Below, piece after piece: positions 1-44,674 of a stretch of 44,674 bases of DNA (positions are counted from its first letter, which is position 1; each line of letters opens with the position of its first letter). This DNA comes from Singulisphaera sp. GP187 (lineage in GTDB: Bacteria > Planctomycetota > Phycisphaerae > Phycisphaerales > SM1A02): positions 1 through 44,674 of the forward strand of contig CAMBMO010000019.1 of NCBI GenBank assembly GCA_945868805.1, read 5' to 3'. A program made the position numbers and the translations under genes. Under the pieces are notes generated by a model. It had not been told where the DNA came from and made no database searches. It was given only the letters and a program-made list of their open reading frames with translations.

Positions 1-1607
1 GTACCTGTCGCGAATGCGAGATCGATCAGCGCGATCTCGTATCCCGCAAGCGCATCCACTTCGCGACTCTGCGCGTCAGCGAGGCGCGCGGCCGCATCGA
101 GCACATCGGTACTCGTGCGAACTCCGACATCGAATTGGCGCTTCTCCCCGTCAAACGTCCGCCCTGCCAAAACGGATTCGAGTCGAGCCGCGAGGATTCG
201 TCGCCAAGTGTTCTCAACGGTGTCCGCGGCGTTGAGAACTTCCTGCGTGATCGCTTGTCGCCTCGCCTCGCGGGTCGCCAAGCGCTGCAACCTCGTCAGA
301 ATCGTTCGACTAATCGCGGATTTCGCCGCCTCGTTTCCAAGCGGCACCGTTGCACTCGCCGTGAAGACCGAACCATCTGCGTTTCCAAGGGCGGCGTAGG
401 CGGAACCTAGGGAAGTGTCGTCACCGAGGTACTGATACTGGTACCCGACGACGAAATTCGGAAGTGCGGCGTTGCGCGCTAAGTCGATCTGCTCAGAATC
501 CACCAAGAGCTGCAATTCGAGTTCGAGCAATTCCATCCGCCCCGCCATCGCGTCCGCAACGAGTTTCTGGTCGTCGAAACGCAGACTGACTGGAGTCGCA
601 TCCGTCGTCGGCTCAAGCGCTGTCGGACTCTCAACCGGGAGCCGAGGGTCATTCATGAATCGCTTCAAGTCACGCTGCCGCAGGCGTAGCACATTGTCGG
701 TGACAATGACTTGCTCGACGGTCGTGCCCAGTCCGCTTTCCGCGCGCATCACTTCGATTTCTGGCGCGAGCCCCTGCGCAACGCGACGACGAGCGGTCGC
801 TAACTGTGTCTCCGCGACTTCGAATTGGCGGATGCGAACCTCCAGCTGCTTCGACGCACGATAGAGATTCCAATAGGTCTTCTCGGCATCTGCGAGAATT
901 CTGATCGCCTGCAGTTTGGTGCGAGCATCCACGATTCGCCCTTGGTATTTCGCGACACGAATCGAAGCGGTATTCGTCCGAATTCCAGCGCCTTGTAGTA
1001 GCGGTTGAGAGATCGAAAACTGCATGCCCGCCTCGTATGGTTCGAACCCAGGGAAGATCGAAGCCTGCGGATCTGCCTGATTGAAAAGCGTTCCGGCGGA
1101 GATCGTTCCACCTGTCGCAAGCGGAACGGTGACACCCAGGCTTGCATTGCTTGAGTCACTCGAAACTCCCTCTTCCAACTGTGTCAACAAGCCGGTCGTG
1201 TTGTTCGTGTACGCAGCGTTTAAAACAGCTTCGAATTTCGCGAGTTCCTTGTCGATCGCCGTCACGCCGATTGCCGGATCGAACTGCACGGCGCGGAGAT
1301 CCAAGTTGTTCGCCAATGCGCTCGTTCGCACTTGCGCCACGGAGACTTGTGATCGAACCGGATAGCTCGCAGGAGTGAATCCCTTCGCCGTCGCCTCTTC
1401 GACTGCCTCTTCGAGCGACTTCGGCGGAATGTCTGAATTTGCGGCGGGATCGAATGCGCCGATCTCCTTCGTGCTTGTCGCTGGCCCTACGATTTCCTCG
1501 TCCTTCGAGAAGAGTTCGTTCTGACAGCCAACTCCTGCCGCGATCAAACAACACGACAAGACACGCACAAAGTTCCGGCGCACTGATGGCGAACGTGCGC
1601 TATTCAT
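1..1607 (-). CDS. TolC-family outer-membrane efflux protein (C-terminus cut by window edge)
   Basis: Outer-membrane channel component of a type I/tripartite efflux pump. The minus-strand frame is open from an ATG at 1607-1605 to the window edge, about 535 codons, so the C-terminus is missing. The N-terminus reads [20 protein letters not shown], then LIAAGVGCQNE, an export signal with a weak lipobox (GVGC), so a lipoprotein is possible. Later segments are typical of TolC repeats: VRTSALANNLDLRAVQFDPA near the start, SISQPLLQGAG, a long helix around YWNLYRASKQLEVRIRQFEV, and a second half with TILTRLQRLATREARRQAI and FDVGVRTSTDVLDAAARLA. The ATG overlaps the last 8 nt of the permease gene (stop 1600-1602), so translation is probably coupled. 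It is the last visible gene of a four-gene operon with adaptor, ATPase and permease. The family call is firm; the transported substrate is unknown. Confidence 0.9.
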   Translation of the reverse strand, partial: MNSARSPSVRRNFVRVLSCCLIAAGVGCQNELFSKDEEIVGPATSTKEIGAFDPAANSDIPPKSLEEAVEEATAKGFTPASYPVRSQVSVAQVRTSALANNLDLRAVQFDPAIGVTAIDKELAKFEAVLNAAYTNNTTGLLTQLEEGVSSDSSNASLGVTVPLATGGTISAGTLFNQADPQASIFPGFEPYEAGMQFSISQPLLQGAGIRTNTASIRVAKYQGRIVDARTKLQAIRILADAEKTYWNLYRASKQLEVRIRQFEVAETQLATARRRVAQGLAPEIEVMRAESGLGTTVEQVIVTDNVLRLRQRDLKRFMNDPRLPVESPTALEPTTDATPVSLRFDDQKLVADAMAGRMELLELELQLLVDSEQIDLARNAALPNFVVGYQYQYLGDDTSLGSAYAALGNADGSVFTASATVPLGNEAAKSAISRTILTRLQRLATREARRQAITQEVLNAADTVENTWRRILAARLESVLAGRTFDGEKRQFDVGVRTSTDVLDAAARLADAQSREVDALAGYEIALIDLAFATG

Positions 1608-2844
1608 GTCGGAGTGCCTCAATTGGATCAAGCCTCGCAGCCTTGAGCGCTGGGAAGAATCCAAATCCAAGCCCCACCAGCGCGCTGAATGCGAAACTCA
1701 ACAAGACCGCCCACAGGGGTACATCTGCGCGCTCGAGGGATGCTCCTGGAATCATCGTCAATCCGATCGCGAATAGTTTTCCGATCACGACCCCGACCAA
1801 TCCACCCGCCAAACAGAGAACCAACGCTTCGAGCAGGAACTGCATCATGATCGCCGCGGGTGTCGCACCCACCGCCTTGCGCAGACCGATCTCGCGCGTC
1901 CGCTCCGAAACGGAGACGAGCATGATGTTCATGATTCCGATTCCGCCAACGAGCAGACTGATGCCCACGATTCCCGCCGCGATCGCAGTGATCCCCGCCG
2001 CAAGAACCTTGAACTGATCGATGTACTGATCGATTGCTTCGGCGCGAAACGTGTCTGGTTCGCCCGGTTGAATGCCCCGAATGCGCCTCATCGTGCGCTG
2101 AATTTCGGATCGCGCTTCCTCCGATAACTCTGCGCTTTTGGCGACCGCGGTGACCCGCAAAAAAAATTCAGATGACTGCAATTTGATCGCCACCGAAAAC
2201 GGGATGAAGACCTCGGCAGTATTCCCATCGCCGCCAAACATGCGCGACTGCAGAGTCTCAATGACTCCGACGACGAGAAATCGCCGACCATCGACCAGGA
2301 TGTGCGATCCCACCGCTTCGGCAGGAAGTCGTAGCTCGTCGATCGCTGACTCGTTGAGCAAACAGACTTGGCGTTCTCCGTCCTCGTCGATCTGATTGAA
2401 TGTCCGTCCGGCAATGACATGCCGATTCTCCGCTTCGTGCCAATCTGGCCAGATCCCAACCACAGTGATCCCATCGAGCTCGCGCTCGTCGCTTGCAACG
2501 GAGACGCCGAACTCGGTCACGGGCGTGATCGCCCGAAGCGATGGACATGACTGCTGCAGTTCGACCACCTCCCACGGCTTGATCCTGATCTTGTCGCGCG
2601 GATACATGTTGCGTGGCTTGTCGTCAGGCCGATCGGGAAAAACGTAGATGCGGTTCGCTCCGAAAGTCTCGAACTCGGCTAGGACATTCGCCTTCAATCC
2701 ACTCAGCGCGGCAATCACGCTCGTCGTGCTTGCAACACCCACAATGATTCCGAGCGCGGTCAACAGACTGCGCTTTCGATTGGCCCAAATCTGGCTCAAG
2801 GCAAGCTTGATCGCCTGGGCATAAAAATACGGACTCAAGATCAT
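1600..2844 (-). CDS. MacB-type ABC transporter permease (FtsX-like)
   Basis: Inner-membrane permease of a MacAB-type exporter, 414 aa. A transmembrane helix near residues 20-45 ([20 protein letters not shown]) is followed by a large periplasmic MacB_PCD domain of about 230 residues. Three C-terminal helices follow near 283-310 ([20 protein letters not shown]), 335-360 and 380-405. The stretch [20 protein letters not shown] is the hallmark cytoplasmic loop of MacB/LolC permeases, and the protein ends [17 protein letters not shown], the usual family tail. Here the ATPase is a separate gene, unlike E. coli MacB where it is fused. The ATG at 2844-2842 overlaps the ATPase stop by 4 nt (ATGA). Family-level function (export of peptides, drugs or lipid-like molecules) is certain; the cargo is not predictable. 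Confidence 0.95.
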
Positions 2845-3554
2845 CTGGAAGCCACTCCCGCTTGATCTTCATGGATCGGAAGGTCGCTCAGCACGAGTCC
2901 ATCGCGCAACCGAATCACCCGTTGGCAGTAAGACGCGACATCGTTTTCGTGAGTGACGATCAGCACCGTCTGTCCTTCCTCATGCAATTGCCGAAAGATC
3001 TCCATGACTTCCTTCGTCGTCACCGAATCGAGATTGCCGGTCGGCTCGTCCGCCATCAGGATCGCGGGGTGATTAAGGATTGCTCGCGCGATCGCCACGC
3101 GCTGTTTCTGACCGCCCGAGAGTTGATTTGGCCGGTGCGTGACTCGGTCGCTCAGGCGCACGCGGTCGAGAGCGCGGAGTGCGCGACGTTCGCGCTCGCG
3201 ACTCGTCAATCCAGCCTCGCGTGAATAGATCAGCGGCAACTCCACATTCTCCAGCGCCGTCTGACGTGCAAGTAATTCGAACGATTGAAAGACGAATCCG
3301 ATCTTCTCGTTGCGCACGAGCGCCAATGCAGACTCCGACATCTGCGCGACTCGCTGACCATCGAGTTCGTACAGCCCGTCGGTCGGCTGGTCGAGACAGC
3401 CAATGATGTTCATGAGAGTGCTCTTTCCCGAACCGGACGCGCCCATCACAGCGACCATTTCATTCGCGCCAATCTCCAAATCGACACCGCGCAAGGCGTG
3501 AATTTGCTCTTCCCCCACACGGTAAATCTTGCGAAGCGCCTTGACGCAAATCAT
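2841..3554 (-). CDS. ABC transporter ATP-binding protein (MacB/LolD type)
   Basis: Nucleotide-binding subunit of the exporter, 237 aa, a typical length for stand-alone LolD/MacB ATPases. Visible motifs are Walker [10 protein letters not shown] at 38-46, Q-loop Gln90 (FVFQSFELL), signature LSGGQKQR at 145-152, Walker B ILMADE at 165-170 followed by the D-loop (GNLDS), and H-loop His202 (IVTHEND). All catalytic residues are present. The ATG lies 7 nt after the adaptor stop, and its own TGA overlaps the permease ATG, so adaptor, ATPase and permease are expected to be co-translated. It acts on the cytoplasmic face as a dimer with the permease. LolD is an alternative subfamily, but the flanking HlyD/MacA adaptor and TolC-like gene favour a tripartite efflux role. 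Confidence 0.95.
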
Positions 3555-3561
3555 GCGCCTA

Positions 3562-4905
3562 TCACCCGCTCACCTTCACTGATACCCCAGACGCCCTTTT
3601 TTTCTCGCCGACCTGAGTCGATGCTTCCTGACGAAGTGTCTCTCCACCCTTCAGTTGTTCAAGTGTCTTGTAGGGACCCACGACGACCAATTGGCCAACC
3701 GTCACTCCAGACTCGACAATCGTCTCAGTCAGACTGCTTGGTCCCAGACGGACCGGTGTCGCGACTGAAATTCCACCCTCATCCCGAAAAATGATCGCGA
3801 CGACCCGCTGGGTCGACTCGTACACGGGTGACTCCGCCAGTTCGGTAGAAAGTTCATCTCGTTTGCGTTCGACGATTGCCTGCGTTGGAACCAATACGCC
3901 TCGATGTTCCTTGATGGCGATGTCGACATTCGCGGCGAGGCCCGAGAAAATCCTCACCCCTTCGGCATCGAGCGAGACTTCCACCTTGAAGGTCCCGGAT
4001 CCCTGCGTCGCCGATCCCGCTGATCCAGAGCCCGATGCGGTTCGCTGCAGCGCGACCTCCTCCACGACTCCGTGAAAGACCCGCCCCTTGAACGCATTGA
4101 TGAATATCTCCGTGGGCTGACCCTCACGCACCTTGGCGATGTCCGCTTCCGCGACTTGAACCTGCACACGCATCCGACCCAGATCGGCGATTGTCATGAT
4201 CACCGTGCCTGCGTTGTTCATCGTGCCGACAACGACCAGTTCTCCGACTTCGGCGTTGAGTCTCGTGATCGTCCCGTCGAGTGGCGCTCGGATCGTGGCA
4301 TAGGAAACTTCTTCGCGGACGCGCTCGATCTCCGCTTCGCTCGCGGCGAGAGAACTCTCGAGCGCACCGATATTCTTCAGGCTCGCCATGACACCTGCTT
4401 CGATCTCCTCAACCCTCACCATCGAGTCTTCGAGTGCCTGTCGAGAAACATCACCCGTCTCGAAAAGCTTTTTCTGGCGCTCCAGATTTCGCTTGGCGTT
4501 TTCGAGGGATTGCTTGGGACCCTCAATCCGAGCACGCTCCGCTTCCATTCGCGAAAGTTCACTGTCGCGCCGAGCGGTGGTTGACGCGAGCGCTGCCTTC
4601 AGGTTTCTGTCGTCCAACTGCACGACCAGATCCCCTTTGGTCACGGTGTCGCCTTCCCGAAGGGGCAGTGCCATCACCCGAGCGGAAATCTGTGCGCTGA
4701 TATCCACTTTCGAAACGGGCTCGACGAATCCCGGGGCCGAGACACTTTCGTTCAGGGACCCCTCCCGGACGGCACTGGTGCGGGACTCGAATCCATCAAG
4801 CGCCTGCCATCCTGAAAGCATGCTGTACAGCTCTCGCCCAGCCAGCACACCCGCGATCACAAGCACGACAGCGACGATCAATCCGTATTTCATCAACTTT
4901 GACAA
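3562..4905 (-). CDS. HlyD/MacA-family periplasmic adaptor subunit
   Basis: Membrane-fusion protein linking the ABC permease to the TolC-like channel, 447 aa. The N-terminus has one membrane anchor ([20 protein letters not shown]). Next comes the first half of a lipoyl/barrel-sandwich domain ([19 protein letters not shown]), a long coiled-coil hairpin at about 105-200 rich in Glu, Arg and Ala, the second lipoyl half ([20 protein letters not shown]) and a beta-barrel ([20 protein letters not shown]). The chosen start is TTG at 4905-4903 because GAGGA lies about 6 nt upstream. The next in-frame ATG (4893) would leave the ribosome site about 17 nt away. A 6-bp hairpin (GATCCC/GGGATC, 4917-4933) sits just upstream of the ribosome site. 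It is the first gene of the efflux operon; transcription probably starts after the terminator at 4961-4993. Confidence 0.93.
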
Positions 4906-4960
4906 TGGAGTTCCTCGATCCCTTTCGGGGATCCGAGTCTATCCATCTCGTTCGATCCAA

Positions 4961-4993
4961 CGAAAAACCCCCCCGACCCGAAGGTCGAGGGGG
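4961..4993 (-). terminator. Intrinsic terminator of the 695-aa secreted protein gene
   Basis: On the minus strand the sequence forms CCCCC-T-CGACC, tetraloop TTCG, GGTCG-G-GGGGG, then TTTTT: a GC-rich stem with one mismatched pair and a classic C(UUCG)G loop followed by a U-tract. It lies about 50 nt after the stop of the gene ending at 5043 and before the efflux operon, so it should separate the two transcripts. The same element occurs at 7317-7347. Confidence 0.85.
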
Positions 4994-5042
4994 CATCGTT
5001 CAATTCATGATCAAACTCGCTTGAATCTCAAAGCGATAACCA

Positions 5043-7130
5043 TCAGTTCGGGCAAGCGCCCCAACCGCTGAGCAGGGTCGAAAGATCCTGTCCATCGGTC
5101 ATTTGGTCGCCTGTGATATCCGCGGCCGAGGTACCCCAGCCCGAGAGCAGCGTCGACAAGTCCGCACCGTTGCGAATGCCGTCGTTGTTGTAATCGCCAA
5201 GGCAGGGTGGCGTCGAGTCGACTGGAGAACCGAAGATGTCGAACGCCGTGTTGTAGAGGTCGTTCGGATCGCCACCAGCCGCAATTGTGTACGCGCCATT
5301 GAAGGTGTACCGCAAGAATCCTTGCGCAGCCGTTCCTGGGAAAACTGACGAACGCCATGCGAACGGTCCCGCTGCGTCGATGAGATTAATGCCGTCGTAG
5401 GCGCTGACGAACCACGCGAAGTTCGAGAAGACCGTTCCGCAGGATGGATTCGCGGCGTAGGCAGTCAGGTAATAGTTGCCCGCCGCGAGCGTGAATGACG
5501 CCACAATATCGTGCGATGCGTTCCCGTAATTGTCGGCACCTCCGTTGTATCCAACTGGGTACGGAACCGATCCGGTGAACAACTGCTGACCATCAAGGGG
5601 TCTTGGATTTCCAGCCAAGCGACTCCAGACAACATAATTCAGTGTCGTGTTGGTGACTCCTGCAGGCGCGAAACCCTTCACGGTCATTCGCGAGATATCC
5701 CAACTCGCCGCACTCGATGGTACGACGAAAGCCTGTGCCAACCAACGCTGAGGCATCAGTGCCGCGGTGCAACCAGAACTCAATCCGACATTGGTCAACG
5801 CACCAGCTGCAGAGACAACCGCATGCTGTGGACCTGTCGTGTACATGACTTCCTCGAACGTTGTCACGATTGACAACACGAAGGTGTCAGCAGTCTCCTG
5901 ACCGCCAGCAGCTTCGTCGTACCAACCACCGATTCGAATCAGGTAGTACTCACCCGCGACTGCGTCGATGAGTGTCAGAGCACCTGGTCCACCGACGATG
6001 ATCGTCCCAGTCGCATCGGCGCAGGTGTCATCAACGCAACCGATGTACATGTCTGGAAGCAATCCTGCACGGTCTGAAGTGACAACGGGATCCGCGCCGA
6101 GCCCGAAGAGCTCAATCACCGAATCGGTCGACGCATCACCACCAACGCATGTCGAGATCGTCAACGCGCCATTGGTTGGAACTTGAATCGTGTACCAGAG
6201 ATCCTTACCCATCGCGGCCGCGCACGCGCTCACGACTGGCCCAGGACCATCCGTGCCTGCATTCGAGTTGTCAGCAACCACATTCGATTGACCAATCTCG
6301 ATCAACTGTGACTCGGTCGCACAATCGTTCGTTGGCGCACTCGCAGGAGGTGAGCATGCATAGATGAAAAGTCCGCATGTCGTGACTCCTGAGTCAACGC
6401 ATCCGCTATCCCACGCGATGTCGCAGCAGAGTGGATTGAAGCTACAAACTTGCTCGCAACACTCTGGAATATTGCAACCACCCGCACCATGAGCAACCGT
6501 GCACGACTCGGTCGAAGTTCCGCAGATCGGATAGCTCAGCGGAGTATGGGTCAGCGTCATGAGATAGGTGCCGCATTGAAGAACGGGCACTGCCTGATCC
6601 GTTTCGAACGGAGTTGTCACAACGATCAAATGCCGACCGGCACCCGAGACAATCGACTGAAGGTGCGGACACGCTGAGCTCTGGACACCGATATCAAAGT
6701 CGCCGAGGCATGGATCGGCTCCGGCGGCCGTCTTAATGAAAATGACGGACGCGCTCATCTGTCCTGTTCCCGCAGCGTTTGCGGTCGAGAGTGTCACTGC
6801 GAGCGTGCCGGCATCGCACTGCACCAGATACCAGTCCAAGTCACGCGAGGTATAGGTGGTTCCACCCGCTGGAATGAATGTTCCAAACTGACCGGCAACA
6901 TTCAAGACTCCACCACTTGCAAGTGTCCCCAAGTCCGTAAAGACGGGGACCGCCGCATTGCAACCAGCATTGAGGTCCGCAACCGTCGCGCTTGAACATC
7001 CCGTCTCAACGATCGATCCAGGAGGCGGAGTGACACTGCACTGCCTACCGAATGAGTTCGAACTCAGCGACAGAGTCGCCACGAAGATGGAAGCTGAAAT
7101 GACCGACGCGGGGTTGAACTCGAATCGCAT
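5043..7130 (-). CDS. Secreted Cys-rich protein with C-terminal dockerin-like repeats (paralogue A)
   Basis: Exported protein of about 695 aa with unknown function. The ATG at 7130-7128 was chosen because it is followed directly by a signal peptide (MRFEFNPASVISASIFVATL, then SLSSNSFG); upstream in-frame GTG codons would add a charged, non-signal extension. A Cys-rich block at about 210-252 (CTVAHGAGGCNIPECC, FNPLCCDIAWDSGC) matches a motif recurring in planctomycete secreted proteins. The middle contains beta-rich segments such as DLWYTIQVPTNGALTISTCV, resembling pre-peptidase-type (PPC-like) domains. The last ~50 residues hold two calcium-loop-like units, GDYNNDGIRNGADLSTLLSG and DITGDQMTDGQDLSTLLSGW, ending GACPN. 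It is closely related in architecture to the gene at 7385-9877, suggesting tandem duplication. It likely sits on the cell surface or is released; no catalytic motif was seen. Confidence 0.88.
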   Translation of the reverse strand: MRFEFNPASVISASIFVATLSLSSNSFGRQCSVTPPPGSIVETGCSSATVADLNAGCNAAVPVFTDLGTLASGGVLNVAGQFGTFIPAGGTTYTSRDLDWYLVQCDAGTLAVTLSTANAAGTGQMSASVIFIKTAAGADPCLGDFDIGVQSSACPHLQSIVSGAGRHLIVVTTPFETDQAVPVLQCGTYLMTLTHTPLSYPICGTSTESCTVAHGAGGCNIPECCEQVCSFNPLCCDIAWDSGCVDSGVTTCGLFIYACSPPASAPTNDCATESQLIEIGQSNVVADNSNAGTDGPGPVVSACAAAMGKDLWYTIQVPTNGALTISTCVGGDASTDSVIELFGLGADPVVTSDRAGLLPDMYIGCVDDTCADATGTIIVGGPGALTLIDAVAGEYYLIRIGGWYDEAAGGQETADTFVLSIVTTFEEVMYTTGPQHAVVSAAGALTNVGLSSGCTAALMPQRWLAQAFVVPSSAASWDISRMTVKGFAPAGVTNTTLNYVVWSRLAGNPRPLDGQQLFTGSVPYPVGYNGGADNYGNASHDIVASFTLAAGNYYLTAYAANPSCGTVFSNFAWFVSAYDGINLIDAAGPFAWRSSVFPGTAAQGFLRYTFNGAYTIAAGGDPNDLYNTAFDIFGSPVDSTPPCLGDYNNDGIRNGADLSTLLSGWGTSAADITGDQMTDGQDLSTLLSGWGACPN

Positions 7131-7210
7131 GGAGTGCCTCTTGTTTTCTAGGGTGTAACGAATCCGCTGATGGCGATATCGACACGACATCGCCACGTCT
7201 GCCTAGACCG

Positions 7211-7238
7211 AACATAATCGCAGTTCGAACCATTACAA
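7211..7238 (-). promoter_or_regulatory. Candidate sigma70-like promoter of paralogue A
   Basis: On the minus strand TTGTAA (7238-7233) and TATGTT (7216-7211) are 16 nt apart, about 75 nt before the start codon. The 10-mer GATTATGTTC that contains the -10-like box is also found upstream of the paralogous gene at 10008-10017. The hexamers are imperfect; the support is the repetition in front of both genes. Confidence 0.35.
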
Positions 7239-7316
7239 AACTGATGCCTCGTATTAGGGAAATTTCCCAAGCGCTGAGTTGTGGTTATCGGGCATTCGCG
7301 CCGACTCTACCAATTG

Positions 7317-7347
7317 AAAAACCCCCTCGACCCGAAGGTCGAGGGGG
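7317..7347 (-). terminator. Intrinsic terminator of the 830-aa secreted protein gene
   Basis: The minus strand forms a perfect 11-bp stem CCCCCTCGACC/GGTCGAGGGGG closed by a TTCG tetraloop and followed by TTTTT. It lies about 40 nt after the stop of the gene ending at 7385. It matches the element at 4961-4993 almost base for base, and the flank toward the gene (gcatcgttcaattcat on the plus strand) is conserved too, so gene and terminator were probably duplicated together. Confidence 0.9.
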
Positions 7348-7384
7348 CATCGTTCAATTCATTCAGAATCTAAAGATCCGACTA

Positions 7385-9877
7385 TCAGTTCGGGCAGGCG
7401 CCCCAACCGCTGAGCAAGGTGGTGAGATCGGCACCATTGGTGTTGTTGTCTCCAGTGATGTCGCCACCTGGCGTACCCCATGCCGAGAGCAGGGTCGTGA
7501 GATCCGCACCGTTGCGAATGCCGTCGCCGTTGTAATCACCTAGACATGGTGGCGCACTGCAAGCGGCAGCGTTGTCACCATTGAGGCGCACAATCCAGTG
7601 AGCGAGGAAGGTTCCGCCAGCAGATTCGGTGAGCACGAAGTTGTTCACACCGATTCCGCAACCAGGAGCCGACCAGTAGGTATTCGACGAGGTCGTTCCG
7701 GCGGGGGTATTACCCGCAGCGCGAAGACCGTAACCGCTCGCCGCTGGAACACCAGCACCCAAGCCACCATAGAGATCTGGCGTATCCAAGATGACAACAA
7801 GGTTGTACGCCGCATCTTCTTCCACGCAGATCGGCTGGGCGAAGTTCAATGTGGCTAGATAGACACCACCAGCAATCTGAATGTCCTGCCTGATGATCTC
7901 TTCGAGGTCATATCCATCGGCGCCACCGTCAGCCGTGTACCACCGAGGTGCACCGCCATCGAGATCGCGATAGATACCAATCGAAGCTGGCAGCGGAATG
8001 TCGCTGTAAAAATTTGCACAGACGGCGCCGTTAATGGCACGCTTGACCGCGAAGACGCCAAAGTCCAAGCAACTGATGTCGCCCGAGACCATTCCAGCTG
8101 GGAAGACTCGTGCGTAATCATCGCCGACCGTTCCACCACCACTGCAGTTTGGAGCTGCGGGATTGACTCCGCAAGCAACCAATCCCTGGGTGACCGTAAT
8201 GGGCGCGGGATCGGAATTGTTGGTGTTTGGGCCAGGAGCAACGCATACACCCGGAATCACTCCGCTTCCGGAGACGAGAATCGGGCACGACGCTGGAGCG
8301 CCACTCACCGCAAGTGTGTAGTCGTTGAAGGTTCCGCTCCCGCATGGGTTACCCGCGAAGAGTTGCTCGCCAACGAACACATAATAGGTTCCTGGGTTCA
8401 GGCACGCTGTCGCAACGCCTGGGCAAGCACCAGTTCCGATACCGAGCACGCTGACCGCTGCGCAACCTGGAACCGTAATGTCGCCACCGAGGATAAGAAC
8501 CGTCGAAAGGCGAGCAGACCTGATCGTCGCAGTGACCTGCGTGGCCGACGCCACAGTGATCTGATAGAAGTCGGTGTCGCGCGTGTCGGCATCGGCCCAG
8601 AAGGTTCCAGCGATCGATGATCCCAGTGTGATCGTCTCGAATTCACCAGCGCCGTTGCAACCGTCGTTGAAGGCAGATCCACAGCTTTCGCCTTCGGTTC
8701 CACCAGCGGTGCCGATATCGCAAGGTTCAGGGAGATCCACAGTCATCGATCCCGCGCCCGTCTCACCATTAAGGTACGAACCCATTCGGATCAGGTACGT
8801 GTGACCCATTTGCACTGCGGCGGTCATCGCCGAGGCGTATGGAGTCGTGCCATCCGTCAAGTAGCAGTTTCCGCCAGCACCGTCGTCGTTGCAAGCAACC
8901 ACTGCCGCCTGCAAACCGTTGTAATCGAATGACCCTGGATCTGTTCCGAGGTCGTACACGCCAGTCTTGTTGTCGAATGGCGATGTTCCGCATGTCGAGA
9001 GGATGAGCGACCCGTTGGCACTCACGACGACCTTGTACCAAACATCGTTGAAGAAGTCGGGAACGCCCGATGCGCACGCTGACGCATGGTCAGGACCATC
9101 TTCGGTCGCGCCGACATTGCTCCAGCTGACCGTGCTATCGACATTCGGGATCGAAGTCGGGCTCGTTGCGCAATCGTTGGCAGGAGCACCAGCGACAGCC
9201 GGGCAGGAGTAGTAACCGCAACTCGCGATGGCGAGTTCGACGCATGTTGCGTCCCAGCCGAGTTCGCAGCAGAGCGGATTCAGTTGGCAAATAGCCGAGC
9301 AACATACAAGATTGTTGCAGCCGTAACCGCCGTGCGCGACATTGCATGCGCCGGTGGCACCGATGCATCCTGCAACGCCCTCGGTCAAAGTGACAAGCAA
9401 TGTTCCGGTACCCACATCGCCTTCGTAGCCTCCGATGCGGACATAGAACACATCGCCTGCGGAGCAGTTCAGGTTGCTCACGAGCGAGTAGTACTGCTGG
9501 CATCCAGCGAGTCCGGTTCCATCGCCATTGCAAGCGACGAGATTCGTGCAGCTGTTCTGATAGATCGCTATCGACGTGTCGTACGACGCACTATTACAGG
9601 TTGAAAAAGTCGCTTGACCAATCGAGGTCGCTGTGAACTTAAACCAGACATCATTTTGGGTCTCGAGCCAGTTCAGAAATGTTCCAGCGCAGAGAGCATC
9701 CCCAGGGATGTTCGCGCTTGGAGTGGCGCCTGTCGTACTAAACGCTGCTGGAACTCCAGCGGTGGCGGTCAGGGCAGTGGCGCACTCGTCTTGTGCGTAG
9801 GCGCCAGTTGCGATGACGGTCGTCGCAAGCGCAACAGCCTTAAGTGAAGACCAACAACAAAAGTTTCGAGTACGCAT
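7385..9877 (-). CDS. Secreted Cys-rich protein with C-terminal dockerin-like repeats (paralogue B)
   Basis: Exported protein of about 830 aa, function unknown. The ATG at 9877-9875 has a good ribosome site (AGGAG about 8 nt upstream) and starts a signal peptide (SLKAVALATTVIATGAYA, likely cut before QDE). Segments such as NDVWFKFTATSIGQATFSTC and NDVWYKVVVSANGSLILSTC look like repeated PPC-like beta domains. A Cys-rich block at about 178-220 (CNVAHGGYGCNNLVCC, NPLCCELGWDATC) parallels the one in paralogue A. The C-terminus has two dockerin/EF-hand-like units (GDYNGDGIRNGADLTTLLSA and DITGDNNTNGADLTTLLSGW) ending GACPN, nearly identical to paralogue A. It is longer by one or two beta domains. 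The pair shares terminator and candidate promoter sequences. Adhesion, matrix binding or an S-layer/envelope role are possible, but nothing in the sequence decides between them. Confidence 0.88.
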   Translation of the reverse strand: MRTRNFCCWSSLKAVALATTVIATGAYAQDECATALTATAGVPAAFSTTGATPSANIPGDALCAGTFLNWLETQNDVWFKFTATSIGQATFSTCNSASYDTSIAIYQNSCTNLVACNGDGTGLAGCQQYYSLVSNLNCSAGDVFYVRIGGYEGDVGTGTLLVTLTEGVAGCIGATGACNVAHGGYGCNNLVCCSAICQLNPLCCELGWDATCVELAIASCGYYSCPAVAGAPANDCATSPTSIPNVDSTVSWSNVGATEDGPDHASACASGVPDFFNDVWYKVVVSANGSLILSTCGTSPFDNKTGVYDLGTDPGSFDYNGLQAAVVACNDDGAGGNCYLTDGTTPYASAMTAAVQMGHTYLIRMGSYLNGETGAGSMTVDLPEPCDIGTAGGTEGESCGSAFNDGCNGAGEFETITLGSSIAGTFWADADTRDTDFYQITVASATQVTATIRSARLSTVLILGGDITVPGCAAVSVLGIGTGACPGVATACLNPGTYYVFVGEQLFAGNPCGSGTFNDYTLAVSGAPASCPILVSGSGVIPGVCVAPGPNTNNSDPAPITVTQGLVACGVNPAAPNCSGGGTVGDDYARVFPAGMVSGDISCLDFGVFAVKRAINGAVCANFYSDIPLPASIGIYRDLDGGAPRWYTADGGADGYDLEEIIRQDIQIAGGVYLATLNFAQPICVEEDAAYNLVVILDTPDLYGGLGAGVPAASGYGLRAAGNTPAGTTSSNTYWSAPGCGIGVNNFVLTESAGGTFLAHWIVRLNGDNAAACSAPPCLGDYNGDGIRNGADLTTLLSAWGTPGGDITGDNNTNGADLTTLLSGWGACPN

Positions 9878-10008
9878 TTTTGATTCTCCTGAGTGAGCGT
9901 TTGACTGAACGATTTTTGAGTGAACGAAGGTTTGCAATCCAAATACCGTCTGCGATGCCGAGTTTCGAGGTGGTAACATTCCACCCACGCCCCCAAGGCA
10001 TCGTTTAG

Positions 10009-10037
10009 AACATAATCCCGATTGAATGAACTGCTAA
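10009..10037 (-). promoter_or_regulatory. Candidate sigma70-like promoter of paralogue B
   Basis: On the minus strand TTAGCA (10037-10032) and TATGTT (10014-10009) are separated by 17 nt, giving a leader of roughly 125 nt before the ATG at 9877. GATTATGTTC is shared with the paralogue A promoter region. The rest of 9878-10095 is AT-rich and shows no gene; a convincing hairpin terminator for the oxidoreductase gene ending at 10096 is not visible. Confidence 0.35.
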
Positions 10038-10095
10038 TAATTTCAGCAAAACGATGAAATATTTTTTGCGGTTGGGAATTGGGCGACTTATCGGA

Positions 10096-11127
10096 CTATC
10101 GCCAGTCTATGACGACTTTCCCGAATTGTTCGCCAGATTCCAATCGGTCATACGCAATCTTTGCATTTTTGGACAAATGAACTGAGTCGATGACCGGTTT
10201 GATTTTACCCGTGCGCAAAAAGCAGAGGACCGACCGGAACTCCGACATGCTCCCCATCGTCGATCCGAGGAGCGAAAGTTGATTCCAGAAGAGGCGTGAG
10301 AGATCCGTTGTCGCATCGCCACCGGTCGTTGCTCCACATGTGACAAACGTCCCGCAGCGGACCAGGCTCTTCAGGCACTGACCGTGAACTGCCTTGCCCA
10401 CGGAATCCGCCACGATGTCTACCCCCCGCTTTCCAGTGCGCGCACGAACGACTTTTGACCAATCCGATCCGTCGTCAAGAATCCCGCTCGACGCTCCCAT
10501 CGCCAGAGCACGATCGAGCTTCCACTGATGCCTACTCGTCACGATGACTGCGCACTCAAAGTGACGGGCGATGTTGAGAAGCGCGAGCGCGACTCCACCA
10601 CCAATTCCGGTCACGAGCACCGTCATTCCAGGTTGGAGTTTCGCTCGCGTGATGAGCATTCGCCACGCAGTGAGGTGGGTCAGCCCGAATGCAGCCGCTT
10701 GGATCGGATCGACATCGCCGATATCCACAACATTCGTCGCTGGGGCGCAGAAGAACTCCTGCATGGTCCCGGGGGAATGCTCGCCAATCATGCAAATTTC
10801 CTCGCCCGAACTCGCTCGATCGGGATGCGGTTTCTCTTCATGGATGACGGCGGCGTTGAGCAACACCCTGCGACCGATCCATGCGCGATCGACCCCTTCC
10901 CCCACTTCGACGACTCGACCAGCTCCATCGGAACCACTCGAAAACGGATACTTCGTTTCGATACCAGGCAGTCCCTTACCGACCCAGAGATCAAGGCTGT
11001 TGAGTGCCGAAGCTTCGGTCTGCACCAAGACCTCCCCCGAGACTGGGGTTGGCCGCGGGACATCGCTCAGGAGCGCGACATTCGGCGCAACTGGATTCCC
11101 ACGCTGTTGAACTACGACGGCTTTCAT
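10096..11127 (-). CDS. Zinc-less medium-chain dehydrogenase/reductase (quinone oxidoreductase-like)
   Basis: NAD(P)H-dependent oxidoreductase of the MDR superfamily, 343 aa, cytosolic. The ATG at 11127-11125 has GAGGAG 6 nt upstream and begins the family-typical MKAVVVQQRG. The GroES-like N-terminal domain contains ASALNSLDLWVGKGLPGI where zinc alcohol dehydrogenases have their catalytic Cys, so catalytic zinc is probably absent. PFSSGSDGAGRVVEVGEGV is the conserved MDR turn. The Rossmann fold begins TVLVTGIGGGVALALLNIA near residue 170, and the protein ends with the usual YDRLESGEQFGKVVIDW. The substrate is unknown (quinone, enone or alcohol). The gene is divergent from the DUF1573 gene with only 24 bp between start codons. 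Confidence 0.9.
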   Translation of the reverse strand: MKAVVVQQRGNPVAPNVALLSDVPRPTPVSGEVLVQTEASALNSLDLWVGKGLPGIETKYPFSSGSDGAGRVVEVGEGVDRAWIGRRVLLNAAVIHEEKPHPDRASSGEEICMIGEHSPGTMQEFFCAPATNVVDIGDVDPIQAAAFGLTHLTAWRMLITRAKLQPGMTVLVTGIGGGVALALLNIARHFECAVIVTSRHQWKLDRALAMGASSGILDDGSDWSKVVRARTGKRGVDIVADSVGKAVHGQCLKSLVRCGTFVTCGATTGGDATTDLSRLFWNQLSLLGSTMGSMSEFRSVLCFLRTGKIKPVIDSVHLSKNAKIAYDRLESGEQFGKVVIDWR

Positions 11128-11151
11128 GGAGTGCTCCTCTATAGTAATGAG

Positions 11152-12291
11152 ATGCGCAAGCTTCATCTTCTCGCACATTTGGTCGTTGTAGTGTGCTTCG
11201 TCGCCACCGCCACAACCGATGCGTACGCACAGAAGGCAACGATTATCGCAGACCCCGAGTCGATCGAGCTTGGGTTCATCGAACCGAGGTCCACCGTCAC
11301 GAAGACCTTTCGATTGGCCAATACCTCGCACGTGCCCGTCACGATCGCGACCGCGACCGCGACTTGCACATGCACGACAATCGATGCGGTTGGCAAGGTG
11401 ATCCCGGCTCAGGGAAGCCTGGAGATCCCGATGACAATGAAAGTCGCGGCATCGACTGGCGTGAAGACCGCCGCGGTGACATTCACTTATTCAGATCGAA
11501 GCGCACCCACGACCCTGCGCATGAGTGGCGAGATTTCCTATCCAGTGCGGGCGTCTGCCGTGGATGTAATCGCAGGTGCTCGAGCTCCATACCTCAACCT
11601 ATTCGACGACCCATCGCGGCCCAAGGACATTCCGCCTCCGCCGACCGCGGGGACGATTCGAGTCGCGTCAACTGATCGACAACCATTTCGTGTCCTCTCG
11701 GTCATGAATGCCCCGCCGAACTTCGCAGGATTCGATCCAGCCAAGGATCCGCCCGGAAACTCCTACGAAATCGTCTTCGATTTCTCGGCAGTGCCTTGCG
11801 CCCAAATGCCTCCTTATATGGTGATTGAAACGGATCACCCACTCGCGCCAGTCGTCGACCTTCGGATTCGGCATATGTGCACCAAGATCGCTCCTCAGAT
11901 TCCATTCGCCGAGTACCGCGCGAATCTCGGAGCGTTGACGACGGGGGTCGCTCACCCCTTCGATTTCGAACTGAAAAAGTCCACTGGCTGGCGCGTTGTT
12001 CAAACAACTTCCAAAGATCCACGATTGACTGTCAAATTGATGGACCAGCGTTCGGATAGTGACCACGCGATGGTTTCAATGGCCATCGTCGTCGACCCGT
12101 CGGTTCATGGAGTCGTGCTTGCCCCGGTCACCATGGTCGCAACCGACCCATCTGGCACGGTGAAGTCGAGCGATTTTTGGGTCTATTTCACGACACATAC
12201 GCAGGCGACCGCGAAACCAGTCGCGATCCCGATCGTGGTGCCGATCGTGGTGCCGACCGTGGTGCCGACCGCAATCTCGCAACCCCGCTAA
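11152..12291 (+). CDS. Exported DUF1573-domain protein
   Basis: Exported protein of 379 aa. The ATG at 11152 is followed by a clear signal peptide (MRKLHLLAHLVVVVCFVATA, cleavage after DAYA). Upstream codons in the same frame only run antisense through the oxidoreductase gene and are not used. The N-terminal ~100 residues match DUF1573, an Ig/ASH-like domain: IELGFIEPRSTVTKTFRLAN, then VTIATATATCTCTTIDA and IPAQGSLEIPMTMKV. DUF1573 proteins are abundant in Planctomycetota and Bacteroidota; their role is unknown. A second beta region follows (PYMVIETDHPLAPVVDLRIR). The tail is a low-complexity PIVVPIVVPTVVPTA coded by a 12-bp tandem repeat. The stop codon overlaps the malic enzyme stop on the other strand. 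No strong ribosome site was seen. Confidence 0.85.
   Translation: MRKLHLLAHLVVVVCFVATATTDAYAQKATIIADPESIELGFIEPRSTVTKTFRLANTSHVPVTIATATATCTCTTIDAVGKVIPAQGSLEIPMTMKVAASTGVKTAAVTFTYSDRSAPTTLRMSGEISYPVRASAVDVIAGARAPYLNLFDDPSRPKDIPPPPTAGTIRVASTDRQPFRVLSVMNAPPNFAGFDPAKDPPGNSYEIVFDFSAVPCAQMPPYMVIETDHPLAPVVDLRIRHMCTKIAPQIPFAEYRANLGALTTGVAHPFDFELKKSTGWRVVQTTSKDPRLTVKLMDQRSDSDHAMVSMAIVVDPSVHGVVLAPVTMVATDPSGTVKSSDFWVYFTTHTQATAKPVAIPIVVPIVVPTVVPTAISQPR
12229..12276 (+). repeat. 12-bp tandem repeat in the DUF1573 gene tail
   Basis: Units CCGATCGTGGTG at 12229-12240 and 12241-12252, CCGACCGTGGTG at 12253-12264 and a degenerate fourth copy at 12265-12276. It encodes PIVV/PIVV/PTVV/PTAI, a Pro-Val-rich C-terminal tail. 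The unit length keeps the frame, so copy number can vary without breaking the protein. Confidence 0.85.
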
Positions 12292-13958
12292 AAGCTCGGA
12301 TCGTAAACATGCCCGCGGACGAATTCCGCGATGTCATGAGGTGGTGGTACCCGTGCAAGACCTCGATCGAATATGAGACGAGTGACTGCGATCGCGACCT
12401 CGATACTGGTCTCGTAAATTGAAGAGATTGGCGGGTAGATCAAACCAACGGAAAGATCCTGATCTGTCGTCTGCGACGCGAGTGACTCGGCCGCGCGCAG
12501 GAACATTTCATCGGTGACTCGATTGGCTTCGGTTGCGTAAACAGCAAGTCCGACAGCCGGATAGATGTAGACATTGTTCCCCTGTCCTGGGACAAAAAGT
12601 TTTCCGCCGAAGTGGAGTGGTGGGAACGGACTGCCAGTCGCGACGATTGCGCGACCCTCAGACCATCGAATCGCCTCTTCGGCAGTGCACTCGGATTTGG
12701 ATGTCGGATTCGAAAGCGGAAAGATAATCGGGCGCGCATTGAGTCTCGCCATCGATCGGATCACGGACTCGTTAAACGCGTGGGCAACTGTTGATACTCC
12801 GATGATCGCGGTTGGACGAATGGCCTCCACGACATCCGACAATCGAGTGAGCGGTGAGTCTGGACCCGAGTGGGCGCCCGCAGGAAACTTGAGCCCCGAG
12901 ACATCGTGAGCGAATCGGGTCAAGTAATCGGGAAGTTTGGGCATTCCGGCATGGACCAATCCACGCGAATTGACAAACCAGCACCGATCGACTGCCGCCG
13001 ACTCTGGCACTCCATCGCCGCAGAGCTGTTTGACGAAGAGGTCTGCGATGCCAACCGCCGCGCTTCCAGCGCCCATGAAGAGAAGTCTTTGATCGCTCAT
13101 CTTTGTACAACTCAATCGACACGCGCCGAAGAGCCCCGCGACTGCGACAGATGCCGTGCCTTGGATATCGTCGTTGAAGCAACAGACCTTGTTGCGGTAT
13201 CGCTCTAAGAGTGGAATCGCATTCTTGTTTGTGAAGTCTTCGAACTGGATGCAGCACCGCGGAAAGACTTCCTGCACTGCCGCTACGAATTCATCGATGA
13301 ACGCGTAGCACTCGTCGCCAACGATGCGAGGGATGCGCAGGCCTGGATAAAGAGGATCGCGTAGAAACGCTTCGTTGTTCGTCCCAAGGTCCAACACGAC
13401 CGGGAGTGCGACTTGGGGCGGAACGCCGGCGCACGCTGTGTAGAGGGCGAGCTTTCCGATGGGAATGCCGATTCCGCAAACTCCCTGATCTCCGAGCCCA
13501 AGAATGCGCTCGCCATCCGTCACGACAATGAAGCGCACATCCTTTTCGGGCCAGTTTCTGAGAGTCTCTGCGAGTCGCCCCTTCCGACGGATCGACAAGT
13601 ACATGCCCTTGGGGCGCCGCATGATGTGCCCGAACTTCTGGCACGCCTCGCCGACGGTCGGCGTGTAGACAATTGGCATGTAACGCTGAAAATCACTTCG
13701 GAGCAGGGCGTAGAAGAGTCGCTCCTGTCGATCCTGAAGCGCCGACAGAAACTGGTACTTGCCGATATCAGACGACTGCTGTTCGAATTGAAGTCGAGCA
13801 CGGTCGAGCTGGACACCCATCGGCTCGACTCCATCGGGCATGAGCCCAACGAGCCCCAGTTCCTCGCGCTCCAATTCGGTGAACGCGCCACCCTTGTTCA
13901 AGCGCGTGTCCAAAAGGATCTGCGTTGCGGATGGAGAGTCGTTCCTTGAGCTGCTCAT
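12288..13958 (-). CDS. maeA: NAD(P)-dependent malic enzyme (decarboxylating)
   Basis: Oxidative decarboxylation of L-malate to pyruvate and CO2 in the cytosol; links the TCA cycle to pyruvate. It is 556 aa, the length of the large (MaeA/eukaryotic-type) subfamily. The ATG at 13958-13956 starts MSSSRNDSPSATQILLDTRL; the frame stays open further upstream, but only antisense to the epimerase gene. Diagnostic segments are YTPTVGEACQKFGHIMRRPK, the metal-binding FEDFTNKNAIPLLERY, CCFNDDIQGTASVAVAGLFG, and the dinucleotide fold LFMGAGSAAVGIADLFVKQL. ATGSPFPPLHFGGKLFVPGQ and NNVYIYPAVGLAVYA are the conserved C-terminal parts. Whether NAD or NADP is preferred cannot be read with certainty. The stop codon TAG (12290-12288) shares two bases with the convergent DUF1573 stop. 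It is divergent from the epimerase operon across a 90-bp gap. Confidence 0.95.
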   Translation of the reverse strand: MSSSRNDSPSATQILLDTRLNKGGAFTELEREELGLVGLMPDGVEPMGVQLDRARLQFEQQSSDIGKYQFLSALQDRQERLFYALLRSDFQRYMPIVYTPTVGEACQKFGHIMRRPKGMYLSIRRKGRLAETLRNWPEKDVRFIVVTDGERILGLGDQGVCGIGIPIGKLALYTACAGVPPQVALPVVLDLGTNNEAFLRDPLYPGLRIPRIVGDECYAFIDEFVAAVQEVFPRCCIQFEDFTNKNAIPLLERYRNKVCCFNDDIQGTASVAVAGLFGACRLSCTKMSDQRLLFMGAGSAAVGIADLFVKQLCGDGVPESAAVDRCWFVNSRGLVHAGMPKLPDYLTRFAHDVSGLKFPAGAHSGPDSPLTRLSDVVEAIRPTAIIGVSTVAHAFNESVIRSMARLNARPIIFPLSNPTSKSECTAEEAIRWSEGRAIVATGSPFPPLHFGGKLFVPGQGNNVYIYPAVGLAVYATEANRVTDEMFLRAAESLASQTTDQDLSVGLIYPPISSIYETSIEVAIAVTRLIFDRGLARVPPPHDIAEFVRGHVYDPSF

Positions 13959-14048
13959 TGCGTCGATAGTACTCCCCTGCGATGTCGATCGTCGCAGAGT
14001 CGTACGGTTGGTGGCCAGCAAGAGAACCGATCCTCCTAGACTGCGTCG

Positions 14049-14996
14049 ATGTTGCGAGTCCATGCGATCGACAGTCATACCGAAGGCGAACCGACGCGCG
14101 TGATCATCTCGGGCGGACCAGACTTGGGAATCGGACCGCTTCGTGAGAGGCGCGAACGATTCGCGCGCGGGCACGACGGCTTTAGGCGAATGACCATCGA
14201 GGAGCCCCGAGGATCGGATGTACTCGTCGGCGCACTGATTGTCGAACCTCACGAGCCCAACTGCGTCGCTGGAGTGATCTTCTTCAACAATGCAGGCTTT
14301 CTCGGAATGTGTGGGCATGGAACGATCGGCGTCGCAAAGACGCTTGCTCATCTCGGCCGAATTCAGAATGGGACGCATCGACTCGATACACCGGTTGGGG
14401 TGATCGAGTTTACGATTCGATCCGATGAGATCGTTGAAGTCGCAAGTGTTCCCGCGCGGCGATCGCGCAAGGGAGTCACAGTCGATGTCAAGGGGTTCGG
14501 CGAAGTCGTAGGCGATGTCGCTTGGGGTGGCAACTGGTTCTTCCTGACGACCGCGCCCGCGCGAGTGCCACTCGATCGAAGTCGTGCGGCCGAACTCGTC
14601 AACCACGCAAGTGCCGTCCGCCGCGCGCTCGCGAAGGCTGGGATTGTTGGCGACGATGGATCTGAGATCGATCATGTCGAATTCACCGCCCCAGCGCGCC
14701 GACGTGATTGTGCGTGGAGGAACTTCGTGCTCTGTCCTGGTGGCATGTACGACCGTTCTCCTTGCGGCACTGGGACGAGCGCGAAGATTGCGTGCCTCGC
14801 CGCAGATGATGCGCTCAAGCCGGGCGAACATGTCGGCGCAGAGAGTTTCATCGGAACTCGTTTCGAGGCGTGGTACGCCTTGAACAGAGAGGGAGCGATC
14901 ATGCCGACCATTTGCGGCCGCGCTTGGATTACGGCGGAGTTGGACTTGCTCGTCGACGAGTCTGATCCTTGTGCAGAAGGAATCATCGACCGATGA
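14049..14996 (+). CDS. Proline racemase family protein, probable 4-hydroxyproline 2-epimerase
   Basis: Likely interconverts trans-4-hydroxy-L-proline and cis-4-hydroxy-D-proline, the first step of bacterial hydroxyproline catabolism. It is 315 aa, normal for the family. The start MLRVHAIDSHTEGEPTRVII is the standard N-terminus. Both catalytic Cys residues are present: Cys88 in MCGHGTIG and Cys239 in DRSPCGTGTSAKIA. This argues for a two-base racemase or epimerase and against the trans-3-hydroxyproline dehydratase branch, where the second Cys is Thr. Context supports epimerase: the next gene, overlapping by 4 nt (ATGA), is a DapA-family protein like the Pyr4H2C deaminase that acts downstream. 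The required D-amino-acid oxidase and alpha-ketoglutarate semialdehyde dehydrogenase are not in the window. Proline racemase remains possible. Confidence 0.88.
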   Translation: MLRVHAIDSHTEGEPTRVIISGGPDLGIGPLRERRERFARGHDGFRRMTIEEPRGSDVLVGALIVEPHEPNCVAGVIFFNNAGFLGMCGHGTIGVAKTLAHLGRIQNGTHRLDTPVGVIEFTIRSDEIVEVASVPARRSRKGVTVDVKGFGEVVGDVAWGGNWFFLTTAPARVPLDRSRAAELVNHASAVRRALAKAGIVGDDGSEIDHVEFTAPARRRDCAWRNFVLCPGGMYDRSPCGTGTSAKIACLAADDALKPGEHVGAESFIGTRFEAWYALNREGAIMPTICGRAWITAELDLLVDESDPCAEGIIDR

Positions 14997-16012
14997 ACTG
15001 TTCCACTCCACTGCGCTGGTCAGGAGTGATGCCAGCGATCACGACACCACTTGCAAGTTCGGGCGAGGTCGACTTTGACGGCGCAGCTTCCCACGCGCAG
15101 TGGATGATCGACCAAGGATGTGATGGAGTGGTCGTGGGTGGTTCGCTCGGTGAGGGCCAGTCGCTCTGCACAGAGGAAAAGTGCGAACTCTGGCGACGCA
15201 TTTCCTCACAGCTTCGTGACCACGCGCCGGTGATTGCGGCGATTGGGTCGGCGTCGACTCGTGAAGGTTGCTCGCTTGCAACGCGCGCCGAGGAATCGGG
15301 GTGCAATGCACTCATGATCTTGCCCCCGTATGTGCACAGTGGAGACGAAAGAGAGGCACTCCGCCATGTCGAAACGATTGCGCGCGCGACGAATCTGCCC
15401 GCGATGATTTATAACAATCCGACCGCCTACCGCGCCGACTTTTCGGCGCAGTCGCTCGCGGCACTCGCGTCGCGACTTCCCAATGTTCGCGCAGTGAAGG
15501 ACTCGACCGGCGATGCCCGCAGAATCGCGCAACTTGTTGAACTCGTCCAACGCGGTGACGCGCCAAGCGAACTCGTCGTTTTCGTTGGGCTCGATGACAT
15601 CGTTCCCGAAGGAGTCGCCGCAGGTGCACAAGGATGGGTCGCGGGACTTGCAAATGCTCTGCCCGTCGCGAGTGTCGCCCTGTGGAAACTCGCCAAAGAG
15701 CAACGGAGAAGTTCGCCATCCGAACCATTCGCGCAACCGCTTCATGGGAAGGTGTCGGCAGAGGAAGTGAACAGCGCCTTCTTGCAACTCCTTCGTATGG
15801 ACACACTCCCTGACTTCGTCCAGCGCATCAAGTTCGTTCAATCTCTCTTCGGGCATGGCAGCGAACAGGTGCGCCCGCCTCGCCTGCCACTCGGTTCAGG
15901 CGAGCGCGACGAGTGCGTATTGGAAACCCGCACCGCGATCCGCGCGCTTGAAAGACTCGGGATTCCAACGACCGCCATGGTTTCGAACGATCTCGGGGTT
16001 TCGTCTCAATGA
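14993..16012 (+). CDS. DapA/NAL-family Schiff-base lyase, possible pyrroline-4-hydroxy-2-carboxylate deaminase
   Basis: Class I aldolase-superfamily TIM-barrel protein, 339 aa. The ATG at 14993 overlaps the epimerase stop by 4 nt; an in-frame upstream start would only extend into that gene. Catalytic features are Tyr140 in LPAMIYNNPTAYRADF and the Schiff-base Lys169 in NVRAVKDSTGDA. GGSLGEGQSLCTEEK (about 49-63) replaces the GTTGE(S/A)xTL phosphate/carboxylate loop of DapA with a related sequence. Next to an epimerase the best guess is the deaminase that converts Pyr4H2C to alpha-ketoglutarate semialdehyde, but dihydrodipicolinate synthase-like or keto-acid aldolase activity cannot be excluded. 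The C-terminal ~40 residues (RPPRLPLGSGERDECVLETR) are typical of the longer subfamily. Its TGA overlaps the ATG of the SprT-like gene. Confidence 0.88.
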   Translation: MNCSTPLRWSGVMPAITTPLASSGEVDFDGAASHAQWMIDQGCDGVVVGGSLGEGQSLCTEEKCELWRRISSQLRDHAPVIAAIGSASTREGCSLATRAEESGCNALMILPPYVHSGDEREALRHVETIARATNLPAMIYNNPTAYRADFSAQSLAALASRLPNVRAVKDSTGDARRIAQLVELVQRGDAPSELVVFVGLDDIVPEGVAAGAQGWVAGLANALPVASVALWKLAKEQRRSSPSEPFAQPLHGKVSAEEVNSAFLQLLRMDTLPDFVQRIKFVQSLFGHGSEQVRPPRLPLGSGERDECVLETRTAIRALERLGIPTTAMVSNDLGVSSQ

Positions 16013-16461
16013 ATTCCAACCCTCGCGTATGGCCTCCGGAACTTTCGTCCACGCTCCAGGACGACCTTCGGAAATGGTGCTTTCTCTGGCAGGTCTCGGA
16101 ATTGCTCCCAGAGATTTCAGTTTCGATCAGTCGTCGAATGACTTCGAGCCTCGGCCGAGCGAGCTACCGCCGCAAGCATGTCGGACTCCAGCACACATTG
16201 CTCGATCCTTCTGCAGCAGAGCTTCTGCGCGAAGTTCTCTGCCACGAGGTGGCGCACCTTGCGGCGTATGAACTTCACGGCACGACGATTCGACCGCACG
16301 GACGAGAGTGGCGCGCGCTCCTCATCGCGGCCGGCTACCCCGCTCGAGCGACAATCGAGGCGGCGACTCTGCCAACGTGTTTCGGAGTTCGCACGACCCG
16401 AAGGAGACGACGAGTTCGCCACAGTCCGTGGAAGGCGATCGCGCGCTGGATTCGGGGATAG
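16009..16461 (+). CDS. SprT-like zinc metalloprotein
   Basis: Small soluble protein of 150 aa with a SprT-like metallopeptidase domain. The motif HEVAHLAAYELHG (about 79-91) supplies the HExxH zinc ligands and catalytic Glu. The PHGREWRALLIAAGY segment (about 97-111) supplies the third His and the Trp/Leu pattern seen in SprT and the Spartan/SPRTN family. No signal peptide is visible, so it should be cytosolic. A basic tail (RTTRRRRRVRHSPWKAIARW) could contact nucleic acid. The ATG overlaps the preceding TGA (ATGA, 16009-16012), making it the third coupled gene of the hydroxyproline-type operon. Known relatives of SPRTN cleave DNA-protein crosslinks; most bacterial SprT-like proteins are uncharacterised. 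A role in peptide breakdown is an alternative. Confidence 0.85.
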   Translation: MNSNPRVWPPELSSTLQDDLRKWCFLWQVSELLPEISVSISRRMTSSLGRASYRRKHVGLQHTLLDPSAAELLREVLCHEVAHLAAYELHGTTIRPHGREWRALLIAAGYPARATIEAATLPTCFGVRTTRRRRRVRHSPWKAIARWIRG

Positions 16462-16488
16462 TCGAATCGCGACGTCGAAACTTGATCG

Positions 16489-18537
16489 CTACTTCATCAC
16501 TCCAGCCATCCGTTGTTCATGAAACGTTGCATCGCGTTCGCGCCCGACGATTCGCAGTGCCTGAGCGAGCATGACGCCGGATCGGTACCAGTTGCTCTGA
16601 CGTGCAAACTGAGGCGCGATCCCGACCGGTACTTCCATTTCGTTGAACGCGCGCTCGTGAAGCGACACATTGCTCGCGGCGTCGTTTCGCTGTGCGAGCA
16701 GCTTCGACGCCTCTTGAAGCGCGACGATTGCGAACGGACCATCGTTGGCATAGCGACTCAGGATCATCTCGTAGCAACGCCCAGCCGCGACGGGATTGCC
16801 CTGCGCCTTGTAGAGGTCGGCCTGCTGAAGGAGGATCTGCCCGGCGAGATCGCCACGATCACTAAAAAGAGAAAGCGCCCCATCGAGAGCCTCCTGCCGT
16901 GCGGAAATGTCGCTGATGGAATCGATCATCGGGGCAATCGTGCGTAGAGCAAACTCGGGATATGAATCCGCGCACAATGTCAGGATGTCCGATGACCACT
17001 GTTGTTTCTGTTCGGTCGACATCGCGCCACTGCCAGCGGCACGACCGATGAGTTCCCAGGAACGTGCATCTGTTAAGCATGCCTTCACGGCAACATGAGT
17101 GAGTGCGAGAACTTTCTCGATCGTCTCCGCCGAGACTGAAGATACGGCGTTGGCATTGGATGGACTGCCACCGGTGGACCCTTGGATCGGCTGGAGCAGA
17201 CGTGACGCCGCGATACGCAGTGCGGCTGAAATGAGTCGATCTTCGATCGGCTCAAGTCCATAGTTCAGCACCATCGGCATTTGTGTGCTCGAGATTTGAG
17301 ATCCAGTTTGCGGGTCGCGGATGAACCCTTCGACGCTCTGATAGCCGCCAAAGCGTCCGATTTCGTCCCAGGATGGTCCACGCGGGTACTTGCCGACAAA
17401 TCCAATCCATGCATGAGCGAGCACGCCGTCGGTGGCGGTCGTGTAGACGCATGGAACGCCAATCGACTTTCCGACCGTCGTCGCGAAGTACGCCTGATCC
17501 GCGCAAATTCCGCCGTAAAGCAATATGTTCGCAAGATTCCATCCCGCAGCGGTCACCTTCTTCGGTCTCCCTTTTTCAAGGTGATCGAAGTCGTATTCAA
17601 TCTCGTCGTACAGCAGGCCAACAGTTCGATTCCCCGCGTACTTGCGGAGCGCCCAATTCATTTCATCGCTCGTCGCCGCCACATCGACCACATAGATGAG
17701 TAACTCGGGCGCGATGCCTCTGATTCCGAAGAGCATTTTCTTTTCGCCCGCCAAAAAGTGATCGAATGTCGCGAGTGGTCCACACCCCTGCGCAAGATTT
17801 TCGTTGACCTGCACAACGACTGGTGCGTCGTTGACAACCGCAATCGCGGCGGCGAGCTCTGGGAATCGCTCGACGAACTCGCTTCGCTCCGTCATCACCA
17901 ATCTTGCGATTCGAAGCACTCGGGCGAGATCTTCTCGCTGTGGATCGACGACGAGCGCGAGGGTCCGCGCGAAGATCGGGTGCGCGAGAAACTCCCGGGC
18001 GACCGCACCTCGCTCGGATTCCGGAGCGGCGACGATGATTCTCGATAACTGCCAAGCGGCGGCGGTCTGCGCTAATCTCGCGAGGATCGGCTTCGACGCT
18101 GACGAGATCATCTCCGATTTCGTTGCCGACTTTGGTGCCGACTTTGGTGACGATTTCGTTGCCGGTTTGGAAGCGCGTCGCGCTTGCTTGGGAGTCGAAT
18201 CTTTCCCATGGGACGTGACCGACCACGTCGCGAGAAAGTCACTCGCGTCTGCGTCGAGTCGCTCCCCGCATTCGGTTGAGACCTTCAATCCATCGGCTGT
18301 TCCTGATGCGACCGACGCGATGCCGGTCTCGCCCGCTTCGCCGAAGAGAGTTCGAAAATCATCGGTCGATGGACGACCGGTGTCACGAGCGACGGGGCCG
18401 CTCTTCTGGGGTGCCACCGGAGGGCTACTCGCGGGCAACTGCGCGCCGGCAACGCCCGCCAGCGTTCCAATCACTCCAGCCGACGCCAGCAGAGCCGAAC
18501 ATTCCGAACCACGGAACGATCGAGGCTTGCGGCTCAC
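16489..18537 (-). CDS. Exported transglutaminase-like protein with helical C-terminus
   Basis: Probably periplasmic, 682 aa, function unknown. The GTG at 18537-18535 was chosen because it overlaps the upstream lipoprotein stop as GTGA and starts a good signal peptide (VSRKPRSFRGSECSALLASA, cut near GVAGA/Q). A KS-rich linker at about 124-143 (KSSPKSAPKSATKSE) is coded by 12-bp repeats. The region 340-385 carries a transglutaminase/protease-like core: Cys345 in LLYGGICADQAYFATTVGKS and His375 in VLAHAWIGFVG. The third residue of a Cys-His-Asp triad is not certain. From about 440 onward the protein is alpha-helical and TPR-like (GDLAGQILLQQADLYKAQGN, PVAAGRCYEMILSRYANDGP). Cross-linking, amidase, peptidase or a non-catalytic role are all possible. 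Confidence 0.8.
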   Translation of the reverse strand: MSRKPRSFRGSECSALLASAGVIGTLAGVAGAQLPASSPPVAPQKSGPVARDTGRPSTDDFRTLFGEAGETGIASVASGTADGLKVSTECGERLDADASDFLATWSVTSHGKDSTPKQARRASKPATKSSPKSAPKSATKSEMISSASKPILARLAQTAAAWQLSRIIVAAPESERGAVAREFLAHPIFARTLALVVDPQREDLARVLRIARLVMTERSEFVERFPELAAAIAVVNDAPVVVQVNENLAQGCGPLATFDHFLAGEKKMLFGIRGIAPELLIYVVDVAATSDEMNWALRKYAGNRTVGLLYDEIEYDFDHLEKGRPKKVTAAGWNLANILLYGGICADQAYFATTVGKSIGVPCVYTTATDGVLAHAWIGFVGKYPRGPSWDEIGRFGGYQSVEGFIRDPQTGSQISSTQMPMVLNYGLEPIEDRLISAALRIAASRLLQPIQGSTGGSPSNANAVSSVSAETIEKVLALTHVAVKACLTDARSWELIGRAAGSGAMSTEQKQQWSSDILTLCADSYPEFALRTIAPMIDSISDISARQEALDGALSLFSDRGDLAGQILLQQADLYKAQGNPVAAGRCYEMILSRYANDGPFAIVALQEASKLLAQRNDAASNVSLHERAFNEMEVPVGIAPQFARQSNWYRSGVMLAQALRIVGRERDATFHEQRMAGVMK
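18121..18168 (-). repeat. Four 12-bp repeats coding the Lys-Ser-rich linker
   Basis: On the plus strand the units are CGTTGCCGACTT, TGGTGCCGACTT, TGGTGACGATTT and CGTTGCCGGTTT. On the minus strand they encode PATK, SSPK, SAPK and SATK, a flexible positively charged spacer after the signal-peptide region of the transglutaminase-like protein. Confidence 0.75.
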
Positions 18538-18932
18538 TTTTGCTCCCGCACCCACGCTTGCGCCATCATCAACCGCCGATCAACGCATGTGTCAAATGGA
18601 TCCGCGGTTCGCATATTCACACCCTCGATTTCAAAGGTGTAATGCCCAGGCTCTTCTGGGCAGATTGACGACCCGAACTGGTATCTCATCGTCCCGCGCG
18701 ACGCGACAAACGAGCAGCGACCCACGATCGTCTCGGATTCTTTGAGATCCACGACAAAGATTCCTGTCTCTGTGAATTCGAGGAGCACGCCACTCTCAAC
18801 GCCACGCCAGCGCCCGACGATGCTCTGGGGGACTTGCGGCGATGGGATGCTCTTGCAACCAGTCCCAACCATGGCGAGCAATCCCACGAGAACAAGCGTC
18901 TGTCCGACCCGAGTGCGTGACCAGTAACTCAT
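18534..18932 (-). CDS. Small putative lipoprotein, lipocalin-like beta protein
   Basis: 132 aa, exported. The ATG at 18932-18930 gives MSYWSRTRVGQTLVLVGLLA followed by MVGTGCKS, a signal peptide with a plausible but imperfect lipobox (Cys about residue 26). The mature part (SIVGRWRGVESGVLLEFTET, GIFVVDLKESETIVGRCSFV, RGTMRYQFGSSICPEEPGHY) alternates strand-like segments. It resembles small lipocalin-like proteins that begin IxGxWxG. Two Cys in the mature chain could pair. The stop overlaps the GTG of the transglutaminase-like gene, so the two are translated together and may work together at the envelope. No specific function is recognised. Confidence 0.75.
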   Translation of the reverse strand: MSYWSRTRVGQTLVLVGLLAMVGTGCKSIPSPQVPQSIVGRWRGVESGVLLEFTETGIFVVDLKESETIVGRCSFVASRGTMRYQFGSSICPEEPGHYTFEIEGVNMRTADPFDTCVDRRLMMAQAWVREQK

Positions 18933-19092
18933 TCGAACGTGCGACAGACCGTCCCTATGCGGTAGTTCCAACATGATCCCGCGAGTGTAGAAGGAAAGTT
19001 GAGAAGTTCACTTGCATCGCGCGACGCGAATCCGACTGTGTTGGCAAGACCTTTGGCGCGGGGATTTTTCGCACAAAACTCCGAAGGCATGT

Positions 19093-19131
19093 ATGACGGA
19101 TCGGTTCGCTCAGCGGGAACCGATCCGTCAT
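19093..19131. terminator. 15-bp perfect inverted repeat with plus-strand T-tract
   Basis: ATGACGGATCGGTTC (19093-19107) pairs perfectly with GAACCGATCCGTCAT (19117-19131) around a 9-nt loop. On the plus strand TTTTT follows 4 nt later (19135-19139). On the minus strand the hairpin begins at the last base of the stop codon of the gene ending at 19131 and has no T-tract after it. It may be an mRNA 3'-end structure for that gene or a terminator for an unannotated plus-strand transcript. The surrounding 18933-19130 region shows no other gene. Confidence 0.65.
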
Positions 19132-19814
19132 CAATTTTTGAGAGACTCGTCGCGCTCGATGGCTTCTTCGCGATCTTGATGCACGCAATCTTCGCCTTCC
19201 TGACTTGGCTTGGGCAGGTCTTGATCGCGATCGCTCGGACTCGGTTCGGCCGCCACTTCAAATCCATGCTCTGCCTTGAAGCGATCCCGTTCTGATGCCG
19301 TCGCGTAGTGTCGCTGAAAGAGCTCGCGCTCGAGAGTTCCCCCGCCACCGATCAGATCGATGAACTCGTGCACTCCCGCATCAGGAGGAAGATCCCTCAC
19401 AGGCTCGACGAGAATGCGATCCACGAGACGTTCGTAGAGTGCGCGATCGGTCAAGTGATTCGTGTGGAGAAGGAAAATTCCAAGGTCGCCAAGCCCCGCA
19501 ATGACGAGCCAGAGCGAATCAAAGAGTTCAGCATCGTCGAGGGAGTTCGGGGCGGCTGGGCGCAGACCGCACTCCTCCAATTGACTGAGATTCGTGGTCA
19601 TCGGCGCGTGTTCGAAGTCGTAGATCAGCGTCCAATAGAGTCGGTCGTTGCAATCGTCCCTCGTCGCCGCATCGGCGACGAGTCGATCGATTGCGGCGGA
19701 CCGCGCATTGCGCTTCGTGGCGAAGATGTCGGACAGTTGTGGGTCGGACAGTTGTGGGTCGGACCGGTGTGGGTCGCTCCGTCTGTCATTTGTTTGGTTC
19801 ATCGATGGCTCCAT
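19131..19814 (-). CDS. Hypothetical protein with N-terminal SDPQL repeats
   Basis: 227 aa, no family recognised. It begins MEPSMNQTNDRRSDPHRSDP and continues QLSDPQLSD, a 5-residue repeat coded by 15-bp DNA units. The central part is soluble and helical (NSLDDAELFDSLWLVIAGLG, DRALYERLVDRILVEPVRDL), with one hydrophobic stretch too short and interrupted for a membrane helix. The C-terminus is highly charged (FEVAAEPSPSDRDQDLPKPS, then EEAIERDESLKN). There is no signal peptide. It lies 57 bp downstream of the beta-mannosidase on the same strand and could be the last gene of that operon. A start at Met5 is equally possible. Confidence 0.65.
   Translation of the reverse strand: MEPSMNQTNDRRSDPHRSDPQLSDPQLSDIFATKRNARSAAIDRLVADAATRDDCNDRLYWTLIYDFEHAPMTTNLSQLEECGLRPAAPNSLDDAELFDSLWLVIAGLGDLGIFLLHTNHLTDRALYERLVDRILVEPVRDLPPDAGVHEFIDLIGGGGTLERELFQRHYATASERDRFKAEHGFEVAAEPSPSDRDQDLPKPSQEGEDCVHQDREEAIERDESLKN
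19731..19775 (-). repeat. 15-bp tandem repeat in the hypothetical gene
   Basis: On the plus strand GGACAGTTGTGGGTC occurs at 19731-19745 and 19746-19760, with a diverged copy GGACCGGTGTGGGTC at 19761-19775. It encodes the repeated DPQLS/DPQLS/DPHRS segment. The first two copies are identical, which suggests recent slippage. Confidence 0.85.
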
Positions 19815-19871
19815 GCGGATCGAAATGATCGGCGCGTGAAACCTATGAGCGTGCGAAGTCGAAGCTGGGAA

Positions 19872-22460
19872 TCAAGACCCTTTTTCTTGTGGCGCCGACA
19901 CGCACGATGCGATGCGCATCCCGCTCGCATAGAGATCAACGCCGTGGCAGCCGGATCGCCAAGAGACATCGATGCGCATCGATCCACCAGCGGGGAGTGA
20001 GAAGAGCATTGGGGAAAGACTCAACCAATCGCCCCGTGGCACCACGAGTGCGTCGATGATCGCAGTCGTTGCTCGCACGAGTACAGTCGAAGAGGCGATG
20101 CCACTCCCATTCAACGGTGGTGAATCCTCCCATTCGATCGTCGCTCGGGGAACGAAGACTGCTCCACTCGGAGTCCGCAATTCACGCTCGTGCGCCCCTG
20201 CGACCCATGCGATTGAAATCGGATCGACGCGCAATCCAGTCGGTGCCTCAGCGAACAAAACGCTCATCGCATCTGGAAGAAATTCTGCTGGGACGCGCAG
20301 TGCTGTCATCGATTCCCACGGCTTCGCAGAAAAACCGTCGAGAAAGGTCTCGCACAAGGTGGCGCGCGACGTGGCCTGATTGCCCACGGTCAACGGGCAT
20401 TTCTTCAGTGATATCCGCCCATTCCACGCGGTTGGCGTCTCGTTGACTGCATCGACGACAAGAATTCCGGCACGCTCATGAATCGCGAGCATTCGCGGCG
20501 AGCACGCTTCTCGAACGGCGTGCCATGCGGGTTTGGCACGTCCATGGACATCGATCAGCGACCAAGAGTGACCCGTCCACGCATCATTCAGCTGCCAGAC
20601 GAGTGCACCCATGCACCGTGGACGATTGACGCGATACCACGTGTACGCAATTCGCATCGCCTTCGCCTGCACCGTCTGTGCCTGCACGATCCACGCAGCG
20701 AAATCCTTGGGAGGATCGAAGCGATCTGTAAGAAACCTCCCATATTGCGGTTCGTCGCCGCCAGTCGCACGCTGACGAGGGGCGATGAGCGCGCAGCCGT
20801 CCGTCGGTGTCATCGACGCGAGTTGCGACTCGTCGATTTCAAGTGCCTGCGCGATCGACTGGAGCGCTGGCGGCGACTGATGACCAAACTCGCTCGCGAA
20901 TCGTGGCGTGACCGTGCGCAACCCTTCGACCTTCGCTGATGCATCCCAAATGTGACGATCACCACGCATCGCATCGTTGGGATCAAGTTCGAGCGATCCC
21001 GACCAAGGGCTCTCGGGCCAGTAGGGCCGCGTTGAATCGAGTTCCGCGCAGATGCGCGGCAAGAGTTCCAACCAGTACTTCCGACCCCACGTTTGACCAT
21101 CACGCAGTCGCTGACGGAATCCCCACGAATGCCACGCAAGAATGTCCTCGTTTCCGCCACACCAAATCACGACCGACGGATGGGACGAGAGCCTCGCGAC
21201 CTGATAGCGCGCTTCCGCTTCGACGAGCATCGGGTATGGATCGTCCTCGGGATAGGTCGCACATGCGAATGCGAAGTCCTGCCAGACCAGCAGACCGAGT
21301 TCGTCGCAGAGTTCGTACCAAGCATTCGTTTCATATCCACCACCACCCCACACCCGCAGCATCACCAAGTTCGCCTCGCATGCCTGCAACAGTCGTTGCC
21401 GAATCTCATGGGAGTCAGCTCGGAAAAGTCCCTCTGGAATCCAGTTCGCGCCGGCGCACCAGATCGATTGGTCGTTCACTCGAATCGCAAATCGGTTTCC
21501 GTCCACTTCTGCGGTCGTATCGAGTGCGACGCTCCGCAAGCCGATTCGCCCTGACCACTGACCTAGTTTCGCCCCCTGCCGTGTCAATTCGACAGTGACA
21601 CGGTGAATGTGCTGTGCGCCATAGCCGCGTGGCCACCAACGCATGGGTTTGGGGATCTCGATGACTGCATGGGCGATCGCCCCGCGAGGGCTTTTCTTGA
21701 ATGCGCTCGAAACTTCGAAGACTCGCCCATCTGGAGATTCAATCTCGACGCGTGCTTCAATGTGCGCGTGATCGTCACCGCAGATTCCATCCACGAAGAG
21801 ATCGATGGTCGCGGACTCCTGCGTGCAGGTTCGCACCAGCGGTCGCACGGCATCGATACGTGCGCCGCTCCACGCGTGCACAAGCACCGCCCCAACCGGT
21901 CCACTCGATGGCACTCGCGGTCCCCAGTCCCAGCCGAATTGGCACGCCGTCTTGCGAAGGAATGGATATGGGGTCCAGTCGCCGTTGACCGGACGCGTTC
22001 CGAGTTCCTTCTCGAGTCGTTCCACTTCGCTCACTGGTCCCGCGCACTCGATCTCCAGCAGGAATTCGCGAGTGCCATCGCCCTGCCGTGCGATCGCTGA
22101 GATGTCGACTCGATGCGGGTAAAACTCGCTCGCCGTTCGCAGGACGACTTCGCCATTGAGGCGCACGTGTGCAACCGTGTCGATTGATTCGAAGACCAAC
22201 TCGATGTGCGTATGCGCGAGAATTTCTGGGGAGAGCTTAAATGTTCGACTCCAAGTAAACGCCGTGCGTCCGATCCAAGATTGCGCACTCTCGCCACCCA
22301 GAGAATCTGGATGCGGAATCACTCCTTCGCAAATCAGGTCAGCATGTGCGCATCCTGGCACGAATGCGGGCCACGACCGCCCATCTGCGGCTGTCATCGT
22401 CCACATTTCGCCGCAGAGACTTGATTCGATTGCGCGCATCTTGGGACTTTGCAATTCCAC
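19872..22460 (-). CDS. GH2 beta-mannosidase
   Basis: Hydrolyses terminal beta-D-mannose from mannosides and mannan oligosaccharides. It is 862 aa, close to the usual length. GH2 layout: an N-terminal sugar-binding jelly roll with WPAFVPGCAHADLICEGVIP and the beta-mannosidase hallmark ACQFGWDWGPR (about 172-182), Ig-like domains, then the TIM barrel. The acid/base Glu438 is in VIWCGGNEDI and the nucleophile Glu524 in RFASEFGHQSPP. MGALVWQLNDAWTGHSWSLI is the conserved barrel end. No signal peptide, so probably cytosolic, working on imported oligosaccharides. The GTG at 22460 directly follows the symporter TGA (zero spacing); ATG at 22439 is an alternative. The upstream symporter fits substrate uptake. 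Confidence 0.93.
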   Translation of the reverse strand: MELQSPKMRAIESSLCGEMWTMTAADGRSWPAFVPGCAHADLICEGVIPHPDSLGGESAQSWIGRTAFTWSRTFKLSPEILAHTHIELVFESIDTVAHVRLNGEVVLRTASEFYPHRVDISAIARQGDGTREFLLEIECAGPVSEVERLEKELGTRPVNGDWTPYPFLRKTACQFGWDWGPRVPSSGPVGAVLVHAWSGARIDAVRPLVRTCTQESATIDLFVDGICGDDHAHIEARVEIESPDGRVFEVSSAFKKSPRGAIAHAVIEIPKPMRWWPRGYGAQHIHRVTVELTRQGAKLGQWSGRIGLRSVALDTTAEVDGNRFAIRVNDQSIWCAGANWIPEGLFRADSHEIRQRLLQACEANLVMLRVWGGGGYETNAWYELCDELGLLVWQDFAFACATYPEDDPYPMLVEAEARYQVARLSSHPSVVIWCGGNEDILAWHSWGFRQRLRDGQTWGRKYWLELLPRICAELDSTRPYWPESPWSGSLELDPNDAMRGDRHIWDASAKVEGLRTVTPRFASEFGHQSPPALQSIAQALEIDESQLASMTPTDGCALIAPRQRATGGDEPQYGRFLTDRFDPPKDFAAWIVQAQTVQAKAMRIAYTWYRVNRPRCMGALVWQLNDAWTGHSWSLIDVHGRAKPAWHAVREACSPRMLAIHERAGILVVDAVNETPTAWNGRISLKKCPLTVGNQATSRATLCETFLDGFSAKPWESMTALRVPAEFLPDAMSVLFAEAPTGLRVDPISIAWVAGAHERELRTPSGAVFVPRATIEWEDSPPLNGSGIASSTVLVRATTAIIDALVVPRGDWLSLSPMLFSLPAGGSMRIDVSWRSGCHGVDLYASGMRIASCVSAPQEKGS

Positions 22461-24512
22461 TCAGGAACCGCGAGGACGAACCTCGTCCGCGTTCACTCCG
22501 CCGATCACGGTTCCATCGTCGCGCACATCGACTGCTCGGGCGCGAAGGACTCGCACCATCCGAATCAAATCGCGAATACCGCCTGTCGTAAACCAGACCA
22601 CGACTACGACGCTCGTCCCCAGAATCATCCAAGTCCACCAGAACCACCAGTCGCTCCAAGCACCAGCAGAGATCGGATCGCCTGCTTCCTTGCGCCAGAG
22701 CGCATAGGCGGTGCCGACAAGGAAGACCACTGTAAAAAACAGCGGCCACGCGAGCGTCACAATCGTCACCGCACGGTCGGTTCCCTTGAACTGTCTATCC
22801 ATCCCGAGTTTTTCGAGCAAAGTTCTCGGCGCCGCTTCGATGTCCGCGTCAATGGACGCGTCGCCTTCGACTCGCCAGCGACCGCGATTGAGCATGCGAT
22901 CCAAGTTGAAATCGGTGCGCGGTCCAAGCAGGCTGACGCTCACATACACGCCGATCGCCGCGAGCATTCCGATGAAACTCAGCTCCTGCCCGGTGAATGT
23001 CGTGCGCAGCCAGAGGCCGATGGTCGCGGGCAATACCATCTCTGGGCCCCCCGTTGACATGTATTGCAACTCCTTCGGCGAGAACTGATTCACCACGACG
23101 CCGACCATTGCAATGATCATCCCAGTCAGCATCCCCGCCCATGCGCCTTGCGTCGATCCACGCTTCCAGTACAAGCCGCCGATGATCGCCACACCCGCGC
23201 CACCGACGAAGACACTTGCTGTGAGTGCCGCAAACATTGCGATGTATTGGTTCGGTTCATAGAGCATCGAAAAGGTGAACGCAAAGACCGCGACACCGAG
23301 CGCAGCCAACTTTAAGAGTCGAATATGCGTCCTCGGATCGAAGGGTCGCTTTCGAAATGGCAGGATCACATCCTGAATGAAGATCGATCCCCATGAATGC
23401 AAATACGCCTCGTCGGTCGAGACGGCAGCGCCAAGCATCGCAGCGATAAAGAGCCCGAGAATCCCAGTCGGAAGCATCAACGCCATCGCCAGCGGAGTAC
23501 GCATCTCGGCACGCAGCGACTCGCTGGGAATCTGTTCGAGCGCGACATGCACGCTCGCTGCTGCATCCGCGTATTCGGGTTGAGTGAGGAACGCGCGCAC
23601 CGCGAGCGGGATGACAATCGTCACAAGCATCAGCACTCGATACCGCCAGCCGTTGAGAATCTGCGCCATCCTCGCCTCGTGCGCGTTGATCGGCGCCGAG
23701 TTGTAACCCTGGTCCCCTTGCCACGCACGCGCTGCGTAGAACAAGATGAACGCGGAGATCGCCCAGTAGAGCACATCAAAATTTTTCTCCTTGCTGAGAT
23801 TGAACGGATCGACGAATGATGTGCCGTCGGGCATCGACAGCATCGCGCGTTCGAGCACCGGCCATGGAAACTGCGCGAGCAACCAAAAGCAAATGAAGAC
23901 GAATGACCCAAAGCAGAAGACACCCTGCAGAAAGTCGGTCATGATGATCGAGACCATTCCACCCGCGAAAATCATAAAGATGCCGAGCCCCAGCAGCATC
24001 AGCATCACGATCGGGAATGTCTGGAATTCGGCGCCATCGACGATGAAGCGCTCCGGCATCCCGCAGAGTGCCATGAAGAAGCGCGCAGTGACACCTGGGA
24101 AAATGCCGTAATTCACGATCCCAGAGACGAAGGCGACAATTCCTGACATCACGCGAAACTTCTTCGAGTACCGCAACTCGAAAAACTGAGCCAATGTCAT
24201 CGCGCGTGTCTCTCTGAATCGATAAATCACCCATCCCGTGATCGCCAGCAGAATCAACGACGGTCCTTCGAAATATCCCCACCAGATTTGGGTGAATCCA
24301 ACGTCGTATCCCAACTGGAAATACCAGACCAGCGTGATGACGCCGACTTGGGCCATGTTGTATGCAACCGTCACGAGGTATCGCCCCGCGCAGCGATCCG
24401 CACTCAAGAACCCGGCGACACCCCGTGCAAGTCGATTGGCGTAGAGCGCCGTCGCGATCAGCACCACAACGAAGCCAAGCACGATCGACCAGTCGAGCAC
24501 AGATGGTGTCAC
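22461..24512 (-). CDS. Sodium:solute symporter (SSS family)
   Basis: Inner-membrane Na+-coupled transporter, about 683 aa with many hydrophobic helices. The GTG at 24512-24510 gives MTPSVLDWSIVLGFVVVLIA, the usual start just before helix 1; an upstream in-frame GTG at 24575 would add a basic leader and overlap the divergent lipoprotein gene. Family features are GVAGFLSADRCAGRYLVTVA, QFFELRYSKKFRVMSGIVAF (the ELRY motif of SSS proteins) and FIAAMLGAAVSTDEAYLHSW. A C-terminal extension has two extra helices (TIVTLAWPLFFTVVFLVGTA, WWFWWTWMILGTSVVVVVWF) and a cytosolic linker. The next gene is beta-mannosidase with no spacing, so mannose, mannosides or a derived sugar are likely substrates, though SSS substrates are hard to predict. 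Confidence 0.9.
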   Translation of the reverse strand: MTPSVLDWSIVLGFVVVLIATALYANRLARGVAGFLSADRCAGRYLVTVAYNMAQVGVITLVWYFQLGYDVGFTQIWWGYFEGPSLILLAITGWVIYRFRETRAMTLAQFFELRYSKKFRVMSGIVAFVSGIVNYGIFPGVTARFFMALCGMPERFIVDGAEFQTFPIVMLMLLGLGIFMIFAGGMVSIIMTDFLQGVFCFGSFVFICFWLLAQFPWPVLERAMLSMPDGTSFVDPFNLSKEKNFDVLYWAISAFILFYAARAWQGDQGYNSAPINAHEARMAQILNGWRYRVLMLVTIVIPLAVRAFLTQPEYADAAASVHVALEQIPSESLRAEMRTPLAMALMLPTGILGLFIAAMLGAAVSTDEAYLHSWGSIFIQDVILPFRKRPFDPRTHIRLLKLAALGVAVFAFTFSMLYEPNQYIAMFAALTASVFVGGAGVAIIGGLYWKRGSTQGAWAGMLTGMIIAMVGVVVNQFSPKELQYMSTGGPEMVLPATIGLWLRTTFTGQELSFIGMLAAIGVYVSVSLLGPRTDFNLDRMLNRGRWRVEGDASIDADIEAAPRTLLEKLGMDRQFKGTDRAVTIVTLAWPLFFTVVFLVGTAYALWRKEAGDPISAGAWSDWWFWWTWMILGTSVVVVVWFTTGGIRDLIRMVRVLRARAVDVRDDGTVIGGVNADEVRPRGS

Positions 24513-24557
24513 CCGCTCAAGATAGATGGAATGCAAGAGGCGAGTAGCCTTGACTTC

Positions 24558-25199
24558 ATGCCGAGACGACTTCACATGTTCGCGATCAATGGGTTTACCG
24601 CCTTCGTCGCCTTCGTAGGGGTCGCAGGTTGCACGACCGTGCCAACGAGCCTCCCAGTCGCAATCGGTTCGATACTTTCACAGTCAGAGTTGGCGTCCAT
24701 TCTCCCATCGAAAGACCTTGACGGAAACACGCTTCCCGTTGGGACGGTTGCAACCATCTACTACTTCACTGGTCCGGAGTGTCCGATCAGCCGCGCATAC
24801 TCCCCCGAGGTCGCTCGCCTCGCGGCGCGGGATCGCACACGCGGAGTTGTCTGGGTCATGGCGTTTCCGGAAGAGGGAATCACCGCCGAAAACATCCGCA
24901 CATTTCAGCGCGAGTATTCGCTCTCGTTGCCATCGTTTCTGGATACATCGAATGCGCTCTGCTGTGATCTCGGCGTCCAAGTGATTCCGTCAGTTGCCGT
25001 CGTTTCGGCAAGCGGACAATTGATCTATCGAGGTCGAATCGACAATCGATATAAGAGCCTGGGCGTTTCTCTCGGACCTCCGACAATTCGAGACCTCGAT
25101 GATGTCGTGAACGCCGTTGTCGCGGGCGCGCCCCTCCCACCTGCGTCGACACCCGCCATCGGTTGCGTTCTCGCTCCTTGTGGAAGCGCGCGGTTCTAG
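24558..25199 (+). CDS. Redoxin-like lipoprotein with single-Cys ECPIS motif
   Basis: Envelope-anchored thioredoxin-fold protein, 213 aa. MPRRLHMFAINGFTAFVAFV followed by GVAGC is a signal peptide with a clean lipobox (VAGC). Met7 (24576) is an alternative start. The thioredoxin-like core has IYYFTGPECPISRAYSPEVA, VVWVMAFPEEGITAENIRTF, then VQVIPSVAVVSASGQLIYRG with the cis-Pro (IPS) of thioredoxin folds. The active-site position reads ECPIS, one Cys rather than CxxC, as in a redoxin group common in planctomycetes. Two extra Cys (ALCCDLG) and two at the C-terminus (GCVLAPCG) could supply disulfide partners. The role may be thiol redox or a non-redox scaffold. It is divergent from the symporter and 27 nt upstream of xylulokinase. 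Confidence 0.82.
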   Translation: MPRRLHMFAINGFTAFVAFVGVAGCTTVPTSLPVAIGSILSQSELASILPSKDLDGNTLPVGTVATIYYFTGPECPISRAYSPEVARLAARDRTRGVVWVMAFPEEGITAENIRTFQREYSLSLPSFLDTSNALCCDLGVQVIPSVAVVSASGQLIYRGRIDNRYKSLGVSLGPPTIRDLDDVVNAVVAGAPLPPASTPAIGCVLAPCGSARF

Positions 25200-25226
25200 C
25201 ACTCTCGACACGCCGGAGCCGCTGAC

Positions 25227-26750
25227 GTGAAGTCCATCCCCATCTCTATCGGAGTTGATGTTGGAACGAGTTCGCTCAAGGCGCTTGCTGTTGCCCCCGA
25301 TGGGACGGTCGTTGCGAGCGCATCGGTCGAATACAACTTCGATTCACCGCAGGCGGGTTGGGCTCAAACGGATCCTGAAATCTGGTGGCGCGCCACATGC
25401 GAAGTCTTGGGAAGACTCACCGCGCACACGTTGGTCCGCGACAAGTCGATCCAAGCGCTCGGACTCGCTGGGCAGATGCATGGACTCGTACTCGTCGACG
25501 CCGAGAATCAACCAGTTCGACCTGCGCTTATGTGGAACGATCAGCGGACTGCGCCGCAGTGCGCGCGCGCCGAACGCGAGATCACCGCCGATCAAGTTTG
25601 GAAGTGGACCGGCAATCGACTGCTTCCAGGCACGACCGCGCCGAAGTGGCTCTGGCTTAAGGAGCACGAACCAGAATCGATTCGCCGCACTCGACGCATC
25701 ATGCTGCCAAAGGACTACATCAGACTTCGACTCACTGGAACGTCACACACCGATGTCGCAGATGCATCCGGCACCCTCTTCTTCGACTGCCAGCATCGCA
25801 GGTGGTCGCGCGAGATGTGCGATGCCCTCTCGATCGATTCTAGTTTGCTTCCCGAGGTTTTCGAGTCGTCGGTTGCAAGCGCGAAAGTTCACGCGGCCGG
25901 TGCCGCGGCAACGGGATTGCCAGAGGGAACGCCCATCGTCGCTGGCGCCGGAGATCAGGCTGCGCAAGCTGTCGGTACGGGAATTGTGCGCGAAGGGCAA
26001 GTCGCGTGCACAGTCGGGACAAGTGGAGTGATTTTCGCAGCGACCAATCACTGGCGACCAACACCGGGTGGTGTCCTGCATTCTTTCTGTCATGCGATAC
26101 CAGACCGCTGGCACTTGATGGGCGTCACGCTCTCGGCGGGTGGAAGTCTTCGCTGGTGGCGCGATGTGATGTGCGCGGATCTGGTTGCCACGGCGACCGC
26201 ACGTGGTATCGATCCTTATGAACTTATGCTTGATGAAGCGCAGACCGCTCCAGCAGGCTGCGAGGGTGTCGTCTTCCTTCCCTATCTCTCGGGCGAGAGA
26301 GCTCCGCATGCAGATCCTCACGCGCGCGGAGCATTCCTGGGAATGTCGAATCCAACGACCCGTGCGCACTTGACGCGCGCAGTGATCGAAGGTGTGACTT
26401 GCTCGCTGCGCGAAGTGCTCGCGGTCGTTCGTCGCTCTGGCGTTCAAACAGAGCGCATTCGACTCTCTGGTGGCGGCGCACGGAGTTCGTTCTGGAGGCA
26501 GATGATGACTGATGCCTTCGGAGTTCAAACCGCAACTGTCGATCAACTTGATGGCGCGGCATATGGCGCTGCACTTCTGGCTGGCGTCGGCAGTGGGATC
26601 TGGCCTGATGTCGACGCGGCGACCGCGCACATCGTTGAAGCGAATCACGCGAGCGTCGGGGCGGGCGCTGCGGTTTTCCAATTGGTCGCCCGTCGATATG
26701 CGGCTGGGTATTCGGCTCTGGCGCCATGGTTCGAATCTGGTGCGGGCTGA
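25227..26750 (+). CDS. xylB: Xylulokinase
   Basis: Phosphorylates D-xylulose to D-xylulose 5-phosphate, which enters the pentose-phosphate pathway. FGGY kinase, 507 aa, near the usual ~490-510. Motifs: GVDVGTSSLKALAVAPDG at 9-26 (phosphate-binding), GLAGQMHGLVLVD at 79-91, MWNDQR at 102-107, the catalytic base Asp243 in VAGAGDQAAQAVG, and the C-terminal RIRLSGGGARSSFWRQMMTD plus DGAAYGAALLAG. The MHG and WNDQR pattern is typical for xylulokinase rather than glycerol or ribulose kinase. Start is GTG at 25227. No xylose isomerase is in the window; transketolase and RpiB at 35708-38328 use the product pathway. Confidence 0.92.
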   Translation: MKSIPISIGVDVGTSSLKALAVAPDGTVVASASVEYNFDSPQAGWAQTDPEIWWRATCEVLGRLTAHTLVRDKSIQALGLAGQMHGLVLVDAENQPVRPALMWNDQRTAPQCARAEREITADQVWKWTGNRLLPGTTAPKWLWLKEHEPESIRRTRRIMLPKDYIRLRLTGTSHTDVADASGTLFFDCQHRRWSREMCDALSIDSSLLPEVFESSVASAKVHAAGAAATGLPEGTPIVAGAGDQAAQAVGTGIVREGQVACTVGTSGVIFAATNHWRPTPGGVLHSFCHAIPDRWHLMGVTLSAGGSLRWWRDVMCADLVATATARGIDPYELMLDEAQTAPAGCEGVVFLPYLSGERAPHADPHARGAFLGMSNPTTRAHLTRAVIEGVTCSLREVLAVVRRSGVQTERIRLSGGGARSSFWRQMMTDAFGVQTATVDQLDGAAYGAALLAGVGSGIWPDVDAATAHIVEANHASVGAGAAVFQLVARRYAAGYSALAPWFESGAG

Positions 26751-26776
26751 GAACAAGTACCGTTCAATGTTCAAGC

Positions 26777-26944
26777 ATGTACACCGTCGTCTCGATCTTC
26801 ATCGCAATCATCAGCATGATCGCCATCGGGCTGATCGTCTGGCGCGTCGTCACTCGACGCGAGCAGATCGATCCGAAGTTTCAGGCGAAGTTGGATGCGG
26901 ATGACGAGCGCGCCCGCAAAGGACGCGAAGGACGAGGCGCGTGA
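26777..26944 (+). CDS. Small single-pass membrane protein
   Basis: 55 aa. One hydrophobic segment (VVSIFIAIISMIAIGLIVWR) at about 4-23 is followed by a charged cytosolic tail (REQIDPKFQAKLDADDERAR, then KGREGRGA). ATG at 26777, 26 nt after the xylulokinase stop and same strand. The composition and clear helix-tail layout make it a believable gene; no homologue is recognised. It could be a regulatory or accessory micro-membrane protein. Confidence 0.6.
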   Translation: MYTVVSIFIAIISMIAIGLIVWRVVTRREQIDPKFQAKLDADDERARKGREGRGA

Positions 26945-26975
26945 AGTGATCCACGCGAGTCCATGCAACACCCGA

Positions 26976-27737
26976 TCACGCGATGGCGCGCCGAATTCCG
27001 CTCATCTTTGACTGCAGGTTTCGGCCCGGGCACGCAGTCTTCGCGCTCGCCCATTCTTGGTGCGACAGAACGCACTTCGACTTGACCTTGTACTTGAGCA
27101 TGCACACCCGCAAATGGCGGTCAAGCGCAACAAGCTGCGCCATGCTCGGACTCTGTTGATCGAAATTGCCGATGCAAAGGATTCCGAGATTTCCCTCGTT
27201 CTGGTCCTTCACATGCGCGCCCTGATAGCGCAAGTCTCGACCTTCCCACACTCGGCCCGAACGATCGACGATGAAGTGGTATCCAATGTCCGCCCATCCC
27301 TTGCCGCGGTGACCATTTCGGATCAGTTCGATGCGCGATGCACACGATGAATAGTCCGTTGCCAAGAACGGAGTCATTCCATCGTGGTGAATCGTGATCC
27401 ACTTCACTGGCAACATGGGATCGATGTTTGCGGTATCAGGATTGCCCTTCGTCCACGACGTACGCGAGATGACGCCTGCAAGTGTCGGCGTCGGTGGCGG
27501 GAGTGGAGTAACCGGTGCTGTCGGCTTCGTCCTCGATGACCAGAGTGCTGGATCAGGCCAGAGTGGTCCGGGCATGCGTGCGGTTTGCGAAGCCGTCGTC
27601 GCGCACCCCGCGAGTAGACCAAGCCCGATCATCAAGATGCTCCTTCGCGGCAGTGCTGAAACGCTCTCCAGAGTCGCTCCTTCGCCCCCGTCCCGCGTCA
27701 CGTTTCGAGGTGTCGAATTGGGATCCAAATTTGTCAT
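26976..27737 (-). CDS. N-acetylmuramoyl-L-alanine amidase (Amidase_2/PGRP-like) lipoprotein
   Basis: Cleaves the amide bond between N-acetylmuramic acid and L-alanine in peptidoglycan. 253 aa. After a 29-residue N-terminal stretch comes a twin-Arg-preceded hydrophobic segment and lipobox (LPRRSILMIGLGLLAGCATT); acylation at Cys45 would anchor it to the membrane. A Pro/Thr-rich linker follows. The catalytic domain has zinc-type ligands: His in VKWITIHHDGMTPF, the Tyr/His of GWADIGYHFIVDRSGRVWEG, and LSHQEWASAKTACPGRNLQ near the end, where a His and Cys/Asp are usual. The CPG in place of the common DPG is noteworthy but occurs in the family. Divergent from gyrB with 105 bp between. Confidence 0.9.
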   Translation of the reverse strand: MTNLDPNSTPRNVTRDGGEGATLESVSALPRRSILMIGLGLLAGCATTASQTARMPGPLWPDPALWSSRTKPTAPVTPLPPPTPTLAGVISRTSWTKGNPDTANIDPMLPVKWITIHHDGMTPFLATDYSSCASRIELIRNGHRGKGWADIGYHFIVDRSGRVWEGRDLRYQGAHVKDQNEGNLGILCIGNFDQQSPSMAQLVALDRHLRVCMLKYKVKSKCVLSHQEWASAKTACPGRNLQSKMSGIRRAIA

Positions 27738-27842
27738 GCGCAGAGTCCTTGCTATCGACTCAAATCCATCACGAACTGCAGATTACGCCACCGCTCAATG
27801 GGCGGTTCAGGTAGAATGTCGAGGCTTGTTTTCGTTGATTTT

Positions 27843-30365
27843 ATGAGCACCCATACCGAACCAGAAAGTCGATACACCGCCGAGGACATCCAGGTTTTGG
27901 AGGGTCTCGAAGCGATTCGCAAGCGACCTGGCATGTATGTCGGTGGAACCGGGCTGAGCGCGCTCCATCACCTCGTTTACGAGTGTGTCGACAATTCCAT
28001 CGACGAGACGATGGCTGGGTTTGCAACGCAGGTTTTGGTGCGATTAGGAGTCGACGGATCGTGCACGGTCATCGACGACGGTCGCGGAATGCCGGTCGAT
28101 CCGATGAAGAGCGAAAATCCAAAGATCGACGGTCGCCCGGCGATCGAAGTCATCCTGACCGAGCTCCACGCGGGCGGAAAGTTCGACAACAACGCATATA
28201 AGGTTTCGGGAGGTCTCCACGGCGTCGGCGTGAAGTGTGTCAACGCTTTAAGTGCCTGGACCGAAGTCGAAGTGCACAAGGATGGATCGAGTTGGGGCAT
28301 CTCCTTCGAGCGTGGCGTTTGCGTGAAGCGCTTGCACAAGATCACGGACTCGGGGGTCACCGGGTCGGGCACGCGAATGACATTCCTGCCGGATTCCGAG
28401 ATCTTTCCAGACACACAGTTCCGCGCCGAGATGCTCGAGTCGCGACTTCGTGAACTGGCGTTTCTGAATCCTGGCGTCTGCATTCGATTCGTCGACGAGC
28501 ATGTTGGCGCAGATGGCAAACCACGAGATATCACGTTTAAGGATTCGGATGGAATCGCCTCGTATGTGAAGTGGCTCAACGAGGGCAAGGTCGTGCAGAG
28601 TTCATGCATCGGCGTTCGACGCACCGACGCGGAGCGTGGCTTCGAATGCGATATCGCGCTTCAGTACACCGATGCGACGGCCGAAAATCTTCTTGCTTTC
28701 GGCAACAACATTCGCAATCCCGATGGCGGAACCCATGTGCAGGGATTCAAGGTCGCTCTCACCCGTGTGGTCAATGGGTATGCCAAGCGCGAGGGGATTC
28801 TGAAGGATCTCGTTCCCAGTGGCGACGATCTGCGCGAAGGACTCACGGCGATTATCAGTGTGAAGTTGCCGAATCCCCAGTTCAACAACCAGACGAAAGA
28901 GAAGCTTCTCAACGAGGAGATTGAGAGTTTCGTGAGCGCTTCTGTCAACGAGGAACTTACTGCGTGGATGGACAAGAACCCGCGCGAGGCGAAGTTGATC
29001 TGCCAGCGCGCGATTCTCGCCGCCGAGGCGCGAGAGGCCGCCCGCAAGGCGCGCGAACTCATCAAGCGCAAGGGAGCCCTCGGCGACAGTGCCTTGCCAC
29101 AGAAACTTTCCGACTGTTCGAGCGATGATGTTGAATCAACGGAGATATTCATCGTCGAAGGCGACAGCGCAGGTGGCAGTGCCAAGGGCGGACGCGATCA
29201 TGTCCATCAGGCGATTCTTCCGCTGCGCGGAAAACTGCTGAATGTCGAAAAGTGCAGACTCGACAAGGTGCTGGCATTCGAAGAAATCAACACGCTGATT
29301 CAGGCTCTTCAATGCGGGATCGGGCCCGACTTGGATCCCGCAAAGCTTCGTTATGGTCGTGTCATCATCATGACCGACGCCGATGTCGACGGAAGCCACA
29401 TCCGGACGCTGTTGCTGACATTCTTGTTCCGGCAGATGTACGAACTTGTCAGGCAGGGTCGCATCTACATCGCGCAGCCCCCCCTCTATCAGGTCATTCG
29501 TGGCAAGCAGAGCAAGTATGTGCTCAACGATCGACAGATGAATGAGACTCTCGCCGAGTTGGCGCTCAAGCACGCTGTGCTTGTGGTGCGCAGCGAAAAG
29601 GGTGTGACAATTCGAACGATCGATGGGGACAGCTTGCGGAAAGCCCTTCGACTGCTTCACCGACTCGACGACCTGTCCAGCGTCGTTCAACGACGAGGCA
29701 TTCCTTTTCAGAAGTTGCTTGAAGCGCGCAATAGCGATCCGTCGAAGTCGAATCGCTTGCCGACCCACCATGTGGTTTGGAGTGGAGGCGACTTGCTTGC
29801 ATGGGGCGAGAAGGAAGCACACGACGCGGTCGCCGCGCGCGACATGGTGCTAGACGAGCTCGCGGTCAACACGACTGGCGCAAATGGTGCGCCCACAGCG
29901 CGGGGGGTGATCGCGTCACTTCGTCAGATGCATGAGACTTCTGAGCTGGAACGGATCTTTGGGCAACTCCTTGAATTTGGAATCGACATCGACGACTACG
30001 GATTGATTCAGGAAGAGTCGGTTACTGGCGAAAAACTGCCATCGAAGTACGGTTGGTTGATGACGCCCGAGAAGGGCGATCCGGAACTGGTCGAGGCGTG
30101 CAGTGTCGCGGCGATCATGAAGACCTTGCACGATTGCGGCCGTCGCGGGATCGAGATCAAGCGCTTCAAGGGTCTGGGAGAAATGGAACCACTGCAACTC
30201 TGGGAAACCACGATGGATCCAGCGCGGCGGGTGTTGCTGCGAGTGACACTCGAATCAGCAGCCGAAGCGGACAAACTCTTCGCGATACTCATGGGCGAGA
30301 ATGTCGAGCAGCGACGCAACTACATCGAAAAGCACGCGCTCGAAGTGAAGAATCTGGACGTGTGA
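27843..30365 (+). CDS. gyrB: DNA gyrase subunit B
   Basis: ATPase subunit of the type IIA topoisomerase that supercoils DNA. 840 aa. The ATG at 27843 begins MSTHTEPESRYTAEDIQVLE, the normal N-terminus; an in-frame upstream start would add 15 residues. The GHKL ATPase shows MYVGGTGLSALHHLVYECVD with the catalytic Glu48 and Asn51, DDGRGMPVD, and GGLHGVGVKCVNALS. The transducer has the switch-lysine segment QFNNQTKEKLLN. The TOPRIM domain shows EGDSAGGSAKGGRD, LRGKLLNVEKC and TDADVDGSHIRTLLLTFLF. The C-terminus ends with the expected RFKGLGEMEPLQLWETTMDP. There is a modest insertion around 590-690. dnaA, recF and gyrA are not nearby. A TAGAAT -10-like box lies at 27812-27817 without a convincing -35. 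Confidence 0.96.
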   Translation: MSTHTEPESRYTAEDIQVLEGLEAIRKRPGMYVGGTGLSALHHLVYECVDNSIDETMAGFATQVLVRLGVDGSCTVIDDGRGMPVDPMKSENPKIDGRPAIEVILTELHAGGKFDNNAYKVSGGLHGVGVKCVNALSAWTEVEVHKDGSSWGISFERGVCVKRLHKITDSGVTGSGTRMTFLPDSEIFPDTQFRAEMLESRLRELAFLNPGVCIRFVDEHVGADGKPRDITFKDSDGIASYVKWLNEGKVVQSSCIGVRRTDAERGFECDIALQYTDATAENLLAFGNNIRNPDGGTHVQGFKVALTRVVNGYAKREGILKDLVPSGDDLREGLTAIISVKLPNPQFNNQTKEKLLNEEIESFVSASVNEELTAWMDKNPREAKLICQRAILAAEAREAARKARELIKRKGALGDSALPQKLSDCSSDDVESTEIFIVEGDSAGGSAKGGRDHVHQAILPLRGKLLNVEKCRLDKVLAFEEINTLIQALQCGIGPDLDPAKLRYGRVIIMTDADVDGSHIRTLLLTFLFRQMYELVRQGRIYIAQPPLYQVIRGKQSKYVLNDRQMNETLAELALKHAVLVVRSEKGVTIRTIDGDSLRKALRLLHRLDDLSSVVQRRGIPFQKLLEARNSDPSKSNRLPTHHVVWSGGDLLAWGEKEAHDAVAARDMVLDELAVNTTGANGAPTARGVIASLRQMHETSELERIFGQLLEFGIDIDDYGLIQEESVTGEKLPSKYGWLMTPEKGDPELVEACSVAAIMKTLHDCGRRGIEIKRFKGLGEMEPLQLWETTMDPARRVLLRVTLESAAEADKLFAILMGENVEQRRNYIEKHALEVKNLDV

Positions 30366-30388
30366 GGCGGGTGCACCGAGCGGCGCGT

Positions 30389-30685
30389 TCAACGACCGCC
30401 CCGAAGCGTCAGAGCCGCGTGCCAGAGCACGAAACCGTTCTGCAACCCATCGGCGGAAGGGTTGCGCGCCGCGATCGCGATTCGTTCGAGCCCATCGAAT
30501 GCCATCAGCGATGTGGTCTCCCGCGATGAGCACAATCGTTCGAGTCGATCGGCTTCGAGAACTCGCGCGGCCTCTCGCCGGTGCATGCCATATTGTGCTT
30601 CGGGACCGAATTCCATGGACTGATTGAAGGAGAGTCGGTCGTTGGTCTGGTCACGGGCGAACCAGAGCCAGCGCCACGCGCACAC
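30389..30685 (-). CDS. Small hypothetical protein coupled to queC
   Basis: 98 aa, family not recognised. The GTG at 30685-30683 lies one base after the queC stop (30689-30687), with AGGGGG just upstream, inside the end of queC. Codon third positions are mostly G/C, as in neighbouring genes. The sequence is Arg/Glu-rich and helical (EFGPEAQYGMHRREAARVLE, then ADRLERLCSSRETTSLMAFD), with GLQNGFVLWHAALTLRGGR at the end. Its frame stays open upstream into queC, but that part is out of frame with QueC and not needed. It could be a real accessory gene or a spurious frame; I lean to real. Confidence 0.5.
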   Translation of the reverse strand: MCAWRWLWFARDQTNDRLSFNQSMEFGPEAQYGMHRREAARVLEADRLERLCSSRETTSLMAFDGLERIAIAARNPSADGLQNGFVLWHAALTLRGGR

Positions 30686-30686
30686 C

Positions 30687-31364
30687 TCACCCCCTTGCTT
30701 GCGCAAATCCTCGTGCGCGGAGCACGCAGGCGTCGCATCGCGTGCAGGCCGAGCCATCGGGTCGGGGGTCGTAACAACTCGTCGTCATCGAGAAGTCCAC
30801 TCCCAGCGATTCGCCGAGTTTCACGATCTCGCACTTTGAGAGTGCGATGAGTGGCGTGTGAATCTTGAATCCGACTTCACCGCGTGCAGCCGCCTCGACG
30901 CCGACACGTGTCGCGAGATTGGCCAACTTCCTGAATGCCTCGATGAATTCCGGTCTGCAATCTGGATATCCTGAATAATCGACCGCGTTGACGCCGAGCG
31001 CGATATCACGCGAACCTCTCGCCTCGGCGAGCGCAAGTGCATACGAAAGAAAGAGCGTATTGCGCGCTGGCACATACGTGATCGGGATCTTCCCGTCCGC
31101 GCTCTCACCGCCCCCATCTTTCGGCACTGGAATGTCCGCAGTCAATGCGCTCGCGCCGACCGCACGAAGGTCGAGCGTCTGCACGAGGTGCTCAACCACA
31201 CCGAATGTCGCCGCGACACGCCGAGCACAGTCGAGTTCGACTCGGTGACGCTGACCATAATCGAAACTGAGCGCGATGCACTCGAAGCCGTCGCGCTTCA
31301 TGCATGCAAGAACCACGGCGGAATCCATCCCGCCTGAAAGAAGTATCACTGCACGCTTACTCAT
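30687..31364 (-). CDS. queC: 7-cyano-7-deazaguanine synthase
   Basis: Converts 7-carboxy-7-deazaguanine to preQ0 with ATP and ammonia, a step of queuosine biosynthesis. 225 aa, the standard length. ATG at 31364-31362 gives [20 protein letters not shown] with the PP-loop SGGMDS at 10-15. Other conserved pieces are [40 protein letters not shown] and [20 protein letters not shown]. The C-terminal zinc site is [20 protein letters not shown] with four Cys. The rest of the pathway (queD, queE, queF) is not in this window. It is divergent from threonine aldolase across 40 bp. Confidence 0.96.
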
Positions 31365-31404
31365 CGATCTGAAGAATAGGGCAATCGCCACTAGGATCGC
31401 TTCG

Positions 31405-32478
31405 ATGGCTAGCCCGATGATCGACCTTCGCAGCGACACAGTGACGCGACCAACGCAGCCCATGCGCGACGCGATGATGGCAGCGCCCCTCGGCGATGAT
31501 GTGCTTGGTGACGAGTCGGCTGTCACCACGCTTGAGATCAAGATCGCAGCGCTCCTCGGCAAAGAAGCTGGACTCTTTGTCCCAAGTGGGACGATGGCGA
31601 ATCAGCTCGCCATTCGCGGCCACTGCGAAGCGGGCGACGAGATCATCGCCCACGGCGAGAGCCACATCATCCACTATGAGACTGGCGCGCCTGCCGCGAT
31701 CTCCGGTTGCATGATCCGACCTCTCGATGGACCGCGAGGCTTGTTCGAAGCGGCGACTGTCACCGCGGCAGTTCGCAACCGAGACATTCATTCACCGAAG
31801 TCACGACTCGTCGTCGCAGAGAACACGCATAATCGAGGTGGTGGCTCGGTCTGGCCAATCGCGCAGTTTCGCTCCGTCTGCGTCGCGGCGCGCGCGCACG
31901 ATCTGGCAATCCATGTCGATGGGGCGCGACTCTTTAATGCATGCGTGACTGCTGGATACTCGCCGAGCGAATTCGCCGCGACCGCCGATACCGCAAGTGT
32001 TTGCTTCTCGAAAGGTCTCGGCGCACCAGTCGGGAGCGCACTCGTTGGACCACGCCCATTCATCGAACGATGCCGCCGTTTTCGCAAGATGTTCGGAGGT
32101 GGCATGCGCCAGAGCGGACTGCTCGCCGCCGCAGCGATCTACGCACTCGACCATCATGTCGCGCGCCTCACTCAAGATCACGCTCGGGCGAAGGCGCTCG
32201 CGCAGAAGCTCGCGAAACTCAGCGGAATCATCGTCGACCCCCCCGTCGAACTTATCGAATCCAACATGGTGTTTTTTACTCTCGCCGACCACTTGACCGA
32301 TCAGATGGCCGATCCGCTCGGCGATGCGCAGGCGTTCTGCGCGCGACTTCGCGAGCAAGGCGTTTCGCTCATCCCGATGGGGCCTCGAAGAGTGCGCGCG
32401 GTGATGCATCTCGATGTCCCGGATGATGTGGTCGAGCGCACAGTCACCGCGATCACGCGAACGCTCGGTGCCGTCTGA
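31405..32478 (+). CDS. ltaE: Low-specificity L-threonine aldolase
   Basis: PLP-dependent cleavage of L-threonine or L-allo-threonine to glycine and acetaldehyde. 357 aa. The ATG at 31405 gives [20 protein letters not shown], the classic N-terminus; earlier in-frame ATGs lie antisense to que[12 protein letters not shown] at 30-40, [14 protein letters not shown] at 57-70 and [14 protein letters not shown] with the ring-stacking His87 are typical. The PLP Lys203 is in [19 protein letters not shown], preceded by the Asp of [12 protein letters not shown]. Followed 18 nt later by a HAD phosphatase and then an aminopeptidase on the same strand, probably one transcript. Confidence 0.94.
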
Positions 32479-32496
32479 AAAATTGCGACCGCTCTC

Positions 32497-33168
32497 GTGA
32501 CCACGCTTGGCGCAATCTTCGACCTCGACGGAACGCTCGTCGATTCATGCGAGTGCCACGAGCTCGCGTGGCGCGCGACGGGTGAGGCAGTCGGCATCCC
32601 AGTCACTCGCGAGTTTTTCTTCCGCTTCTTCGGTCGGCCAAACACGCCAATCATTCGTGCGCTCTTCGAGGAAGCCGGCCGAACGGCACCCGACGCGCAA
32701 GGAACTGCGTCGATCGCTGACATGAAGGAAGCGACCTTTCGAGAACTTATCGCCAAGTGCTTCCCAGTCATGGCAGGAACGCACGCACTGCTCGATGCGC
32801 TCCATGCGCAGTCGTGGCGACTTGCGATCGGTTCGAGCGCCCCCAAGATCAACGTCGACTTCATGCTTGCTGGGATCGCACCAGCGAATCCGTTCGCCGC
32901 AATTGTCACCGGCGAGTGCGTCGAACACGGCAAGCCCGACCCCGCTGTCTTTCTGGAGGCAGCGCGTCGACTGCAACTTCCTACCTCCGCCTGCATCGTC
33001 ATCGAAGATGCGGCGCCCGGCATCGCGGCTGCGCACCGTGCGGGCATGAAATGCGTCGCGATTTGCTCCACAGGCCACACTCCTGACGAACTTGCCACGG
33101 CTGACTTGATTGTGCACCACCTTGACGAACTCTCTCCGCTTCGACTTCAATCCCTCCTCTCACTATAA
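32497..33168 (+). CDS. HAD-superfamily phosphatase (beta-phosphoglucomutase/phosphoglycolate phosphatase-like)
   Basis: Cytosolic phosphatase or phosphomutase, 223 aa. GTG start at 32497, 18 nt after the threonine aldolase stop. All HAD motifs are seen: I FDLDGTLVDS with nucleophile Asp9 and acid/base Asp11, II LAIGSSAPK, III Lys in EHGKPDPAVF, IV VIEDAAPGIAAAHRAGM. The helical cap domain lies at about 17-95. Motif IV and GKPDP resemble the beta-phosphoglucomutase/YcjU and DOG1-type group. The substrate is not predictable from sequence alone; a sugar phosphate is likely. Confidence 0.88.
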   Translation: MTTLGAIFDLDGTLVDSCECHELAWRATGEAVGIPVTREFFFRFFGRPNTPIIRALFEEAGRTAPDAQGTASIADMKEATFRELIAKCFPVMAGTHALLDALHAQSWRLAIGSSAPKINVDFMLAGIAPANPFAAIVTGECVEHGKPDPAVFLEAARRLQLPTSACIVIEDAAPGIAAAHRAGMKCVAICSTGHTPDELATADLIVHHLDELSPLRLQSLLSL

Positions 33169-33178
33169 GTGACCCCGA

Positions 33179-34330
33179 ATGAACGACCCCCGCTTTCAAA
33201 CTCTCGCGTCGACCATCGTCAATCACTCTTGCCAGCTCAAAGCGGGCGAAAACATTCTCATTGAGGCATTCGACATCCCTGAAGAAATGGTGATCGCACT
33301 TGTCGAAGCTGCGCACCGAGTCGGCGCACACCCCCATGTCGACCTTCGATCCACGCGAGTGATGCGCGCGATGCAAAGCGGTGCGACCGAGGCCGGACTT
33401 CGTGAATGGGCGGGGTGCGACTTGCACCGTATGACCAAGATGCATGCGTATGTTGGACTGCGCGGAGCGAACAACGCCAACGAGATGTCGGGGATGAGCG
33501 ATGCCCAACTGAAACTCGTCGGCGCGAACTATCAGAAGCCCGTGCATCTCGAACGGCGTGTCAAGCACACGAAGTGGGTCGTCCTTCGCTGGCCGAGTCC
33601 AAGTATGGCACAACTTGCCAAGACCAGCACCTCTGCATTCGAGGATTACTACTTCCGAGTCTGTTGTGTGGACTATGTCAAGATGGACCGCGCCGTGCAA
33701 CCGCTCGTCGCGCGCATGAAGAGCGCGGACCGAGTGCACATCAAGGGCCCTGGACCGACCGACCTGCGATTCTCGATCAAGGGTGTCGGCGCAGTCCCGT
33801 GTTCTGGGGAGCGCAACATTCCCGATGGCGAGTGTTTCACCGCGCCGATCCGAGACAGCGTCGAGGGCGTGCTTCAGTACAACACCGCGACGCTCTATCA
33901 AGGCACCACATATTCGAACATGCGGCTCGAGTTCAAGAAGGGCAAGATCATCAAGGCCACGTGCGACGGAGACGAAGCAAAGTTCAATTCCATTCTCGAT
34001 TCCGACGAAGGCGCTCGTTACATCGGTGAATTCAGCCTCGGGTTTAACCCATCGATCCTGACGCCAATGCAGGACACGCTCTTCGATGAGAAAATCGCAG
34101 GCAGTTTCCATTTCACGCCAGGCCAGTGCTATGAAGAGGCCGAAAACGGCAATCGCAGTCAAGTTCACTGGGACATGGTTTGCATCCAACGACCTGAGTA
34201 CGGTGGCGGAACGATTACCTTTGACGACGAAGTCATTCGACGGGATGGGCTCTTCGTGGTCGCCGACTTGCAAGGGCTGAATCCAGAAGCATTGGGAGCG
34301 GTCTCAGGCGTGACTATGATGCAGACATGA
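33179..34330 (+). CDS. M29-family metal-dependent aminopeptidase
   Basis: Releases N-terminal amino acids from peptides, family of AmpS/PepS/aminopeptidase T. 383 aa. The start MNDPRFQTLASTIVNHSCQL is followed by LKAGENILIEAFDIPEEMVI, matching the family N-terminus. The metal-binding region has GERNIPDGECFTAPIRDSVE, ARYIGEFSLGFNPSI and the distal SFHFTPGQCYEEAENGNRSQ with VHWDMV. These give the two Glu, His and Asp ligands of the dinuclear site. No signal peptide, so it is cytosolic. It lies 10 nt after the HAD gene, and its TGA overlaps the ATG of the next lipoprotein gene. Confidence 0.92.
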   Translation: MNDPRFQTLASTIVNHSCQLKAGENILIEAFDIPEEMVIALVEAAHRVGAHPHVDLRSTRVMRAMQSGATEAGLREWAGCDLHRMTKMHAYVGLRGANNANEMSGMSDAQLKLVGANYQKPVHLERRVKHTKWVVLRWPSPSMAQLAKTSTSAFEDYYFRVCCVDYVKMDRAVQPLVARMKSADRVHIKGPGPTDLRFSIKGVGAVPCSGERNIPDGECFTAPIRDSVEGVLQYNTATLYQGTTYSNMRLEFKKGKIIKATCDGDEAKFNSILDSDEGARYIGEFSLGFNPSILTPMQDTLFDEKIAGSFHFTPGQCYEEAENGNRSQVHWDMVCIQRPEYGGGTITFDDEVIRRDGLFVVADLQGLNPEALGAVSGVTMMQT

Positions 34331-34671
34331 AGATGCGCACTGCAATTGGGTGCTTCGCTGCACTTTCGCTGATGTCAATCGGTTGCGAGCCGAGCGTCGA
34401 CCGTGGACAGTCGAAGCAACCACCAATCGCGCCCGCGGGAACTCCCCCTCAAAGTTCATTCGACACCGTCCCGGAAGGGGGAAGCAAATCGGCGTTTGGA
34501 AAGGCGCGAGATCAGGCGGTCCGACTTCGTGAAAAGATGCAAGCACGAGACGCAGAGATCGGAAAGATGGCCGATGAAATATTCAATCCGAATCCGAATC
34601 CGCCACCTGCACTGACGCCAGGGCCGAAAACGCCTTCGAGACCCGTTTCGGTTCCTGCGCCAAACTTCTAA
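34327..34671 (+). CDS. Small putative lipoprotein, Pro-rich tail
   Basis: 114 aa. MKMRTAIGCFAALSLMSIGC is a lipoprotein-type signal (cut before Cys20, lipobox SIGC). The mature chain has a charged helix (FGKARDQAVRLREKMQARDA, then EIGKMADEIF) and a Pro/Asn-rich tail (NPNPNPPPALTPGPKTPSRP). No family recognised. The ATG at 34327 overlaps the aminopeptidase stop by 4 nt. Its stop is 12 bp from the convergent FKBP gene. Confidence 0.72.
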   Translation: MKMRTAIGCFAALSLMSIGCEPSVDRGQSKQPPIAPAGTPPQSSFDTVPEGGSKSAFGKARDQAVRLREKMQARDAEIGKMADEIFNPNPNPPPALTPGPKTPSRPVSVPAPNF

Positions 34672-34683
34672 TCGTTCAATCGG

Positions 34684-35637
34684 TTAGCGCTTCGGGTCCG
34701 TGGGATTCGGCTGTGTACTGCCGCTGCCAGTCGCAGGATCGCTGACGATCTTCAGAAGTTCGACATCGAAGATGAGCGTCGCCTTCGCTGGAATCACCGG
34801 AGGGCGTCCACTTGGTCCGTACGCAAGTTCGTATGGAATAATGAGCTTGCGCTTTCCGCCCACCTTCATCGATCCGACTCCTTCGGTCCATCCCTTGATC
34901 ACATTCGAGAGCGGGAACGACGCGGGCGCTCCACGATCGACCGATGAATCAAACTTGGTGCCATCGACGAGATATCCCGTGTAATGGACTTCGACGACCG
35001 CGCCGGGGCCAGATGGCGCTGGACCTGTCCCCTCGACAAGCTCGATGTACTTCAATCCACTCGGCGCAACGACTTCCGTGCCATCGGCGTCGACCCCGGG
35101 TAACTGTCCGCGAGCCGTATCGGAAACGATCGTGCCATCTATCCCATTCACGACAACGGTGTGGATCTTCCCACCGAAGAAGAGCACAACCACGTATGAC
35201 GGTGGTGTCGCACCAAAATCTCCGACGACACTTTGCGCCGTGCCATCGACTTTCGCGACTGCTCTGGCAATCGCATCGATTGGCGACACCTTGATACTCG
35301 TGACTGCACCCGTGGCGCCGTTGACGAGTACGCGTTGTGGCACGCCGGCCACTGCGCAAATGACTTCGTATGTGACCTTGTCGCCATTAAGTGTGGCTGC
35401 TGCAGAGACGATCGTTCCGCCTGATGCACTTGCTGCGAGTTCCATTGCCTTGGTCAGGCTCACCGGGGCGGCGGAGAGCTTCTGCGCCGCATCGGATGGG
35501 TCGGGTGGAACTGTTTCGTAATCGGCAGGAGCGGATTGTGCGGACGCGGTGTTCATTGGAACTCCCATCGGCAGCAGTGCGGCCGTGATGGTGGTGATGG
35601 CGGTGATCGAGAGCGCAGGTACGAATGTCAGTTTCAT
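34684..35637 (-). CDS. Exported PepSY-PepSY-FKBP peptidyl-prolyl isomerase
   Basis: 317 aa, exported. The ATG at 35637-35635 has an AGAGG site about 6 nt upstream and gives the signal peptide [20 protein letters not shown] with cleavage near TASA/Q. Residues about 60-115 form a PepSY-like unit ([20 protein letters not shown], then [20 protein letters not shown] and TGAVTSIK). A second follows at 118-170 ([37 protein letters not shown]). Residues about 195-300 are a complete FKBP domain: [64 protein letters not shown] and [15 protein letters not shown]. FKBPs catalyse cis-trans isomerisation at Pro; PepSY domains are thought to inhibit peptidases or bind ligands. It lies 70 bp downstream of rpiB on the same strand. 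Confidence 0.9.
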
Positions 35638-35707
35638 GATGGACCTCTGAGATTGAGTGTTTCGAACGCGGGGCGGAGAGACTACTCGATCGCGCCTCGG
35701 TCGCGTC

Positions 35708-36166
35708 TCATCCGCGTCGGCTGTACTTCGCCTCGATCGCATTGACCTTGGCGAGTCGGCGGGCGTGGCGTTCTTCATTGGTGTACTTCGCGTCGAGATA
35801 TGCCCGCACCATGTCCTGTGCGAGAGCACCACCAACGATTCGCCCGCCAAGAACCAGGACATTCATGGCATCATGCTCGACTCCCTGATGGGACGAGTAA
35901 TAGTCCTCGCAATTCCCCGCGCGAATTCCCGGGATCTTGTTTGCGGCGACGCTCGCGCCGATGCCCGATCCGCAGAGGAGAATCCCGCGCTCGGCTCGAC
36001 CCGAGAGAATCTCCGCTGCTATTTTCTCCGCAAAATCGGGATAGTCGCATGATGCGAGCGAATCCGTTCCGAGATCCACAACGGTGTGTCCAAGACCACG
36101 AACGAACGCGCCCAATTCCTGCTTGAGCGTGAATCCCGCATGATCCGACGCGAGTGCGACGATCAC
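35708..36166 (-). CDS. rpiB: Ribose-5-phosphate isomerase B
   Basis: Interconverts ribose 5-phosphate and ribulose 5-phosphate (a LacA/RpiB fold enzyme; allose 6-phosphate is an alternative substrate in some members). 152 aa. Motifs are [16 protein letters not shown] at the N-terminus, the catalytic Cys in [20 protein letters not shown], and [20 protein letters not shown]. The GTG at 36166-36164 overlaps the transketolase TGA (GTGA), so the two pentose-phosphate enzymes are translationally coupled. The usual length is about 145-155. Confidence 0.95.
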
Positions 36167-38328
36167 TTGCCTTCGCTCGCCTTCGCTCGCGCAGATTGCA
36201 CTCGAGCCAGCACCGCACGTGCGCGATCTGCGACCGCGCTCGGCTCAAAGCCAAATTTCTTCATCAACACATTGATGGGCGCGGATGCGCCGAAGGTCGT
36301 CATCCCAATCGCTTCGCCATCAAGCCCAACATATCGATCCCATCCAAATGTAGAGAGAGCCTCAACCGAGACTCGTGCGCGCACGGACGGCGGAAGAATC
36401 GAATCTCGATACGCCTGATCTTGCCGATTGAACAATTCGCAGCATGGCATGCTGACGGTTCGCACCTTGATTCCTTCCTTCGCGAGAATCTCGTGGACGG
36501 ACATGCACAGCTGGACTTCGCTCCCCGTACCGATGAGAATGAGATCTGGGTTGCCACCTTCGGCGTCAGCGACGACATACGCGCCGCGCGCGACACCACT
36601 CGCCGCACCGAACTTCGTTCGATCGATTGTCGGCAGGTCCTGCCTCGAGAGTGCCATCACCACGACTTGATGCTTCATCGGCATGACGGTCCGCCAGCAC
36701 TCCGTCACTTCGTTCGCGTCCGCGGGACGGAAGACGAGCACCTGTGGCGTCGCACGCAATGCCGCGATTTGCTCGATCGGCTGATGGGTCGGACCGTCCT
36801 CGCCGAGTCCGATCGAATCGTGAGTGAAAATGTAGATCACCGGCAGATCCATGATCGCCGAAAGGCGAATCGATCCCTTCATGTAGTCGCTGAAGATCAA
36901 GAAACCTGCACCGAACGCGCGCAGTTTGCTCAGGGTCAGGCCATTGCACACCGCGCCCATCGCGTGCTCGCGAATTCCAAAGTGCAGATTGCGTCCGCCA
37001 TAGGACTCTGCTTGGAACGAACCGGTCCCGTCGAATGTCATAAGCGTCTTCGTACTCGGCGCGAGATCGGCGGATCCTCCAATCATCCACGGCACACGCT
37101 TCGCGACTGCGTTGAGCACCTTGCCACCCGAGATGCGCGTCGCCATCCCCTTTGCGTCCGTCGGAAAGACTGGCAAGTCCGCCGCCCAATCGTCGGGCAA
37201 CTTGCGCGTTTCCATCTGGCTGATTTCTTTCGCCTCTTTCGGAAACGCCTTGGAGTACGCGTCGAACTTTGCGTTCCACTCCTTCGTCAATGTCGCGCCG
37301 CGCGCTCCGATGCCAGCCTGAAAGTGATCCATGACGCCATCGGGAACGAAGAACTTCGGATCCTCGGGCCATCGATAAAACTTCTTCGTCCCGCGGATTT
37401 CTTCTTCGCCGAGCGGTTCGCCGTGCGCCGCGCTGGTGTTTTCCTTTGTCGGAGCGCCCCATCCGATTCGACTGTCGACGATGATCAGTGTGGGTCGATC
37501 GGTCGTCGCAACCGCCGCGTGATACGCGCGTCGTAGCGCATCGAGGTCATTCGCATCTGAAACGCGAAGAACATTCCATCCGTATCCGAGATATCGCGTG
37601 CCCGCATCGTCGTTATAAGCGAGATCAGTGTGACCCTCGATCGTGATGCGATTGTTGTCGTAGATCCAGCAGAGGTTTGAGAGTTTCAGATGCCCAGCAA
37701 GACTCGCGGCCTCCCCAGAAATTCCTTCCATCATGCAACCATCGCCACAGATCGACCAGACTCGATAATCGAAGAGGTCGAACCCAGGACGGTTGTAGCG
37801 TGCACCGAGCCAGCGCTCTGCCATCGCCATTCCGACACTCGTCGCGAGCCCCTGCCCGAGCGGACCAGTTGTCGTTTCGATTCCGCTGGTCCAGTGATAT
37901 TCAGGATGCCCCGGACAACGCGTATCAAGCTGTCGAAATCCCTTGATGTCGTCAAGCGTCACGCTGACTTTGCCGGTCGGCTGATAGTCCGCTGTGACCG
38001 CCTGCGTCTTCGTCAGGTGCAAGAGCGAATACAGGAGCATTGATGCGTGGCCGTTGCTCAGCACGAATCGATCGCGCGATGGGCAAAGTGGATTCGCCGG
38101 ATCAAATCGCAAGAACTCCTGCCAGAGCGAATATGCCACAGGCGCCAGTGCCATCGGCGTCCCGGGATGCCCCGACTTCGCAGCCTGAACGCCATCCATC
38201 GCGAGCGTCCGAATCGTATTGATGCAGAGCGCGTCAATTTCGGGGATATCTCCAGGCACGCCACTGATTGGAAACGGAGTCGTCGAAGTTGCGCGGCTCG
38301 ATGTCGGTGGGGTTGTCAGCGAAGACAT
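36163..38328 (-). CDS. tkt: Transketolase
   Basis: TPP-dependent transfer of two-carbon units in the pentose-phosphate pathway. 721 aa, slightly long because of an N-terminal Ser/Thr/Pro stretch (MSSLTTPPTSSRATSTTPFP). The ATG at 38328-38326 has GGAGAAG 4 nt upstream. Conserved parts: KSGHPGTPMALAPVAYSLWQ, LSNGHASMLLYSLLHLT, the TPP/metal motif GDGCMMEGISGEAASLAGHL with YDNNRITIEGHTDLAYNDDA, FGIREHAMGAVCNGLTL, FSDYMKGSIRLSA and THDSIGLGEDGPTHQPIEQI. The last part (GFEPSAVADRARAVLARVQS) is normal. First gene of a tkt-rpiB unit. It is divergent from the exported protein gene at 38385 with 56 bp between starts. Confidence 0.96.
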   Translation of the reverse strand: MSSLTTPPTSSRATSTTPFPISGVPGDIPEIDALCINTIRTLAMDGVQAAKSGHPGTPMALAPVAYSLWQEFLRFDPANPLCPSRDRFVLSNGHASMLLYSLLHLTKTQAVTADYQPTGKVSVTLDDIKGFRQLDTRCPGHPEYHWTSGIETTTGPLGQGLATSVGMAMAERWLGARYNRPGFDLFDYRVWSICGDGCMMEGISGEAASLAGHLKLSNLCWIYDNNRITIEGHTDLAYNDDAGTRYLGYGWNVLRVSDANDLDALRRAYHAAVATTDRPTLIIVDSRIGWGAPTKENTSAAHGEPLGEEEIRGTKKFYRWPEDPKFFVPDGVMDHFQAGIGARGATLTKEWNAKFDAYSKAFPKEAKEISQMETRKLPDDWAADLPVFPTDAKGMATRISGGKVLNAVAKRVPWMIGGSADLAPSTKTLMTFDGTGSFQAESYGGRNLHFGIREHAMGAVCNGLTLSKLRAFGAGFLIFSDYMKGSIRLSAIMDLPVIYIFTHDSIGLGEDGPTHQPIEQIAALRATPQVLVFRPADANEVTECWRTVMPMKHQVVVMALSRQDLPTIDRTKFGAASGVARGAYVVADAEGGNPDLILIGTGSEVQLCMSVHEILAKEGIKVRTVSMPCCELFNRQDQAYRDSILPPSVRARVSVEALSTFGWDRYVGLDGEAIGMTTFGASAPINVLMKKFGFEPSAVADRARAVLARVQSARAKASEGK

Positions 38329-38384
38329 GTGCTTCTCCAGTATGCAGTGGCGGAATGGGGGTGAGTGAGCATACCCTTGCAACC

Positions 38385-39002
38385 ATGAAGACTGCACCAA
38401 TGACAACCATCGCGCAGGCACTTCTCGTTTCGATCGCGAGCGCGACGATCACGCTTGGGGCTCGTGCACAAGAGACCACCACTTCATTCGATGGACCGCC
38501 GAAACAGATTGACGAAAACGCGACTCCAGAGGGAATCGGTTTCAATCAGCAGGGTGGGGAACTCAGTTCCATCGCGCTTGAGCAAGCGGCGATCGGGAAT
38601 CCGACCGTCCACTATCACTATTACGACGCGCCTCCATCCAACTCGAGGACCGCAAACGCGCAGCCATCGGCATCGGACGCGCTCCCTGCCGACGCGGCAC
38701 CATCGACCGAGCCGGGGTACGCACCAAACACGATGGTCACGCCGATCACGAATTCGATGAATACTTCCTGGCATCTCTACAAAGGGAACATCGGCGGAAT
38801 CAGCCCCTCCCCGACTGGTCAAGCCCTCGCGACGAATGCTGGCGGAAACTCTCGCGGCGGGAGCACAAACTTCTATATCCCCAACGGAACGACTGGCTAT
38901 ACCCCCTCAATCGACAATGTTGCATATGGGAGTGGCGCATTTGTCGGCAACTGGGACCCGTACGCCGCCAACGGGACTGGATCGGTGCAGGGATTCGACT
39001 GA
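38385..39002 (+). CDS. Exported hypothetical protein, Ser/Asn/Gly-rich
   Basis: 205 aa. MKTAPMTTIAQALLVSIASA, then TITLGARAQE, is a signal peptide cut near ARA/Q; Met6 (38400) is another possible start. The mature chain is low in Cys, rich in Asn, Gly, Ser and Thr (GNPTVHYHYYDAPPSNSRTA, SPTGQALATNAGGNSRGGST) and Tyr near the end (FYIPNGTTGYTPSIDNVAYG). No family recognised; such composition suits an extracellular or envelope structural protein. It is followed by a strong bidirectional terminator. Confidence 0.72.
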   Translation: MKTAPMTTIAQALLVSIASATITLGARAQETTTSFDGPPKQIDENATPEGIGFNQQGGELSSIALEQAAIGNPTVHYHYYDAPPSNSRTANAQPSASDALPADAAPSTEPGYAPNTMVTPITNSMNTSWHLYKGNIGGISPSPTGQALATNAGGNSRGGSTNFYIPNGTTGYTPSIDNVAYGSGAFVGNWDPYAANGTGSVQGFD

Positions 39003-39071
39003 CGATTCGACTGACGATTCTGATAGGAGCTCGAAGTCGAATCGCGCTCGACTCGCAAAGGAAAAAGGAAA

Positions 39072-39114
39072 GGCGCTCGGAAGATCACCCCACGAAGGGA
39101 TCTGCCCGAGCGCC
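39072..39114. terminator. Bidirectional intrinsic terminator
   Basis: Outer stem GGCGCTCGG (39072-39080) pairs with CCGAGCGCC (39106-39114); inner bases AGAT/ATCT and CCC/GGG extend it. The plus strand continues GATTTCATTTTC. The minus strand continues TTTCCTTTTTCCTTT. It lies between the convergent genes ending at 39002 and 39225 and can serve both. The rest of 39003-39224 shows no gene. Confidence 0.8.
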
Positions 39115-39224
39115 CGATTTCATTTTCAACCTAATCCCACTTCACGTGATTGCAAGCAAACCTCGCGTTTTCTAGAAGAGTTCGTTGCGATTTCCCGACG
39201 CGGGATCGATCGACTTCGAATCCT

Positions 39225-40106
39225 CTACACCGTGCAGAGTCGGACGGCCTCGGCGAGCGATTTCATCGGATCGCGCTGTGGGATGAACTCTTGCGCGAAG
39301 TAGTCGCGGTAGCCCATCTCCTTCAACGCACGGCAAATCGCGGGATAGTTCAATTCCTGCGTGTGGTCGATCTCGGCACGGCCAGGGACACCCCCCGCGT
39401 GATAGTGGGCGATCGCCCATTGGTTCTCACCAATCGTGCGAATCACGTCGCCCTCCATCACTTGCATGTGATAGATGTCGTAGAGCAGGCGGAAGCGGTC
39501 GCTCTCCGTGCGCTTGACGAGTTCTGCTCCCCAAGCGGTGTGATCGCACTGGTAATCCTTGTGATCAATCTTGCTATTGAGGAGTTCCATGATGACCGTG
39601 ACACCAAGCGACTCCGCCATGGGCATGATGCGCTTCAGGCCGATCGCACAGTTTTTCAATCCGTCCGCATCTGAAAGTCCAGCACGATTCCCAGAAAAGA
39701 CGATCATGTTTGGGATGCCAGCCGCCTTGATCTTTGGGAGTAACTCCTCGGAGCGTTTGACGATGGCGTCGTGATTCTCAATTCGATTGAACCCAGAAGC
39801 AATCGTCGTCGGACCATTCGCGACTGCGCATGTCAGTCCGTTCGCCTGAACGATCTTCCACTGCTCTTCATTCAGCAACTCGATTGACTCGATGCCCATC
39901 GCCTTCGCTTGGCGGGTCAAGTCGGTCAGGTCCATCGACGAGTAGCACCACTGGCAGACCGAGTGGTGGAATGCACTTCCGGCAACCTTGGGATCTGGCG
40001 TCGCCGATTGTTCTGCAACTGCGCTTTGGCGCAACGGAACTGTCGCGATCGCTGCGATCCCCACAGGCACGGTCTGGATGAAAGTTCTGCGGTCGATGGA
40101 ACCCAT
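39225..40106 (-). CDS. Tat-exported hydroxypyruvate isomerase-like TIM-barrel protein
   Basis: 293 aa, AP-endonuclease-2-type sugar isomerase/epimerase family. The ATG at 40106-40104 gives MGSIDRRTFIQTVPVGIAAI, a twin-arginine signal (DRRTF) and hydrophobic stretch; the longer open frame upstream only runs antisense to the dehydrogenase gene. The mature protein matches hydroxypyruvate isomerase (Hyi): SVCQWCYSSMDLTDLTRQAK, GIESIELLNEEQWKIV, VTVIMELLNSKIDHKDYQCD, FRLLYDIYHMQVMEGDVIRT, HYHAGGVPGRAEIDHTQELN and FAQEFIPQRDPMKSL. Glu, Asp, His and Glu metal ligands are in place. E. coli Hyi is cytosolic; Tat-exported relatives are numerous in Planctomycetota and their substrates are unknown. A carbohydrate epimerase role is the alternative. 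Confidence 0.9.
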   Translation of the reverse strand: MGSIDRRTFIQTVPVGIAAIATVPLRQSAVAEQSATPDPKVAGSAFHHSVCQWCYSSMDLTDLTRQAKAMGIESIELLNEEQWKIVQANGLTCAVANGPTTIASGFNRIENHDAIVKRSEELLPKIKAAGIPNMIVFSGNRAGLSDADGLKNCAIGLKRIMPMAESLGVTVIMELLNSKIDHKDYQCDHTAWGAELVKRTESDRFRLLYDIYHMQVMEGDVIRTIGENQWAIAHYHAGGVPGRAEIDHTQELNYPAICRALKEMGYRDYFAQEFIPQRDPMKSLAEAVRLCTV

Positions 40107-40160
40107 ATTGTCAGAGTATGTCTTTGCGTTGGTTGCGGACGGATGTATGTTGCAGGAATC

Positions 40161-42911
40161 ATGCGGAAGATCACCCTGCGTACGGCGATGTCGTTCATCG
40201 TTTCGGTCACGGTCGGATTGCTCCTGCCCTGCAACATCACGAGTGCAGTTCCCCCGTCGGGGTTCGTTTCCGATGCCATCGGGGGCACATGGAATGAAGT
40301 CGTCGGCGTAGCGAATCTGCCCGATGGTCGCCTCCTCGCGTGGGAGCGTGGCGGTCGGATTTACATGATGAGCGCGAGCGGCGTGCGACTCCCCAACCCC
40401 GTGCTGGATATCCACGCCGAAGTTGGCGGGTGGCGAGACTTCGGACTTCTCGGTTTCGCGGTCGATCCGCAATTCCCCGTGCGTCCATACATCTATCTGC
40501 TGTATGTCGTCGACAGGCATCACTTGCTTTACGCCGGTACGGGGTCGTACAACCCCAATACCGATGAGTACTACGCCGCGACGATTGGGCGGGTCGCCCG
40601 TTACGCGCTCGACCCTTCGACGAACTACTCCACTGCATTGATTGCATCCCGAACCATTCTGCTTGGCGAGTCCGCATCGACCGGTCTTCCGATCTGTCAC
40701 CAATCGCATTCGCTTGGATCGCTCCTCTTTGGTACAGACCAGACGCTTCTCGTCTCGATGGGAGACTCTGCTAGTTACAACCAGGTCGATCTCGGCGGGC
40801 AAGTTTCCGATGGCTACATCAACCAAGCGCTCGCCGACGGCATCATCAAGACGAAAGAAAATGTCGGCGCGTTTCGAGCTCAGTTGATCGATTCGCACTG
40901 CGGAAAGATTCTGAGAATCGATCCCGACAACGGCGATGGAATTCCTAGTAATCCGTTTTATGACGGGACCGCGCCGCGGGCGCCACGAAGTCGAGTTTGG
41001 GCGCTGGGGCTTCGCAATCCATATCGATGCACGATCTGGCCCGAGACTGGCAGTCACGATCCCGCAGACGCCAATCCCGGCGTGATCGCAGAGGGCGATG
41101 TCGGATGGGCGACTTGGGAAGAGCTCTCGATCATCGATGGTCCGGGCAAGAATCTCGGCTGGCCGATCTTTGAAGGAATCCATCATCAGTCGAGCTACTC
41201 CGTCGCGAATGTCGCCAATCAGGATGTGCCGAACCCCGACGCTGGCGGCACATGTACGCAGCCATACCTTTATTTTCGAGATCTACTTCGGCAAGAATCT
41301 CAATCGACCGCGCCACAGTTTCTGCGCCCATGCGCGGTCGCACAAGCTGAGGCTGCCGTCGCGACCAATGCTCCCGTCTTCTCGGTCGAGGCGGGATTTA
41401 CAGGGAGTGGATATCGAGATATCGGTTCGGGGAGTACGCCATTCATTGAATGGACAGTCACCGTTCCTGCCACGGGCGCTTACCAAATCGCGTTTCGGTA
41501 TGCCAACATCGGACCTGGTGATCGCCCGCAGTCCATCTTGGTCGATGGCGTTGTCGTGCAGTCATCGCTCTCGTTCCCATCGACCGATGTATGGAATTCA
41601 TGGCGCGTCTCCAGTACGGTGGCGGTGCAACTCACCGCAGGCACTCGAACGATTCGGATGCGTCCAATGCCAACGGGTGGACCCAACATCGACTGCATGT
41701 GGCTCTCGCAGGCGGGGAGTGTGCCAACGCTTCCTTCGACAATCCGCACATTCACACACACACGACCCGCAATCGATTGGCAACATGGAACGAACGCGCG
41801 AACGCCAGGATTCTCGGTCAATGGCTCGACGACGGCAATCACCGTCGGCGCAGCTGGAGGAGCGACTGGTGCGACCTTCGGTGGAAATTGCGCGATGGCG
41901 GGCCCGCAAGTTCACTTCGATTCGTGGCCATCCTCTTGGCATGGGAGGCAGTTCATCGCCGACTACGGAGGCGGTTGGATTCGATCGGTTCAATTCGACT
42001 CGAACAATCGAGTTGTCGATGTTGCGAATTTCGACGACGGCCTGACCAATCTTGTGGGTGTCTTTGCGGACACAATCAATGAAGCGGTCTATGCACCATG
42101 CTTCAGTAGCGGCCTCTTCAGGTACCGGTGGCTACCTGGTGGATCGCAAGTTCCCACCGCACGACTGACCGCAGCTCCGCAGTGGGGTCCGAGTCCCCTC
42201 TCGGTGCAGTTGAGCGCGACGACCTCGACCGATCCGGAGGGATCGGCACTCACCTATCGCTGGCAGTTCGGCGATGGCACTCCCGATGCGACGACCGCAA
42301 TCGTCATTCACACTTTCACTGCGCCGACATCCGCGCCCGCAGGTTTCACCGTCACGCTGACAGTGACTGACTTGGGCGGTGCGAGCGACCAGACGACAAT
42401 CATCGTCGGTCCCAACAACTCGCCGCCGGTGGTGGATATCACCAGCATTCAGAATGGGCAGCTCTTTTCCATCGAGCAGACGACAGTCTTTCCGCTCGTG
42501 GCGACCGTGACTGATGCTCAGCACTCTCCCGCTCAAATCACCTGCAAGTGGCTGACGACGCTCCATCACAACACGCATGATCATCCCGAGCCTGCCGATT
42601 CAAATTGCGCAACGCAAGCGACGATTTCGCCACTCGGATGCGGAAGCGAAAACTACTTCTATGAAGTTATCTTCACCGCAACCGATGCGTCTGGGCTCTC
42701 TGCATCCGAGCAGGTCTTTCTTTACCCCGACTGCAAAGGCACTCTGCAGTGCCCGAGCGATCTTGACCACAATCAGGTCGTCGATGGCGGGGATCTCTCA
42801 ATGATGCTGGCGAATTGGAACGGCGCGGGCGTCGGCGACATCAACTTCGACGGAACCGTCGATGGGATCGACTTGACCACGATGCTCGCCACGTGGGGCG
42901 CGTGTCTATAA
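40161..42911 (+). CDS. Secreted glucose/sorbosone dehydrogenase-like protein with CBM6-like, PKD and dockerin-like domains
   Basis: 916 aa, exported. The ATG at 40161 has AGGAA 3-4 nt upstream and gives the signal peptide MRKITLRTAMSFIVSVTVGL, LLPCNITSA. Domains in order: a GSDH-type beta-propeller at about 30-390 (WNEVVGVANLPDGRLLAWER, DFGLLGFAVDPQF, SLGSLLFGTDQTLLVSMGDS, GKILRIDPDNGDGIPSNPFY, VWALGLRNPYRCTIWP). A CBM6-like insert at about 410-515 follows (VEAGFTGSGYRDIGSGSTPF, GAYQIAFRYANIG, RTIRMRPMP), then the propeller end. A PKD domain comes next (LSATTSTDPEGSALTYRWQF, GDGTPD), an Ig-like part, and a C-terminal dockerin/EF-hand pair (SDLDHNQVVDGGDLSMMLAN and DINFDGTVDGIDLTTMLATW). It probably acts on sugars outside the cell with PQQ, or is a non-enzymatic binder. 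Confidence 0.9.
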   Translation: MRKITLRTAMSFIVSVTVGLLLPCNITSAVPPSGFVSDAIGGTWNEVVGVANLPDGRLLAWERGGRIYMMSASGVRLPNPVLDIHAEVGGWRDFGLLGFAVDPQFPVRPYIYLLYVVDRHHLLYAGTGSYNPNTDEYYAATIGRVARYALDPSTNYSTALIASRTILLGESASTGLPICHQSHSLGSLLFGTDQTLLVSMGDSASYNQVDLGGQVSDGYINQALADGIIKTKENVGAFRAQLIDSHCGKILRIDPDNGDGIPSNPFYDGTAPRAPRSRVWALGLRNPYRCTIWPETGSHDPADANPGVIAEGDVGWATWEELSIIDGPGKNLGWPIFEGIHHQSSYSVANVANQDVPNPDAGGTCTQPYLYFRDLLRQESQSTAPQFLRPCAVAQAEAAVATNAPVFSVEAGFTGSGYRDIGSGSTPFIEWTVTVPATGAYQIAFRYANIGPGDRPQSILVDGVVVQSSLSFPSTDVWNSWRVSSTVAVQLTAGTRTIRMRPMPTGGPNIDCMWLSQAGSVPTLPSTIRTFTHTRPAIDWQHGTNARTPGFSVNGSTTAITVGAAGGATGATFGGNCAMAGPQVHFDSWPSSWHGRQFIADYGGGWIRSVQFDSNNRVVDVANFDDGLTNLVGVFADTINEAVYAPCFSSGLFRYRWLPGGSQVPTARLTAAPQWGPSPLSVQLSATTSTDPEGSALTYRWQFGDGTPDATTAIVIHTFTAPTSAPAGFTVTLTVTDLGGASDQTTIIVGPNNSPPVVDITSIQNGQLFSIEQTTVFPLVATVTDAQHSPAQITCKWLTTLHHNTHDHPEPADSNCATQATISPLGCGSENYFYEVIFTATDASGLSASEQVFLYPDCKGTLQCPSDLDHNQVVDGGDLSMMLANWNGAGVGDINFDGTVDGIDLTTMLATWGACL

Positions 42912-42936
42912 AGAACGTGGGATCCTCACCGTCCTG

Positions 42937-44316
42937 TTAACCCCAATCCGCAAGCAGAATCGCCATGTCCGCCGCATCGGTGCGACCATCGGCATTGAAG
43001 TCTGTCACACCCGGCTCGTTCCACGCCGCCAACACCATCGCTAGGTCCACCGCGTTGACGACTCCGTTGTTGTCGATGTCGGCGATGCGAAGCTCGCAGC
43101 CATTTGGAATACCGTCGCCATCGCCGTCCGGTGGGAGTGGATTCGATGTGATCTTGCGAATCGTTCCACTGATGTGATTGACCACATACAGCTCTCCGCG
43201 CGAGTCTTCTCCGATGCATGTGATTCCACTGATCGGCGCGAGTTGGGTCGTGATATCGGTGACCACGGGCGAACCGGTCGCGAAGCTCATCCTCCACGCC
43301 TTATTGTTCTGATAGTCGGCGTACAGATACTGGCCGACGAGCGAGGGCATCGCGCAACCTCGGTAGACACTTCCGCCTGTGATCGAAAGCCCAACCGTGT
43401 GCGTGTACTCGTAGATCGGCGCAGTCAGATTCGTCGATGGGCAACTGCAATTCGAGTTCGAAGTGCAGAGCGTCCCTTCGACGCAGTTCCAGCCGTAGTT
43501 CTTCGTCGCATCGGTGAGCGGATCAAGCACGTCAATTTCTTCGCGAACCGTGCCGCCAACATCTCCGATCCACATTTTCCCGGTGGCGCGATCGAACGAA
43601 CAACGAAATGGATTGCGCATGCCGCGCGCGAAAATCGCGTCATCGGTTGCAACTCCGCCGACATACGGATTGCTCGCTGGGATTCGGTAATTGGCTTCGG
43701 GATCGCCAGGAAAGTCGTCGCTGTCAATATCGATGCGCAACACCTTGCCCCAGAGGTATGACAAACTCTGACTTCGAGTGCCACCTTGCGGATCACCGGT
43801 GTAACCACCATCGCCCAGCGGTAGATAGAGCAAACCATCAGGACCAAACATTGGCGAACCACCAAGGTGATATCCCTGCGTTGATGGCGATGCGAGTTTG
43901 AAAATCACTCGGCGACTGGTTGAGTCGGCGATATCTGGATTTGTTGTGCTGCGTGTGTATTCCGCAAGCCACACGGTGATCGCGGCTGTCGTACCGGTTG
44001 TGTGAAAAAGAAAAAACCGACCGTTCGCGGCGTAGTTGGGATGGAAGGCGATGCCAAGCAAGCCGCTGTATGTCTGCTCTGGCACGACGGCGTCGATGTT
44101 CAGAAACGCGGTCGTCTGCAACGCGCCATTCTTGATGAGCTTGACGATCCCCCGTTGTTCGATGACATAGAGGCGAGTGTCATCACCAGGGGCGAACGCA
44201 ACTTGCATTGGCTTGGTCAGGCCGGTGGCAACGCTTGTTGTCATGAGCGTCTGCGCCTGAGCGGAAATGCTGCTGATCAGGACGGCTACGGCGACAAGTA
44301 TTCGAGCGGAAAGCAT
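42937..44316 (-). CDS. Secreted glucose/sorbosone dehydrogenase-like protein with dockerin-like tail
   Basis: 459 aa, exported. The ATG at 44316-44314 gives MLSARILVAVAVLISSISAQ, a signal peptide cut near SAQA/Q; an in-frame start 14 codons upstream (44358) is less likely. The GSDH beta-propeller spans about 25-385: GLTKPMQVAFAPGDDTRLYV, YSGLLGIAFHPNYAANGRFF, FGPDGLLYLPLGDGGYTGDP, GKVLRIDIDSDDFPGDPEAN, IFARGMRNPFRCSFDRATGK and MWIGDVGGTVREEIDVLDPL. A short Cys cluster (CVEGTLCTSNSNCSCP) is inserted. The tail has calcium-loop-like units IADIDNNGVVNAVDLAMVLA and DFNADGRTDAADMAILLADW, plus GDGDGIPNGCE. It shares domain plan with the convergent gene at 40161-42911, 25 bp away, but lacks its CBM6-like and PKD parts. 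Confidence 0.9.
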   Translation of the reverse strand: MLSARILVAVAVLISSISAQAQTLMTTSVATGLTKPMQVAFAPGDDTRLYVIEQRGIVKLIKNGALQTTAFLNIDAVVPEQTYSGLLGIAFHPNYAANGRFFLFHTTGTTAAITVWLAEYTRSTTNPDIADSTSRRVIFKLASPSTQGYHLGGSPMFGPDGLLYLPLGDGGYTGDPQGGTRSQSLSYLWGKVLRIDIDSDDFPGDPEANYRIPASNPYVGGVATDDAIFARGMRNPFRCSFDRATGKMWIGDVGGTVREEIDVLDPLTDATKNYGWNCVEGTLCTSNSNCSCPSTNLTAPIYEYTHTVGLSITGGSVYRGCAMPSLVGQYLYADYQNNKAWRMSFATGSPVVTDITTQLAPISGITCIGEDSRGELYVVNHISGTIRKITSNPLPPDGDGDGIPNGCELRIADIDNNGVVNAVDLAMVLAAWNEPGVTDFNADGRTDAADMAILLADWG

Positions 44317-44323
44317 CACCAGC

Positions 44324-44352
44324 AGTATGCACCGAAATCCGCCGAACGCCAA
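44324..44352 (-). promoter_or_regulatory. Weak candidate promoter of the 459-aa GSDH-like gene
   Basis: On the minus strand TTGGCG (44352-44347) and CATACT (44329-44324) are 17 nt apart, each matching 4 of 6 consensus bases. Transcription would start at or very near the ATG (44316), implying a leaderless mRNA. It is the only space left between the start codon and the terminator at 44357-44394. Confidence 0.25.
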
Positions 44353-44356
44353 GTGC

Positions 44357-44394
44357 AAAAAAACAACCAGACGCCCTTTACAGGGCGTCTGGTT
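44357..44394 (-). terminator. Intrinsic terminator downstream of 16S rRNA
   Basis: On the minus strand AACCAGACGCCCT, loop GTAA, AGGGCGTCTGGTT, G and seven T's: a perfect 13-bp stem and strong U-tract. It is about 160 nt after the 16S 3' end and no gene lies between. This is a textbook terminator for the rRNA transcript and suggests the transcript ends here. Confidence 0.9.

Positions 44395-44674
<280 letters not shown>

Follow-up and report, generated by a model that had tools for sequence, protein, structure and literature searches.

The three overlapping genes at positions 14049-16461 of the window, by which we mean the whole 44,674-nucleotide stretch analysed, very probably encode a two-enzyme hydroxyproline pair and an independent, conserved SprT protease that probably shares the transcript by position only. 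Because relatives without the pair keep sprT at the same spot, the genes most likely lie together as neighbours and do not form a working unit. The draft genome has 2.5 Mb in 47 contigs, the window being its contig C19; the genes of the site are listed below.

12288..13958, minus strand: malic enzyme gene, divergent left neighbour (start at 13958 inferred)
14049..14996, plus strand: 4-hydroxyproline 2-epimerase-type enzyme of the proline racemase superfamily, 315 aa, with Cys88, His90, Asp235 and Cys239
14993..16012, plus strand: DHDPS-superfamily lyase, most likely Pyr4H2C deaminase, 339 aa, with Tyr140, Lys169 and a GSLGE motif
16009..16461, plus strand: SprT-like metalloprotease, 150 aa, with H79-E80-x-x-H83, H97 and a basic C-terminal tail
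16489..18555, minus strand: convergent gene of unassigned function, 688 aa, right neighbour of sprT

The open reading frames of the trio (14049-14996, 14993-16012 and 16009-16461) share an ATGA at both junctions, at 14993-14996 and 16009-16012, which confirms the double overlap described in the original prediction; these start/stop overlaps suggest that co-translation is likely. For the lyase, ATG 14993 was taken as the start, giving the 339-aa product; the mechanical open reading frame begins upstream at TTG 14969. Since a further ATGA junction is present at 2841-2844 of the same window, this type of overlap is nothing special here. Judged by its position, sprT is probably on the epimerase/lyase transcript. 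The inferred malic enzyme start and the epimerase start are separated by 90 nt, and the end of the 688-aa gene is 27 nt from sprT. Scans for promoters (0 promoter-like sites versus 0.5 expected) and terminators (2 terminator-like sites versus 2.4 expected) were uninformative. No Pfam family above cut-off was found for the 688-aa protein. Elsewhere in the window, the minus-strand gene at 7385-9988 encodes a big, secreted-looking protein with two GD-N-type repeats at its end, as recognized by eye; homologs occur in G042 and in G108 (57% identical).

The SprT gene was found in all 19 genus genomes searched, this genome included. A window-type dapA was present in nine of the 19, each time directly upstream of sprT, and the order epimerase, dapA, sprT was the same in 9/9. 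A tenth dapA match in the genus, in G110 at 33%, is part of a separate gene set. The trio was also found in G043, a member of another genus, where it was read across two contig ends. The recurrence of the trio in these 10 genomes rules out a chance arrangement of one genome, and sprT does not sit elsewhere in all relatives. The epimerase/dapA junction is an ATGA in all nine genus trio genomes and in 9/10 with G043 counted, where start and stop share a single base. The dapA/sprT junction is an ATGA in seven of the nine (8/10 with G043); the genes are separated by 11 nt in G111 and by 13 nt in G107. Since the trio starts overlap or lie close together in 10 genomes, one of them from another genus, some selection on the arrangement may be at work.

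In the ten genus genomes that lack the pair, sprT was found at the same site. The 688-aa gene, convergent with sprT in the window, flanks it in all ten, and adjoins it in 19/19 genus genomes overall. The malic enzyme directly adjoins sprT in nine of the ten; in these nine the distance from the malic match to the sprT start is less than 60 nt, and a search for remnants of the pair gave no epimerase or dapA match between the two. The tenth, G108, has no malic match at sprT, which has a DUF1573-type gene on one side and the 688-aa gene on the other; the DUF1573-type gene of the window, located beyond the malic enzyme, shares 46.7% identity with that of G108. This pattern, in which SprT is present in 19/19 genomes and the pair in 9/19, with the site kept without the pair, supports the suggestion in the original prediction that the SprT-like gene may do no more than share the transcript. 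The malic enzyme (12288-13958, minus strand) neighbours the epimerase or sprT in several genera: outside the genus, it adjoins sprT without the pair in G001, G046 and G015, and in g17, g18 and g45 it adjoins the epimerase at sites where sprT gave no match. The order and strand of the pair around the malic enzyme vary among the g17, g18 and g45 genomes.

How such a distribution may have arisen was addressed with gene trees. In the malic enzyme tree of 30 rows, from which G070 (contig ends) and G108 (no malic match) are absent, the pair-less genomes G091, G102 and G104 group with the trio genomes G105 and G107 at a support of 93/98. The epimerase tree of the trio genomes places G043 outside, G105 with G107, and G000 (this genome) beside the rest, which is the main branching of the malic tree. 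When the malic enzyme, SprT and the 688-aa protein were combined in one tree with G043 as the root, Dollo parsimony required the pair to be lost three times; Fitch parsimony on the same tree gave three changes and left the root state undecided, so it is the shared site and gene order that favour loss over gain. Support in this joint tree is weak (46.7/53) for where G043 and the clade of G042, G108, G109 and G110 belong, and because of this weak deep branch two losses are possible. The distribution is thus best explained by loss of the pair two or three times with the protease kept, a direction of change that we infer. Under this reading, the ancestor that the genus shares with some relatives would already have carried sprT at this site, next to the malic enzyme. 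Most simply, the malic enzyme, the pair and sprT would all have been present at one ancestral site, and descendants would then have lost either sprT or the pair. The history deeper than the genus is less clear because the order and strand of the pair around the malic enzyme differ in g45 and g18.

At a wider scale, the number of genomes with both the epimerase and SprT is close to that expected by chance. Among 101 family genomes, the epimerase was detected in 38 (E <= 1e-20) and SprT in 14 (E <= 1e-4); six genomes (G000, G070, G043, G017, G078 and G096) have both, as compared with 5.3 expected if the two were independent, figures that serve as a description and not as a test, since related genomes do not sample the family independently. 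With the Pfam model, SprT was found in 17 family genomes at E <= 0.001, and the same six carried the epimerase. Of 83 named SprT loci 80 were retained, many of them apparently from the same genomes as the genus set and some on short contigs, and the pair was nearby in eight of the 80. Seven of the eight show the full genus arrangement; in the eighth the contig begins just before the epimerase. Labels of the named records with the closest SprT genes include Planctomycetia, Singulisphaera sp. and Phycisphaerales, and several have Baikal in the isolate name.

The third gene product matched the SprT-like family (PF10263) with an E value of 2.2e-18 and 66.5 bits versus a cut-off of 25.6. The HExxH residues H79, E80 and H83, together with H97, are invariant in 23/23 aligned homologs. 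The best profile match among solved structures was Spartan 6mdx (E 2.2e-5). The predicted model is confident (mean pLDDT 89.3), and a Foldseek search with the predicted fold again returned 6mdx on top (E 8.5e-4); VIA-align gave a Z of 10.8 and an rmsd of 2.9 over 105 residues. An archaeal selecase, one of the archaeal minimal metalloproteases, was tied with Spartan at a VIA Z of 10.5. The predicted fold is that of a minimal Spartan-like metalloprotease. Like SprT and Spartan (SPRTN), the protein has the HExxH and a third His; in contrast to them, it is only 150 aa long and its sequence lacks a CxxC pair and hence shows no zinc ribbon. The C-terminus reads as basic. The score against the SprT equivalog PRK04860 was 44.5 bits and did not reach the cut-off of 175. 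Nine genome pairs were compared for dN/dS, of which one was saturated and one was without dS; the seven usable pairs gave values of about 0.01 to 0.25, and sprT is therefore a real gene under purifying selection. Most likely the protein would act as a small independent metalloprotease that clips damaged or DNA-bound proteins.

The first gene product matched Pro_racemase (PF05544) with an E value of 3.4e-90 and 302.8 bits over positions 2-324 of 325, so the superfamily domain is full-length. The best of the nine NCBIfam models listed for it was NF052296, a 4-hydroxyproline epimerase, at 415.2 bits, 35 bits under the cut-off of 450. A second 4-hydroxyproline epimerase model followed at 371.9 bits, and the proline racemase model scored 185.0; both top models are thus 4-hydroxyproline epimerases, each below its cut-off, which for an NCBIfam equivalog is a naming threshold. 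The protein also gave a full-length match of 334 bits to PDB 4j9w, an entry that, like 4j9x, we take to be the 4-hydroxyproline 2-epimerase Q4KGU2. Its catalytic pair is Cys88 and Cys239, with His90 and Asp235. For the tested 4HypE Q4KGU2, PMC4113996 reports Cys88, Cys236, His90 and Asp232; the window enzyme is likewise of the Cys/Cys type, with fitting residue numbers and His90/Asp spacing. The same paper describes trans-3-hydroxyproline dehydratases as Cys/Thr and some tested 4HypEs as Ser/Cys. Among 38 aligned epimerase rows, the window's own included, the first position is Cys in 38/38 and the second is Cys in 36/38. The remaining two, from G086 and G032, have Thr at the second place, the trans-3-hydroxyproline dehydratase pattern, and no dapA match was found near the epimerase-family gene in either neighbourhood. 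By these sequence comparisons, the first gene product appears closest to 4-hydroxyproline epimerases, and 4-hydroxyproline would be its substrate.

The lyase matched the DHDPS family (PF00701) with an E value of 1.2e-48 and 165.7 bits. In this family a Lys residue forms the Schiff base and a Tyr is catalytic; K169 and Y140 are invariant in all 14 aligned sequences. The genome holds two DHDPS-family proteins. The one on contig C2 matches the family better (266.2 bits), is 24.6% identical to the window lyase, and carries the motif GTTGE where the window lyase has GSLGE together with YNNP. The window lyase is distinct from the housekeeping-type DapA of the genome. GSLGE and YNNP are also found in the lyase of the separate gene set in G110. 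When the lyase profile was compared with solved structures, in which deaminase entries are not labelled, entries named DapA scored slightly above all others, at 161.9 bits versus 150.3 for the next kind (2hmc); profile scoring of this sort does not discriminate the identity of the lyase. The window lyase resembles Pyr4H2C deaminase and the DHDPS superfamily in having Lys169 and Tyr140 and in adjoining an epimerase, and differs in not being nearest to any single solved deaminase by profile score. Taken together, it is most likely a Pyr4H2C deaminase.

A dapA-type gene is within about 3.3 kb of the epimerase in 26 of 30 family neighbourhoods, the window included; this count leaves out 8 of the 38 epimerase genomes at that neighbourhood size, and in four of these eight a dapA-type gene was present in the shorter loci. 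The neighbourhood study in PMC4113996 links 4HypE neighbourhoods to DHDPS-family, D-amino-acid-oxidase and aldehyde dehydrogenase partners. The proposal of an epimerase plus a DapA-family deaminase for 4-hydroxyproline use fits these data, namely Cys88/Cys239, the top NCBIfam models (below cut-offs) and the frequent dapA-type neighbour, and the pair is probably an ordinary, functional 4-hydroxyproline module. In this module, the epimerase would convert trans-4-hydroxy-L-proline to cis-4-hydroxy-D-proline and the lyase would convert the oxidised product, Pyr4H2C, to alpha-ketoglutarate semialdehyde, with the oxidation and the final dehydrogenation carried out by enzymes encoded elsewhere in the genome.

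No oxidase or dehydrogenase gene was found beside the pair in the window. In several genera, as seen at L061 7435-8985 and in relatives, a divergent aldehyde dehydrogenase adjoins the epimerase/deaminase pair. A search for this pair-adjacent dehydrogenase in 12 genomes gave a match in five and no match at E <= 1e-20 in G000 (this genome), G070 and G043. This genome has ten aldehyde dehydrogenase matches; since the relatives' dehydrogenase was not found here, the step would be carried out by another of the ten, or is missing. A DadA-like D-amino acid dehydrogenase on C8, under the cut-off of its model, is no more than a candidate for a missing step. An FAD oxidoreductase on C28 and the adjacent aldehyde dehydrogenase were rejected as the missing steps, the dehydrogenase passing the cut-off of a methylmalonate-semialdehyde model. 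Separately, G110 carries at L145 1013-8571 two FAD-type oxidoreductases (a DAO, and a Pyr_redox_2 with a BFD-like iron-sulfur domain), a DHDPS-family lyase, a Cys/Cys epimerase, an aldehyde dehydrogenase and a divergent periplasmic binding protein. This is a fuller hydroxyproline-type set, located on another contig than the G110 sprT, and the contig is possibly foreign to the bin.

Other readings of the site were weighed against these observations. The pair would belong to a different pathway if the lyase had a function other than Pyr4H2C deamination or if proline or some other imino acid were the epimerase substrate, as could be argued from profile scores that do not separate the lyase from DapA, from an epimerase under the NCBIfam cut-offs, and from the lack of adjoining oxidase and dehydrogenase genes. 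We consider this unlikely, as the 4-hydroxyproline epimerase models outscore the proline racemase model by 415.2 and 371.9 to 185.0 bits, a separate DapA-type protein is present on C2, the window lyase has GSLGE and YNNP in common with the lyase of the hydroxyproline-type set of G110, and DHDPS partners are tied to 4HypE in PMC4113996.

For the protease, a role in freeing hydroxyproline from imported peptides to feed the epimerase and the deaminase would agree with the four-base dapA/sprT overlap in 8/10 trio genomes. However, SprT is present in 10/19 genus genomes without the window-type pair, 32 of the 38 epimerase-bearing family genomes have no SprT match at E <= 1e-4, co-occurrence is at chance level, and the predicted fold is that of a minimal Spartan-like metalloprotease. 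The processing of hydroxyproline-containing peptides suggested in the original prediction therefore found no support and was rejected, the presence of SprT being independent of the pair; of the readings considered it is the least credible. Protection against the alpha-ketoglutarate semialdehyde from the deaminase, by degrading proteins that it crosslinks to DNA, is in keeping with the Spartan-like predicted fold, with the listing of aldehydes among the causes of DNA-protein crosslinks in the abstract of PMC9240642, and with the absence of a match to the relatives' adjacent aldehyde dehydrogenase in the three of ten trio genomes searched (G000, G070 and G043). The presence pattern speaks against such a role, with SprT kept without the pair and most pair-bearing relatives without SprT. 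Moreover, G025 has the pair and neither SprT nor a match to that dehydrogenase, so this lack is not special to the trio genomes, and this genome has its ten aldehyde dehydrogenase matches. We regard an aldehyde-protective role as very unlikely, and more doubtful still is the recruitment of a Spartan-like protease, in this lineage, to a hydroxyproline operon in which it would clear DNA-protein crosslinks caused by the aldehyde intermediate. Searches of the open literature found no paper joining SprT-like, hydroxyproline and operon, and none on hydroxyproline with Phycisphaer and freshwater.

A hydroxyproline pair with an independent SprT protease as its neighbour thus remains the preferred reading. 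It documents in a planctomycete-related genus a 4-hydroxyproline-type epimerase/deaminase pair, substrates being those suggested above, together with a short Spartan-like protease. More generally, it illustrates that a row of overlapping genes can carry an unrelated partner: the overlaps suggest co-translation, yet the comparison of 19 genomes shows that the third gene is kept alone.
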